From Sorex araneus (taxonomy: Eukaryota > Chordata > Mammalia > Eulipotyphla > Soricidae), in NCBI RefSeq assembly GCF_027595985.1, contig NC_073304.1, positions 141,120,925 to 141,184,924 of the forward strand: 64,000 nt of DNA, in the 5' to 3' direction. The notes beneath the pieces are model-generated. The model ran no database searches and was not told the DNA's origin. It saw only the letters and a program-made list of their open reading frames with translations. The translations under genes were made by a program, and so were the position numbers. Position 1 is the first letter of the stretch; every line of letters begins with the position of its first letter. Of this stretch, positions 1 through 64,000 are shown piece after piece.

Positions 1-14
1 ATAGATAGATAGAT
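1..14. repeat. (ATAG)n microsatellite, window edge
   Basis: The window opens inside a tetranucleotide ATAG repeat; its true left end is outside the window. Confidence 0.8.
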
Positions 15-190
15 AAGAGGGGTCTCCCGTATAGGAGCAACTCACAAAAGATGGAGGACCTCTCGGCCAGCATCCCTGTGGGTTGGATTTCTTGCTGTAG
101 ATAGGAAAGAGAAAAGAACCTTTCCATGCCTACTTGGATGCTGCCCTTTTTTATCAAGACAAGGTTTCTCCACCCAGGACCAATTTTCTG

Positions 191-193
<3 letters not shown>

Positions 194-223
<30 letters not shown>
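194..223. repeat. (AC)n microsatellite
   Basis: About fifteen uninterrupted AC dinucleotides are visible. Confidence 0.95.
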
Positions 224-224
<1 letters not shown>

Positions 225-289
225 TCCCTGAAAACATACCCTAGCACTCTTCACTGTATGTCGATGCCACCTTGTTACCAAATTCAGGT

Positions 290-380
290 CTGAAACCATG
301 ATCCTCATTTGGGTCCCATGTTAGAATCACCAGAGTGCACTTAAGACACCCCAATGCACAGTCCCAACTTTCATCCTAAT
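290..380 (+). mobile_element. Possible MER5-like hAT DNA transposon fragment
   Basis: The words 'tagaatcaccagagtg' and 'acttaag' followed by a C-rich stretch resemble the MER5A non-autonomous hAT-Charlie consensus ('cagaatcacctggag...cttgtta'). The match is short and diverged, so this is a weak assignment. Confidence 0.35.
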
Positions 381-384
381 TCTT

Positions 385-618
385 TTTTTTAATGGAACGA
401 CTCTGTAACAGACCTTTATAAAGCCATTCATGATTAGATTTCAGTCATAGTGTTCCAACATCCATCCCTCCACCAGTGTACATTTCCCAGCACCAAGTCC
501 CCCAATTTACCTTCCCATACCCCCCGCCCCATCCCCAGCCTGATTCTCTATGGCAGGCACTTCTCTCTCTTCCCCCTCCCTCTCTCTCTCTGTCTCTCTA
601 GTTCTCTCTCTCACTCTC

Positions 619-694
<76 letters not shown>

Positions 695-745
695 CCCCCC
701 TCTTGCTCTTGCTTTTGGGCACTGTGGTTTGATATAGATACTGAA
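385..745 (-). mobile_element. 3' end of type-1 composite element (L1-like tail), antisense, with expanded (CT)n
   Basis: On the minus strand this ends in an A-rich tail (poly-T at 385-392 on plus). It carries the signature shared with 15380-15515, 31060-31325 and 37415-37660: 'cagtgttccaacatccatccctccaccagtg', then 'ctctatggcaggcac', then a CT-rich tract. The CT tract has expanded to well over 100 bp. The long Ser/Leu and Glu/Arg reading frames here are repeat artefacts. Confidence 0.7.
555..692. repeat. (CT)n microsatellite
   Basis: A nearly pure CT tract inside the antisense composite-element tail. Equivalent but shorter GA/CT tracts sit at the same place in the other copies (15297, 31081, 37617). 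Confidence 0.95.
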
Positions 746-749
746 AGTT

Positions 750-1125
750 GTCAAGTATATCCCTTTCCCACTTTCAACACTCAGTTCTTGTCCAGAGTGA
801 TTATTTCCCAACTATTATTGCTATTCTGGTCCCTTCTTTATCTTACCTACCCTCCACTCCACACACACTTGTAGTAGACTCCAACCATTGACAAGTGATT
901 CTTATGAGGATTACATGGTTACATATTTTGGAATGCCCAGTTGTATGTCTCCAGGGTTCAGACCTTTGGCTCATAAATATATAATTGGCCATTTTGGTAA
1001 TTTTACTGTGTATATTTTAGAAATATATACTATGTTTAAAAATATATACTACGTTTTGCTACTCAAACAGGATGAATCACAAACTAAAACCTTGTACTAG
1101 AAAGAGATTTTTGAAATTCCTATAA
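750..1125. other. Single-copy AT-rich sequence, nothing recognised
   Basis: No coding frame, promoter or repeat signature was recognised; reading frames are short and open only by chance. Confidence 0.4.
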
Positions 1126-1127
1126 AA

Positions 1128-1298
1128 GAGCACTGTCAGATAGAACTTTCTACTTGGTGGAACTACCTGATGTCTTCAAGACCAATTATGTCCCATAGGA
1201 GCCATTAAGCACATGTGCTGCTGAGTACTGAAAATGTGAGTTATGCAATCAGGACTTTTATCTGTTTTAATCTTTAAAATTTACATTTAAAAAGTCAT
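1128..1298 (+). mobile_element. Ancient mammalian repeat, hAT-like
   Basis: 'gatagaactttct', 'agccattaagcacatgtg', 'actgaaaatgtg' and an A/T-rich end resemble a widely dispersed eutherian DNA-transposon fossil ('ccaatagaactttc...gagcacttgaaatgtg'). I recognise the pattern but do not assign a subfamily. Confidence 0.5.
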
Positions 1299-1301
1299 AT
1301 G

Positions 1302-1472
1302 GGGGGGCTGGAGTGATAGCACAGCGGGTAGGGCATTTGCCTTGTACACAGTTAGTCCAGGTTTGATCCCCAGCACCACATATGGTCAGCCAAGCCCTGC
1401 CAGGAGTAATCCCTGAGTGTAGAGCCAGGAGTAAGTCCTGAACATTCCTGGATATGGCCCAAAACTAAAACA
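1302..1472 (+). mobile_element. SOR SINE (shrew tRNA-derived)
   Basis: Starts 'ggggctggagtgatagcac', contains 'gggtagggcatttgcctt', a B-box-like 'ggtttgatccc', 'catatggtca', 'caggagtaa' and ends 'ggcccaaaactaaaac'. Near full length and moderately diverged. Confidence 0.93.
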
Positions 1473-1504
1473 GAATGTTTCAGGTGACTTATATGTAGTG
1501 GGGA

Positions 1505-1990
1505 GAAAGGAGAGATGGCAGCCTTGAAAAGAGAGTCTACCACACCTCCCTCTCCACCCACCTCAGTTACCCAGAAAGTGCCTGGGTAAAAATCTAGGAC
1601 TGATGAAAGACTGTGTTGACTCCCTCACGATACATACCTCACATCTCACAGTCCATGAGACAGTCATCAAACTGCATGTGAAGTCCACATGTTTTGCACA
1701 GCATGGGAAATGATCCCTGTCACCTGATTTCTCAGAGAGCCACGGACTAAGGCTGGAATGAGGAATTGCTATTTGCAGGAAAGGAAAGATAGTCCTAGAC
1801 CTTATGAAGGATCTGCCGGACCCATTCATTGTCTTTCCCCCGCAGAAAAAGGAACTTCAAGGGTAGATGAACAGTGACATAAAAAGGCTTTATTTAGAGG
1901 TTATGAAGGGGGGGGGGAGCTGGTGAGAGTAATGTATTAAAGAGTGAATGCAGACTTCTCCAAAGGTGGAGAATTACACACTTTCCTCTA
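1505..1990 (-). mobile_element. LTR-like interspersed repeat, first part (minus)
   Basis: This closely parallels 53090-53560: shared words are 'ctaggactgatgaa', 'agccacggact', 'ggctggaatgaggaattgct', 'tttgcagga' and 'cctaggcctta'-like sequence. On the minus strand an AATAAA ('tttatt' at 1889) lies near 'gcctttttatg', as expected for an LTR R region. The family continues at about 3560-3800 after later insertions. ERV class not determined. Confidence 0.5.
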
Positions 1991-2007
1991 AGGAAAACTT
2001 TATGAAT

Positions 2008-2215
2008 CATTTTTAGCAGGTTATTCATAACAAGCAACACCAAATAAATTACTCAGGATCTGCCTTTGGGGAAGGCTTGGGTGGTGGTGGGAAAGTTTGA
2101 AATAATGGTGGTGGGAAGATGCAATAACTGTTGGGATTGGTGTTGGAATATTGAATATAATATTGTTAACAACTTTAAATTTAAAAAATTCAAGGAGAGA
2201 GCCTTGAATGGCTTT
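2008..2215 (+). mobile_element. Type-2 composite element, 5'-truncated 3' end
   Basis: Carries 'agcaggttattcataacaa', 'gtggtgggaag', 'gggattggtgttggaat', 'attgaatataatattgtt' and an A-rich end. The same 3' end occurs at 6240-6452, 28024-28112, 36560-36825 and 47405-47580. Confidence 0.75.
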
Positions 2216-2334
2216 TAGGAGCAACTTTTATGTGGCTATTCTTCAGATTGCCTTGGCCTGGAGTTTTCTGCAGGTATGAGTTGACCATTGGATTGTCATA
2301 AAGGAAGAGCTTTAAACTTTTCTTTTCTTTTTCC

Positions 2335-2856
2335 TGTTTTTGTTTTTGATTTATTTATTTTAATGAATCACAGTGAGGCATAGTTACAGATTTTCAAACT
2401 TTCATGCTTATATTTCAGTCATACAATGTTAGAGTTCGCATCCCTCCACCAGTGCTCATTCTCCACCACCACTGATCCCAGTATCCCTCCCACCACCACC
2501 ACCCCATCCCCCTCACCTCACCCTGCCTCTTTGGCAGGGCATTCCCTTTTGCTCTCTCTCACTCCTTTTGGGTGTTGTGGTTTGTAATAGAGGTGTTGAG
2601 TGGCCATCATTCAGTCTATACTCTACTTTCAGCACACATCTCCCATCCGAAGCAGGCCATCCAAGCACCCTTTACTTGGTGGTCCCTTCTCTATCTGAGC
2701 TGCCTTTTCCCCCAGCATGTGAGGCCAGCTTCCAAGCCGTAAAGCCATTCTCCTGGTACTCATCTTTACTATTCTTGGGTGTAATTCTCCCATTCTGTCA
2801 CTTTATATTCCACAAATGAGTGCAATCTTTCTATGTTTGTCCCTCTCTTTATTTTT
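2335..2856 (-). mobile_element. L1 3' end, antisense, 5'-truncated
   Basis: Poly-T-rich start, then 'gaatcacagtgaggcatagtt', 'catccctccaccagtgctc', 'ctgagctgccttttccccc', 'ttatattccacaaatgag' and 'tctttctatgt'. It is collinear on the minus strand with the 3' UTR and ORF2 end of the L1 at 22358-28006. It stops where a second L1 begins, in 'ccctctcttta'. Confidence 0.9.
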
Positions 2857-3515
2857 TTAAATTTTGATTAGAAAATCACTGTGATGTACAGTTACAAACT
2901 TATGAACTTTTGTGTTTGCATTTCACTCATACAGTGATCATTAACCCATCCCTCCACCAGTGCCCATTCTCTTCCACCAATGTTCCCAGTATCCCTCCCA
3001 CCACCACCATCCCATTCCCCACCACCCCACCCTGCCTCTGTGGCAGGACTTTCCCTTTTGTTCTCTCTCCTTTGGGGTGTTGTAGCCTGCAATAGAGGTA
3101 CTGAGTGGCCTTCATGTTCGTCTATAGTCTACTTTCAGCTCGCATCTTCCAACCCAAATGGGTCCTCCCAACATCCTCTACTCAGGTAGAGAAGTATTCC
3201 CTTCTCTATCTGAGCTGCCTTTTCCCGCAGCATGAAAGGCCAATTTCCAAACTGTGGGGAAGACTTCCTGGTCCTTATCTCTACTACTCTTGGATGTTAG
3301 TATCCCATTCTGTTATTTTATATTCCACAAATGAGTTCGATCTTTCTATGTCTATCTCTCTCTTTATGACTCATTTCACTTAACATAATACTTTCCATGT
3401 TGATCCACTTCTATGCAAATTTCATGACTTCATCTTTTCTAACAGCTTCATAGTATTCCACTGTGTAGATGCACCAAAGTTTCTTTAACCAGTCATCTGT
3501 TTTCAGGCATTCAGA
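2857..3515 (-). mobile_element. Second L1 3' end, antisense, abutting the first
   Basis: It repeats the whole 3' UTR order of 2335-2856 and runs further into the ORF2 C-terminal coding region ('gactcatttcacttaacat', 'tagtattccactgtgtag', 'accagtcatctgtt'). It probably inserted into the first copy near the CTCTCTTTA sequence, or beside it. Confidence 0.88.
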
Positions 3516-3559
3516 TCAACTTTTCATTGATCCTCCTCTTTACAGTCTTTTGTCTCTGC

Positions 3560-3800
3560 TAAAGTTTGACCACTCTGTAGGAGATCCAGCCTTCTCTGGG
3601 CCTGGGCTGGCACCAAAGTCTTGCCAGACCTTAATTGCTGTGTCTACTAGTTGCCCCACAGAAAAAAAAAATTTAATTAAACAAGATGGGCTTTTAATAA
3701 CTTTAGGGCTGTAAATAAAAAGCCACTTCTTCAATTCCCATTTCTTAGTTTTAATTATGTCCCAAGAACTCATTACCAGGAAGACCCCACTCTCAGATAC
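3560..3800 (-). mobile_element. LTR-like interspersed repeat, second part (minus)
   Basis: 'ccagccttctctggg', 'gctggcaccaaagtctt', 'gaccttaattgctgtgtc' and 'actcattaccagg' parallel 53898-54040 ('ccagccttctctgcatctg', 'gctggccccagataaaggtc', 'aattcattgcc'). I read it as the U3-side continuation of 1505-1990, separated by the composite element and L1 insertions. Confidence 0.42.
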
Positions 3801-3837
3801 CTGCCTACTTCACAAAACAAAATAAAAAGCTACAAGG

Positions 3838-3985
3838 GAAGTCAGAGAGAGTACAGAAGATAAGGCCTTGTGTGCAAGTGTCCAAGACCCTGATTCAAAC
3901 CACTGGCACCACATCTGATCACCTGAGCACAGAACCAGGAAGAGCTCCGGAGCACCACCAGGCATGACCCAATAACCAATTAATT
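3838..3985 (+). mobile_element. SOR-like SINE, diverged
   Basis: 'gagagagtacagaagataaggccttg', 'ctgattcaaacc', 'ggcaccacat', 'ctgagcacagaaccagg' and 'accaggcatgaccc' follow the SOR order but are strongly diverged; an older copy. Confidence 0.7.
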
Positions 3986-4164
3986 ACTTAATTAATTTAA
4001 AGGTACCTGTGATGAGTGACTGCAGTATTGGGCAAAGCAGGTAGAGACTATTAAGTTGCCAACCAAGCTGACAGATTTTATGGTTTCTTTCATAGTGTCG
4101 AGAAGATGACTCTAGTTCCTGAGCCGGCTGTCTTAAGTGAGGCACATGCCTAAAACTTCAAACA

Positions 4165-4330
4165 GCAGAACTTGCAGGGAGCTTCTAGAGCAGCACCAGA
4201 GCAGCACCTGGAGGCTTGTTAACTGATGTGGTCCCCATGCCCCACCCACACCTCCTGTACCTGAACCCGAGTTCTTACAAGGCCCCCGTGATTTGTACAA
4301 AAATTACTATTTGAAACGCTCTACATGTAG
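4165..4330 (+). mobile_element. MER5A-like hAT-Charlie fossil
   Basis: 'cagcacctggaggcttgtta', 'ccccatgccccacccacac', 'ctgaacccgagttcttac' and 'tgaaacgctctac' follow the MER5A order (recalled consensus: cacctggagggcttgttaa ... gccccaccc ... ttgagaaccactg). Confidence 0.55.
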
Positions 4331-4616
4331 ACAGGTATCTGCCCTGCTCTCCGAAGGACAGAATAGCTTCTGAGGGGGTCATTCTGTGTTGTCATTGATA
4401 CCAGTGAAGGTTATGGACTTAGCAAAAGAGTCCATCATTTCATTTTGGAAACAAATTATGGGAAACAATGCATTTAAATTCAGGAATAAGTTGGTGAATT
4501 TGAAGAGCAGAAAAAGAATAATTTAATTTCATTAAGCCCTAATTTTGGTAGTGGGAGGAAGGACTGGTGGGAACAGGCCTAATGGCTGAGAGTTCAACTA
4601 AAAAACTAAGATCAAA

Positions 4617-4762
4617 CCAGGCTAGAAAGATAGCACAATGAATAATGCATGCCTTGCATGCATCTGACATTGGTTCAGTTCTCTGTACCATGTAAGATCC
4701 CCCAAATCCTGCCAGAATTTATGCTTAATCATCATTAGCTGTGACCAAAAAAAAAAAAAACC
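4617..4762 (+). mobile_element. SOR SINE, diverged, with poly(A)
   Basis: 'ggctagaaagatagcacaat', 'ccttgcatgcatctgac', 'ttggttcagttctc', 'ctgtgacc' then a 14-A tail. Full length but diverged. Confidence 0.85.
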
Positions 4763-4764
4763 AG

Positions 4765-5800
4765 CAGAGATCTAGTTCAAAGATTTCTCCCCAGCTTTTC
4801 AAATCCAACCCCACTTCTTAGACGTCAGATATACTACAGATGACTTGCTATTATTGGAAACACCTACACTGTAAAATAAACTCAGAATCTTACTCTAATG
4901 CAATGAGGATTGAGTTTATCTTCTCTGTCTAAAACCCCACAATCTGCCTCACTTACAGAAGGCACACTTACCCATTTGAGGTTATGAAAAAACAACTCTC
5001 ACCCCCTATTCGCACACCCCGAATCATAACATTTAGTCAAAAAGGTCATAAAACAAGAATGTGGGAAAGTGGTTGATGTCATAGCAATTCTTCTGTAATT
5101 AGTGTTGGAATTGGTGCCTCAGGGATGATATTTAGCTGTGAGTTTTGGAATAATAATGGGGACCCAGCTGGAAGGTGAGGATGAATTCAAAGCCAGATGC
5201 AAACATGGCCAGAAAGTGAGTGAGCAGATGACTCAGCCTATAGGGCAGAGAAGTTGGGTTCATTTCTTTATTCTGGGAAGTACCTTGAGTGCACAATGGT
5301 TATCTGTCCTGTGGGTAGTCATCTACAAAACCAGTCCTTCCACCAGCTTGAAATGGATTTAATCACAGCTCTCTGCATTTCAGGTTCCAGGCCTACAGTC
5401 CTTTAACCTAACTTAGAGGTGAATTTTCCCTCCCTTGCGATCTCCAGTTATCTATATACCTTTGCTTATTTAACACCTCCAATCCAGAGATAAAACAACT
5501 CAGAATTGGTTTTGAATCCTTTTCACTCTGTGCAGTACTCTAGAAATCAGACACCTCTACCTATATGTTGACTTTCATCTCATCTCTTCCCTTTCTTGCA
5601 CAAGAGCTATTTTTGTAAAGCAATTATTACAGGCTTCCATTTAAAGCACAAGATGAAAACAAATGAGATATTTTATATGTATTAGAGCAATGCTTAAGTG
5701 GCCTCTTCCCAGGGCCCAGAGGATCTGGCACAAGAAAACACATCATTTCATAAATAATTTTGTAATTTCACAGTGACTAAATTTTTTAAAAAATTGCAGA
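4765..5800. other. Single-copy sequence, nothing recognised
   Basis: No convincing exon or repeat was seen. The longest frames are about 74 codons, with no recognisable domain. Confidence 0.4.
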
Positions 5801-5804
5801 AAGA

Positions 5805-6452
5805 GGGCCCCCATAGTCATGCCACAGGACTCCTTTCACCCGGGGCGCCCCAAAAAGGGACGGGTGAGAGCCCTCCCCACCCTAAGGAACCCAGCTCCAG
5901 AAGCTGAAAACCTCTACAACCCAACCGCTGCCACACTCAAGACCGCTCCCCACATGCTCGGGCCAAGCATCATGCATGAGTAAACATATTCCTAAAGACA
6001 CATTGTAAGATACCATATTTGATGGGGTTCAGATAGTAAGCAACAAATCATAGAGGGAAGTATATATATATATGCATATAATATATATGCATATATACAT
6101 ATTTTCAGATATATATACCAAAGCTGACATCACCCAAACTTGAACAACATGTTAGTGATATCCTATAGAATGTCTTAATGGCTCCTGCCAAAATAGAATA
6201 ATGAATCACAGTGAAGCATAGTTACTATTTCCTTTATGAATACTTTTTTGTAAGCATGTTCAGCAGTTCTTCATAACAGATAATACAAAAACATATTTTT
6301 TCAGTTGTGTTTTTGGTCAGGGATTGGGTCTTGGTATGGAAACATCCTGAATATGGTGGTGGGAAGGTGTAATGGTGGTGGGATTGGTGTCTGGCTATTA
6401 AATGTAATCAAATATTGTGAACTAACATAAAATTTAAAAATTAAAAAAAACA
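5805..6452 (+). mobile_element. Type-2 composite retroelement
   Basis: The 5' part has 'cacccggggcgccccaaaa', 'gggtgagagccctcccc', 'ccgctccccacatgctcggg' and 'catgcatgagtaaa'. The middle has 'gatggggttcagatagtaag' and a TATATGCATA-rich stretch. The 3' part has 'ggtggtgggaaggtgtaat', 'tggtggtgggattggtgt', 'aatgtaatcaaatattgtg' and an A-rich end. The same order recurs at 21418-22357 + 28024-28112, and inverted at 13390-14215 and 57255-58345. It has no ORF, so it must be mobilised in trans, probably by L1. Confidence 0.75.
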
Positions 6453-6515
6453 GGTTCCTATAACGAGTTCCTTGTATCTTTCAGGTACAAAAAGATACAC
6501 CAGTAAAGCTTCAAG

Positions 6516-6705
6516 AGGGGTTGGAGCTATAGTACAGCGGGTAGGGCATTTGTCTTGCACGTGGCCAACCCGGGTTCGATTCCCAGTATCCCATATGGTC
6601 ACCCGAGCATCTCTAGGAGTAATTCCTGAGTGCAGAGCCAGGAGTAACCCCTATGCATTGCTGGATGTAACCCAAAAAGCAATAAAATAAAATAAAATAA
6701 AACCT
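6516..6705 (+). mobile_element. SOR SINE, well preserved, intact B box
   Basis: Begins 'ggggttggagctatagtacagcg'. It has a perfect pol III B box GGTTCGATTCC at 6573-6583, then 'catatggtcacccgagcat', 'taattcctgagtgcagagcc' and 'aacccaaaaagc', ending in (AAAAT)n. It is among the least diverged copies in the window. Confidence 0.96.
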
Positions 6706-6954
6706 TAAGAAAAAAAATTCTCTTGGGGGATCCGAAGGAGGCAATTATGTCTCATGGTGTTCAGAGAACCATTAAATTCTGGATGTTGAGCCTGGGGGTC
6801 CTGTAGGAAGAGCATGTGCTCCAGTCCCTTGAGCTATCTCTCAAAATAATTCATTTTTGTCTGGTAAGAGGTACCATCAGAGGTGTTCCCCAGAAGGCCT
6901 GAGTCACCTTCCAAGGATTCTTTGCCAATCTGCTCTGGCCTACATTTCAATGCA

Positions 6955-7125
6955 AGGTCCTAAGGGTGCAGTGCTACTCGGTGCCTTCAGTGCTGGAGAT
7001 TACCTTGATTGGAGACTGCTAGGGCTCTCCCCAGGATGCTCAGTAGATCACATGATGCCAGGGATCAAACTGGAATCAGTTGTGCGCAAGGCAATCACTA
7101 ACTATCTCTATGGCCCAGAATTAAC
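6955..7125 (-). mobile_element. SOR SINE, antisense, diverged
   Basis: 'gctggagattac', 'gatgccagggatcaaactgg', 'gcgcaaggcaatcac' and 'ctatctctatggcccag' mirror the SOR order on the minus strand. The 119-codon frame through it is accidental. Confidence 0.7.
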
Positions 7126-7337
7126 TTATTATATTTCTGCTATTTCTCACAACCATGAGGTGCCAAGTATGGAAGCCAGGGATTTGCATAAGCAAAACAT
7201 GTGTTCTACCACTTGAGTCACATCCCTAGGTTAAGTAATAATTTCTTATATTCTAAAGACACAGATTAAAAGTCCAAAAACATGGCAAAGTAAAAGTTTT
7301 AATATTTTGAAATATAAAAAAGTGAAAATAGGCATGA

Positions 7338-7470
7338 AAGAGTAGACCCCAATTCGATCTCTGACACCACATATTTTCCCCCAAGTACCACTAGTAGTGA
7401 TTCCTGAGCACAGAGCCAGGAATAAACCCTGAGCGTGGCCAAGCGTAGCCCTCAATATCCCCCCAAATGG
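7338..7470 (+). mobile_element. SOR SINE, 5'-truncated
   Basis: 'aattcgatctctgacacc', 'tagtgattcctgagcacagag' and 'ccaggaataaaccctgagc' are the SOR 3' two-thirds. Confidence 0.8.
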
Positions 7471-7533
7471 AAATGAATGAATGAAATAATTAATTCAATT
7501 GAATTAAATGCTTTTCAAAATGTTTCTCCTAAA

Positions 7534-7560
7534 GACTAGGGATATGGCTCAGCAGTATAG
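7534..7560 (+). mobile_element. tRNA-like SINE, left half (split by LTR)
   Basis: 'gactagggatatggctcagcag' is the A-box side of a tRNA-like SINE distinct from standard SOR. It resumes at 8969 with 'cacatgctctacatgaataag' after the LTR. The last six bases, GTATAG, are the target duplication. Confidence 0.65.
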
Positions 7561-8968
7561 TGTTGGATAACATTTTGCTGCTCCCGCAGGGAGCTTAAGG
7601 TTTATTGAGCCACTCCTACAACAGAGAAACTGAGGCACAACTAATAATCCTATATTGCTTTTCTCTTTCCTTTGTGTCATTTATATAGTTTATTTAGCAA
7701 TGTCCTTTTTTTATAGACACAGGAAGACAATTCATGCTATGCTATGTAACATGGGAGTTAATTGACTCCAAAATAATATTTACTCCTGGGCATTTGTATT
7801 TATTTAACTTAAACCTCAGTTTCCCTTAGTTCTTAGCACTCCAAGAGCAGGGTCCCGACCCATTTCTAAGCCAGGCAAGCTGTGAACTACCCTGGCTTAG
7901 AAATGGGCCAGGCCAAGCACCATAATACTTAACTATAAGTTAAGAGCACAGTCATGGACAATCTCTGTCATGACCCAAAAGAGGTAACTGAATAAGGACC
8001 CTGCTGGGGTTAGGAAGACTAACCTGGCCTGAGGGCTGTGGTCTGGAATATATAGTGAGATGTCCTTGGGAAGAACCAAACTTTAAGTCTGATATCTCTT
8101 ACTGTGCTAAAAAATGACATTGCTAGAAATATTATAAGCAAATTTACTACAACTATTTAAGTGGATTGCTAGCCAAGCATAGAAGAAAGCAACACACCCT
8201 GGATGGAATCCTGCCCTTGAGCAGATATCCTAGTAATCTAGAGTAATCTCCTTAGATGAGATTTTTGTCCCCACCTTTGAATCCCCACATTACATGATTC
8301 CTACATAAACTATGCTGTAAAGGACTGGGGGGGGGGGTGGTCAGAACACCAAGAATGTCAGTTGCCGAAGTCAAGTCAGAGGTCAGTCTCCGTGGTCAGA
8401 AGACAAAGTTACAAAATCAGGTCAGTCGCCGAAGCAGTCAGGTCAGAAGCCAAAGGGTAAGAAGGTAAAGAAAGTCAGATAATAAAGTTATGAAATTACG
8501 AGGTTAGAAAGTTGGGAGAAGACAGAAGATTACAAGGTCAGTACGGACAGAAGACAGACAGCAAAGAGCACAACAGCATACACAGAAGCAGAGCACAAAG
8601 GAAGAAGATAGAAAGAGAGCACAGCAACGAAGAGAAGACAAGAAGACGAGGAGGAAAACCGAGAGTTTGGAGACTTTGAGGTCGGTGAGGAGACTTGGAT
8701 GACGGAACTCTGATGACCAAGACTACAACTGCACCGTAAAGGGAGAGACTGGACGACACCGGGAGTCCACCTGTCACCCATCCTCTGCCCATCGTCCAGG
8801 AAAAGCCTGAGAGGCAGCTCCCAGTCTGCCGTACACTGCCTCCATGTCCGGCCTGTGTCCGGCCTGTGCAGGGGCCTGCCTTTGCCACAGCCCACAATTC
8901 CGTTCTCACTTCTTATGTATCATATCGTGTGTTGTTGAGTTGAGTTGTGATGATATAAAAACTCAACT
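7561..8968 (+). mobile_element. Solo LTR of an endogenous retrovirus, family A (class II-like)
   Basis: Begins TGTTGGATAAC and is flanked by the direct repeat GTATAG (7555-7560, 8969-8974). A 6-bp duplication is typical of class II (ERVK/beta-like) integration. Its 5' 700 bp align with the minus-strand LTRs at 55982-57054 and 58588-59862 ('ggagttaattgactcc', 'aactgaataagg', 'atatatagtgagatgtcc', 'aatcctagtaatct'). A TATA-like 'cataaactatgctgtaaag' lies near 8308. The 3' part (8340-8900) is purine-rich with repeated 'aggtcag'/'gaagc' words and may be lineage-specific. It ends CAACT rather than canonical CA. No gag, pol or env remains. Confidence 0.72.
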
Positions 8969-9030
8969 GTATAGCACATGCTCTACATGAATAAGGCCAT
9001 GGGTTTCGTCTTTGGCACCAAAAACAAAGA
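8969..9030 (+). mobile_element. tRNA-like SINE, right half
   Basis: 'gtatagcacatgctctacat', 'aaggccatgggtttcgtc' and 'ggcaccaaaaacaaag' complete the element begun at 7534. The rejoined order matches other short tRNA-like copies at 35240 and 41090. Confidence 0.62.
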
Positions 9031-9087
9031 ACTTTCCCCACAAATAAACACTCCTGGGCAAAAATTAGGAGTAAGATGTAAACTCAT

Positions 9088-9238
9088 GGGGCCGGAGAAA
9101 TGGTACAGCAGGTAGGGCTTTTGCCTTGCGTACAGCTGACTTTGATTTGATATTTGGCATCACATATCATCACACCAACAACCAGGAGTGATCCCTGAGT
9201 GCAGAGTCAGGAGTAACCCCTGAGCATCACCACCCCCC
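9088..9238 (+). mobile_element. SOR SINE
   Basis: 'ggggccggagaaatggtacag', 'gggcttttgccttgcg', 'gtgatccctgagtgcagagtc' and 'gtaacccctgagcatc', then a C/A-rich low-complexity end (9230-9286). Confidence 0.92.
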
Positions 9239-9239
9239 A

Positions 9240-9740
9240 CCCCCAACCCCTCCCCCCCACACACACATGCGCACACACGCACACAAAGATAAACTCACTA
9301 GCAGGAGAAGCAGTAAGAAAGTAAAGCTGCACAAGACTGTTTCTGGAGTACCTGGGACTGAGGATAGAAAGAAAATAGTGGGAGGAAGTGCCAGCTATGA
9401 AACTGCTCTGGAAGCCTCAGGCCATCAGATCATTCCTACAGAGCTCTCTTCTACCAGCCTGGGCCCACAATCAATCAACGTGCCTATAGTATTGATGGGC
9501 CTTACTCAAGAATAGTCCACACAAAAAAACAAAACACAGAGGCACATTACCCCATATCACATTAGAGCTTGATGTTCAGGGTAAGTGGAAGGACAACTTA
9601 CACAGAACTCTAACCCTCTCTTGGCCTTTTCTCTATGTTTCAAATCAAGCTGAAAATTCTATCGACTTCCTCTGAAATCCTTTCTTCTATGTAAACAGTC
9701 ATTAAGTGCTGCAGCTAATTGGGCTTGAAATTTCTCAAAT
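9240..9740. other. Low-complexity then single-copy sequence
   Basis: 9236-9286 is C-rich with ACAC/GCAC units; the rest shows no gene or recognised repeat. Confidence 0.4.
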
Positions 9741-9741
9741 G

Positions 9742-9918
9742 TGTGGCCAGAGTGATAGTACAGTGGATAGGGCACTTGCCTTGCATACAGCTGATCCAGG
9801 CTTGATTCTCAGAATCCCATGCAATCCCCTGAACACCACCAAGAGTAATTCCTGAATACAAAGCCAGGAGTAGCCCCTGAGCATTGCCACGTGTGCCCAA
9901 AACCTAAAAAGAAAAAAA
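9742..9918 (+). mobile_element. SOR SINE
   Basis: 'gtggccagagtgatagtacag', 'gggcacttgccttgcatac', 'taattcctgaatacaaagcc', 'gtagcccctgagcattgcc' and an A-rich tail. Confidence 0.93.
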
Positions 9919-9919
9919 T

Positions 9920-10525
9920 TAATTCAAGTGTCCGGAATTTTCATTCAAAGCATTTTTCCTTTCTCCTTCCTCATTGGACATTTCCCTACATATGATATTA
10001 ATTCAAAGAAACTTGATACAAGTCGCTAGATTTCTTTCACCCGCAAACTATCTTTCTGCCTTCCCCATGGTGCCCACATTTCACTGAAAGCTGCAAGAAA
10101 GCCAGAAGCATATAGCTGAATATATTCTACAGATAGAACAGAATAAAGCTGTAATACTTCACCAGGCTGAATTACTTTTTTCACTTTTCAATTAAATTAA
10201 CATTTCTATGAAGTTTGTTATTAAGTGTAATGCATGCATGAAACAGTATGAAATTGAAACTAAAGTCCAGTGTTCATTCCTCTCTCATGAGAAGGGGTGT
10301 TTGAAAGGAACGTTTCTTAACTGAGAACATATGGTGCTTGGGGAACCCTAGGGAATTCCAAGAGGGCCATAAGTGAAAAATCTGTAAATAAGGAGACCAC
10401 AGAATGAGACTAGAGCCCTAACCAGGAGGACATCATAAAGAAGCAAGTTCAGAAGGGGTCCACAAGCAAAAGATTTGAAACACTGCTCTATAGTTTAAAA
10501 ATGAAATAATGAAACTAAATAATTG
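9920..10525. other. Single-copy AT-rich sequence
   Basis: Nothing recognised with confidence. Confidence 0.4.
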
Positions 10526-10526
10526 A

Positions 10527-10556
10527 GGAGCTGGAAAGTTGGTACAGTAGGTAAGG
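10527..10556 (+). mobile_element. SOR SINE head fragment
   Basis: 'gagctggaaagttggtacag' and 'taggtaaggttggt' match only the first 30 bp of SOR, and are followed by an ACAC tract. Confidence 0.55.
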
Positions 10557-10689
10557 TTGGTACACACACACACAAACATATACACACGTTCAACTCCAAT
10601 CTCCTCCAACCTTAACACGGCCTTATTTAGAAACAATCTTCACAGTTACTATCAAGTTAACATGAGATCATATAAATTTGATGGGTCCC

Positions 10690-10995
10690 AATCCAACAAC
10701 TGTTACCTGCAGAAGAGGGAATTTTTGTCCCCAAACAGGCAAGTATGGGTTTAATGTCACAGATTGTGTAACGTCTGAGATTGAGACTGAGATTATGCTG
10801 CCACCAGCCAAGGAATGCCAAGGAGACAGAAAACCATCAAGAAGCTAAATGTGAGGGGTACAACAGATGCCCCTGGGCCATTAAGAATGAACCAACACTG
10901 ACTTTTGAATTTCTGGCATCTACAATTATAAAAGAATAAATACTTGCTGTTTTAACTCACCAAGTTTGTGGTCAGTTGTTATGACCAACTGCCTT
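10690..10995 (+). mobile_element. MLT1-type MaLR LTR fragment
   Basis: 'aaggaatgccaaggagacag', 'ctggcatctacaattataaa', 'aataaatacttgctgtttta' and 'ccaagtttgtggtcagttgtt' follow the 3' half of MaLR/MLT1 LTRs (recalled: 'aataaatttgtgttgtttta...ctaagtttgtggtaatttgtt'). An old eutherian insertion. Confidence 0.65.
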
Positions 10996-10999
10996 AAGA

Positions 11000-11445
11000 A
11001 ATAAATTCCATGATGATTCAGATTGCTATATTGAAATGCTTCTGTAGTTGATAAACATACCAGGTCTCTTTGATTATGTTCTAACTATATACAAGAAAAA
11101 GTTGTGACTTTGTAAACAGAGAAAAAATACACAACACTGTGGAAGCGCTCTGTGTCCTTTTCAGGTGGAGGTGGTTGGCACAGTACAAATGGGACACAGA
11201 GTTCTCAGAGTTTTCCACCTCCGAATCAGAGTGTCTTTGGGAAATACATAGCAGCCAGTACCTAGAGATGCCAAGGTCCCAACATCATGGTCAAGTGCCT
11301 GCACACAGCCCTCATCCCCCACAATGAAACTGAATGCCTCTGACACTTTGTTGGTGTAGAGATTGACTACAGGTCTATAGGATAAAGTCTATATGCCAGG
11401 CAACAGTGGAGAATAGTATTTAATGGTGTGGGCATAATAAAAGAG
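11000..11445. other. Single-copy sequence
   Basis: No gene or recognised repeat. Confidence 0.4.
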
Positions 11446-11446
11446 A

Positions 11447-11642
11447 CCAAGGACCAGAGCAATGACACAGCAGGTAGAACATTTGACTTGCACATGGTTG
11501 ATCAGGGCTCAATCCCTCACATTCTCTATGGTCTATTAATCCTTCCAGGAGTGACCCCTGAGCACAGAGTCAGGAATATGTCCTGGGCATTGTCGGGTGC
11601 TCACCTAACTCCCATCCCCACATCCGCCGCCCCCCAAATTTA
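11447..11642 (+). mobile_element. SOR SINE
   Basis: 'accagagcaatgacacagcag', 'acatttgacttgcacatgg', 'gtgacccctgagcacagag' and 'ttgtcgggtgctcacc', followed by 'ccccccaaatttaataaat'. Confidence 0.88.
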
Positions 11643-11644
11643 AT

Positions 11645-11970
11645 AAATAGAGACCAAGACTACTACCATTTTTATTTCCATTTGCTCTAACAAGAATCTA
11701 GGAAGAATGGTAGGTGAGTACTTAGCTATAAAATATCAGCTGTAAGGGGAACATACAGGCAGAGCCCCCTTGTAATGGGTAGATGCAGAGGGTGTCGCAG
11801 GATGAAAAGTAGGGTTGGTCTCAGATGTTCATGATGACCACTGTTGCATGAACGTTCGTGCAGTTGGAGGTGCTGAGACAAGGAACGCAGAAGAAATGTA
11901 TTTCATGGAGGGTTTAGGTTCTCTCTGATTCTTAGACAAAGGTAGAGAGCCCCATAATCTCCTTTTATTG
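11645..11970. other. Single-copy sequence
   Basis: No gene or recognised repeat. Confidence 0.4.
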
Positions 11971-11982
11971 ATCATGGAAACT

Positions 11983-12545
11983 ATTTTTTTAAATTTTTTT
12001 ATTGAGTCACCATGTAGAAAGTTACAAAGTTTTCAGGTTTAAGTCTTAGTTATACAATGCTCGAACACCCATCTCTTCACCAGTGCAAATATTCCACCAC
12101 CAAGAATCTCAGTATAGCTCCACCTCGTCCCCCCACACCCCTAGCCCCCCCACACCCCTAGCCCTCCCCACCACCCCTAGCCCCCCCTTGCCTGTGTAAC
12201 TGATAAATTTCACTTTGATTGCATTCAATATTTCAACAAAACTCACTATTATTGTTTGGAGAGTCTCCCCTAAAGTCAGACCTGCTGAAAAGGAAGCATT
12301 TGACAATTTGTTTTCCATTGCTGAGAATGAAGAGGTATGAGTTTGAGTGACCACACCTAGTGGCCTCACGGTTTTGGGTTTCTGTATTTTACTATTTTAG
12401 TAACTAAGTCCAGAGAATGATCTGCCAGGAATTGCATCACTGCAAACTTGCACTTCTCAATTATATTATATTCCACAGATGAGTGCAATCTTTTTATGTC
12501 TGTCTCTTTCTTTCTGACTCATTTCACTCAACATGATACTTTCCA
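11983..12545 (-). mobile_element. L1-related element with variant 3' UTR, antisense, target duplication seen
   Basis: Flanked by the direct repeat ATCATGGAAACT (11971-11982 and 12546-12557). On the minus strand the tail reads like the element at 19358-19656 ('gagtcaccatgtagaaagtt' region). The upstream end (12450-12545) carries the L1 ORF2-end words 'attccacagatgagtgcaat' and 'gactcatttcactcaacatg'. A C-rich 'cacccctagcccccc' repeat lies at 12130-12185. Confidence 0.8.
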
Positions 12546-12559
12546 ATCATGGAAACTCT

Positions 12560-12985
12560 TAAGGGTGCAATACAGTCACCAATTAAGAGCACAATACAGT
12601 CACCAAAGGAGTTATGGGAAGATCATGCAAAGTTCTTCTGCATACGGGAAAACAAACAGTGTAGGATCTACATACTGACAACAAACAGGCTTAAGCTGAA
12701 CCGGGGATCTGTGAGAAAAGACTGACAATTATTATAATTTAGGAAATTATTTACTAATGCAGCCAAAAGAATATGTTCAACCACATCCAAACCACTGGGC
12801 TCATCCTGGTAGCTCAGTCCAGCCCCAACAGACCACAATCCCAGTCTATTTGGCAGTAGGTAGACACAGAGCATGTGGATGCTAGCAACACAATGGTTGC
12901 TTTTGCTCTCTAGATTACCTCAAAATTCTACCAAAGTAGACTCTAGCTGGAGAGTGGTGTTAACCTAAAGAGTCATTCATCTCAA
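12560..12985. other. Single-copy sequence
   Basis: Contains near-duplicate words 'caatacagtcacca' at about 12570 and 12594; nothing else recognised. Confidence 0.35.
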
Positions 12986-12989
12986 GGGT

Positions 12990-13340
12990 CCAGTTGCCTC
13001 AAAAGCATAAAGGCATGAGTTTTATTCCCGGAGTTGTGACATGCACCAAACAAGATCCTGGCAGCTCTGCTACCTGTGATTCCCAGGGGTTGCAAGTGAT
13101 TCCCAGCTGTGCTCTAGTATGTGTGTGTGTGAGCAGCACAACTAAAGCGGTGAAAACCCTGGTGAGTGCCAAAGATGTGTGGGCACCATGCCAATGGGTG
13201 TGGCCCCTGATGAGCACGTGTGAGCCCAAAAGTGACCCCTGGAGAGCGTTATAACCAGAATGTGTATCAGCTCTGAGGACTGTGAGCCTCGGTGAGCATC
13301 ACAACTAAGCATATGAGAAGCCCAGGCATGTGTGTGACCT
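12990..13340 (+). repeat. Degenerate tRNA-SINE-like/tandem sequence
   Basis: Repeated 'gtgagc...acaact' and 'tgtgagcccaaaagtgaccc' words suggest an old SINE region or a degenerate tandem repeat of roughly 50-60 bp. Assignment is tentative. Confidence 0.3.
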
Positions 13341-13389
13341 CTCGTCACCCCAATATCCACAAGCTAAGGAAAAGGAGGGGGAGTGCCGT

Positions 13390-14215
13390 TCTTTTTTTCC
13401 CTAAATTTTATTTTATTTTTTATAAATTTTTTCATAATAATTCATTACATTTAATACTCAAACACCAATCCCACCACGATATTACCTTCCCACCACCATA
13501 TTTTGAATGTTTCCACCCAAACCCCAAATCATGTCCCCCAAAACAGAAAAAACAATTAATTTTGTATTGCTTATTATGAATAATCTGCTAAAAACTTTAT
13601 TGGACCATAAAGGTTCCTTAGAGGACAGTGTGTGAAGATTGTTGTGTTTCATCTTGGAGCCATTAAGCCCTTGTATAAGAGATTAAAAACATGTCTGTTA
13701 AACCCAGTGAAATGTTGTGTGCTACTCTTGGTACATGAGTGGTGTAGAGCATAAGATGTCCAGGAATTCTAAAATTTAGAATACAATTACACAGCAGATT
13801 CACTCATGGGTCAGTCCTATGTTTCTTTCTCCTGGCAACTTTATTTCTGAGTCTCTGGTTCATGGCCACTGATGAGATTATATGGAGCCAGGGGCAGTTT
13901 GTGGGTGTGACTGCCAAGCTGCTGGTAAACTTGGGAGCTGAGGGAGGAGCCTATTCCCACTCTGAGTGAGCTTGGAGATTTCAATCACAGGCCCCACATA
14001 CCTGGGTTTTTTCTGCAGATTCCATCATGGGGAGGCTTCATTCAAGTCTGTGGAGAGCGGCCGTGGGCATGTGGCAATTGGGTTCTGGAGGTTTTCTCCT
14101 GCCAGGGCTCTGTTAGGGAAGGGAGGGAAACTCAACCTGTCCCCCCTCCAAGTTGCCTTGGTGAAGACAGTCTGGCATGGGGTCTTAACGTTCTAGCAGG
14201 GGGTGCCATTCTTAA
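13390..14215 (-). mobile_element. Type-2 composite retroelement, antisense
   Basis: Poly-T at the left, then reverse complements of the type-2 landmarks: 'aatactcaaacaccaatcc', 'ccttcccaccaccatattt', 'tagaggacagtgtgtgaag', 'ttaagcccttgtat'. The right end carries the shared 5' module 'gagatttcaatcacaggcc' and 'aggcttcattcaagtctgtgg'. About 0.8 kb, no ORF. Confidence 0.72.
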
Positions 14216-14239
14216 GAAAAAAATAATTTGCAGAGGTAT

Positions 14240-15515
14240 GGTGTCACCAACAGGGCAATCTGTACCTGCAAGGAGAATGCATCAGCAGCTTGATGGTAAC
14301 TTCATGTTTCAGATGCCCCCAAATTGTCACTGTGCCTTTGATGGGACCCCAACAACTTGGGACCAAGTTTCCCAAGAAATTAAGAGGCCAAAAGTTAAGT
14401 ATGTGGGAGCTACACCCACAAACCAACTTCAGCTCTGCTATACAAGCTAATTTATCAACCTTACTTCAGAGAACCATAAATAAATATCCAAAGAGATATT
14501 TTATATAAAGTTGTAGTGGCTGAACATACCGGGGTAAATCAGAGGGGGTGGGTGCCCACTCAAACAGAGCCTCCAGTAGCCACTTGCTCCCACAATCCAA
14601 AATCGCCACATGCCCCCAGCTGGATTCCACTGTCTCAGGACAGACCTCACTGAGATATTAAGCTGTTGAAAATTTAAGTATGTGAGTTTTGTGACTGAAC
14701 TCTCCAGGCTTTCTTGAAGTTATGATGGGCTACCATCCTGCACTTCCTAATACTCTCAGAAGCACTGGCAGTCACCCCCACAAAACAACTGCAGAGCCAC
14801 CATGTAAGCTCTACTACTACCTTGCTTCACAGTCTCATAAATAAATCTCCAGACATAAAAAGTCTCAGTGAATCTCAGATCAGTGCAAGGCTGAAAAGAC
14901 CAGGTTAAATCAAAGTGGGCCAGGTCAGCCTGGTGCCTGCCTAAGAAGAACCCATGGCAGCTGCTTGCTTCCACTATCCAAAATTGCCACCATATCCCCA
15001 GCCTGACTCCATTGTCTCAGGACAGACCTCACTGAGACATAATCTGCTGAAAATTCTGGTATGCGAGTTTTGTGACTAAAATCTCCAGGCTTTCTTGGGG
15101 GGGAATCAGGATAGGCTACCTCCACCCACATTCCTGTACTTACAGAAGCCTTGGCAGTCACATCCATACCCCAAAGATGCCACCCAGTTAAAAAGTTACT
15201 GCAACCTTACCATCCCAATAAAAATACTGAATGCCTTGATCAAACATTATAACCTCTTAGTACCTGCATTGCAAACCATAATGCACAAAAGGAAAAACGA
15301 GAGAGAAAGAGAGAGAGAGAGAGTAAGAAGAAAAGTGTGTCCCATAAAGGGAGGGGCTCGGGGGGACAGGGGGTGTTTGGGGATGGTAGGAAGAAAACAT
15401 GGGACATTAGTGGTAGGAAATGTACACTGGTGGAGGAATGGGTGCTGGATCATTGTATGACTAAACCCCAACTATGAACAGCTTTTTAGTGGTCTGTCTC
15501 ACGGGTATTCAATTA
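14240..15515 (+). mobile_element. Type-1 composite retroelement with tandem 5' monomers
   Basis: At least two related monomers are visible (about 14525-14890 and 14890-15120). Both contain 'actgtctcaggacagacctc' and 'tctccaggctttctt', and each is preceded by a 'cagccacttgctcccac'-like segment. A GA-rich tract follows (15297-15330), then an L1-like 3' end with 'gtacactggtggaggaatgg', 'atcattgtatgac' and a 'attcaattaaaaag' terminus. The reading frames are not conserved between monomers. Confidence 0.68.
15297..15330. repeat. (GA)n tract inside composite element
   Basis: 'gagagaaagagagagagagag' sits at the conserved position just upstream of the L1-like 3' end. Confidence 0.85.
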
Positions 15516-15519
15516 AAAA

Positions 15520-16200
15520 GTTTTAATATTATTTTTCTCCATGAGCCCTGTTTTGGAGATCATCCAATGAAGAGTCCAGTAGATATGTTCTCCAAAGCAA
15601 AAGCATATCAGACTGGCCCTCAAAATAGAAAAAAAAGCCTTAGTCATTCTAACCTCCATCATCACAGACTTGAGGTAGATTGGGAAGGCATCTGTTTAGC
15701 ACTCACAGTACTCATCCATTCTAGCACTGCTGAGATACCCCCCTTTGACTTCGCTTTCATTCATCGGTCCAGGCAGGTCCTTGAAGCTACCCATGGGTAG
15801 GATCATTTTTGGAGTTGTGTGTTTCCATCACCTTGTCGACATTTCTCACATCATGTTAAGTGAAGAAAGACTGCAGAGTCTCCCTCCTGACTGGAAGGAG
15901 AAGCTGAGTCTTGTCCCTTCTACTTCAGATCTTCATCTCTCCTCCTGGTATCATTTCTCCAGGACTAACCAGAGAATGGGGTGTTAATATCTTTCCTTGA
16001 GAATAATTAAGCTTATAAAATTCTGACCCAAACTACCATGGATTCATTTTTAATTCTTCCATGCGTAGGTAAGTAACATCCTCTTTCAGTGTAGGTGCCT
16101 CCTATTTCTAACTGCATGATGTACTGGAAGGCAAGATGTGTCCCTCAGGTGTATTAAGGGAACATTTCAGAAGTATGGGGCAGTTAGAATTTGTACAATT
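15520..16200. other. Single-copy sequence
   Basis: 'cattcatcggtccaggcagg' and nearby frames show no domain; nothing recognised. Confidence 0.4.
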
Positions 16201-16209
16201 TAGTGGCCC

Positions 16210-16389
16210 TTCTCTTCCTTCCTTCCTTCCTTCCTTCCTTCCTTCCTTCCTTCCTTCCTTCCTTCCTTCCTTCCTTCCTTTCTTCTTCTTTCTTTCTTTC
16301 TTTCTTCCTTCCTTCTCCTTTCTTTCTTTCTTTCTTTCTTTCTCTTTCTTTCTTTCTTCTCTCTTTCTTTCTTCTTTCTTCTTCTTTCT

Positions 16390-16424
<35 letters not shown>

Positions 16425-16433
16425 CTCTTTCTC

Positions 16434-16502
<69 letters not shown>

Positions 16503-16581
16503 TTTCTTCTTCTTCTTTCCTTCCTTCCTTCCTTCCTTCCTTCCTTCCTTCCTTCCTTCCTTCCTTCCTTCCTTCCTTCCT

Positions 16582-16664
<83 letters not shown>

Positions 16665-16690
16665 CTCTTTTTTTCTTCCTTTCATTCTTT
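16210..16690. repeat. (CCTT)n/(CTTT)n polypyrimidine tract
   Basis: About 480 bp of almost pure pyrimidine on the plus strand, with alternating CCTT, CTTT and CTT blocks. It abuts the poly-T start of the antisense L1 at 16705. The long Ser/Phe/Leu and Lys/Glu/Arg frames are low-complexity artefacts. Confidence 0.97.
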
Positions 16691-16704
16691 CTTACTTTCT
16701 TGAT

Positions 16705-18618
16705 TTTTCATTTTTTTATTTTAATGGATAATTGTGAGATACAGTTACAGACTTACAAATTTTTGTGATTACATTTCAATCAAACAATGTTCGAGTACCC
16801 ATCCTGCTACCAGTGCCCATTCCCCACCACCAATGTTCCCAATGTTCCCTCCCGCCACCTCCACTTCTTCCCACCCCCTGCCTCTTACACATTCCCTCTT
16901 ATACTCTTTCTCCTTTTGGGTGTTATGGTTTGCAACATAAGTACTAAGCAGCCATCATGTTTGGTCCATAGCCTAATTTCAGCATGCATCTACCGTCCCA
17001 AGTGATCCCTCCAACTATCATTTGCTTAGTGGTCTCTTCTCTATCCCACATGCCTTTTCCCCCAGCACATAGGATCGGCTTCCAAGCCTTGGGGCAATTC
17101 TCCTGGCCCTTATCTCTAGTATCCTTAGGTGTTTTTCTCCTATTATGTTGCTTTATATTCCACAAATGGGTGTAGTCATTCTGTGTCTGCCCTACTCTTT
17201 CTGACTCATTTCACTTAGCATGATATTCTCCATGTTGACCCACTTATGTGCAAATTTTATGGTTTCATCTTTTCTAACAACTGCATAGTATTCCATCGTA
17301 TAGATATACCAAAGTTTCTTTAAACAGTCATCTGTTCCCAGGCACTCGTTTTTTCCAGATTCTGGCTATTGCAAAGAGTGCTGCAATAAACATACAAGTG
17401 GGGATGTAATTTCTACTGTGCTTTTTTGCATCTCTAGGACATATTCCCTGAAGTGGTATTGCTGGGTAAAATGGGAGCTCAATTTCTACTTTTTTGAGAA
17501 ATGTCCATATTGTTTTCCAAAAAGGCTGGACTATGCAGCATTCCTACCAGCATGAAAGAGAGTCTTCTTCTCCCCACATCCACACCAACACCGGTTGCTT
17601 TTGTTTTTTTGGATGTGTGCCAGTCTCTGTGGTGTGAGATGATATCTCGTTGTTTTGATCTGCATCTCTCTGACGATTAGTGGTGAAGAGCATTTTTTAA
17701 TATGTGCCTTGTGCCTTTTGGCATAAGGATTTCTTCTTTGGGAAAGTTTCTGTTCATTTTCTCGCCCCATTTTCTGATGAGGTTCGATGTTATCTTCTTG
17801 TAGAGTTCAGCAAGTACCTTGTACATCCTTGATATTAACCCCTTACTGAAGGGGTATTGGGTAAGTATTTTTTCCCATTCTGTAGACTGTCTTTGTGTTT
17901 TGGTCACTGTTTCTCTTGAGGTGCAGAAGCTTCTTAGTTTGAGATAGTCCCATTTTTAAAATCTGTTTCCACTTACTTGGTCAATTGCATTTTGTCCTTG
18001 AAGATACCTTTAGTTTCAATATCATGGAGGGTTTTGCCGACCTTTTCTTCAATATACCTCATGGATTATGGTCTGATGTTGAGGTCTTTAATCCACTTTG
18101 ATCTGACTTTTGTGCATTGCTAGGTAGAGGTTAGGTTAGGTAGAGGTCTGAGCCCATTTTTTTGCATGTAGCTGTCCAGTTTTGCCAGCATCATCTGTTA
18201 AAGAGAATTTCCATGCTCCACTTCACATTTCTTGCTCCCTTATCGAAGATTATATAATTATATACTTGAGGGTGTGTGTAAGGAATATTCAGCCCTATTC
18301 CACTGGTCTGTGGATCTGCTTTTGTTCCATTATCATGCTGCTTTAATTATTACCACTTTGTAGTACAGTTTGAAGTTGGGGAAGGTATTGCTCCCTCATC
18401 TTTTTTCCCCAAGAATTGCTTTAACTATTTGTGGGGGTTTGTTGTTCCATACGAATTTCAGGAGTGTTTGATCAATTTCTTTGAAGAATGTCATGGGTAC
18501 CCTTATAGGGATCGCATTGAATCTATATAATGCTCTGGGGAGTATTGCCATTTTGACAATGTTAATTCTCCCAATCCATGAGCATTGGATGTGTTTCCAC
18601 TTCCTCATGTCTTCTTTT
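16705..18618 (-). mobile_element. L1, antisense: 3' UTR and ORF2 C-terminal half
   Basis: Collinear on the minus strand with 26095-28000 of the L1 at 22358-28006. On the minus strand it encodes broken pieces such as '[14 protein letters not shown]' (18608), 'MPFFKEID'-like RT thumb sequence and the CxxxC/HxxxxC end ('CWCGCGEKK', 17590 region). Several stops and frameshifts make it dead. It is interrupted at 18618 by the DSCC1 retrocopy and resumes at 19832. Confidence 0.93.
18605..18618. repeat. 14-bp target site duplication, left copy
   Basis: TCATGTCTTCTTTT, identical to 19818-19831. It lies within L1 ORF2 sequence ('cctcatgtcctctttg' in the 22358 copy) and marks insertion of the unit 18619-19817. 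Confidence 0.88.
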
Positions 18619-18831
18619 CACTGTATCACTGTCATCCCATTGTTAATCAGTTTACTCGAACAGGAGCCAGTAACATCTCCATTTGTCCCAGCCCTGAGAT
18701 TTTAGCAGCCTCTCCTTACTCGTTTTTCCCAATGATTGGAGGCTCTTTTTAGGGCCAGGGGAATGAGACCTGTTATTGTTACTGATTTTGGCATATCGAG
18801 TACACCAGTCTTTTCTGTGAGGGCGGGATAG
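18619..18831 (-). mobile_element. RTE-derived SINE tail on the DSCC1 retrocopy
   Basis: On the minus strand this contains 'tactcgatatgccaaaatc', 'aggtctcattcccctgg', 'gagaggctgctaaaatctc', 'atggagatgttactgg' and ends 'gggatgacagtgatacagtg'. It is the same SINE as 34285-34560, 5'-shortened, and shares its 3' end with the RTE at 46255-46333. The target duplication directly abuts its last base, and there is no poly(A). Confidence 0.85.
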
Positions 18832-19817
18832 AGGTAAAGACATACTAAAATAGGAAATAACACTGTCATTTGTCCTTGCTTATACTATGCACATAATAAT
18901 AACAACCTGAAAAGCATAAAAATATCCTGATATAGTTTTAAAAAGTGTGGCATTTCAAAATGCTTATGAGAAAAATGCTTTAAAATATTAGACTTTGAAA
19001 GTTTGTGATACATGTAAAAAATAATTTTCTTATAACCAGCAACTTTATAAAGAAATATAGTCCAAAAGACTTGTTCTTTTAAGATATGGTTCTTCTTGAA
19101 TTATAAACTTTGATATCATTTTGCATCGAACATCGAGAATATTTAGTGAGTAATGTGCCTATGGTTTGCTTCTCCCCACACAAATCTTGGATATATGGAG
19201 CAATATCTTCCTCTGTCCACTTCTCCATACAGAGAAAAGACTATCAAAACGCTCCTGATTACCCTCAGGTAAATCATCTACTTTAAGCAAAAATATGATT
19301 TCTGGCTGGAGTGTATCCACCAAGGCTCACCTCTGAAGCTTAAGATCACCCCTTAAGAGATAAATTCCAACAAGAATAGTGAGTTCTGTGTTGAAACTTC
19401 AACAACAATAGTGAGTTTTGTGTTGAGATATGGAATGTAATCAAGGTAAAGAGAAAAGGAAGTGAAATTTATCAGTTATGCAGGGGGGGTAGTTGGGGGT
19501 GGAGGGTGGGATGTATACTGTTTTATTTTTGGTGGTGGAATATGGGCACTGGTGAAAGGATGGGTGTTTGAGCATTGTATAACTGAGACATAAGCCTGAG
19601 AACTTTGTAACTTTCCACATGGTGATTCAATAAAAAAAAAGAAACCCCCCAAAAAAAAGATCACCCCTTAAGCTGATCAAGGTTAGTTACCATTCCTTCA
19701 GGAACACTCTGTTGCCACACCTCTTGAAACTCACTGAGGTTAAATTTCACTGCATTCTGCAGTAGCATTTGGGCTGTTGCTCTGCATATTTTGTCAGCAC
19801 TCATACTGCATATTTTG
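18832..19817 (-). pseudogene. DSCC1: DSCC1 processed pseudogene (5'-truncated, antisense)
   Basis: DSCC1 (DCC1) is a subunit of the CTF18-RFC clamp loader that acts in sister-chromatid cohesion and replication. Here the minus strand encodes its C-terminal third without introns: ADKICRATAQMLLQNAVKF and EFQEVWQQSVPEGMVTNLDQ (19657-19817), LQPEIIFLLKVDDLPEGNQE (19250-19320) and KWTEEDIAPYIQDLCGEKQT through KVYNSRRTIS followed by a stop at 19079-19081. About 240 bp of 3' UTR follows, then the RTE-type SINE tail. Damage includes a one-base deletion near 19225-19232 and an L1-related insertion at 19358-19656. A 14-bp target duplication brackets the unit, so it is a retrocopy and not the parental gene. 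Identification rests on recall of the DSCC1 protein; the match is long and collinear. Confidence 0.9.
19358..19656 (+). mobile_element. L1-related 3' end inserted in the DSCC1 retrocopy
   Basis: Bracketed by the perfect 16-bp repeat AAGATCACCCCTTAAG (19342-19357 and 19657-19672). It ends 'aactttccacatggtgattc' then 'aataaaaaaaaagaaaccc', like the variant 3' UTR at 11983-12545. 5'-truncated. Confidence 0.9.
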
Positions 19818-19831
19818 TCATGTCTTCTTTT
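19818..19831. repeat. 14-bp target site duplication, right copy
   Basis: TCATGTCTTCTTTT, identical to 18605-18618. L1 sequence continues immediately to the right (ATTTC), then the SOR insertion. Confidence 0.88.
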
Positions 19832-19836
19832 ATTTC

Positions 19837-20008
19837 TTTTTTTTTCTTTTTTAGGTCACACCTGGCGATGTGCAGGGGTTATTCCTGGCTCTGCACTCAG
19901 GAATTACTTCTGGCGGTGCTCTGGGGATCATATGGGATGCTGGAAATTGAACCCAGGTAGGCAACGTGCAAGGCAAATGCCCTACCCGCTGTATCATCGC
20001 TCCAGCCC
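19837..20008 (-). mobile_element. SOR SINE, antisense, with target duplication
   Basis: Poly-T start, 'ggtcacacctggcgatgtgc', 'aggaattacttctggcgg', 'catatgggatgctgg', 'gtatcatcgctccagcccc'. Flanked by CTTCTTTTATTTC (19824-19836) and CTTCTTTTCTTTC (20009-20021). Confidence 0.95.
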
Positions 20009-20548
20009 CTTCTTTTCTTTCTTGAAGTAGCGTTTTGTAGGTTTTTTTTTTTTGTACAGGTTCTTTATCTCCTTGGTTAAGTAGATTATAGTTTCTGGTC
20101 TGGAGTGCATTGATTTTCTGAGGAATGATTGTGAATGGGATTACCTTTTTTTATATCATTTTCTTCTCTCTCAGTATTTGCATATAGGAAAGCCGCCGAT
20201 TTCAGGGTATTGATTTTAGAGCATGCAACTTTACTATACAAGTCAATTGTCTCTAAGAGCTTCTTGGTAGAGGCTTTGGGGTTCTCTAAATATAGTATCG
20301 TGTCATCTGCAGATAGTGAGAGTTTGATATCTTTCTTTCCTATTTGGAGGCCCTTTTCTTGCCTGACTGCTATGGCAAGTACTTCCAGTACTATACTGAA
20401 TAGTAGTGGTGAGAGTGGACATCCTTGTCTTGTCCCTGATCTTAGAGGGAAGGCTCTTAGTTTTTCCCTGTTGAGGATAATGCTTGTTGTAGGCTTGTGG
20501 TAGATGCCATAAAGGAACTTTCCTCAATGTAGTCAAAGCCATCTTTCT
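20009..20548 (-). mobile_element. L1, antisense: ORF2 RT-domain part (continuation of 16705-18618)
   Basis: Reverse-collinear with 25590-26090: encodes remnants of the '[10 protein letters not shown]...' to 'FADD' region ('cttgtcttgtccctgatct', 'gtgtcatctgcagatagtga') on the minus strand. It restarts exactly where 18618 stopped once the insertions are removed. Frameshifted and dead. Confidence 0.92.
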
Positions 20549-20965
20549 TTATTTCTCTCTTTCTTTCTATCTTTCCTTCTTTCTTCCTTTCTTTCTTTTA
20601 TTCTTTCTCTCTTTCTCTCATTCTCTCTTCCTTCCTCTCTTCCTTCTTTCCTTGCATCCTTCCTTTCTTCCTCCCTCCCTCTTTCATTCTTTCTTTCTCT
20701 TGTATCTTTTTTCTTTCTCTTTCTTTCTCTTTTTCTTTCTTCCTCCCTCCCTCCCTTCCTTCCTTCCTTTCTTCCTCCCTCCCTTCCTTTCTTCCTTTCT
20801 TCTTCCTTTCTTCCTTTCTTCTTCCTTTCTTCTTTCTTTCTTTTCTTTCTTTCTTCCTTCCTTCCTTTCTTCCTTTCTCTCTTCATTTTTTCTGTTTTCT
20901 TCCTATCTCTTTATCTCTTTCTTTCTTTCCTTCATTGTTTCTTTCCTTCTTCCTTTCTTCCTCTT
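20549..20965. repeat. Polypyrimidine tract (CTTT/CCTT-rich)
   Basis: About 410 bp of pyrimidines with minor interruptions, at the 5' edge of the antisense L1. Together with 16210-16690 it brackets the whole L1. Confidence 0.95.
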
Positions 20966-20966
20966 T

Positions 20967-21125
20967 GGGCTACACCCTGCAATGCTCAGGGTTTATTCCT
21001 GGCTCTGTAATTCAGAATCATTACTGGTGGGGCTCAGGGTTTCTATACAGGCTGCCAGAGATTAAACCCTGGTTGGCCTCATGCAAAGCAACACCCTTCC
21101 CCACTGTACTATGTCTCTGGTCTTG
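20967..21125 (-). mobile_element. SOR SINE, antisense
   Basis: 'gggctacaccctgcaatgctc', 'ttattcctggctctgtaat', 'gagattaaaccctgg' and 'ctgtactatgtctctggtc' follow the reverse SOR order. Confidence 0.9.
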
Positions 21126-21417
21126 CCCTTATTCATTCTACTCTTTTCTTAATACTGTAAATAAATGGGGAGCCTTATTGAAATAGTCCACAATATTTTT
21201 AAGAGCAAGGATATGAAGTTACCTGATGGGACCTCTTTAGAACACCACTTGAAGAGTCACACTTTCCTTACAATACAAATCAAAGGTGCCCTAGCCCTTG
21301 GATCTTCAAGGATCTCTTTTATCGTTATATCCAAATAATGATCCTGGAGTAAGAGAAATCCAAATGGCAGACCAATCATACAACTCCCTCTTCTTCACAA
21401 GTCTCCTAAAAACAAAG
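21126..21417. other. Single-copy sequence
   Basis: No gene or recognised repeat. Confidence 0.35.
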
Positions 21418-22357
21418 CAAAGCGGGGAGCCCCAGAGAGGGTCGGGTGAGAGCCCTCCCCAACCCAAGGGACACAGCCCCGGCAGACAAAAGCCTCCACA
21501 ACCCAACAGCTGCCATGTTTAAGACCACTCCCCACACACTTGGCCAAGCCTCATGCATGAGTAAAATTTGACAAAATCCAGTTACACGGAACTCTGTGAC
21601 TCGGGACTCTGGGTTCAACGAGACTGGGAGCGGAGATCCACTTCCTGTTTTCCCCCTGTCTCTGGAGACCCAGCAGTCATGCCCATAAGCCACCTCTTGC
21701 AGGCACCAGATAATGTCATCACTGGCCACCATCCAGATTGCACGGCTTTCTCTCCCGGAAGGGAGCAACATGACACCAACCATAGCCATGCCACCAGACC
21801 TCACGCCAGGCTGCTTCACTCGGGGCACCCCAGAAGAATAAGGGTGAGAGCCCTACCCCCCACTAAGGGATCCATCCCTGGCAGCCGAAAACCTCCACAA
21901 TTCAACCGTCGCCATGCTCAAGGCCGCTCCCCACATGCTCAGGCCAAGCCTTACGAGGGAGTGAACCTACTTCTGGACCATGCAGCCGCATTGCGGCCAC
22001 ATGACACATCATAAGACACTCCCTACCCATTTTCCAAAAGTACCACACCACATTTGATGGGGTTCAAATAGTAGGCAACCAATCATACAGGGAAATATAT
22101 ATGTATGCACATATATATTTTTTCATATATATATATACCAAAGTTCACATCACTCAGCCTTTAACAACATTAGTGAGATTATAAAGAAGGCCTTAATGGC
22201 CCCTGCCAAAATAGAACAATCTTCACACTTTTTCCTCTTTGGATACTTTTTTGTAGCATTTTCAGCAGGTTTTCATAACAAACAATACAAAATATATTAT
22301 TTTGGTTGTGCTTTGAGAGAGGGATTGAGGCTTGGGATAAAAACATCCCAAATATGG
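21418..22357 (+). mobile_element. Type-2 composite retroelement, 5' part (split by L1)
   Basis: Two related 5' monomers lie about 396 bp apart: 21424-21563 and 21820-21965. Both run 'cggggc/agccccag', 'gggtgagagccct', 'agcctccacaac'-like, 'gctccccacatgctcaggcc'-like. The body then has 'gatggggttcaaatagtagg', 'cttaatggcccctgccaaa' and 'gggataaaaacatccc'. The 3' end is displaced to 28024-28112 by the L1. No conserved ORF; frames of 140-148 codons are chance. Confidence 0.75.
22340..22357. repeat. L1 target site duplication, left
   Basis: AAAACATCCCAAATATGG pairs with AAAAATCTGAAATATGG at 28007-28023, with a few differences. The uninterrupted site in the sister element at 6341 reads AAACATCCTGAATATGG. 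Confidence 0.8.
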
Positions 22358-22894
22358 GACCGGGAAATGCTTCCCTGCGCTGCGCAGACCTGCGAGAAAC
22401 TGTCCCCCAAGTCGGCTTGGGCTTCTCTGCATCCTCCCCCACTTTGCCGCTGCTGCCAATCAAGCCCAGCACCGCCCCATCTCACGCGTCTTGAACAGGT
22501 AAAGACCAACCGGGAAACGCTTCCCTGTGCTGCATGGACCTGCGAGAAACTGCGACCCCACCAGGAAGATTCTGGGGGCGTGGACTGTATCTCAGTGGGC
22601 GTGGTCTCAAAGTGGGCGTGGCCTCCTGTCTGAGCAGCAGCCTCTAACCCGGCCGCAGATATTATCTCCACAGATATTATCTTTGACCTTAGCACAATAG
22701 GTATTGTCTATTTCTTTGAAAATCACTTTAATCATCTCAACCACTTATGCAAAATACCCATTAGCTTAGTCTAACTTTATACAACCTATCAGTGAATAAG
22801 CGAAGCTTAGAACAAACAGAGCCCCTCCTTCCCACAATAAGAGGGAACAGGAATAAAGAACCACAAATCTCAGACTCTACACTTCCATATCAAG
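22358..22894 (+). promoter_or_regulatory. L1 5' UTR with partial tandem monomer
   Basis: A segment 'accgggaaatgcttccctg...gacctgcgagaaactg' (about 22359-22402) recurs about 148 bp later (about 22507-22552), as in monomeric L1 promoters of rodents. It is GC-richer than the L1 body and has 'gtgggcgtgg' motifs at 22597 and 22611 that resemble Sp/KLF sites. L1 5' UTRs carry an internal pol II promoter; activity here is inferred. Confidence 0.7.
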
Positions 22895-23845
22895 ATGAAG
22901 AAGCAGCGAAAATCCCCTCCACCAAGAGAGGGAGAAGAAAAGATTCCAGAAACATCATCAGGGGCTACTCACATCTACGACCTCTCAGATAAACAATTCA
23001 GAGAGGAAATCTGGAGGAGAGTTGACCTACTACAAGCAACCATGGAACAGACATCCAATAAGTTAAGGGAGGAGATGAATGAAGCACTGCAACGGTCTAC
23101 CAAGAAAATGCAGGAAGAAATGAGAGCAGAAATTTCAAACCTACAAACGGAAGTCACACAAATAAAGGAATCGGTAGATGAACTAAAAATCTCATTAGAT
23201 GGCCTCAACAGTAGAATGACTACAGCCGAAGACAGAATCAGCGACCTAGAAGATGAGCTACAGAAAGCTTACAGACAACAACAAATCATGGCCAAAGACC
23301 TCAAAATAGCTATAGAACGAATCAGAGCCCTGGGGGATGACTTCAAGAGGAACAACATTAGAATCATTGGAGTACCAGAACCACAGGGAAGTAACCCCAA
23401 TGAAAAAAACACAATCAAAGACATCATTGCTAAGAAATTCCCAGAGCTGGAGAAGGCAGGCATCCAGATACAAGGAGTCCGAAGAGTACCAGAAAAAAAA
23501 GACCCAAATAAAAAGACTCCAAGGCATATCATAGTCAGAATGACAGATGCTATGGATAGAGACACAATTCTGCAAGCAGCAAGGTCAAAGAAGGAAATCA
23601 CATACAAAGGAGCACCCCTCAGATTTACAGCAGACCTGTCAGAGGAAACCCTCCAAGCCCGAAGACAATGGTGGGACATAGTGAAAAAACTCAATGAAAT
23701 GAATGCCTCACCAAGAATACTTTATCCGGCTAAACTCTCACTCAAACTCAAAGGAACCATACACTATTTCTCGGACAAACAACAGCTCAGGAACTTCATA
23801 GACTCAAAACCAAACTTGAAAGAAGATCTAAAGGGGCTACTGTGA
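22895..23845 (+). CDS. LINE-1 ORF1 protein (intact, 316 aa)
   Basis: L1 ORF1p is a trimeric RNA-binding chaperone that coats L1 RNA in cytoplasmic particles. The frame is uninterrupted from a Lys/Arg-rich N terminus (MKKQRKSPPPREGEEK). A heptad-rich coiled coil spans about residues 35-135 (ISNLQTEVTQIKESVDELK, RISDLEDELQK). The RRM starts at 'RNNIRIIGVPEPQG' (about 150-163), and the C-terminal domain has 'YKGAPLRFTADLSEETLQAR' and 'RILYPAKLSLKLKG'. Length is slightly below the roughly 340 aa of human ORF1p. The first in-frame Met with this context is used. ORF2 begins 42 bp downstream, the usual dicistronic spacing. Retroelement protein, not a host gene. Confidence 0.95.
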   Translation: MKKQRKSPPPREGEEKIPETSSGATHIYDLSDKQFREEIWRRVDLLQATMEQTSNKLREEMNEALQRSTKKMQEEMRAEISNLQTEVTQIKESVDELKISLDGLNSRMTTAEDRISDLEDELQKAYRQQQIMAKDLKIAIERIRALGDDFKRNNIRIIGVPEPQGSNPNEKNTIKDIIAKKFPELEKAGIQIQGVRRVPEKKDPNKKTPRHIIVRMTDAMDRDTILQAARSKKEITYKGAPLRFTADLSEETLQARRQWWDIVKKLNEMNASPRILYPAKLSLKLKGTIHYFSDKQQLRNFIDSKPNLKEDLKGLL

Positions 23846-23887
23846 GACACGTAGGAGCCCCATAAGAACAACAAATCCCACAGAAAG

Positions 23888-26800
23888 ATGACACAAAACC
23901 CCATCACAATAATCTCTCTCAATGTCAACGGCCTAAATGCACCTATCAAGAGACACAGAGTGGCAAAATGGATCAGGAAATTAAACCCAACATTCTGTTG
24001 CCTGCAAGAAACTCACCTGAATAGAGTAAACATAGACTCAAAGTCAAAGGATGGAAAACAATCCTGCAAGCAAACAACCCCCTTAAAATAGCTGGAGTGG
24101 CCATCCTAATATTGGACAAAATAGATTTCAGGTTGAAAAAGATTAAAACGGACAGCGAAGGTCATTTTCTGTTTATCAAGGGATATGTACAACAGGAAGA
24201 AATCACACTCTTAAACATATATGCACCTAATGAGCGACAAGCTAAATATTTAAAACAACTCTAACAGACGTTAAAGAGGACATCACTAACAGCACAATAG
24301 TAGTCGGAGACTTCAATACGACCTTATCGCCTCTAGATAGATAGACAAGAACAAAACTCAACAAGGAAACACTGACTCTGAAAGAAGAAATTGAAGAGAG
24401 AGGCCTAATAGACCTATACAGGGCCTTACACCCCAAAAAGAAAGACTACACATTCTTTTCCAGTGCACATGGGACATTTTCTAAAATAGACCATGTACTG
24501 GGCCCCAGAACATACCTCAATAGAATCGGAAAAATAGAAATTGTATCAACCATCTTTTCAGACCACGATGCGCTGAAGATAGAAGCTAATCACTCACCGA
24601 CACGGAGAATCAAATCAAACACCTGGAAATTAAACAATTCAATGTTGAACAATGAGTGGGTCAGGAAGGAAATCAAGGAAGAAATCAAAAAATACTTAGA
24701 AACAAATGAGAATGAAGACACAAGCTGCCAAAGCCTGTGGGACGCAGCTAAAGCCGTGTTAAGGGGAAATTTTATAGCTCTACAAGCATTCCTCAGGAAG
24801 GAAGAAAGGACCCTCATAGACAGCTTGACTTCACGATTGATAAACCACTAGCAAGTCTCACAAAGAAAGAAAGAGAGAGAACCCTAATAAACCAAATCAG
24901 AAATGAAAAGGGGGACATCATAACAGAAATCAGTGAGATTCAAAAGATCATTAGAGACTACTTCGAAAGTCTATATGCCACAAAACAGGAGAACCTAAAA
25001 GAAATGGATGGATTCGTTGATTCCTACAATCTCCCAAGACTGAACAAAGAAGACTTGGAATACCTGAATAGACCCATCAATCTTAAGGAACTTGAAACTG
25101 TAATCAAAAACCTCCCCAAAAACAAAAGCCCAGGCCCACATGGTTTCACTGGCGAATTCTTCCAAACATTTAAAGAAGACCTGTTGCCTGTTTTCCTCAA
25201 ACTTTTCCAGGAAATTGTAAAAACAGGAACTCTCCCAAACAGTTTCTATGAAGCACACATCTCCCTAATACCAAAAGCAAACAAAGACACCACTAAGAAA
25301 GAAAATTACAGACCAATATCCCTGATGAACACCGATGCGAAGATCCTCAACAAAATACTAGCAAATAGGATCCAACAACTCATCAAAAAGATCATACATC
25401 ACGACCTAGTGGGATTCATCCCAGGGATGCAAGGATGGTTTAACATTCGGAAATCAATCAACATAATCCATCATATCAACGAAAGTAAAGATAAAAACCA
25501 TATGATCATATCAATAGATGCAGAGAAAGCATTTGACAAGATCCAACATCCTTTCATGATGAAAACCCTCGCCAAAATGGGGTTTGGAGGAACTTTCCTC
25601 AAGATAGTCGAAGCCATCTATCACAAGCCTACGGCAAGCATTATCCTCAACGGGGAAAAACTAAGGGCCTTTCCTCTCAGATCAGGCACAAGACAAGGAT
25701 GCCCACTCTCACCACTCCTCTTCAATATAGTACTGGAAGTACTTGCGATAGCTATTAGACAAGAAAAAGAGATTAAGGGCATCCAGATAGGAAAGGAAGA
25801 AATCAAACTCTCACTCTTTGCAGACGATATGATACTATATCTAGAGAAGCCTAAAGCCTCTACTAAGAAACTTTTAGAAACAATAGACTTATACAGTAAA
25901 GTTACAGGCCACAAAATCAATACTCAAAAATCCATGGCCTTCCTATACGCAAACAATGAGGCAGAGGAAAGGGACATGAAAAAAGCAACCCCATTCACAA
26001 TTGTGCCCCAGAAAATCAAGTACCTCGGAATCAGCTTAACCAAGAAAGTAAAAGACCTCTACAAACAAAGCTACAAAACGCTACTCCATGAAATCAAAGA
26101 GGACATGAGGAAATGGAAACATATACCCTGCTCGTGGATAGGGAGAATCATTGTTGTCAAAATGGCAACACTCCCCAAAATATTATACAGATTCAACGCG
26201 ATCCCTATAAGGATACCCATGACATTTTTCAAAGAAATGGATCAAGCAATCCTAAAATTCATACGGAACAACAAACATCAAAGGATAGCTAAAACAATTC
26301 TTGGGAAAAAGACGATGGGAGGCATCACTCTCCCCAACCTCAAACTTTACTACAAAGCAGTAACAATTAAAACAGCATGGTACTGGAACAAAGGCAGAGC
26401 CGTAGACCAATGGAACAGTGTGGAATAACCCTACACACAACCCCAAATGTATGATCATCTAATCTTTGATAAGGGAGCAAGAGATGTGAAGTGGAGCAAG
26501 GGAAGCCTCTTTAACAAATGGTGCTGGCACAACTGGACCACCACATGCAAAAAAATGCGCTGAGACCTCGACCTAACACCATGCACAAAAGTCAGATCAA
26601 ATGGATTAAAGACCTCAACATTAGACCACAAACCATAAGGTACATTGAAGACAAGGTCGGCAAAACCCTCCACGATACTGAAGATAAAGGTATCTTCAAA
26701 GATGACACGGAACTAAGCAATCTAGTAGAAACAGAGATCAACAGATGGGACTACATTAAACTAAAAAGCTTCTGCACCGCAAAAGATACAGTGACCAGAA

Positions 26801-27543
26801 TACAAAGACTATCCACAGAATGGGAAAGGATATTTACACAATAGCCATCAGATAAGGGGTTAATATCAATGGTATATAAAGCACTGGTTGAACTCTACAA
26901 GAAGAAAACATCCAACCCCATCAGAAAATGGGGCGAGGAAATGAACAGAAACTTTACCAAGGAAGAAATGCGAATGGCCAAAAGGCACATGAAAAAGTGC
27001 TCTACATCACTAATCATCAGAGAGATGCAGATCAAAACAACCACAAGATACCACCTCACACCACAGAGACTAGCACACATCCAAAAGAACAAAAGCAACC
27101 GCTGTTGGAGAGGATGTGGGGAGAAAGGGACCCTTCTACACTGCTGGTGGGAATGCCGACTGGTTCAGCCCTTCTGGAAAACAATATGGACGATTCTCAA
27201 AAAATTAGATATTGAGCTCCCATTTGACCCAGCAATACCACTGCTGGGAATATATCCCGGAGAAGCAAAAAAGTATAGTCGAAAAGACATCTGCACATGT
27301 ATGTTCATCGCAGCACTGTTTACAATAGCCAGAATCTGGAAAAAAACCCGAATGCCCTAGAACGGATGACTGGTTGAGGAAACTTTGGTACATCTATACA
27401 ATGGAATACTATGCAGCTGTTAGAAAAAAGGAAATCATGAATTTTGCATATAAGTGGATTGGCATGGAAAGTTTCATGCTGAGTGAAATGAGTCAGAAAG
27501 AGAGAGACAGACATAGAAAGATTGCACTCATCTATGGTATATA
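23888..27543 (+). pseudogene. LINE-1 ORF2 (endonuclease/reverse transcriptase), inactivated
   Basis: ORF2p nicks target DNA and reverse-transcribes L1 RNA. The endonuclease starts MTQNPITIISLNVNGLNAPI and keeps LQETHLN, but it frameshifts near 24050 and carries stops. About 60 codons appear deleted near 24838 relative to other L1 ORF2s (the text jumps from 'LTSRLI' to 'NKPLAS'-like sequence). The RT domain is open over 25004-26428 (474 codons): NYRPISLMN, '[12 protein letters not shown]', '[19 protein letters not shown]' and the catalytic 'FADDMILY'. Stops follow. The C-terminal Cys/His segment '[18 protein letters not shown]' is in 26869-27360, and the last codons lie beyond a further frameshift, near 27543. 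Confidence 0.93.
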
Positions 27544-28006
27544 GAATAACAGAGTGGGAGACTAACACCCAATAATTGTAGAAATCAGTACCAAGAGGTT
27601 GACTCCATGGTTTGGAGGCTGGCCTCACATTCTGGGGAAAGGGCAACTCAGAGAAGGGATCACCAACTATAATGTAGTCGAAGGCCATGAGGGGGAAGGG
27701 TGTTGCGGGCTGAATGAGGGCTAGAGACTGAGCACAGTGGCCACTCAACACCTTTATTGCAAACCACAACAGCTAATTAGAGAGAGAGAACAGAAGGGAA
27801 TGCCCTGCCACAGTGGCAGGGTGGGGTGGGGGGAGATGGGATTGGGGAGGGTGGGAGGGATGCTGGGTATACTGGTGGTGGAGAATGGGCACTGGTGAAG
27901 GGATGGGTTCCCGAACTCTGTATGAGGGAATCATAAGCACAAAAGTGTATAAATCTGTAACTGTACCCTCACAGTGATTCACTAATTAAAAATAAATAAA
28001 TTTTTT
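27544..28006 (+). mobile_element. L1 3' UTR and tail
   Basis: Contains 'gtggggggagatgggattgg', 'gggcactggtgaagggatgg' and 'cagtgattcactaattaaa', ending A/T-rich. The reverse complement of this block is the 'ccatccctccaccagtg' signature seen at every antisense L1 end in the window. Confidence 0.93.
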
Positions 28007-28112
28007 AAAAATCTGAAATATGGTGGTGAGAAGGTGTAATGGTGGTGGGATTGGTGTTTGAATATTAAATGTAATCAAATATTGTAAACTGCCTTATAAA
28101 ATAAAAAAATTA
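28007..28112 (+). mobile_element. Type-2 composite element, 3' part after L1
   Basis: Starts with the right target duplication (28007-28023), then 'tggtgagaaggtgtaat', 'ggtggtgggattggtgtttg', 'aatgtaatcaaatattgtaa' and an A-rich end. It directly continues 22357. Confidence 0.88.
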
Positions 28113-28194
28113 GAAGCAAAGATTTCAGGAAGAATTCAGGACATTAAAAAAAGAGATTTGTATGAAATTCACTAAGAGCTAAGTTTATGACAAT

Positions 28195-28980
28195 TTTTAA
28201 AAATGTTTTGTGAATCACCATGAATTACAGAGTTACAAAAGTATCCGTGATTGAGTTTCAAATCTACAATGTTCCAACACCAACCTGTATCAGTGTTTAG
28301 TTTTCTCCATTGGTTTCTCGTTTCCCTCCTGCCTTTAGCTGGCCTCTTGGCAGGAGCTATTTTTTTAAACCTCTTGTTTTTGTTTCTTTTATAGACTCTG
28401 TAGTTTACAATTACTGATAGGCTACTATGCATGTCACTTTACCTTCTTTTAGCTCCTAGTGACCACTTCTATCATTGTCCTACTGGTCCCTTTCTGGCCT
28501 ATCCCAACTCTTCTTCCCTCCCCCACCCTAAGTGGGGCAAGCTTCCTACTAAGGACCAGTTCTCCTACTCTTGGCTTCCATTGCTTTAATGCATTAGTCA
28601 TTCTCCTACTGTTTCTTTATATCCTGCATATGAGTGAGATTATTGTGTGTCTGCCCCTCTAAATCATTTCACTCATTATGATACTTTCCAGATCCACCTA
28701 TATATCAGCAAATTGCACTTCCCCTTTCTTTATGACTGAGTAGTGTTCCATTGTGTATATGTACCTTAGCTTCTTCATCCAATCATCTCTTCTTGGGCAC
28801 AGATTGTTTGCAGGTTTTGACAATTATGAAGAGTCTGCAATGAACATAGAAGTACATGTGTCTTTTCTGCATTGTGTTTTAAGACCCTTGGGGTATATTC
28901 CCATGAGTGGAATTGTTGAGATGTGTGGCATATTAGTTCCTAAATTTTTGAGGAATTTTCATAAATTTAGTAAATACTAA
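28195..28980 (-). mobile_element. Older L1, antisense, 3' end
   Basis: 'gaatcaccatgaattacag', 'ccgcatatgagtgag'-like, 'tcatttcactcattatgat', 'gagtagtgttccattgtgta' and 'ggtatattcccatgagtgga' follow the antisense L1 ORF2 end, but diverge well beyond the young copies. Confidence 0.82.
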
Positions 28981-29153
28981 AGCAGATAAAATAAGACATG
29001 GGGTGAAATATCCAGCCCCAGAGAGAGCTTCATGAATTTTCCATCTGGAAAAACAAAGAAAATTTCCAGAGAAAAAGAAAATGATTTTGATTATGTGGAG
29101 GAAATCCCCACTAACTTCAGTTAAATCTGTTTTTAACAAAAGGAGATGACAGG

Positions 29154-29299
29154 GGCTGGAGCAATAGTACAGCAGGTGGGGCATTTTTCTTGCAAGAATC
29201 CAACACAGGTTTAATTCCTGCATACCATATGGTCCTCTGAGCACCACCAGAAGTAACTCCTAAGCATTGACAGGTGTGACCCCTCGCCCAAAAAAAGAA
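29154..29299 (+). mobile_element. SOR SINE
   Basis: 'ggggctggagcaatagtacag', 'ggggcatttttcttgc', 'catatggtcctctgagcac' and 'caggtgtgacccctcgccc', then A-rich. Confidence 0.93.
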
Positions 29300-29820
29300 T
29301 ATGGTAAAACACAATGGAGAAATATCTTCAAATTATGCTGGAAGAGTATAGAGTATTTTGTGTAAAAAATATCTCTGTCAGCTAAAATGTTTAAGAATGG
29401 AGGCTGGATGAGTCTTTTCAACATATATAGAATCTAAATAATAGCACTATGGGGCCATTTCCAGGAGGAAAAATTTTTTTAAGGCTTAAGGTCTAGAAAG
29501 CAATGGATACACCTCCATGGATACATCTCTGTACCTCCTGTACAGAGCAAAAAAGCCTGGAATTATAGTTTCCAGCAGATTAAGAAAATAGCCAATTCAC
29601 ATTGAACAATTATGCAAAGTGTCTCTAAGTGTATTCTTCAGAAAATGAAGTCCTGCAGTGCTGATTGTCATAGAAAGACAGATGTTTCTGAAGATCTGAG
29701 ACAGCAAATGTCCTCCATTGACAACATAAACAATAAAAAATGGGGTGGAAGGAGAAGTGGGAGAAAAAGAAAGACAGAAACCTCAGGTGGAAAGTGATTG
29801 TTTAAAGAAATTTCAGGGTT
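29300..29820. other. Single-copy sequence
   Basis: A 61-codon basic frame (29612-29797) has no recognisable domain; nothing else seen. Confidence 0.35.
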
Positions 29821-29821
29821 T

Positions 29822-30010
29822 AAGGGCTGAAGATACATCGCAGAGGTTTTGAACACAGGCTTTGCACGCGGGACCCTGAGATTCTATCTGCAGCACTGCA
29901 TGCTCCCTCAGGCACAGCTTTGCGAAACCACCTGAAGCAACCTCCAGTGAGCCAGAAGTAGCACCTCAAATACTGCTGAGTGTGGCTCCAGAACCAAAAG
30001 AACAAGAGGG
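29822..30010 (+). mobile_element. SOR-like SINE, diverged
   Basis: 'gggctgaagatacatcgcag', 'ctttgcacgcgggaccctgag' and 'ctgctgagtgtggctccag' are SOR-like; old copy. Confidence 0.65.
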
Positions 30011-30039
30011 GCAGAGAGGGGTCGACTAGATGAAGGAAC

Positions 30040-30165
30040 TTTCCTGGCTTGTGATCCTGGTTCTACTGACCCTGGTTCAATCTTCAGGCAACACCAGGAG
30101 TGACCTCCAAGCACAGAACTCGGAATAGCCCTTAAGCGCTGATGTGTTGGCCACTCCCCTGACAA
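30040..30165 (+). mobile_element. SOR-like SINE, 5'-truncated
   Basis: 'ctggttcaatcttcaggc', 'accaggagtgacctccaagc' and 'tagcccttaagcgctg' are the SOR 3' half. Confidence 0.68.
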
Positions 30166-30169
30166 ACAC

Positions 30170-30745
30170 ACTTCCTCAAAAGGCAAAATAGATCCAGAAA
30201 TAAGATCTGTGATAATAGACGGTGTTGCACATATGAAAGTAAACACGCAGCTGATGAAAGAAGCAGTTCCATCGCCAGGTAGTGCACGGCCTCTACTTCC
30301 ATCTATGGCTACTTCCACCTCTACTTCTACCTGTGGCTCAGCCCAGCAAGAGAGTCCCAACTCAACATCACTGACTTTGCTCTCCTGACCGCTCCTTATT
30401 GGCTGTGTCTATCCGCAGGCTCCTTCTGACCTCCACTTCTGTCTCTGTGCCGTCACCCTGGGCAACGCCCGTTTAAGTGAGATCACTGCACAGTTAGAAA
30501 CTGCTTTCCAGACACGAAGTCATTTGCCAGATGGAAAAGATGATGAATATTCTCTTAGCACTGCTTATAAAGTCAAACACAGACAAAATGTAGTAGCAAA
30601 GGAAAATTTTAACTACTCCCTTGGAAATCATCTCTAAAAGTGAAACTCTGATCTGTCCTTAAATTAATGTTCTTGATGGCTTCAAGTTTTGGGGCAGTGC
30701 AAAAGTAACATGGTAACTTGTCTGGCCACCACTTTTCCTTGATTA
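30170..30745. other. Single-copy sequence
   Basis: A repeated 'ctacttccac/ctacttctac' word lies at 30290-30335; no gene recognised. Confidence 0.35.
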
Positions 30746-30749
30746 TATG

Positions 30750-30918
30750 TGCTTGGGGGTTGAGAGAGTTGCTCTTGGGCTATACCTGACTTTATGCTTA
30801 GGGGTGACCCCTGACAGTGCTCAGGGGGACATGGCCATTATCAGAGATCAAAATGGTGTTGGCTGCATTGCAAGGCAAGGGCCATAACCCATGCAATATC
30901 TCTATAACCCTGGCCACC
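30750..30918 (-). mobile_element. SOR-like SINE, antisense, diverged
   Basis: 'gggctatacctgactttatgc', 'ggggtgacccctgacagtgc', 'cagagatcaaaatgg', 'caaggcaagggccataaccc' and 'atctctataaccctggcc'. Confidence 0.72.
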
Positions 30919-31059
30919 ACTCTTTATTAGTCATATGTGAGCTGGTACCCGCCTCTTCCTTATAGAGAAGAGCAGAGATGTTAGCTTTATTCCCTTTGAG
31001 CATCTTGCTTCCCATCTTGCAGTTCTCATTCTTGACTTCAGATTGTTCTCATCTGACCA

Positions 31060-31325
31060 GCTTTTTTAAGTCTTCCTGAAAGAAAGAGAGAGAGACAGAG
31101 AAAGAGAGAGAGAGAGAAGAAAAGTATCTGCCTTAGAGGAAGACTGGGGGGCGGGTGGTGGCAGGAGGGAAACTGGGGACATTGGTGGTGGGAAGTGTAC
31201 ACTGGTGAAGGGATAGGTGATGGAAGATTGTATGATTCAAAGCCAATCATGAACAACTTTGTAACTGAATCTCATGATGATTCAATGAAAAATAAATAAA
31301 TAAATAAATAAATAAATAAAAGTCC
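31060..31325 (+). mobile_element. Type-1 composite element 3' end
   Basis: GA-rich tract (31081-31120), 'agtatctgccttagagg', 'gtgtacactggtgaaggg', 'ttgtatgattcaaagcc', 'gaacaactttgtaactgaat' and 'tgatgattcaatg', followed by (AAATA)n. Same layout as 15297-15515. Confidence 0.78.
31297..31320. repeat. (AAAT)n tail microsatellite
   Basis: 'aaataaataaataaataaat' forms the tail of the element above. Confidence 0.9.
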
Positions 31326-31584
31326 TTCTCAGCCTTCACTCCAGACCCATTATATCAGAACCTTGAAAGTAGGGCCTGCATGAGTTTTCCAAAGCGTTCC
31401 CAAGTGATTCCAGAATAAAACAGGCCAAGAACTGATTTAAAAGCTGAAACTTCTAGAACAGTAGCTATTCTAGAATCTTGGCTACCTCTACATTCACCAC
31501 ATTGCTCTAGAAGTGCTAATATCCATACCTCTCTACCTTAGTAAGTATTGAGCATCACCTGGACTTCAGAGTTATATAAAACTG

Positions 31585-31768
31585 TCCAAGGGGCAGGAAT
31601 GATAATACTGTAGGCAGTGCAATTGCCTTGTACACTGCCAACCTGGATACAATCTCTGGTATCCCATATGATCCACCGTGCATCATTAGAAGTAATTTCT
31701 GAGTGCAGATCCAGGAGTAACCACTGAAAACTGAGGGTTGGACCCCAACAGAAAATAAAAACTGTCCA
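31585..31768 (+). mobile_element. SOR SINE
   Basis: 'ggggcaggaatgataatac', 'gcaattgccttgtacactgcc', 'catatgatccaccgtgcatc', 'aatttctgagtgcagatccagg' and 'gaccccaacagaaaataaaaac'. Confidence 0.88.
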
Positions 31769-31884
31769 GGAGTGAGGGTGACATATGTAATAAAGACTGG
31801 AAACAACCAGTGCTGTCAGGATGTATTGGAAAAGGAAGCCTCTTTTATTATTGGTAGTAACCGCATCTGTTTCAACCTCCATGA

Positions 31885-32525
31885 AAAATAGAAGACTTCT
31901 TAACAAAGAACAGAATTACCATGTGGCTCAATGACTCCACTTCTTGGTTACTAACCCAAGAACACAAAAAAATCAATTAAAAAGACACAAGTACACCTAT
32001 GTCCACTGCAAAACTTAGTAAAATGACCAGATATGTAATAGTTCATGTCCAACACAAGTTGAATGGATCAAGAAACTGTGATATGCAATATATGTATTTG
32101 TATATATAGATAGATATAAATAATAGAATAGTTTGCAGCTGTAGGATGGAATCTCACTATTTGCTGCCACTTGGATGAAAGTGAAAAGCATCATGTTTAG
32201 TGAAGTTAAGTCAGAGGAAGAGACACAAATACTGTGTGATCTCACTCATCTGTGGTACAGAGAAACAAAACAATAGAACACAGTATCTAATAATAGCAAA
32301 CCTCTGGTCTTTGATTGAAAACTGATATTATTAAGCAGAAGAGGGAGAGAGTGGAGGGTAAAGAAGAGGACTAGAAGTTATTATACAAGGACAGTGCTGG
32401 AAGATCTTGGGCAATTGGTAGTGGTGAGGTTCAGTAATCATGTACATCAAAGCCATAAAAATTACCACTATTAGAATCTTGTTACTTAGACTACAATAAT
32501 TACCACATTAAAAGGGAAAAAAATA
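31885..32525 (+). mobile_element. Old L1 3' end (sense)
   Basis: 'aattaccatgtggctcaatg', 'aagtacacctatgtccactgc', 'agaatagtttgcagctgta', 'ttagtgaagttaagtcagag' and 'tgatctcactcatctgtgg' match the diverged L1 ORF2 end and 3' UTR, like an old L1M-type copy. Ends 'gggaaaaaaataaag'. Confidence 0.75.
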
Positions 32526-32539
32526 AAGCTCCGGGTTAA

Positions 32540-32702
32540 CTGAGAAGAGAGCTCAGTGGTCTGACTGAGCCTGGCTTGTACAGGGTCCTGAGTCTGGCCC
32601 TCAGCACCACATGCTGCTCCCCACCTGAATCACGGCCAGGTGTGGTTTGGTGGCTCTCAGTACCAAGGACCCAAGAACCACTGAAAGAGGCCCCTCCAAA
32701 CA
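32540..32702 (+). mobile_element. Old tRNA-SINE-like copy
   Basis: 'agaagagagctcagtggtctg', 'cttgtacagggtcctgag', 'cctcagcaccacatgctg' and 'ggccaggtgtgg' suggest a diverged SOR-type or related SINE. Confidence 0.5.
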
Positions 32703-32854
32703 GCAGGTTGCATCTGGACTGATGCCTTTTTGTCTTTTCTCCCACAAGTATCTCCAACTCCTCTACCTGCCTTTAAGTCTCTGACATCTGTAAATTCTAA
32801 TGAAGATCTTTTTTATTATCTTCTAAGGGTTGGTTTTAATTTCTCCCCACAGAG

Positions 32855-33085
32855 CCAAGAAGTCTCAGCCATCCAGCTGCAAGGTCATGAATTCTGCCAA
32901 TAATCACATAAACTTATCAGAGGTCAAGGCTGAGAAAGACGCTCTGGCCAACACCGGGGTTAAAGTGCACAAAGCCAAAACAACTCCCTGAGCTGTTCCT
33001 CAGACTCTTGATGCATGGAAATTGCCGCTGATTCATATGTGTGCTGTTAAGCCACTAGTTGTGTGGTAAGTTGTGTAGACACAGA
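32855..33085 (+). mobile_element. MLT1-type MaLR LTR fragment
   Basis: 'ccagctgcaaggtcatgaat', 'ctgccaataatcacataaac', 'gacgctctggccaacacc' and 'gtgctgttaagccactagtt' follow the MLT1 LTR order as I recall it. Confidence 0.7.
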
Positions 33086-33354
33086 CATAACAACACACAT
33101 CCTTCAATTCACCAGGAACAAGTTAGACTGGAACAGACCTTTGACTTTTCCCCAACACACCCACCAGTTCTACAAGCCTTAGAATGCACGTGCTCCTATA
33201 TGCCCAAACAGTATAATCTCCAGAAAAGGGTAATAAATGTCACATCATATGCTATCTAGAATTATTGGAGTCTCTACACCAAAATAAGCACTACAAGTTT
33301 ACTAAGAAGGCAGAGATATTAGCCCAAGGGAGGGCTTGATCTCCCCTCATCAAG

Positions 33355-33565
33355 GGAGAGAGGGAGAAGGGGAGAGAGAAAGAGGCAGGGAGAGAAAGAA
33401 TTAAAAAAGAGAAGAAATCAGGGAAGGAAGGAAGGAAGGAAGGAAGGAAGGAAGGAAGGAAGGAAGGAAGGAAGGAAGGAAGGAAGGAAGGAAGGAAGGA
33501 AGGAAGGAAGGAAGGAAGGAAGGAAGGAAGGGAGGAAGGAAGGAATGGGAGGGAGAGAGAAAGCA
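33355..33565. repeat. (GGAA)n/(AAGG)n microsatellite
   Basis: About 125 bp of near-pure GGAA (33421-33545) within a longer purine tract. The Pro/Ser/Phe/Leu frames on the minus strand are artefacts. Confidence 0.97.
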
Positions 33566-33572
33566 ATAAAGA

Positions 33573-33728
33573 CAGACTGGAGCAATAGTACAAGGGTAGG
33601 GCATTTGCCTTGCATGTGGCCCAATGAGGTTGATCCTGGGCATTCCATATTGTTTCCTGAGCCTTGCCAGGAGTGATTCCTAAGCACAGAGTCAGGAGTA
33701 AACTCTGAGCACCGCTGGGTGGGGCAGA
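33573..33728 (+). mobile_element. SOR SINE
   Basis: 'agactggagcaatagtacaag', 'gggcatttgccttgcatg', 'gtgattcctaagcacagag' and 'tctgagcaccgctgggtg'. Confidence 0.92.
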
Positions 33729-34063
33729 GAGGAAGGTAGGAATAAAGGAAAAAAGGAAGGAAGGAATTCACTACATAAGAGAAAAATCAGAGTAAATATA
33801 AGATATAAACAAGGCTATTTTGATATGGAAACTGATAGACAGGGTGAAAAGCAGATATACAGCCAAATGACCAACACTTCTCCAAAAAGCAAGCAAGAAT
33901 GGAAATGGAAGATGGAGGAATTAAAATACCTGGTAACCAGAAGGAAACGTATGTGTGCTTTGTTTACCATACAACCATAAAAGAGTCAGGTTGTAGGAGA
34001 TCCACAAGAAGAGGAAATATTTTCAATTGTGGTTAACATTCCCAAGAATTAGAAAGGCACCTT

Positions 34064-34215
34064 GGGGACTGGAGTTATAGTACAGCGAGTACTATAGCTT
34101 GCCTTGCACACTGCTGACCTGGGTTTAATTCCCAGCATCCCATATGGTCCCCGAGCACCACCAGGAGTAACCCCTGTGCATCACTGGGTGTAAACCAAAA
34201 AGTTTTAAAAAATAG
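34064..34215 (+). mobile_element. SOR SINE
   Basis: 'ggggactggagttatagtacag', 'tgaccTGGGTTTAATTCCCAG' (B-box region), 'catatggtccccgagcacc', 'gtaacccctgtgcatc' and 'gggtgtaaaccaaaaag'. Confidence 0.94.
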
Positions 34216-34284
34216 GCACTTAAAGACTCTGGAGCTAGAATTACATTGACTTCAGGATTTTCAACAGCAATGTTAGGCTTAAAA

Positions 34285-34560
34285 ATCACTGTATCACTGT
34301 CATCCTGTTATTCACCTATTTGCTCAAGCAGGCACAAGTAATGTCTCCATTGGTCGCAGCCCTGAGATTTTAGCAGCCTCTCCTTAATCATCCTTCCCAA
34401 TGATGCCATATTGGAAGCTCTTTCAGGGTCAGGGGAATTAGACTCATTTTTGTTACTGTTTTTGGCATATCGAATATGCCACAGGGAGCTTGCCAGGCTC
34501 TGCCATATGGGCAGGATACTCTCAGTAGTTTGCTGGGCTCTTCGAGAGGGATGAAGAGTG
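34285..34560 (-). mobile_element. RTE-derived SINE (internally deleted RTE)
   Basis: On the minus strand this reads in order: 'agcctggcaagctccctgtg', 'catattcgatatgcc', 'taattcccctgaccctgaaa', 'gagaggctgctaaaatctc', 'agggctg', then 'ccaatggagacattac', 'gtgcctgcttgagcaaat', 'ggatgacagtgatacagtg'. The first RTE-like block equals the 5' edge of the RTE at 42040-42125. The last equals its 3' end at 46258-46333. The join falls right after 'cagggctg'. Confidence 0.88.
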
Positions 34561-34564
34561 TATA

Positions 34565-34955
34565 TAAGAGAATACAAGCAAGTGTGTTAAAACCAAATAC
34601 AGGTGTGCTGCTTTAGGTACATCAATGGGTTACACTATAAGAGGTCATGCAGCTGCATTTCGGGAGCTTTGTTTTATAGTCTCTGGATCTTGGCTGTTGA
34701 TGGGATTACACGGTGCTTCAGGTAGTTTATGGGTGTGACTACCTAGGTACTGGAAAATGGAGGATCTGGGTGGAGGAAACCCAGTCCTGATCTGAGCAGG
34801 CTTAGAGATCTCAGTCCTGAGTCCCGCACACCTGGGTTTCTCTCCCAGTTCCTTCCTGAATGAGGCTCGTCTGAGCATGTGGAGCATGTGGAGTGTCCTT
34901 GAGCATGGCTGTGGCTGGGTTCTGGAGGTTTTCTGCATCGTTGCTCTCTTCCAGG
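34565..34955 (-). mobile_element. Composite-element 5' module, antisense
   Basis: Shares 'gcacacctgggtttctctcc', 'gagatctcagtcctgagtcc' and 'gggttctggaggttttctgc' with the 5' modules at 13970-14110 and 58170-58245. No clear L1-like 3' end is attached. Confidence 0.6.
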
Positions 34956-34959
34956 AGCT

Positions 34960-35178
34960 TTGTTTTATGGTCTCTGGATCTTGAACTACTCTGGATCTTG
35001 ACTCTCACTCCGACCTCTGGATTCTGACTTTCACTCTGGATTCTGACTCCGACTCTGGATTCTGACTCTGACTGCTTCTCGCTCCGACGACTCCCTGACT
35101 CTCTTTTTCTGCTTCCTCTTCTTCCCGTTCTCTTCTTCTTCCTCAATGGATCCTGACTCTGACTCTCATTTAAAATAT
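34960..35178. repeat. Minisatellite, about 18-bp unit
   Basis: Degenerate copies of 'tctggattctgactctgac' and shorter 'gactctgactct' units run from about 34972 to 35078 and again near 35148-35170. The minus-strand Ser/Glu/Arg frame is its translation, not a gene. Confidence 0.8.
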
Positions 35179-35242
35179 TATCAAGCATAGCTCTATACCT
35201 AGAAATGTATAACTAGAAAGTTATTATAATATCTTGCAGGCT

Positions 35243-35330
35243 GGGGGTTTAGGTGTATGGCTCAGTGATAGCGCGTATGCCTTCCATGTGAAAGACATGG
35301 ATTCTATGCCTAGGAATCCCTTCAAAAGTG
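35243..35330 (+). mobile_element. Short tRNA-like SINE
   Basis: 'taggtgtatggctcagtgat', 'gcgcgtatgccttccatgtg' and 'acatggattctatgcc' resemble tRNA A- and B-box halves; same type as 7534/8969 and 41090. Confidence 0.6.
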
Positions 35331-35344
35331 TACATATCCTACAT

Positions 35345-35790
35345 ATGTATACATTCAGCATGTAAGTCATCAAAGGCATGCTTCATGACAGAGTTACAAA
35401 GAGAAAAAAAGGAGAGGGTGTTCACAGCAGAGAAATGAGCTGGAAAGCTAGAAGTAGAGTAACTAAGAAGAAAGTGAGAAAGACGGGGCCAGAGAGTGGG
35501 ACACAGACCAGAGCATGAACACTCTATGTGCCAAGAGACTTTAGATTTCTTCTAAGACTGTAAGAAGCCTGGGGACAGCCGGAAATAGATGGAATTCAAT
35601 TACCCCTGGTAACAAATCATTCGGCCTGCACTGTGTATAGTTACCTGTAGGGGGCAGCAGTGGATACAAGATGAAATGTGACCTGGCCTTGTTCAGTGGC
35701 AGTGGTGATGGAGAGACAAGGAATTATTTAATTTATGATTGGGATATAAAGTAGGCAAAAGCCATTACCGAGTGTGTAGAAGGGAAGAAA
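35345..35790. other. Single-copy sequence
   Basis: Nothing recognised. Confidence 0.35.
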
Positions 35791-35794
35791 GAGA

Positions 35795-35868
35795 GCCAGG
35801 GGTGTAGCCATAGAACACTCGCCTTTCATGTGTGAAACCCTTGACTTGATTCCAGGTTAAGAGAGAAG
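35795..35868 (+). mobile_element. Short tRNA-like SINE
   Basis: 'ccaggggtgtagccatagaac', 'ctcgcctttcatgtgtgaaa' and 'ttgacttgattcc' resemble the same tRNA-like family. Confidence 0.5.
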
Positions 35869-35999
35869 AACTAAAAAGTAGTAGGGAAAATAGTAAGGCA
35901 AAGACTGAAGGGGGAGATTCGGGAAGAGCCGACCAGAAGTTCTGACTTGGTCCGGTAAGAGTATCAGAACTCAGCCGTCAGCCCAGCTTTACAGAGGCA

Positions 36000-36825
36000 C
36001 GGCTAAATCTCCGAGGAGATGCAAGTTAAGCCGCTAAAATTTCACAGGTTCACAATCTTACTGGCTAAAATCTCTAGCGCACCCTTGGGAGGAGGCAGAA
36101 TGGGTCCCTGCCCTGTCAAAGCCCTGACAGCTGCATCCACACCCCACAGTTGCAACCACGGCTCAATTCCAGGGCTTCATGACTAATCTCCGCAGAGACA
36201 CCAAACCAACAGAAATTCCAGGTTTTTCAGGCTGAAAACTCTGAAGTGGTGAGTAGGGGAGGTACTGTCCCCTGCCCCCCATACTCCTGCAAGTGCCTGG
36301 CAGCCACACCCGCACCCCACAGCTGTCACCATGTAAACTCATACCTTGGCCCAGTTCTACAGATCTTAGAGCACGCAGACCCAGATGCATCATCGAGATA
36401 CCTCCAAATCCCACAATACCAACATCCCAGTAGGAGCACATCACATTAGATGGGGAGTAACAATTAAGCTCAGAAAACTAAAACAATAACACAGAACGCT
36501 CAATTAATAACGAACATCTTTGTAATCCTTTAGACAAGGACTTAATGACCCCACATTGAGCTATAACAATTTCCACAGATTTTTTTTCCTGAAACATTTT
36601 ATGATAATTCCATTAGCCATTTCTTTGTAGCAAGCAGTACAAAATAAATTATTTTTTGCCTCTAAGAGGGTAGTATTAGGGGGTTAGGCTTGGAAAATGG
36701 AGACAATGCTGGAGGGAAGGTCCCACTGGTGGTAGGGTTGGTGCTGGAACATTGAATGCCTGAAACACCTGTATTATGAATGATTTTGTAATTCATGGTA
36801 TTTAAATAAAGAAACAAATCTCAGT
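36000..36825 (+). mobile_element. Type-2 composite retroelement
   Basis: Two related 5' segments, 'gctgcatccacaccccacag' (36130) and 'gccacacccgcaccccacag' (36302), suggest tandem monomers about 170 bp apart. The 3' end has 'agcagtacaaaataaattat', 'ggtagggttggtgctggaac', 'attgaatgcctgaaacacc' and 'atttaaataaagaaac'. Confidence 0.7.
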
Positions 36826-36992
36826 TTCCCTCAACAAAGATTCAAAATAAAATGGAAGACTAAAGAGAATATGGAAAGTAACATATTGAGCAAAACTGGA
36901 AAACTTGTGATTATCTCAGATTGAAAATGATCAGGATACGGATTTATTTTATTTCAGAAGTCAAGTAGACAATTTGGTTTTTGTTTGTTTAC

Positions 36993-37162
36993 CTGTTGTG
37001 GGTCCACACTCAGCTACGCCAGGGCTTACTCCTGGCTCTGTGCTCAGGGATCACTCCTGGTAAGGCTCAAGAACCATATGTCGTTCTGTGGTTAGAACCA
37101 AGGTTGGAAACGTGTAAGGCAAGTGTCTTACTCCTATACTATCTTTATGACCCTCAAGATAG
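36993..37162 (-). mobile_element. SOR SINE, antisense
   Basis: 'ggcttactcctggctctgtg', 'ctcagggatcactcctgg', 'aaccatatgtcg' and 'actatctttatgaccctc'. Confidence 0.9.
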
Positions 37163-37164
37163 GC

Positions 37165-37412
37165 ATATTTTAGCAAATAAAAGATAATCAGGGTTCTATT
37201 TCTCATTCCTTGGAAACAGTTCCCATGTCACTAAATGGCATCATTTATAGTTTACTCGGGCATTGAACCAAAAATTGAGAGAAAACCATGTGGGGTTTTC
37301 TCTCCCACTCCTCTGCAAGAACTTTTCAAGCATGCCTGAGAACTTGTGCTTACATGTGAGAAAGGGCTGGGGTATAAACAAGGACAGATACACACACACA
37401 CATACACACATT
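37165..37412. other. Single-copy sequence with (AC)n
   Basis: (AC)n at 37389-37410; nothing else recognised. Confidence 0.4.
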
Positions 37413-37414
37413 TT

Positions 37415-38260
37415 AATTTTTTATTTACTTTTTAAATTTTTATTGAATATCTGTGAGGTAGACCATTATAAAGCTGTTCATAATTGGGCTTCAGTCACAC
37501 AATGATCCAACACCCATCCCTCCACCAGTACACACGTCCCACCACCAAAGCCCCTGTTTTCCTCCCACCATCCCCCAGCATTCTTGCCCTCCACCTGACC
37601 TGCCTCTATGGTAGGCACCCCTCTCCCTCTCTCTCCTTTTGTGCATTGTGCTTTGCAATACAGATACTTAAGAGGTTTTCTTGTTTGTTCAGGGTATTCA
37701 GTATTTTTATCAGGAAGGTTCAGCTGGAGTAAGTTTTCAAACTGGGTAGCCGCCTTGGGGTATGGACGTGAATGCTGAGGCTTCCAGAAGTACAGGGAGT
37801 TATGGGGTAGGTAGCCTATCCCGATCCCGAGAAAGCCTGGAGATTTCAGTCACAAAACCTGCATATCCCAATTTTCAGTGGATTATATCTTGGTGAGGTC
37901 CATCCCAAGATGGTGGACTCCAGCCAGGAATATGGCAGTGATTTTGGGTTGAAGGATCAAGTGGCTACGGGGGGCTCTGCCTGGGTGGGCATCAGGCTGG
38001 CTCACCCCTCTCTGATTTACCCAGGTCTGTTCAGCCTTGTGCAGGTCCAAGATTAACTGCAGCTTTTGATCTCTTTCAAGATTTATTTATAAGTCTCTGA
38101 AACAAGGCTGTAGAAGAACTTGCATGGTGGCACTGGTTCATGGGGGTGACTCCTGGTGTTTTAAGGAGTATAGCGAAGTGTGTGTGTGGCAGAGAGAGTA
38201 GCCCATTCCGACCCTGAGAAAGCCTGGAGATTTCAGTCACAAAATACACACATTTTTTAA
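37415..38260 (-). mobile_element. Type-1 composite retroelement, antisense
   Basis: Poly-T start, 'catccctccaccagtacac', 'cctctatggtaggcacccc', a short CT tract (37617-37640), then 5' modules in tandem. The block 'gagaaagcctggagatttca' occurs at 37829 and 38216, giving a monomer of about 387 bp, comparable with the 14525-15120 copy. Confidence 0.72.
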
Positions 38261-38269
38261 AATGTCATC

Positions 38270-38630
38270 TTAAGTGTTTTACGCTCACTTCTGATTTTTC
38301 TGCCTCAAATGAGTCATATTCTTCAAAATATAATGAACAAATATTTACTTTCAGTCATCCTCCAAGTTTAATACAGGAATTGATGCCCAAACTCAACTAA
38401 AGTGTAATCTAAACTATATCCAAGTGTAATTTAGAAATAGCGTGCATGCTCTCTTATATATTGTTTCTAAATTACACTCTTCATGCTATAGGAAGGACAT
38501 TTTTTCCTTTTTCTTCTTAGAGTTTCTAACTGTGTCCAAGAATTCAGTTGACAGTAAGATAGAGTAGCCGGTGGTGGGTGTGGGGGTGTGGGTTGGATAG
38601 CTCAGAAGCTAAAGGGCTGCCTTCCAAAGC
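38270..38630. other. Single-copy sequence
   Basis: Nothing recognised; a short 'ttgtttctaaattacactc' lies near an inverted counterpart 'agtgtaatttagaaata' (38422). Confidence 0.35.
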
Positions 38631-38633
38631 CTG

Positions 38634-38808
38634 AGGTCTGGAGAGATAGTACAGTAGGCAGGCACTTACCTTGCATGTGACTGACCTGAGTTCAATCCCC
38701 AGTATCCCATATGTCCCCTAATCACTGCCAGGAATTATCCCAGAGCAGATTTGGGAGTATGCCCTAAGCATAGTTCAGTATAGCCCCAAATATTAAATAC
38801 GAAAACCC
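38634..38808 (+). mobile_element. SOR SINE
   Basis: 'gtctggagagatagtacagt', 'gcacttaccttgcatgtg', 'gagttcaatccccagtatcc' and 'atgccctaagcatag'. Confidence 0.9.
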
Positions 38809-38809
38809 A

Positions 38810-39225
38810 AAACTCAAGACCCAGGGCCCTAAGTTTGACCCCTAGTGCTGCCCACAGGTACTAGCAAGGTCGGGTCCCGGACTCCTGATTCTGGGAATAC
38901 TCCCCACCTCCTCACCCCAGAAGCCCAGCACACAATATGGTATGCCATCTCTGGAACATCACTGTCACTGTGTGAAAACACCACAACAAAAGTGTGCAGC
39001 CCTAGGCAAAACACCACAAAGAGAACCTGTCCCACCCCCAAACTCTGTGCAAACTCGTGTCACTGCCACAGCATACAGCACAGGGAAGGGAAGAGGGGAG
39101 AGAACGAACAGAGGAAAGCATGCAAATAGCTGGCACCTGCATGAAGAATGAAGACCCAGAACACAGCCAATGTGAGTATGCACCATTTAGAACAGAGTGG
39201 CAATAGTGGGGACTTGGGAGATTAC
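38810..39225. other. Mostly single-copy sequence
   Basis: Contains 'ctcacccc' and 'caccacaa' words but no recognisable gene; the 183-codon minus frame crossing here has no domain. Confidence 0.35.
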
Positions 39226-39477
39226 TCAGAGAGTGGAGTACTGAGTGCAATCCCGGTGCCACGCAACTCTCTGAGTACTGCTGGGGCAGCAGTTCCACTC
39301 CACCTGTCTGGACACCAATGGACACACCTCTACCCCTGGGCCAGATACTGTCTGGGGTGGCCTTAGGACTCTTATGTACCACTGGAGAAACCCTGCCCTG
39401 CCCGCCCAAAGAGCAGCAATTGTGGAAAAAATAAAGTGTAAGGGGAGGAAAAATACGGATAAAGATTTTTGTGGGGC

Positions 39478-39545
39478 GGAAACCACCTGGGCGTGCTCGG
39501 GGCCTACTCCTGGCTCTGTGCTCAGGGTGACCCTGAATGTGCTGG
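39478..39545 (-). mobile_element. SOR SINE fragment, antisense
   Basis: 'gcgtgctcggggcctactcc' and 'tggctctgtgctcagggtg' are the reverse SOR 3' half. Confidence 0.75.
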
Positions 39546-39649
39546 AGTACCATTCACTTGGCTTCTTTTAGGGTCTTCCTGGCCTTTACTCCAGGCTTCT
39601 GGTGACAAGAATGTCACTTTCCTCTGTGAATGGAAGGACAGCTCTCCAC

Positions 39650-39790
39650 AGGAGTTTGGGTCATACAGGGTGATGCTCCAGACTTACTTGGCTCTGCTCT
39701 CAGACACCAGTCCTGGTGGACTCTGGGGTGCTGAGTGCAAGTTAAGCCCTCAACCACTGGCTGTCTCTCTGGCTTCTGGGCACCTGCTGT
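39650..39790 (-). mobile_element. SOR-like SINE, antisense, diverged
   Basis: 'gtgatgctccagacttacttg', 'tggctctgctctcagacacc', 'ggtgctgagtgcaagttaag' and 'ctgtctctctggcttc'. Confidence 0.55.
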
Positions 39791-40054
39791 AAGGAGGAGC
39801 AGGGCAGGTCATAGCCCCTTTCTTGCCCCTGTTGCCATTTGCATTACGTTCTAGCTCAATCATTCAACATGCCAAGTGAGCACTTTTGAGAGCTGGCTCT
39901 TTCCTTCAGCACCAAACCTTGACTCCCTCTCTCTTTCTATCCCCGGCCCCTACCTAACCATCCTCTCCATGAATCCTGTCACCTGCTCATTTCCTTTCAT
40001 GCCTTCACTTCCCTTTGATTCTTCCCACAGCCAGCTCTGGGGTTTTTACTTTGG

Positions 40055-40245
40055 GAACGGGATGGGAGCCAAACCCAGCAGTTCTCAGGGCTTACTACTG
40101 TGCACAAGGATCATTCCTCCTGGAGCTCAGGGGACCATATGTGGTATCAGGCAACATATGGTCTCCTGAGGAATGCCAGCAGTGATTGGCTGTGTGCAAG
40201 GCAAACTCCCTACCCACTCTACTGCTGCTCCAGCCCCTGAACATT
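40055..40245 (-). mobile_element. SOR SINE, antisense, with internal duplication
   Basis: 'gttctcagggcttactactg', 'ctcaggggaccatatgtgg' and 'tgctgctccagcccctg'. The word 'catatgg' appears twice (40137, 40156), suggesting a small internal duplication. Confidence 0.88.
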
Positions 40246-40474
40246 CTTTTAATCTATTAGCTCAACAATAATTTTTAAACATTATAACTCTGGGACCAGA
40301 GTGATAGAGGATAGGCCAGTTGGTAGAGGCCCTATCAAGTCCCTTTTGTACAGAAAAACAGATAAGAGAGGGAAAGAAAGATCTAAATTAGGAAATTGGC
40401 CAAGCAAACAATTTTTAAAAACTATATTAAATTAAAATAATTAGAATTAAAATAAACATTGAAATGAATAAACT

Positions 40475-40622
40475 CTTTTGGGGGGTGGAGACACATCTGG
40501 TCATGCTTGGGGATTACTCCTCAAGGATTTCAGGGGACCATATGAGGTGCCCGGGATCAAAATTGGGTCAGCCATGTGCAAGGCAAACACCCTACCCACT
40601 GTATTATTGCTCTGGCCCAGAA
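40475..40622 (-). mobile_element. SOR SINE, antisense
   Basis: 'tctggtcatgcttggggatta', 'aggggaccatatgagg', 'ccgggatcaaaattggg' and 'gtattattgctctggccc'. Confidence 0.92.
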
Positions 40623-40624
40623 AG

Positions 40625-41085
40625 GAGTTTTTAAAGGTACTGAAGGTCATGGAGTAAGAAGACTAGATGTTCCACATTGCACTTCAATCATATCAGCTTG
40701 ATTGGTGGACTCATTCTGTTTAGTTGATTCCCCGTGTATGGCAGGATCCCAGATGTAATAGGCTTCAAGTTCTCAAAACAAAATTGAGAAAGAAGATTAC
40801 ACGTCAAATCACTGATTACCAGTGAATTGCTCTCATTAGAGGGTTGTGCTCAGTGAGAGGCTAGTTAAATGACTCCTGGCTCTAGAGTGCTTAAGTCAGG
40901 GAAAGCAAAATGTACTTGCTACAGTCAAGACTTGTTAGTAAACTAAGAGAGATTCTAACTCTTACTGTCCTTTTAACACATATCTAATTTTTGGTTAATT
41001 TTTTTTCTGATTAACTATCAATTGTTTCTGATGTCATTTTAAGCATTCGGAAAGTTCATCAACACACAGAATGAACCGCAACATG
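40625..41085. other. Single-copy sequence
   Basis: Nothing recognised. Confidence 0.35.
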
Positions 41086-41089
41086 AAGG

Positions 41090-41170
41090 ACTGAATATGT
41101 TGCTCAGCGGTGGAGCACATGCTTTGTATTTATAAGGTCCTGGTATCGCTTCCTGGTATCAAAAACATAA
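41090..41170 (+). mobile_element. Short tRNA-like SINE
   Basis: 'gaatatgttgctcagcggtgg', 'agcacatgctttgtat' and 'aaggtcctggtatcgcttcc', like 7534/8969. Confidence 0.6.
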
Positions 41171-41174
41171 AACT

Positions 41175-41575
41175 TTAATTCTGGCCCCAAAATATCATGC
41201 TCTAGAGATAGTCATTGACCTTTTCTCTTAGAATATGAAACAGGAGTAAAAGTTAACAAAAAAAAATGTTCCTGTCAAATTCTCCTTCCTATTAAGAATT
41301 GTCTGCCTCTGAAGAAACAATATTACGTCTAGAGAGGAGAGAGGTGTTTCTAACTACAGTGTAACCACCAGCTTATCCTTGATATTCAGAACTAGTTAGC
41401 TGTCCCCTATCCACTAATATTCTCTACCTATTTCCCAGGGTGAACATGGGGATTGAGCAAGCCAATACATCACTCATTTTCAGTGCAGTTCAAAAATTAT
41501 TGTCATTGTGACTGTCTATGATTGTTGTCTCTGACCCTGTAGTACAAAACTGCTTTTGCTTTTGTTTGTTTTTGT
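41175..41575. other. Single-copy sequence
   Basis: Nothing recognised. Confidence 0.35.
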
Positions 41576-41577
41576 TT

Positions 41578-41703
41578 TAAAGTCACATAGCTGTGCTCAG
41601 GGATTTCTCCTGACGGTACTCAGGATATGTGGTGCTGAGGATCAAACCAAGATCAGTCTGTGAAAGGCAAGTGAGTTAACCTCTGTACTATCTCTCTGGC
41701 CCT
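41578..41703 (-). mobile_element. SOR SINE, antisense, partial
   Basis: 'gctgtgctcagggatttctcc', 'gatcaaaccaagatcag' and 'actatctctctggccctg'. Confidence 0.82.
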
Positions 41704-42006
41704 GTCTTTTCAAGTTTATTTTATGTGCTGAAGACCATCTCTTATTTACCCCACTCAATAGAAACAAATTGCTGTGTTGCCAGCTCTGTAATGCTTCCAG
41801 ACACAGTGCTGCTTCATTTACTCTGAGGGGAAATAAGTTCATTAGAAATGACATTTTCTTGGAGAGCTGATCTTCAGCTAACAAAATGCCCTCAGAGCAC
41901 TTGTGACTTTTTGCAGCTGTCTGGTGTCACCACTTTAGTCTCCAGGGACCTTGGGGTCAATGGGCAAAACTGCCAAGTGTGAAATAAGTCCAGGCGAGGA
42001 TCTAAG

Positions 42007-42036
42007 ATTTATTATTATTATTATTATTATTATTAA
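42007..42036. repeat. (ATT)n microsatellite
   Basis: About ten ATT units, immediately upstream of the RTE 5' edge. Confidence 0.95.
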
Positions 42037-42149
42037 ATTAATTCCCCTGACCCTGAAAGACCCCCCAATATGGCAGCATTAAGAAGGATGAACAAGGAGA
42101 GGCTGATAAAAATCTCAGGGCTGAACTAGGCTACCAAAACGAAGAAGGA

Positions 42150-44475
42150 CTAAAATGACTGCTGGCATCAGAAGCATACATCAAAGACCTCATGGTGCAA
42201 GCATAGAAGATCAAGTTTGATGTCATTGTATTGACCGAGATGAGAAGGCATCAAACACATCACGCCATTTTCAACACTGGAGAACTATTTCTTGGAACAT
42301 GCGACAGTAGAGGCACTGGTGGTGTTGGTGTCCTAGTCAACAGAACTTGGCCATGAGCATTGATTTGTTCAAATGCCTAACAACCCAAATCGGACGCTTA
42401 TGTTTGAATAGATGTGGCTCATTGCCGTCAGTTTCTATCTTTGTGTCTACACACCAACATCCAACTATGACGAAGAAATTGAGAAGTTCTACTTGAAGCT
42501 GGAGAAGTTCTATAAAGAAGACAACACCTTTTACAAGGTCATTGTCCATAATTTTAATGCCAAGATAGGACCTAGAAGGTCACCCGAAGAATTCCACATC
42601 CCACATCGGGACCCACCACCTAGAATGGAACGAACAGGGTGAGAGACTGTCTGAGTTCATCATGTTAACCAAGACCATCCATGGTAACTCGCAGTTCCAG
42701 AAGGCCGAATCTAAACATTGGATGTGGGAGTCTCCTGGTGGACAGTTCCACAACAAAATTGACCACATCATATTCAATCCACAGTTTTGCCTGACGTATG
42801 TCATTGTTTTCCCAAAATTTCAAACAGTATCAGACTACCGTCTCCTTTGTGCAAAATTCTATTTCATGGAGTGGGGAAAAAGGGCTGCAAAGTTTAAGAA
42901 GAGAACTCCCAGAACGACCACCAACTGGGAGCTCTTTGGCACTGTTGCAGCAATATGGGAAGATGCCATCATTGACATTGACGAGGAATACAATTGATGA
43001 GGAATACGAATAAGATAGGTTCAGCACCTCTGTGATTGTGCAAGGAATGCAGAGAGAGAGAAAGCCACAAAAAGTCACCTGTCTTTGGAAACTCTCGAGC
43101 TCATTCGCCAATGTGCTCTGTCGCGAGTCTCAGGCAATTACAAGCTAACATCCGAGCTCGCAACACTGAGCAGAGAAGCAATAAAGGAAGATCTCAAAGA
43201 GAGAAGAGCAGCAGTATTGGCCAATGCAGCAGAAGCTGGGAAAAGTATTCACAACACCCTCCTGTCCTTTGTCAACTATAAGACCAAGATGACTGCCTTC
43301 TGATAGATTTATCACATCTTCCAGAAGGGCAATGGGAAAGATTATCCATGATTTCTACTCAGATCTCTTTGATAGCCACATCCATCTGCCCATATACCAA
43401 ATTCCTCAGGATGGATATGTTGTTTCCAGTATTCTCCCTTCCGAAATCTGATATTCCATTTCGTCAGCCAAGAAGCATATAGCACTGGGTCCAGACAAGG
43501 TCAGACCCAAACACCTGAAGAATCTGCCGCCAGTACTCGTCAATACACTAGCTCAGCTCTTCACACACTACCTGTCTGAATGCAAGGTTCTGTCCCAATG
43601 GAAAACCAGCAGGACCATTCTGTTGTACAAGAAGGGAGACATCCATGACATCAGCAACTATCGCCCAATCTGCCTGTTGTCCGTTGTCTACAAGTTAGTC
43701 ATCCTGAATAGGATTGGCAGAACACTAGATGAAGGATAACCATGTGAGCAAGCTGGGTTCCGAAAAGGAATCAGCATGATCGACCATATCCACATGGTGT
43801 CCGAGCTCATTGAGGTTTCGCAAGAGTTCAAGATGCCGCTCTGTTTAATGTTCATTGATTTAAAGAAGGCCTTTAATTCTGTTGAGACTGAAGCCCTAGC
43901 CAAACAGGTTCAAATTCAGTACATCAGTATCCTCCGTGAGCTGTATTAAGGATTCATCACTGGGATCTCACCATTTTACAAGGAAGTGATTGTTCTACAA
44001 GGACATTAAGAGAAGAGTTCGGCAGGGCGATGCCATTTCACCAAAACTCTTCAGTACCACTCTTGAGAACATCATGCGACAACTGGAATGGGAAAGAATG
44101 AGAGTGAAGATAGATGGTCAGTAACTATACCACCTCTGCTTCACTGATGACATCGTTCTCATAACACCAAATACCAGTCAAGCGGCACGAATGCTGGCTG
44201 ACTTTGACCATGAGTGTGGAAAGGTCAGATTGCAGTTGAATCTCACGAAGAAAATGTTTATGAAAGATAGACTAGTTCCTAATGTTCCATTTGCCCTCAA
44301 TGGAACGAACATCTCTGAATGCAGCAGTTACGTGTACCTAGGTCAAGAACTCAATATGACAAACTATCTGGCACCTGAACTGTGCAGGAGGAAGAGAGTA
44401 GCGTGCAACGTCTTCAAGAGCATCGAAGAAGTGGTTAGGAGGATGAAGAACTCTGGCTCCAGGCACATCTTTTCT
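42150..44475 (+). pseudogene. RTE endonuclease-reverse transcriptase, N-terminal and RT part
   Basis: The protein nicks target DNA (AP-type endonuclease) and copies element RNA. Visible pieces: 'GTGELFLGTCDSRG'-like sequence (42280-42320), 'YTPTSNYDEEIEKFYLKLEK' (42450-42520), 'VIVHNFNAKIGPRRSPEEFH' (42540-42600) where the usual GDFNA is HNFNA, 'TIHGNSQFQKAESKHWMWES' and 'DHIIFNPQFCLT' (42670-42800). The RT part has 'YKKGDIHDISNYRPICLLSV' (43625-43690), 'MFIDLKKAFNSVE' (43850-43885, usual DSVE), 'VRQGDAISPKLFSTTLENIM' (44015-44075) and 'FTDDIVLIT' (44143-44168, usual FADD). Stops and frameshifts occur from the first codons ('QA*KIKFD'). It shares no recent coding potential. Confidence 0.88.
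44459..44475. repeat. 17-bp target duplication, left (L1 in RTE)
   Basis: CCAGGCACATCTTTTCT, identical to 45609-45625; both copies lie in RTE coding sequence. Confidence 0.95.
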
Positions 44476-45608
44476 TTTTTTTAAAATTTATTTATTTTTT
44501 AATTAGTGAATCACTGTGAGGGTACAGTTACAGATTTATAAATTTTCATGCCGTGTTTCCCTCATACAATGTTCGAGAACCCATCCCTTTGCCAGTGCTC
44601 ATTCTCCACCACCAATAAACCCAGCATCCATTCCACCCCCCAATCCTATCTCCCCCCACCCCACCCTGCCTCTGTGGGTGTTCTCTCTGTGTTTTGTTCT
44701 CTCTCTCCAATTGGGTGTTGTGGTTTGCAATAGGGTGTTGAGTGGTCATCATGTTAAGTCTCTAGTCTACTTTCAGCACGCATCACCCTTCCCCCACGTG
44801 GCCTCCAACCACATTTTACTTGGTGTTCCCTTCACTATCTGAGCTGCCTTTTCCCCAGAATGTGAGGCCAGCTTCCAAGCCATGGAGTCAACAGTCTGGT
44901 ACTTATTTCTACTATTCTTGGGTGTTAGTGTCCTACTCTGTTATTTTATATTCCACAGATGAGTGCAATCTTTCTATGTCTGTCTCTCTCTTTCTGACTC
45001 ATTTCACTTAGCATGATACTTTCCATATTGATCCACTTATATGCAAAGTTCATGACTTCATTTTTTCTAAGAGCTGCATAGTATTCCACTGTATAGATGT
45101 ACCAAAGTTTCTTTAACCAGTCATCTCTTCTCAGGCACTCGGGTTTTTTCCAGATTCTGGCTATTGTAAACAGTGCCACGATGAACATGTAAGTGCAGAT
45201 GTCATTTTGACTATACTTTTTTGCTTCTCCGGGATATATTCCAAGCAGTGGTATTGCTGGGTCAAATGGCAGCTCAATTTCTAATTTTTTGAGAGTCGTC
45301 CATATTGTTTTCCAGAAGGGCTGAACCAGTCGGCATTCCCACCAGCAGTGTAGAAGGGTCACTTTTTCCCCACATCCTCTCCAACAGCGGTTGCTTTTGT
45401 TCTTTTGGATGCATGCCAGTCTCTGCGGTGTGAGGTGGTATCTCATGGTTGTTTTGATCTGCATCTCTCTGATGATTAGTGATGTAGAGCACTTTTTCAC
45501 GTGCCTTTTGGCCATTCGTATTTCTTCCTTGGAAAAGTTTCTGTTCATTTCTTCGCCCCATTTTCTGATGGGGTTGGATGTTTTCTTCTTGTAGAGTTCA
45601 GCCAGTGT
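44476..45608 (-). mobile_element. L1 3' end, antisense, inserted in the RTE
   Basis: 5'-truncated L1 with poly-T on the plus strand at its left. The minus frame 44946-45548 (200 codons) is an open C-terminal ORF2 piece: '[20 protein letters not shown]', '[18 protein letters not shown]', '[20 protein letters not shown]', ending 'ALICGI'. It is cleaner than the corresponding part of the 22358-28006 copy, so it is a young insertion. Both sides have a perfect 17-bp target duplication. Confidence 0.96.
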
Positions 45609-45625
45609 CCAGGCACATCTTTTCT

Positions 45626-46333
45626 ACTACACCGTTCTTCCTACACTAACATAAGCCTCAGAATCCTGGGCCCTACAAAAATAGGATGAGAATGCTATTC
45701 AAAATAGGATGAGAACGGTATTCGGGTATCCCAAAGAGGAATCGAAAGAGCTATGCTTGGAATATCATGTTTCACTCAAGTGAGAGAAGGAATCCAGAAT
45801 TCCAACCTCTATTGACGATCAAGAATCAGGGACACTGTTTCATTTTCCAAGGCATTGAAAATCAGATGGGCTGGACATGTAATGTGATTTAGAGATGACA
45901 GCTGGACTAGAGCTGTTACCGACTGGATTCCACGGGATATCAAAAGAACTCGTGGCCGCCCACCTCCGTTTTGGTCAGACTTCTTCATCAATACCCTAAA
46001 TTAGGGCTGGTGCAATAGCACAGCGGGTAGGGTGTTTGCCTTGCACGTGGCCGACCTGGGTTTGATTCCCAGAATTCCATATGGTTCCCTCGAGCACCAC
46101 CAGGAGTAATTCCTGAGTGCATGAGCCAGGAATAACCCCTGTGCATTGTTGGGTGTGACACCCCCCCCCTCAAAAAATAAAGAACTAAATGAATGGTTTG
46201 AGGCTCTTCATGTTCTTGGAGTGAGCAGATGCCATTGGGCTACAGTAGCACGTGACAGGGACGAATGGAGACGTTATTGGTGCCTACTCCAGCAAATCAA
46301 TAAACAATGGGATGACAAGTGATATAAGTGATT
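45626..46333 (+). pseudogene. RTE polyprotein C-terminal part
   Basis: Continues the RTE reading after the L1: 'ESWAL' in the usual YASETWAF position, 'GVSQRGIERAMLGISCFTQV' (45724-45783), 'IKDQGHCFIFQGIENQMGWT'-type decayed text, then 'VTDWIPRDIKRTRGRPPPFW' (45917-45975). After the SOR SINE it ends 'NEWFEALHV', 'WATVARDRDEWRRYWCLLQQ' and a stop near 46318. The 3' untranslated part is very short, as usual for RTE. Confidence 0.85.
46002..46178 (+). mobile_element. SOR SINE inserted in the RTE
   Basis: 'gggctggtgcaatagcacagc', 'ggtgtttgccttgcacgtgg', 'gggtttgattcccag', 'gggtgtgaca' and an A-rich tail. Flanks AATACCCTAAAT (45990-46001) and AAAGAACTAAAT (46179-46190) look like a diverged target duplication. 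Removing one copy restores the RTE reading across the site. Confidence 0.93.
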
Positions 46334-46334
46334 T

Positions 46335-46765
46335 AATTATAAAGTTATTTTCTCCCTTCCCTTACTTTTGATGATGTTATTCCAGGGGATTCTGCATACT
46401 TGGTTGCAGCATACTCATACTTTTTTGTGGTGCTTGCTGAGCTGCGTACTTGAGTGGTAGTGCTTGCACATACACTTGTCAGAGGTTGCATTCATTTGGG
46501 TTGTAGTGTTGACCTCAGGGGTTGCTAGAGTGTGCTATCGTGGTCACACAGTGCTCTTTTGAGAGAATTTCAGTTTTGGCCACAGTGCTCTGACATCTTT
46601 GGTTGTGGTGCTTGCACACACACTAAGTTATGTGCTGAACATTTATTGTAGACCCAGCTGTGATGTCAGAGGTCCCAGATAACAGAGGCTCTGGGGTGGG
46701 GCTTATGTATGGGAGCAGCACTGAGGACCAAGCTCATGGACTTGCCCTTGCAAGGCAGGTAATTT
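46335..46765. other. Single-copy or old SINE-like sequence
   Basis: Repeated 'gtggtgcttgc' words (46428, 46459, 46603) hint at a degenerate tandem or SINE region; no gene. Confidence 0.35.
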
Positions 46766-46909
46766 TGATCTATGAGTCTCTGGTTTGTAATTTTTTCAAG
46801 ATTTTATCTCCCCACCCCCGCCCCCACCTCCCTGCCACAAGTCCCCTTGCACCTGCTGTTTTTCTTTCCTGGTTAATTTTTCCCAAGCATGCATCACCAA
46901 TCATGCCAC

Positions 46910-47035
46910 ACATTTTTCTTGTTTGCCTTGTATGTTGCTGTTTCTCCATTAGACTATGAGATCCAGGATAGCAACACAGCAGTGTTTGGCACATAGTAGG
47001 TATACTCAATAACTGGTTTAGGATGAATAAATGCC
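46910..47035 (+). mobile_element. LINE2 3' end fossil
   Basis: 'ttagactatgagatccagg', 'cagtgtttggcacatagtag' and 'ctcaataactgg...gatgaataaatg' follow the L2 3' end ('gtgcctggcacatagtaggcgctcaataaat'). Confidence 0.68.
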
Positions 47036-47404
47036 TCTCTCCAGTTGTAGATGTTTTCCTGATCGAGGTCTAACTTCTAACAGAGAGACTGTGAGGTCAT
47101 TCATGGGGCAATTCCTACAAACGAAGGTTTTATAAGGGTGTTGGGGGGGAAATGGGGCAAAGGAACAGAGATCACATATCTTCAGCATTGCCTTGAGTGT
47201 CTTGTTTATAAAACAGAACCATTATGAGACTGAAATCAGAAGGGAAGTGGACACGGGAGGCCTCTGAATGCCTCTCCCCTCTCCCGTGTATGCAGCCCCT
47301 AAAGAATCCCTGGCAGGTCTAGCCTCAAAATACACAACAATCAAACTCAGACTTCTTTCACTTATTGGAAATTGTGTGCTTCTGGAAAACATTTTGTCCA
47401 CTGT

Positions 47405-47582
47405 GGAATATAAAGTAACTAGCAGTATAAAATAAATTATCCAGGGCCTGCTACAGGGGCAAGCTTGGGAGGTGTTGGGAAAATTGAAAATAATGTTGGT
47501 GGGAAGGTGCAATGGTGGTGGGATTGGTGTTGGAACAGTAAATGTGATAAATCATGAACAACTTTATAAAAAATAATAAAAT
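47405..47582 (+). mobile_element. Type-2 composite element, truncated 3' end
   Basis: 'gtataaaataaattatccagg', 'ttgggaggtgttgggaaaa', 'ggtgcaatggtggtgggatt', 'ggtgttggaacagtaaatgtg' and 'ttataaaaaataataaaat'. Confidence 0.82.
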
Positions 47583-47584
47583 AA

Positions 47585-48049
47585 CAACAAAAATCCCATC
47601 TTCTTGGCAAGGCCTGCTGGACTCATTATTAGACTCTACATCCTTTGACATTCACCACTCCTCTGCTGCCCCACCCCAAGAAGCTGACATTCTCAATAAT
47701 TTCATTTCTGATGTTCACATTTGGCCCTCTGTCTCCCTTCCCTGCTTCTTCCCTTCCCAAAGGCAGGAAGATCTTTTTCTTTTTCCTTCCCCAAACATGA
47801 GAGCCCTGTGCAGAGCCCTGCGGGTGGGGGTGCTGGACTGGATAGTGAATGGGCGACGGGCAAGAGAAAGCTAAGTGCAGTGGGTTGTTTTCTTGGGAAC
47901 TGGACTGACTGTAGGCGACGTATCAGTTTTAGGATTTAGGTTGATAAGAGTCACAAGTACCAACACCAAGTGGAATAGATACAGCAGAGCGCTGCACCAG
48001 CGTATGAACCAAAAATGAGGCTCCAGTCCAGTTCAATTTTCCGCATCGG
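47585..48049. other. Single-copy sequence upstream of CpG island
   Basis: No repeat seen. GC content rises toward 48050. It could be proximal promoter or 5' flank of the CpG-island gene. Confidence 0.4.
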
Positions 48050-49450
48050 CTCCAAACAGGCCTCTATGCTCTCCACACAGGGACAGGCCTGGCTCGGACG
48101 CAGCTGGTCCCCGTCGGAGCCTGACCCCGACGTCCCGCGCTGCTGCCCGGCCTGGCCGTCTTTCTCGGGCCGAAGGTCTGGCAGCTCCGGGCAGCCGTCT
48201 CCCCGCCGCTCGGCTCCCGGGCCGGCCAGGAGGCCTCGCACGGGGGATGGAGCCCAAGCCCGGCGGGGTGGCCCTCGACGGTCCCTGAGACGCCTGGAGC
48301 GCGTCGGATCCGGGGGACTTCCTGCCGGCCCGGGCGGCGGGCGCGGGGGGAGCTCCGCGGGGCAGGGTTTCCCGGGAGGGGCCGCGGGAGGGGCCGCGGG
48401 AGGGAGGGGGGACGCTAGACAGGGTCTGGCGGGGGGGGGGGGCGGGGTGCAATGGGCAGGGTCTCCCGGGGGGTGGCGCCCTGGGGTGCAGGAGAGCACA
48501 CGGCCACGCGAGTCCGGGCCGGAGAAACTCTCTGGCCCCGCGGGTGCCCGCGAGCGCCGGGCCGTGCGGCCACGGGGTAAGCGCGGGGGCCGCGCGGCCG
48601 CACGGGCTGGGGGTGGCGGGAGCCGCGCCGCGCAGGCGCCTTCACCGCCCCCGTCCCACCCGCTGCTGGCGCCGGGGCTGGGCGGGGGTGGGGCGGGCGG
48701 GAGGCCACACAAAGCCCGGCCCTCCCCGCCTCCGGGCCCCAGGGCCGCCCCGCTCTGTCCACGGGGCCCCGCGCCCCCCGCCTCCGGGACCCGCGGGGAG
48801 GGCCGCGCGAGGTAAGGGGCGGGCGGCAGCGGAGACCCCACCCCTGCACCCTGGCAGGCTCCGGGGGCGCCCGTGGGGGGCGCGGGGTCCGGGTGCCGGG
48901 CGCCTTCCCTGCCGCCTCCTTCCACCGGCGACCAGCGGGAGAGGGCGCGGGGGCCGCGGGGAGGAGGGTCGCCGGGAGACGGGGGGGGACTGACACATAC
49001 CCCCCAAGTTCTGGGGTATCCTCGTCTGACCCGGCGTCGGGTGAGGGGTGTTCGGAGGTGCGCGCGGGGCGCAGTCGGGACCTGGGTCATTTTCTACCTC
49101 GGGGCGCCTCGCGGGCGGGACCCGGGGACCGGCCGGGCACTCGCTCAGCCCGGGCTCAGAGACCGCCTCCGCGGGCCAGGACGCAGCGGGCGGAGGACAG
49201 GAGTGAGACCCTCACGGGGTCCAGGGCTGTCGCCGAGGCTGGCGGTGGCGCAGCCACAGCAGGAGCCGGGAGTCCGGCCCGGCGGGGACAGGGTGCGGGC
49301 GTCTCCGCCCCCTCCGGGCTCAGCCTCTCTCACCCCCTTTGCTGCAGCCTTCACGAGCGCAGTGTCCACGCACTCACCACCCGATGCCCCTCGGTGGCCG
49401 GCGGGCACACCGGGTTCTCTGGCTTCAGCTTGAAAGCCTGTGGGTTTGTG
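48050..49450. promoter_or_regulatory. CpG island, probable host gene promoter/first exon
   Basis: About 1.4 kb is dense in CG dinucleotides and GGGCGG-type motifs, in contrast to the CpG-poor surroundings. It has no repeat signature. Possible 5' splice donors on plus are 'cacggg|gtaagcg' (48574) and 'gcgag|gtaagg' (48812). One on minus is 'ggtgagtgcg' (reverse of 49369-49378). The long frames on both strands (379 codons minus, 266 codons plus) are Pro/Arg/Gly-rich, without recognisable domains, as expected of GC-rich DNA. I could not identify the gene or strand. Confidence 0.8.
48350..48450. other. G-quadruplex-prone G-run cluster
   Basis: Many runs of three or more G, including tandem 'ggaggggccgcgg' units and a 14-G run near 48431-48444, in the CpG island. 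G4 formation is inferred. Confidence 0.6.
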
Positions 49451-50060
49451 ATCTAGAACTTAGAACTCCGGCTAAGGCTATCCCCGCCGGCTCTAAGAAG
49501 CGCCTCTCGGCTCAACTCTGAGCTTCTCGGGTATTTCCCCCCTAATCTACGCAGAAGAGGATGCGCACAGACCCCACTCCCGAAGGATCGCACTTTCTTG
49601 CCTGCCTGAGGGTTGCAGATGCTGTAGAGGTTTCTTAGGAACACGCTGTCATCAATAAAACGACTTTGAGCGCAACACAAATTCCAAGAGGAATTTGTAA
49701 ATATTGCAGCAATATTTGGCCACAGTCAATAATCTAGATGAATAGTACTTTAATGAAGTGCTTAAAAAAAATCAGCTTTTGAGTAAGACTTCACGATGAC
49801 CAAAATAATACTTTAAATAAAGACGAGCTGTTGGTGGGACCTTGCGTCATTGTACAAGTAAAGTTCTTTTCCTTTGCTTTTGGTTTTCCTGGTCCCCAGT
49901 GGCAGTCAGAGGCGACCGATGATGATGTATAGCCATACTTTATTATTTCAGTTCTGGAAATCTGACCTGGACCTCAGACACACAAGAGATGCATGCTCCC
50001 CTCCCCCCCACCCCGTGTTTTCTTTTAACTGTAAATCCCAGGTCACATTCAGAAGAATCT
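49450..50060. other. Single-copy sequence downstream of CpG island
   Basis: AT-rich with no recognised exon. 'ataaaacgactttgagcgc' (49655) and similar are not clear signals. Confidence 0.4.
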
Positions 50061-50215
50061 TTTTTTGGTTTTTGGGGGTTTTTTTGTGGGAAGTATGCAC
50101 ACCCAGCTGTACTCCTCGCTCCTGGTGAGACTCAGAATGGTGCCATATGTTGTGTCAGGGATCAAACCAGGTTTGGCCCAAGCACCTTACCTGCTGGTGC
50201 TGTCTTTCCAGGCTT
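50060..50215 (-). mobile_element. SOR-like SINE, antisense, diverged
   Basis: 'tttttttggtttttgggg', 'cacacccagctgtactcc', 'cagggatcaaaccaggtttg' and 'gtgctgtctttccaggc'. Confidence 0.75.
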
Positions 50216-50261
50216 GCGAGAATATTTTGACAAGTGTGTATAGAGATGTTATTTCCTTTTG

Positions 50262-50405
50262 TGGGGGTGGGAATGAGGGGAAAGGGGTGACCCTCATCGT
50301 GCTGAGTGCTTATACCTGACTCTTGGCAAGGCTCCAGACACCATATGTGTAGTTGGGGATAGAATTGTGGTTGGCGTCATGCAAGGCCCCTATCTCTCCA
50401 GCTCC
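50262..50405 (-). mobile_element. SOR-like SINE, antisense, diverged
   Basis: 'gggtgaccctcatcgtgctg', 'cttatacctgactcttgg', 'caccatatgtgtag' and 'ctatctctccagctcc'. Confidence 0.72.
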
Positions 50406-50469
50406 TCATTTTCTTTTTGATTCTGGTTAAAAAGAAAATGCTTCTAGGCCCTTCCCCATGCCACTTCCT

Positions 50470-50565
50470 CATGGTGCTAGAAGGATCAGGTGGTGCCTGG
50501 GATCAAATCAGGGTTGACTGCAAGTGAGACAAGACCTGAACTAGCTCTTTGGCATCTCTGGGAGG
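50470..50565 (-). mobile_element. SOR-like SINE fragment, antisense
   Basis: 'ggtggtgcctgggatcaaat', 'agggttgactgcaagtgag' and 'ctagctctttggc' suggest a partial old copy. Confidence 0.5.
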
Positions 50566-50569
50566 GTGG

Positions 50570-50980
50570 CAGGGACCCTGTTGAGTGGAGGTGGAGCTTA
50601 TGGGGAGGGACAGACCTTGCTTCCACCTTCTGGTTTAGAGGGCTCTGCGCTGGCAGCTGCAGGCCGGAAGAGCAAGACCTCAGTGTCCAGACACTGTTTC
50701 CCACGAACCACTTTGTCAAATAGGAAAGGAAACCACATCAGTGAGACCAACCCACTGTCAGTGCAGGGCACATGAAGGCTTGGTTCTGCAACAGTGTGAC
50801 CATTCCACTCTTCAAGCAAAGGGATAACTTGATTCTGGCCTTCTGTCCCCACTTAAGGTTGTCCTCTCCCTCTCCCAAGTCAGGAATCTCTGCCCATTCC
50901 AGAGAGGAGTTCCTCTCCTGACAGCCTCCGTACTGAACTACACCCTCTTATGTACAGAGGACACATATGAACCTGTTTTC
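50570..50980. other. Single-copy sequence
   Basis: Nothing recognised. Confidence 0.35.
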
Positions 50981-50981
50981 C

Positions 50982-51110
50982 TCCCCCCTCTCTTCCCCCT
51001 CCCCTTCCCCCTCTCTCCTCCTCTCTCCACCTCCCTCCCTCTTCCCCCTCTCTTCCCCTTTCCCTTCCTTCCTCCCTCCCTCCCTGTCTCCCTCCCTCCC
51101 CCTCTCTGTC
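50982..51110. repeat. C/T-rich low-complexity tract
   Basis: 'cccctctcttccccctcccc'-type repeats; the Arg/Glu/Gly and Ser/Pro frames are artefacts. Confidence 0.93.
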
Positions 51111-51111
51111 A

Positions 51112-51262
51112 TACTGGAATATGATCAGGTTTTCCTCCTGACTCTGCACTTAGGTATCATTTCTGGTGGGTTCAGGGAACTATATGGAGTGCTAGAGATC
51201 AATCTAGGTCAGCTGCCAGCAAGGTAACGGTCCTACCCACTGTGCTATCTCTCTGCCTTCAT
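51112..51262 (-). mobile_element. SOR-like SINE, antisense
   Basis: 'tgatcaggttttcctcctgac', 'ctgcacttaggtatcatttc', 'gaactatatggagtgc' and 'ctgtgctatctctctgcc'. Confidence 0.82.
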
Positions 51263-51307
51263 TTCTTCTCTTTTCAAGGGCACATGACATGTCTTAGTCA
51301 TTGGGCC

Positions 51308-51482
51308 ATTTTTTTTTCTTTTTGGGTCATACCCAGCAATGCTCAGAGGTTACTCCTGGCTCTGCACTCAAGGAATTACTTCTAGTGGTGCTTGGGGGAT
51401 CATGTGGGATGCCAGGGATTGAACTCAGGTTGGCTGCGTGCAAAGCAAATGCCCTACCTGCTGTACTATTACTCCGGTCCCA
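51308..51482 (-). mobile_element. SOR SINE, antisense
   Basis: Poly-T start, 'gggtcatacccagcaatgctc', 'ggttactcctggctctgcac', 'gccagggattgaactcagg' and 'gtactattactccggtccc'. Confidence 0.95.
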
Positions 51483-51569
51483 GATTGGGTCATTCTTTAT
51501 GTATACTCCCTATTACATTGAACTTGCCCCTGAAGAAATGAAGAGCTGAGTTCAAAATTTATAGCGACC

Positions 51570-51830
51570 ATGGGCCTGGGAGCCTGCACAGTAGGCAGGA
51601 GCACTTACCTCCCATGTATGGGTTTCTGGGTCCCCTCCCCAGCATGTCAGGCAAAACCCTGCAGTCTGAGCTCTGCCAGCATATCCCTGGGTGCTGTGAG
51701 TGCTCAGGGTGTGGTCCTGGGGGTCCCCAGCGCTGAGGCCTGAGCACCACCACATTCCTGGGTCCTGGCTTTGAACTGTCCTGCCTGTGTCCAGGTACTT
51801 TTTTGGAGGTCCAAACCCCAAACAAATAAA
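51570..51830 (+). mobile_element. Old SOR-like SINE region
   Basis: 'ctgggagcctgcacagtagg', 'gagcacttacctcccatg' and 'ggggtccccagcgctgagg' are reminiscent of SOR; strongly diverged. Confidence 0.4.
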
Positions 51831-51834
51831 AATT

Positions 51835-52640
51835 TAATCTCTTCTGGGTAGGGTTAGTTGTCTTATCCTTTGCCCAAAAAACTTGAAATGAGTTCTGGTT
51901 GGATCCTGACTCAGAACCATTGTTGATTGTGCCTCAGGGTACTAGTCCATGAATTTATTGACTGTTCTGGTATCCTCCAGCCTACAACCTGCTCTTTGAA
52001 AATAAAAATGTGCTTCCCAGGTCCATTTTTCCTCTATGAAAACCTTTCCTGGATCATATGTTTCTTTCAAGGACATGCATCATCCCCCACCCTCTCCCCC
52101 TGTCATTCAGCCTGAAGGCTTGTTGCCAGTCAGCACGTTCTTGGCCTGTCACCAGGTTTCTTCATAGTTTGGTTCCTAAGTAAAGGCTCCACATTACCTA
52201 AGGAGCCTTCATGGGTGCAATGTCATCTTGACACTGTGTTTCTCTTCTCTCTACATCCAGCCCTCCTAATGAGTCTCTGGACATCTGAGTATTGGAGCTG
52301 AGATGTTTTCCTGTCTTCCCTCTGCAGTGCTGGTAAGACACCCCCTTCAATGTCACTAGATTCTTTGGACATGGGTCACTTACTAGGAATAGGTAGGGTG
52401 CCCCCGGTCTACTCTCTGTGAGCTAAGGCCCAAGGCTAGGACACACCTTGAGTATTACTGCCTAATACTTAAGGAATGGGAGTTGAAAGAATGAACCAGA
52501 GTCCCCATTTGTAAATGCATTTTGAGTTGAGTTACAAAGCAAAAAGTATCTGCTTAGCAGATAGTCTTATTTGTAGCAGTTTATAAAGTGCATTTGAAGA
52601 TAGTATCAGCTGTTTCTGAGAACAGCTCATTTGGCTTGAT
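51835..52640. other. Single-copy sequence
   Basis: No exon or recent repeat recognised; possibly intron of the CpG-island gene. Confidence 0.4.
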
Positions 52641-52644
52641 ACAT

Positions 52645-52745
52645 TCATTGGTAGGTGAGGAAACTGGGTCCTGGAGAGGCTAGAATCCCAAAGCTGGAAT
52701 TAAACTTCAAGTCTAATAATTTTTCACTACCATCACCGACTTGCT
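52645..52745 (+). mobile_element. MIR-like SINE fossil
   Basis: 'gtgaggaaactgggtcctgg', 'agaggctagaatcccaaagc' and 'tggaattaaacttcaagtc' follow the MIR core ('gaggaaactgaggcacagagagg...gggattcgaacccagg'). Confidence 0.5.
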
Positions 52746-53089
52746 AAAGGTTGTACTCAGAGGCACCTTTCCTGCAGTCTATGTGTAGATCAAAATTTAC
52801 AAGTTATGTTTTGGGATGCAGTTTATTGAAGAAATACTCAGGAGGTACAGTAGGTATCAAGAAGAGCTCATGCCTAGCAGGTGTTCTGCTGGGGGACTTG
52901 TCAGTGCCTATATTTTAAACTGCTTTAAAGGCCTTAGGCCTTAGGTACCAGTATAGTACCATACTGGTACTATAACATAGGATGTTTGCCCGCTTGATTT
53001 GCCAATGGAATATTCCTCATGAGTCCTCTTCTGGGTATTAGAGAGCTGATGCTGGAGGGGTCCCTGGGTAACTCATGTGATGCAGAGAG

Positions 53090-53458
53090 AAGAGACAGCA
53101 GCTTCACAAGGGAATATGCCACTTTCTCCCAACCCACTTCTGCCACCTTGGGACCCGCTGGGAAGTCTAGGGCTGATGAAGTCTGTTGGTGAGCCCCTGC
53201 ATGGCACAGACCTCAAGCTCTACCAGCTGTCAAGCCACACCTGACATCCACGTGTTCTGTTGCAGCATGGGAGTTAATCTCTGGGAGCCACGGACTCAGG
53301 CTGGAGTGAGGAATTGCTCTTTGCAGGAAAAAAAAAAGTCAGTCCTAGGCCTTATTAGGCCTTTTGGTTCCTTCACCTTTCTCTCGGAAAAGAATTTCAG
53401 GAGGAGATGAGCAGTGATTTAGTCTTGAATTTGGAGGTTTTGAGGAAGGGGAGGGAGG

Positions 53459-53552
<94 letters not shown>

Positions 53553-54080
53553 CTCAAGAGAGAATGTGATTTTGATGTGAAAGTATGATAGTATGTGTCT
53601 CAAGAGGGGAGAGCAGGCAACGCATGTGCTCGGGCGCCACATACCCTTACCTACAACACACGAATAAGCAGTGCAGGGGCTCGGCAGCTTGTGAGCGCAC
53701 TTTTTTTCTTTTTAAGTTGGCTTTTCTAGGGTTTCTAGAGAGACATGGGGCTTTCTACCTAGGTAAGAGTCTATTGCTAGGGTATTTGCCAAGGGTTAGA
53801 GTTGGTAGATGGTCTTCTTTGAAATTCCTTTTCCTGACCTTTGTTCCTGCTGGAGTTTCACAGAGGGTGGGGGTGGGAGGATGGGAGGGGGTGTTCCAGC
53901 CTTCTCTGCATCTGTGCTGGCCCCAGATAAAGGTCTTATCAAGCCTTAGTTCCTTTGTCCAAAAGGTGGACTTTAGGAGCTTGGGCCTATTGGTTTTATG
54001 ACTTCTCAGGAATTCATTGCCATGGTGGGGTCAGAAGCTGGAAGAGGTGCCTTCCCTGTCCACCCACCACAGATACACTT
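53090..54080 (-). mobile_element. LTR-like interspersed repeat, second copy (minus)
   Basis: Parallels 1505-1990 plus 3560-3800: 'ctagggctgatgaagtctg', 'gggagccacggactcaggct', 'ggagtgaggaattgctcttt', 'cagtcctaggccttatt' and later 'ccagccttctctgcatctg'. A (GA)n tract has expanded inside it (53448-53547). Confidence 0.5.
53448..53547. repeat. (GA)n microsatellite
   Basis: About 80 bp of pure GA preceded by GGGA units. Confidence 0.96.
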
Positions 54081-54084
54081 TGGG

Positions 54085-54940
54085 ACATGATGCCTCCTTG
54101 CTCCAAAGCCTTCTGACATCTAAGCAGTCAAAGCATGTTGCTCAGGATCATAAAATGTCTATTCCCAACCTTTAAAATGTACAGTAATCTCCCTCATAAA
54201 TGTGAAGTTACATAAATGTGAAGGGCTGTGTTGCCAGCTTCCAGGCATGTAATAACTTGTCAGTTCTCTAGGATTTGAGCAGAAGCAAAGAAGTTGGTGG
54301 GTAAACAATAAAAGTAGGCCCCAGAGGATTCTTCTCCCAGGGGATCTCAACTCCCCCCCACACCCCCAACCCAGAATGCCTTTCTCCAGAGCAGTTAGCT
54401 GTGAATGGCAGTTTAGAACTTTGTGTCTTGATGGCACAGCTTGTCAGGTCACCTCCCTTAAGAGGAAAAATACACTTGACTTTACAGTTCTCTCACTTTC
54501 TCCCTGAGGGCTGGCCAGGTGGGTTCTTCTGGATCGCTGTCTACATTTATCCCTGAAAAAGTAGCAGCACACGTGTAGAAGGCCACATCCCAGAACAAAG
54601 GCTGATTCTAACCTGATGGCAGTTTCCTCCTGGCTGCCCGTGCCCCAGTTTGGGAGTGTCCATTGTTCCTTTTGAAAGCAGGTGTGTGAGTTCCCTTGCA
54701 GCCTGCTGTAGAGAGCTTTTCACACCCAGTTGCCAGGCCATTCATGCTTCATCACACAGAAAGGGGTGGGGTGGCAGATTCTTGTTTCAGGGATTCAGTG
54801 AGAAAAACTGGGTGATGAGGAACCTGGGTAAGGTGACAATGTGGTAAGATATTTAAGATCCAGTGAGGTTTTGTTTGTTTATTTGATTTTGTTTGGGAGC
54901 CACAAACAAAGCCCTGATTTTGTTCAAAGTTCAGTCCTGG
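54085..54940. other. Single-copy sequence
   Basis: No gene or recent repeat recognised. Confidence 0.4.
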
Positions 54941-54943
54941 TGG

Positions 54944-55098
54944 GTTCTATTCCTCTGTCCCTCTCGGAGAGCCTGGCAAGCTCCCCATGGCATATTCAAT
55001 ATGCCAAGAACAGTAACAAGTCTCACAATGGAAACATTACTGGTGCCTGCTTGAGCAAATCGATGAACAACTGACGGCAGTGCTACAGACAGTGCATA
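54944..55098 (+). mobile_element. RTE-derived SINE, shorter deletion form
   Basis: 'ctctcggagagcctggcaag', 'catattcaatatgccaagaa', 'cagtaacaagtctcacaatg' joined directly to 'gaaacattactggtgcctgc', 'ttgagcaaatcgatgaac' and a decayed 'cagtgctacagacagtgc' tail. It lacks the 'cccctgaccctgaaag' block present at 34285-34560. Confidence 0.82.
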
Positions 55099-55099
55099 T

Positions 55100-55795
55100 C
55101 AGAGTTTGTTTCATAGATTCTTTTTGTTTCAAACCATGGAGTATTAGTAGTCTTGTTTAGAAATCTGTATGAAAAAAGAATGTCAAAAAAGTCAAAGAAA
55201 GAAGAGTTTTAAGAAGAAAGGTTTTATTAGATGGGGTGAGGGTGGGGTAGGGTTGTTTGTTCAGGGGTGTGTGTGTGTGTGGGTGTCTGTGTGTGGGTGT
55301 GTGCATTCTTCTGCATTTGTGGCCAAGGGGAAAGGTTAGGAGCAAATACTAAGTGTAATTTTAACCTGTTGAGTTCAGAGCCCTGGAATGATCTGAATAA
55401 TTGTTTTCACTCTAAGCAGTGGAGACCCCCCGGAGGCACTGGGTGCTGTGTCACTTACCCAGGGAAAGCTCACGGCCAGTGCATCCACATTTAGAGCAGG
55501 GCAAGGGCTGTGAGCCCCTATGTGGCTCATTGCCAGTCAGGACTTGCTCTTGTTACTGGACTCTTGTCTGCCATTCCGTTCTGTCTGAGTTGGCTTCTTT
55601 CTCCTCTGCCATCTGTTGATCTGCATCTGTATATCTCATCATCTTTCTCATTATCCATTCATAGTATCTGCCTGCCTGCGTCATTCATCGTCACTGGTCT
55701 GCTGGTCTGAGCTCCTGTGCTTTCGTATTTCACCTATCCCTGCCCTATTTTTGTGATCTGGCTACATTCCTTGCAAGTGTGGTTTAAATTGGCTG
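55100..55795. other. Single-copy sequence with (GT)n
   Basis: (GT)n-like tract at 55267-55305; nothing else recognised. Confidence 0.4.
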
Positions 55796-55797
55796 TT

Positions 55798-55968
55798 TGG
55801 GGATGGAGTAATAGTACAGTGGGTAGGTACTTACCTTGCATGCAGCCAACGTGGGTTTGATCTCCAACATCCCATAGGGTCCCTAAGCACCACCAGGAAT
55901 GATTCCTGAGTGCAGAGCCAGTAGTAACCTGGAATAACTCAAGCATCACTGGGTATGGCCAAAAAATC
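55798..55968 (+). mobile_element. SOR SINE
   Basis: 'ggggatggagtaatagtacag', 'ggtacttaccttgcatgcag', 'atgattcctgagtgcagagcc' and 'cactgggtatggccaaaaaa'. Confidence 0.94.
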
Positions 55969-55981
55969 AGAAAACATGACC

Positions 55982-57054
55982 AGTTGGGTCATTTGATTAA
56001 CTGACCCCTCACTTCCTAGTTGTGAGTTCAAAGAGTGTGGGCACTCAGGACATGAGCATTTGTATCCGAGAACAACCTCCCCAGGCCTAGTCAGGGACTG
56101 TTTCTTTCTCTCTTCTCTGTACAGCTTCATTCTCCTACAGCATAGTTATTTCTTCCCCCTTTACAGCGTAATAATTTTTTCAGCATAGTTAGATCTTATC
56201 CCCCATCTCCCTCCTTACAGTATAGTTTTATAGAAACCATAAAGGGTGTGGTGTACATAGGTGGGGTTGAACATTGTCATAACAACAAACAGGTAAAGCC
56301 ACTCCTTCAGGGGAAGTTCTTGGAGATTAACTCAAGGACAAGATCTCATCTGAGGGTTCAGCACTCCAGATTACTAGGAGATCTGTTCAAGGACGGGATT
56401 CCATCCAGGGTGTATTGCTTTCTCCTTTCCTCAGCTAGTCATCCATTTAAATAATCATAGTAAGTTTACTTGTGACTAATATTTCTAGTCATTTTTTACG
56501 AACACAGTAAAATATATATTAAGCTTAAAGGTTGGTTCTTCCTGGGGACATCTCACTATATATAAAGTTAGTCTTTCCTAACCCCATAGGGTTCTTATTC
56601 AGTTACTTCTTTTTGGATCATGACAGAGTTTGTTCCATGACCATGCTCTTAACTTATAATACTTCTTATGGCACTTAGCTTGTCCCTTTTCAATGCCAGG
56701 GTATCTTACAGCTTGCCCTGGGTCCATTCTTGCCCCTCACTGAAAACCTCCTTTTGTGGGTGTTGGGAAATACTGAGATTTAAGTCAGGTAAATATGATG
56801 GATGCCCAGGAATAAATATTATTCAGAGTCAGTTAACTCCCATGTTACAAAAGCATAGCATTAACTGTCTCCCTGTGTCTATACAAGAAGGACATTGCTA
56901 AAAAATGCAAAGGACATAAAGGAAAGAGAAAAGCAATATAGGATTAGGAGTGCCTGATGGAATTGGATGTGCCTTGGGAGCACTGTTTTGGGAGTAACTG
57001 AATAAACCTAAGCTCCCTGTGGGAGGAGCAAGGACAAACCAATGTTATCCAACA
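55982..57054 (-). mobile_element. Solo LTR, family A (class II-like), minus
   Basis: On the minus strand it begins TGTTGGATAACATTGG (from 57054) and ends near CCCAACT (55982). It aligns with 7561-8968 across U3: 'ggagttaactgactctg', 'gtaactgaataagaaccc', 'agtgagatgtcccc', 'gatctcctagtaatct'. A TATA-like 'tctataaaactatactg' is in the same place. Flanking 6-mers are not identical, so edges are approximate. Confidence 0.7.
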
Positions 57055-57107
57055 AAAGTAATATAACTAATACAAAAATGGAGTCTTTTATATTTTATTA
57101 TTTATTC

Positions 57108-57245
57108 ATTGGGAGGAGGAGTTGGGGCCCTACCCTTCAGGGGCTATTCCTCGCTTTGTGCTGAAGAGTGACTCCTGGAAGTGCTCAGGGGACCATATCT
57201 GGTGCCAGCAATTTGGGCTGGGATTGACCATATGCAAGATGAGCA
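57108..57245 (-). mobile_element. SOR SINE, antisense
   Basis: 'ggggctattcctcgctttgtg', 'gtgactcctggaagtgctca', 'ggggaccatatctgg' and 'gaccatatgcaagatg'. Confidence 0.82.
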
Positions 57246-57254
57246 ACTTTAATG

Positions 57255-57583
57255 AAAGTTTAATTGATTTTTTAAAAATTTTATTTAATTTTTATGAAGT
57301 AGTTCACAATATTTGATCACATTTAATATTCAAACACCAATCCTACCAGCATTATCCTTCCCACCACCATAGTTTGGATGTTTCCATTCCGAACCCAAAC
57401 CCCTCCCCAAAGCAGAAACAAAATAATTTATTTTGTGTTGTTCATGATGAATAAACCGCTGAAAATGCCCCACAAAAGTTTACTTAGAGGACAGTGTGTG
57501 AAGATTGTTGTATTTCACCCAGGGGCCGTTAAGCCCTTCTATCAGAGATTACTAATATGTTGTTAAAGGTTGAGCCTTATGTG

Positions 57584-57628
<45 letters not shown>

Positions 57629-57690
57629 GTAAAAGTATGTTCTCCTCTAAGATTAGTTGCCTTCTACTTTAAATCAAATGTGGTGCTCTA
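57255..57690 (-). mobile_element. Type-2 composite element, antisense, 3' part
   Basis: 'aatattcaaacaccaatcct', 'ccttcccaccaccatagttt', 'tagaggacagtgtgtgaag', 'cgttaagcccttctatc', (AT)n at 57588-57627 in place of the TATATGCATA stretch, and 'aaatcaaatgtggtg'. It continues at about 58125 beyond the LTR. Confidence 0.8.
57588..57627. repeat. (AT)n microsatellite
   Basis: About twenty AT units inside the composite element. Confidence 0.95.
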
Positions 57691-57702
57691 TTCTTGGAAA
57701 GT

Positions 57703-58119
57703 GGTGTGAAGTGTGAACGAAGTGATTGGCCACACAATAAGCAATGGCAGCACCTTGACAGGCGGCAGAAATGAGGAAAATCACTAGGCCTCATGCTCAT
57801 TTCCTGGAGTGAAACAGTTTCAGTTTCCAAGAAATGAAACAATTTGAAACTGCCAACCAAGACCCCATTTGGAAAGTCTATGGGCCCAGCAGGTGGGCTC
57901 AATCAATCACCATGTGCCAGGAATTGTCTTTTGTTATCCACAAAGACTGAGTAGTTATGCAGCCATGTGCTATATGATGCCCTCTTAAGCCAGAGTCAGG
58001 GTCCTTGTCTTGAAGCCACTGTGTCGGTGTGGACTTGGACCCTAGCTCGAGCTAGCAATAAAATCCTTGCTTTTGCATCTCGAGAGTGGTCTCTTTCCTT
58101 ATCCTGAACCCTAGTATTA
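57703..58119 (+). mobile_element. Solo LTR, family B (class I-like)
   Basis: The R/U5-like end has AATAAA ('agcaataaaatccttgc', 58054), 'gcatctcgagagtggtctct' and a 'cctagtattaca' terminus. U3 has repeated 'gaaacaatttgaaactgcc'/'gaaacagtttcag' and 'ttgaagccactgtgtcgg'. It splits a type-2 composite element. Left edge (TGTGAAG) is uncertain and no clear target duplication was found. Class I is inferred from overall look only. Confidence 0.55.
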
Positions 58120-58124
58120 CATTT

Positions 58125-58345
58125 TACATGAGATTATGAGATGCCACACAGTCCAGGAATGGGTTTAGTCATGGGTGAGGCTCATCCGAGTGTGTGGAGA
58201 ACAGCTGTGGCCTGGTGGAGGTTGAGTTCTGGAGGTTTCGGCTGGTGAGGCTGGCTCCCCTGGGGCGGGGAGGGGCCTCACCTGCCTCCTCCGGTTTCCC
58301 CGAATGAAACAGCCTGGCACAGGGTCCAGGGGCATGGCTATGGCG
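58125..58345 (-). mobile_element. Type-2 composite element, antisense, 5' module
   Basis: 'gtgaggctcatccgagtgtg', 'gagttctggaggtttcggct', 'ccccgaatgaaacagcctgg' and 'ggcatggctatggcg' match the 5' modules at 13970-14190 and the reverse of 21770-21960. Confidence 0.72.
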
Positions 58346-58587
58346 AATCATTAATTGATATTTAACAACATTCTTGCTCCAGATATACAAAGGTACAAAA
58401 TATTACAATAATACCAAAAATATTACATAATGTCTGTAATATTACAGAGATTATGATCATTTTTTTTAGTGTTTTTAGTGTCATCCTAAGAAGTGTGATG
58501 TGTTAGCTGAGAGCAAATAAAATCACTTAATTAAGGCCACTGCAGACTAACTCACAGCACTGCACTGCCTCATTACAAGTGAACAAG

Positions 58588-59862
58588 TGTTTAAACAAAA
58601 AAGAAATGATGAAGATCCTCTCGTGGCTGCTGCTGCTGCTGGACACCTGTGTGCGTTTGGTAGCCCTGAGCCGCCTCCCCGCCTCCCCACCTTCCCAGGG
58701 CCCCCCAACAGAGACACAGAGAGACGGGGAGACTGGGGACCACAGTCAGATGGAGAAAATGGCTCCTTTAATGCAGGATTGCTAGCATACTTATAGAACA
58801 TCTGAAGGGGGGTGAGGTAAGCACAGGTGTGATGGTCATTTACATAGATAAACATTTGGCAGAAGAAATCCTTTTAGGGAGATCAACTCAAGGAGACACT
58901 CTCTCCCAGAGACAACTGCCTTGCTTTTATGTTTCCCTCTAATTGTATTAAGTTATCAATACTAGCAGTTGTTTGGATAAACACAGTAAGAGACAAAGAT
59001 CCAAAAACAGTTCTCTGAGCTGAGAGCAAACAAGGCTTTAAACATTGGTTGTCTGGGCTCTGAGTGCAAGCAAGGCTTTTACCGTAAATCCCAGACTAAG
59101 TCTTCTGGCCAATTCAGCTAGTTCTTCCCCAGAGGGGTCCTGTGTCTAAAGTTGTAACAGTTTGCATGAAAATCATGCATTTATGCTTTCTATGATGTCC
59201 CATTTCGATGCCGGGTAGTTTTGCCACTTGCCCCAGGTCCATCCCAGTCCCACGGTGGGACCTCCCCTTTTGGGGTGTCAGGAGCTACAGAAACTGAAGC
59301 CTGAGTCAAGTAGTTATGATCAAGTAATTATGCCCAGGGCAGATATATTTCAGAGTCAATCAACTCCCAGATATTAGGAGCACAGCATTAATGGTCTTTC
59401 TGTGTTTAACCAAAGAACATTGCTCTGTGGTAACCCATTAAAAGGCTATAGGGGAAACAGAAAAGCAAGTACTTCAAATACAAAAAAAAAAAAATACAGC
59501 ACTTCAAATACAAAGCAATATCAATACAAGTTCAGAATTACCAGAAAGTTTTGTTTTACAGCAATCGAGATTAACATGGAGGACTGTGACAATATGAGGT
59601 AAAATACAAGGGAAAGTTTACAAATAAGCTTTAGCTAAGTTAGGGATGCTAGCAAGGGTAATATAAATTCCTTTAGGAGGAGGAAAGGAGACAACTCACT
59701 GATTAAGCCTAAAGCATTTAGGCTTATGCGACACAAAGGGGAGGTTGAAGATAGGCTTTGGCCAAATTAAGGATGTTAGCAAGGGCATGGTAAGCTTCTC
59801 TGGGAGGAGGAAAGGGGCAATTCACTGATAAAACCTAAAGCACTTAGGGTTGATATCCAACA
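58588..59862 (-). mobile_element. Solo LTR, family A (class II-like), with 6-bp target duplication
   Basis: Plus-strand edges are TGTTTAAAC and ...TATCCAACA (TG...CA), flanked by perfect AACAAG (58582-58587 and 59863-59868). It aligns with the other two family-A LTRs ('ggagttgattgactctgaa' on minus; 'gacacccc', 'gaaatgggacatcat'). A TATA-like 'tctataagtatgctagc' and 'cattaaaggagcc' lie near 58770-58800. A segment of about 130 bp is duplicated in tandem at 59625-59860. Confidence 0.85.
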
Positions 59863-59869
59863 AACAAGT

Positions 59870-60035
59870 ACATTAAGTGACATTGTGTTTTGTAGTAGAC
59901 TTGTTTTTATAGACCCCTAATGATGTAAAGTATAAGCAGCTGTTTTGTAGAAGACTTAAAAAGTTGGAATGGGAAAGAGGGGAGCAGGGGATTAGATTAC
60001 TTGCTGTCCTCTGTGTGAGATCAAAAGGTTTTGAT
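59870..60035. other. Single-copy sequence
   Basis: Nothing recognised. Confidence 0.3.
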
Positions 60036-60038
60036 AGT

Positions 60039-60178
60039 GGGCTGGAGAGATAGGGCAAGTAGTCTGTTTGCCTTATACCTGGGTGACCCTAGTTCCATCC
60101 AGGCATTCTATAAGGTCTCCCGAGCCCTGTCAGGTGTGATCCCTGAGCACAGAGTCAGGAGTACTTTGATAGCAAAAA
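60039..60178 (+). mobile_element. SOR SINE
   Basis: 'gggctggagagatagggcaag', 'tctgtttgccttatacctgg' and 'gtgatccctgagcacagagtc'. Confidence 0.92.
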
Positions 60179-60179
60179 C

Positions 60180-60720
60180 TTCCATCAATGACTTTGAATT
60201 CTTTCTAAAGTTGTGATAAAGTTTGTATATTTCAGGTTGGAGAAGTGTGTCCCTCATAAAAGTAGGTCTCCCATGAAATACTGCAAAGCACTTGGCCTGA
60301 GTCTCTCCTGAAATGCTGTGTGTGACAAGCTGAGCAAGGAGCAGGAAGTTGTAGTCTTCAGGCGTGGAGAGCAGTGCTGGCTCCCACTTCTCAGGCACAG
60401 GAGAGAAGGCCTGAGGGGCTTGAGACGGGTAAAATCTACCTGGCATGTGTGCTCACATCCCACGGGCCCTATGCAACCATCGGCTGTCTGAATCTGTCCT
60501 CTTCATCTTCGCAGCATGGAATCTTGTCTCCATCACCTGATTCCTGACCTTCAGAACTTTCCTTGATGACCTGATTTTTGAAAGTGCTTCTCAATACTTC
60601 CCTCCATGGGATATTTAAAATATTGCTGAGGACATGATAGTGTAGTCACTGCCCAACTTTGGAAATACACTCGTTCCAAGTTTGAGCCTGAAAATCCTAA
60701 AGTTATTTTTTCCCTTAAGG
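60180..60720. other. Single-copy sequence
   Basis: Nothing recognised; a 112-codon minus frame has no domain. Confidence 0.35.
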
Positions 60721-60721
60721 T

Positions 60722-60840
60722 TTGAGGTCACACCTGGCTGTGCTCAGGGCATCTTCTTGGCCCTGTGCTCAGGGATCACTCCTAGTGCGGCTTCGGAGGT
60801 CATGTGGGGACCGTAGTACCTTATCTGTCTGTACTATCTG
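60722..60840 (-). mobile_element. SOR SINE, antisense, partial
   Basis: 'gaggtcacacctggctgtgc', 'ttggccctgtgctcaggg', 'atcactcctagtgcggc'. Confidence 0.85.
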
Positions 60841-61019
60841 GAGTAGCTCTCCATCCTTCCCGGTCCCCCACCCCTTAAAGCTCTGTTGTTTCTCTTTGCA
60901 TTGACTTTCCTCTTGGCCATCCAAGACAGAAGCTCTTTTTCTGAAAAAAGATGTTTAACCTTCTTTATAAGCTAGCCTGGGGGTTTCAGGGCTAGGCTTT
61001 ATTTGAGACCCCTGGAGAC

Positions 61020-61158
61020 TGAGAAGCTACTGGAAGGACTGAACCATATACCTGGTGTGCAGAATTCCTGAGTTCAATCCCCAACCCCGCGTGTTCCCTT
61101 GAGTACCACCAGGTGCAGCCCTGGTGGTCTCCAAACATTGCTGGGCGACATGGCTCCA
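61020..61158 (+). mobile_element. SOR-like SINE
   Basis: 'gaaggactgaaccatatacc', 'gagttcaatccccaacccc', 'tgagtaccaccaggtgcagc' and 'aaacattgctgggcgacatgg'. Confidence 0.72.
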
Positions 61159-61274
61159 ACTCACTGTAGGTCCCTCTGTTTACTTGTGAATTGTTGCTGG
61201 TCTTTTGCTGACTTCTGACTGAACCACCAGGTATTGTCAGGGATTTGGGTGAAGTGGGGTTTAAGAGTGACACT

Positions 61275-61448
61275 ACAAGCCAGTGGAGTAAGAGTACAGT
61301 GAGTAGGTTGCTTGCTTTGTTTGTGGTCACCCCCTGACACCCCATATGATCCCCCAAGACCAGCCAAGTGCTATCCCTGAGCACAGATCCAGGAGTAAGC
61401 CCTGAGCTTACTTATCAGATGTGGCCCACAAACCAAAAAGAAAAACAG
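61275..61448 (+). mobile_element. SOR SINE
   Basis: 'gccagtggagtaagagtacag', 'catatgatcccccaagacc', 'atccctgagcacagatccagg' and 'gtggcccacaaaccaaaaag'. Confidence 0.9.
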
Positions 61449-61729
61449 GGTGCCACAGCCTTACTGCTCGCTACTCAGGAAAAGGCCTGGAGAGTTAGGA
61501 TTGGTAAAGTTGGCTACGAGTACCTACATGATACAGATGATAGCATCCCACAAACACCATAACGCACTCACCATCCCAGTGTGGCCCACATCTTAACTGA
61601 GATGTATGCTAGCCATTTCCCCTCTGCTTTGCAGAGTTTGTTCTATGATAGTTTTTTCGCATGCTACCCCTGCCTGGGTCTCTCTATGGAGGTTGCTACA
61701 GTCAATGAGAAGAACCTGAAGTCTTTATT

Positions 61730-61902
61730 TTTTAAAAAAAAAACATTTACTTTTTGGTGTTTTTGGCCACATGCAGCATTGCTCAGGACTTACTTGGTGC
61801 TGGTAGGACTTGAGGGACCATATGGGGTACTGGAGATTAAACCCTGTCCTGCTGTGTGTAAGCCAAATGCCCTACCCACAGTGCTATCTCACAGCCATTA
61901 GA
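61730..61902 (-). mobile_element. SOR SINE, antisense
   Basis: 'ttggccacatgcagcattgc', 'gagggaccatatggggtac', 'gagattaaaccctgtcctgc' and 'agtgctatctcacagcc'. Confidence 0.92.
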
Positions 61903-61917
61903 AACCAATCTCTTTTT

Positions 61918-62742
61918 TTAAAAAATTTATTTATTATTTTTTTAATTAATGAATCACCGTGGGGGTACAGATACAGATTTACATATTCTCGTGCTTGTAT
62001 TTCAGTCATACACAGCTTGAGTATCCATCCCTCCACCAATGCCCGTCCTCCCCTGATGACCCCATAATCCCTCCCACCCCTCCCACCCTATCCCCCCCAC
62101 CTCTGTGGCAGGGCATTCCCTTTTGTTCTTTCTCTCCTTTTAGGTATTATGGTTAGAAATGGAGGTATTGGGTGGCCATTGTATTCGGTCTATAGTGTGT
62201 TTTAAGCACGCCTCTCCCATCCTGAGTGGGTCCTCCCAGCACATTTTTACTTAGTGTTCCCTTCTCTATCTGAGCTGCCTTTTCCCCCAGCATGTGAGGC
62301 CGGCTTCCAAGCCATGGAGAAAATATGTACTTATTTCTGCTATTCTTGGGTGTTAGTCTCCTATTCTGTTGTTTTATATTCCACAAATGAGTGCAATTCT
62401 TCTGTCTGTCTCTCTCTTTCTGGCTCATTTCACTTAGCATGATGCTTTCCATGTTGATCCACTTGTATGCAAAGTTCATGACTTCACCTTTTCTGACAGC
62501 TGCATAGTATTCCATTGTGTAGATGTACCAAAGTTTCTTTAGCCAGTCATCTGTTCTCGGGCACTCGGTTTTTTTCCAGATTCTGGCTACTGTAAACAGT
62601 GCTGCGATGAACATAAAAGTGCAGATGTCATTTCGACTATACCTTTTTGCCTCTCCATGATATATTCCCAGAAGTGGTATTGTTGAGTCAAACGGGAGCT
62701 CAATTTCTAATTTTTTGAGGAGCGACCATGTTGTTTTCCAGA
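61918..62742 (-). mobile_element. L1 3' end, antisense, 5'-truncated
   Basis: 'gaatcaccgtgggggtacag', 'catccctccaccaatgccc', 'ctgagctgccttttccccc', 'gactatacctttttgcctct' and 'ggtattgttgagtcaaacgg'. The minus frame 62153-62614 keeps 'LWYIYTMEYYAAVRKGEVMN' and '[12 protein letters not shown]'. Relatively young. Confidence 0.95.
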
Positions 62743-62931
62743 AGGTAGAACCCGAACTCTTGATGATCTCTTCACATTCTTATTACAGCCTTGGATTTCT
62801 CTTGAAGCTTCTCTTACTCCTCAGATTTTGGATTTTTCCAAGAGCTTATTGTTTGCATCGCAATGGTCTTTCCTGCTTTAGAGTAACCTCCAGGTGGTGA
62901 TTAGGCCCCATCTTTACTCAGTTCGAGGGGG

Positions 62932-63108
62932 GCTGGAGAAGTAGTACAGCAGGTAATGCTTCCCTGGCACAGGGCAGACCTGCTTTTATCCCCAGCATTC
63001 CATATGGTCCCTTAAGCCCTACCAGGAGCAGTACCTGAGCACAGAGCCAGGGGTAAGTCCTGAGCACCCTGGGTGTGCCCAAAACCTCCCCCTGCAAAAG
63101 CAAACAAA
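62932..63108 (+). mobile_element. SOR SINE
   Basis: 'ggggctggagaagtagtacag', 'cattccatatggtccctta', 'gtacctgagcacagagccagg' and 'gtgcccaaaacctccccctgc'. Confidence 0.94.
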
Positions 63109-63109
63109 C

Positions 63110-63545
63110 AAAAAACAACACCAAAACCCCCACAAAACAAATCCTTCAATGCTAGAGCTCCTGTTCGTTGCTGCAACAGCCTGGGTTGAGCATTGAACCA
63201 TTCAGCATGTTCAGTGGCTGGGCTCAGTATCACCAGAAGTGGTGCCTGGCCCTCCTGGCTACTGATGGGAAGTCCTCACCCCATTCCTAGGAAAACCCCT
63301 CAGTCATGCTTGGAGTCACAGTGGAAAGGGTTAGCTCTGATGGGTGGATTAGTTCTTATGTGAGTTTGGGGTGGGGTGTGCGTCTAAAGATCAAGAGGAA
63401 TGTGGTCTAAAGATCAAGAGGAATGTGGTGCATCTTGGGGAAGATCATGACCATGGTTCTGTTCAGGTGAGGTTCCCAATGGGCTTTGCAAAATGGAAAA
63501 AGAGGAGAGATTTCATCCTTACTCTCTGGATTTGTTTGGAGGTGG
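63110..63545. other. Single-copy sequence with a short tandem duplication
   Basis: 'taaagatcaagaggaatgtggt' occurs twice in tandem (63384 and 63408); otherwise nothing recognised. Confidence 0.5.
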
Positions 63546-63549
63546 AGGG

Positions 63550-63712
63550 GGAGATTTGGACCATATCCACTGATGCTCAGGGCTTCCTTGCTGTGTGCTC
63601 CGGGATCCCTCCTGGCAGGGCTCAAGGGCTATCTCTGGTTGTCAGAATGAGTAAGGGTCAGCAGTATGCAGGACAAAATGCCGTCCTACCTGTACTATCT
63701 TTCTGGCCTCTG
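63550..63712 (-). mobile_element. SOR SINE, antisense
   Basis: 'accatatccactgatgctca', 'gggcttccttgctgtgtgctc', 'gggctatctctggttgtcag' and 'gtactatctttctggcctc'. Confidence 0.88.
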
Positions 63713-63917
63713 TTCATTGACTTTTAACCTAGGGAGGGAGGCAAGAGTTTTACTTGGTTAAACAAGAGGAGACCAATTTAGGACAACTTGGTGTCCCAAA
63801 GCATCAGATCATCTCTTTACAGATGGTGAGAGTCAGGGAGAAAACTGATCCTTGGGTGACCCAGGGCTCCAGTCCTATCATAGACAAGAATTGTCCCTAT
63901 AGGAAACTTCATGTCCT

Positions 63918-64000
63918 CCTCTCTCTCTCTTTCTCTCTCTCCATCTCTCCATCTCTCTCCATCTTTCTATCTATATCTGTATATGTGTGTATATATGTAT
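63918..64000. repeat. (CT)n/(ATCT)n then TATG-rich microsatellite, window edge
   Basis: CT-rich, then 'atctctccatctctctcc', then 'tatatctgtatatgtgtgta'; it runs off the window. Confidence 0.9.

Follow-up and report, generated by a model that had tools for sequence, protein, structure and literature searches.

Mammalian retrocopies are attributed to L1 and its preference for poly(A). L1 can also leave tailless copies, and PMC5322556 includes mRNAs among them; a catalogue of L1 chimeras with diverse RNAs is given in PMC13174262. For RTE elements, PMC3747384 tabulates RTE-tailed SINEs, including the Bov-tA/Bov-B and Afro SINE/RTE1 pairs. U6-RTE chimeras are described in PMC4476161 for Anolis (three with RTEX-2) and for opossum (without clear duplications); according to the same paper, L2 and RTE LINEs yield only chimeras. 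Our literature search, whose coverage was partial and left most subscription papers outside, listed no case of a protein-coding mRNA retrocopied by an RTE.

The window (the whole stretch of 64,000 nucleotides of Sorex araneus DNA that was analysed, on contig C3) contains a DSCC1 copy that ends in an RTE tail. The original prediction held that a perfect 14-bp duplication brackets this unit, and both copies of TCATGTCTTCTTTT were found, at 18605-18618 and 19818-19831, the two occurrences in the window. Between them the minus strand reads in the order slip-like piece of 14 nt, DSCC1 coding sequence, stop codon, 3′UTR and RTE 3′ end:

19818..19831, minus strand: target-site duplication, 5′ copy in the sense of the element, AAAAGAAGACATGA
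19804..19817, minus strand: extra piece of 14 nt at the 5′ end of the unit, with CAAAATATGCAG
19657..19803, minus strand: first block of DSCC1 coding sequence, with 98% identity to C2:108019178-108019315 (query nt 15-152)
19358..19656, plus strand: later insertion within the retrocopy, with a 16-bp duplication, AAGATCACCCCTTAAG, at 19342-19357 and 19657-19672
19082..19341, minus strand: DSCC1 coding sequence, block 2, frameshifted, no intron at the parental splice site
18836..19081, minus strand: DSCC1 stop codon and proximal 3′UTR, up to ...TATGTCTTT
18619..18835, minus strand: 5′-truncated RTE LINE 3′ end of 217 nt, begins ACCTC and ends GATGACAGTGATACAGTG
18605..18618, minus strand: target-site duplication, 3′ copy, AAAAGAAGACATGA
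19832..20008, minus strand: SINE, presumably SOR-type, with an A-rich tail, adjoining the unit, duplication AAGAAAGAAAAGAAG / AAGAAATAAAAGAAG

The predicted RTE-type terminus touching the duplication was seen directly: the RTE 3′ end (18835-18619) terminates in GGGATGACAGTGATACAGTG, which abuts the duplication. There is likewise no poly(A) at the 3′ end of the unit; no A-run separates the tail from the duplication, and the sole A's at this border are the AAAA that opens the duplication itself. The DSCC1 stop codon lies at 19081-19079 and is followed by 243 nt of 3′UTR down to 18836. At the other end, the final TGA of the 5′ duplication copy doubles as the start of the DSCC1-like match (microhomology). 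The extra piece of 14 nt falls outside the match to the parental exon, which begins at query nt 15, and its CAAAATATGCAG repeats DSCC1 sequence found 24 nt further in; it may be a scar of reverse-transcriptase slippage.

The insertion at 19358-19656, which we take to be a 5′-truncated L1, splits the DSCC1 part and postdates the unit. Because it has its own 16-bp duplication, the prediction of a single unit between the 14-bp copies holds only once this insertion is set aside. The host site contains an open frame that is presumably L1 ORF2, and in four of the five related L1 copies shown a T stands just before the position of the duplication, so the T preceding the unit's duplication is probably old. 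The duplication of the adjoining SINE overlaps that of the unit.

A search of the assembly with the Pfam Dcc1 profile (PF09724) gave five places after 10 first-look candidates were scored. The window unit reached 46.4 bits, and four exon matches (52.8, 48.7, 38.8 and 31.3 bits) fell within C2:108.010-108.020 Mb. In a genome search the first coding block of the unit matched itself and one place on C2, at 98% over query nt 15-152. The parental DSCC1 on C2 has introns, with a splice site just before AGATTTGTG, whereas the unit is intronless across the parental splice site preceding AGATTTGTGTGGGGAG (19187-19172), which bears out the predicted intronless copy with its 3′UTR. Over the last exon plus 3′UTR, unit and parent differ at 28 of 339 sites. 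The window copy has frameshifts in its coding sequence and is a pseudogene. Structure-database searches with two DSCC1 peptides gave no match at E up to 0.001. The parental 3′UTR continues past the junction site without an RTE (TTTAATATGTCTTTGTGTCTACATA), and its AATAAA lies 699 nt beyond the junction, with two ATTAAA before that. As in L1 processed pseudogenes, the unit is an intronless, 5′-truncated mRNA copy with a target-site duplication at a T|AAAA-type site; unlike them it is without poly(A), ends in an RTE terminus and is missing the distal 3′UTR.

We then considered the tail. It had been read as that of an RTE-derived SINE, an identity that we rejected: the tail holds a stretch absent from the local RTE-tailed SINE and is therefore the 3′ end of an RTE LINE. 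At up to three mismatches the 20-nt tail occurs at two places in the window, in the unit and at 34287-34306 (expected 0.00). A genome search with the tail (3705 first-look candidates) gave 40 places among the matches listed, the unit included, and all 40 sequences were retrieved; open frames lie upstream of the RTE in 15 of these 40 listed loci. An old reading frame in the RTE 3′ end, translated by eye, resembles what we take to be the C-terminus of RTE proteins. The element is most likely the shrew RTE1_Sar (PMC6542046), for which a horizontal transfer into shrews with the involvement of parasitic nematodes has been proposed in print.

RTE tails are also attached to other sequences in this genome. 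Our survey covered 264 kb, made up of the window and 20 further stretches of 10 kb, of which three lie near it. The final part of the RTE is present at 25 places in this survey, and 19 of the 25 match only its last ~65 nt. By reading, at least 14 of these 19 short matches show a tRNA-like head in the 170 nt upstream, which we take to be SOR. A tRNA-headed SINE with an RTE tail suggests that RTE mobilises other RNAs here. The likeness to the RTE-tailed SINEs listed in PMC3747384 is that a foreign RNA is joined to an RTE 3′ tail and would be multiplied in trans. The difference is that the head is a spliced protein-coding mRNA, that of DSCC1, and not tRNA or 5S or another small-RNA head with a pol III promoter, and that only three copies were found.

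The original prediction had called for a genome search for further retrocopies with the same tail, and two more were found, on C12 and C7. A search of the assembly with the DSCC1 3′UTR gave five places, all of them scored: the unit, the parent on C2 (L063), and loci on C12 (L062), C7 (L065) and C1 (L064). The C1 locus, likewise a DSCC1 retrocopy, falls 44 nt short of the junction. The DSCC1|RTE junction reads TTTAGTATGTCTTTACCTCTCGGAGAG on C12 and TTTAGTATGTCTTTACCTCTCAGAGAG on C7. With a 67-nt junction query we obtained 14 places, and again every one was scored. Three have the junction, one is the parent, and ten match on the RTE side only, beginning at query nt 27 or later (four of the ten were read). 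Thus all DSCC1-derived insertions that reach the junction point (3/3; C3, C12 and C7) share the junction, and each has the RTE tail and no poly(A) at its 3′ end. The 276 nt of 3′UTR beyond the junction matched only the parent in a genome search, and no retrocopy with that stretch was found.

The three insertions begin at different points of DSCC1: the unit starts far upstream, the C12 copy within the last exon and the C7 copy 34 nt before the junction. Their flanks and target duplications differ as well. The C12 duplication, AATGTCTAACATTA / AATGTCTAACAGTA, agrees at 13 of 14 bases and abuts both ends of the insertion; that on C7, TGGTGTGA / TAGTGTGA, is weak (7 of 8 bases, by reading). The different 5′ truncations, flanks and duplications indicate that one kind of chimeric RNA was inserted three times, and a single chimeric transcript probably seeded all three copies. 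An ordinary L1 retrocopy of DSCC1 that was hit later by a separate RTE insertion, the event that the original prediction had named as fatal to it, has nothing in its favour beyond the commonness of both kinds. A single duplication brackets both parts, none was found around the RTE part alone, and the identical junction recurs at three unrelated sites. We therefore rejected this account, whose probability is negligible.

The RTE part of the unit is shorter than that of its sisters. Two gaps set it apart from C12 and C7: one of 27 nt, a predicted hairpin, between 18831 and 18830, and one of 14 nt, part of another predicted hairpin, between 18807 and 18806. The unit consequently keeps only 5 nt (ACCTC) of the RTE side at the junction before the gap, where the parent reads GTGTC and differs at three bases, so that its place in the trio rests on ACCTC and on the same DSCC1 end point. 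By reading, the unit stops at the tail nucleotide at which 4 of the 18 accepted RTE copies also end, with two more ambiguous.

The same joint in three insertions argues that the joining happened most likely once, in a shared source RNA, and not while the window copy formed; a template switch private to the window copy is very unlikely. The original prediction had left two routes, an element lying in the DSCC1 3′UTR or a switch between templates, and took an element-free parent as a sign of the latter. The parent in the assembly is without the element, so a switch is indicated by that rule, while the threefold junction places the event in a shared source RNA. We lean, by a modest degree of belief, towards an RTE in the 3′UTR of a DSCC1 allele that was lost or is absent from the assembly, whose spliced mRNA was mobilised in trans by RTE machinery. 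A 5′-truncated RTE LINE would have been joined in sense to the 3′UTR after ...TATGTCTTT by insertion into that allele, and the spliced mRNA would have carried the RTE 3′ recognition tail. The RTE enzyme would have recognised this tail in trans and nicked new sites, and reverse transcription primed at the tail would have run leftwards into DSCC1 until it fell off.

A switch could also have made the shared source, which we think rather unlikely. During RTE reverse transcription, RTE RNA would have been left at the 5′ edge of a stable hairpin (TTTAC|CTCTCGG) in a jump to DSCC1 mRNA through TTT microhomology, and the resulting founder, with its RTE tail, would have been transcribed and copied again as a small gene-derived retroposon family. 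Consistent with this, the parental DSCC1 is without RTE, and a hairpin predicted on a hand-typed consensus has its 5′ edge at the junction. Since some RTE copies have TTTACCTCTCGG or TTACCTCTCGG, TTT microhomology can account for the overlap at the junction. At this point of the RTE, one RTE locus (L072) contains 27 nt of other sequence inside its duplication, and U6-RTE switching is reported for Anolis in PMC4476161. As in those U6 LINE/RTE chimeras, a single insertion combines a LINE part with a second RNA; in contrast to them, this RNA is an mRNA, the junction was used three times, and duplications are present, unlike in the opossum U6-RTE. A founder would have to be transcribed, and none was found in the assembly; in addition, C3 and C12 are on different DSCC1 variants, which comes more easily from a recombining allele than from one founder.

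An insertion into a 3′UTR allele and a switch-made founder explain the shared source RNA equally well, and neither an RTE-bearing source allele nor a founder was found in the assembly. With a 3′UTR allele no additional transcribed founder is required, and the mixture of DSCC1 variants in the copies is accommodated. We also asked if the junction could be proven as an RTE insertion site in the 3′UTR, but this was uninformative: 38% of 3′UTR positions fit equally, and 21% are as good when the variant base of the copies is used.

Variants shared among the copies give conflicting groupings. The DSCC1 parts group in a star-like manner with conflicts: C12 and C1 share three sites (two adjacent), C3 and C1 share two adjacent sites, and C3 and C12 share one site plus a gap; CAGTG is found in C12 and C1, CGATG in C3 and the parent. 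Among rare RTE variants the unit shares none with C12 and none with C7, C12 and C7 share two, and the unit shares three with L013 and three with L015. The evidence from rare variants for a single source of the RTE parts is therefore conflicting. Neither the 3′UTR allele nor the switch-made founder explains well why the unit shares rare variants with L013 and L015 and none with C12 or C7; this pattern would follow from a second switch, placed within the RTE sequence where the hairpin is missing.

Target sites bear on which enzyme made each copy. Bov-B and other RTE insertions start at T|A and carry T's some ten bases before it (Tn-TA; PMC13295347). To score sites we used a local RTE profile (18 of 24 rows accepted; a second scoring used 19 RTE sites) and an L1-driven set of SOR SINEs, assumed to be L1-driven, for which a duplication was found (36 of 79). 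The score is the log2 ratio of RTE over L1, and both profiles are small. Local RTE sites show T|A in 13 of 18 cases, a shift of up to three bases towards T|A being allowed, and all 18 have at least four T's in -15..-5. The 36 L1-driven sites have at least three A's in the first four bases in 25 cases and T|A in 15, with a T count of 0 to 8. The C12 site, with TTTT at -10 to -7 and T|A, scores +3.0 and +4.5; it is RTE-like, and the RTE enzyme is the likely one for this copy. The C7 site scores -1.2 or +2.7 depending on the register chosen, with a T-rich flank and the weak duplication.

The window copy is different. Its target, AAGAAAT|AAAAGAAG, scores -10.2 and -8.9 (-13.2 or -9.8 if the unit preceded the SINE), which is lower than any of the 18 RTE sites in the first scoring or of the 19 in the second (minima -5.7 and -4.5) and within the range of the 36 L1-driven sites (-16.4 to 7.6). 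The T's in -15..-5 number five for C12, seven for C7 and none for the unit (three if the unit preceded the SINE). The site, AT|AAAA, resembles TT|AAAA, as for L1 processed pseudogenes. The predicted role of RTE machinery is supported for C12 with its RTE-type target and less so for the window copy.

L1 may instead have inserted the window copy, its endonuclease cutting at AT|AAAA and its reverse transcriptase starting on the chimeric mRNA near the RTE end with no poly(A) tail, an account that is compatible with either origin of the chimera and that we regard as possible but doubtful. Besides the target score, a foreign enzyme may be in keeping with the absence of a whole predicted hairpin and part of another, and tailless L1 copies of mRNAs are described in PMC5322556. 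The window copy is like those tailless retropseudogenes in its missing poly(A), flanking duplication and L1-like site. It differs from them in a 3′ end at a LINE terminus, a kind of end found also in two sister copies, one of them at an RTE-like site. Under internal L1 priming, a 3′ end at the standard RTE terminus would be a coincidence; tails of this kind also close the C12 and C7 copies, whose upstream flanks are T-rich, and one RTE copy (L008) also sits at T|AAAAA. The cutting enzyme of the window copy is therefore less sure than that of C12, since an L1-like site is combined with a standard RTE terminus.

L1 transductions and SVA resemble the DSCC1 chimera in that passenger sequence is carried with the tail of an element. 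The difference is that the tail is of RTE type and that, on our preferred reading of an RTE in a 3′UTR allele, the passenger would enter by transcription through an element in the 3′UTR of a gene. In its general form, we give about an even chance to the proposal that a presumably horizontally acquired RTE mobilises tail-bearing spliced host mRNA in trans, with DSCC1 becoming a nascent gene-derived retroposon family, and that this is a second mammalian route to retrocopies beside L1. All three copies that reach the junction are RTE-tailed and no copy with the next 276 nt of 3′UTR was found, which suggests that a stringent, tail-reading LINE can move host mRNA when the element sits in its 3′UTR. 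For cow, shrew, elephant and marsupials this simple rule is open to genome-wide testing through a search for retrocopies that end in RTE tails. The DSCC1 trio illustrates a possible step in the origin of SINE-like families with an mRNA head.

The RTE part of the unit lacks 27 nt at window 18831/18830 and 14 nt at 18807/18806. The gaps coincide with two hairpins predicted for the RTE transcript, which looks as though these putative structures were jumped over by the enzyme.

Features of the DSCC1 retrocopy in the window
19804-19831: 5' junction of the unit, where a slip-like repeat places CTGCATATTTTGTCA at both 19782-19796 and 19806-19820
19358-19656: later insertion within the retrocopy, flanked by a duplication (19342-19357 / 19657-19672)

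The 5' junction (19804-19831) also shows TGA microhomology with the target duplication. At the 5' end of the later insertion, which we take to be a 5'-truncated L1, a 32-nt tandem repeat occupies 19362-19425.

Comparison loci elsewhere in the genome
C4:161462218, about 1450-1900: RTE copy L072, duplication AAATCCTTTTCT
C1:230989874: L064, fourth retrocopy of DSCC1
L042, L052, L055, L056, L041, L047, L060, L049, L057: composite SINE

L072 may be another chimera, formed at the RTE position of the DSCC1|RTE junction. Between its duplication AAATCCTTTTCT and the RTE start TTACCTCTCGG lie 27 nt of different sequence. No poly(A) was seen at L064, the 3' boundary of which is indistinct, and the composite SINE has inserted into this retrocopy adjoining the DSCC1 stop codon. 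The composite SINE consists of a SOR-like tRNA head, RTE pieces and the RTE terminus. The existence of an element joining a tRNA head to an RTE terminus suggests that other RNAs have also been mobilised by RTE in the shrew genome.
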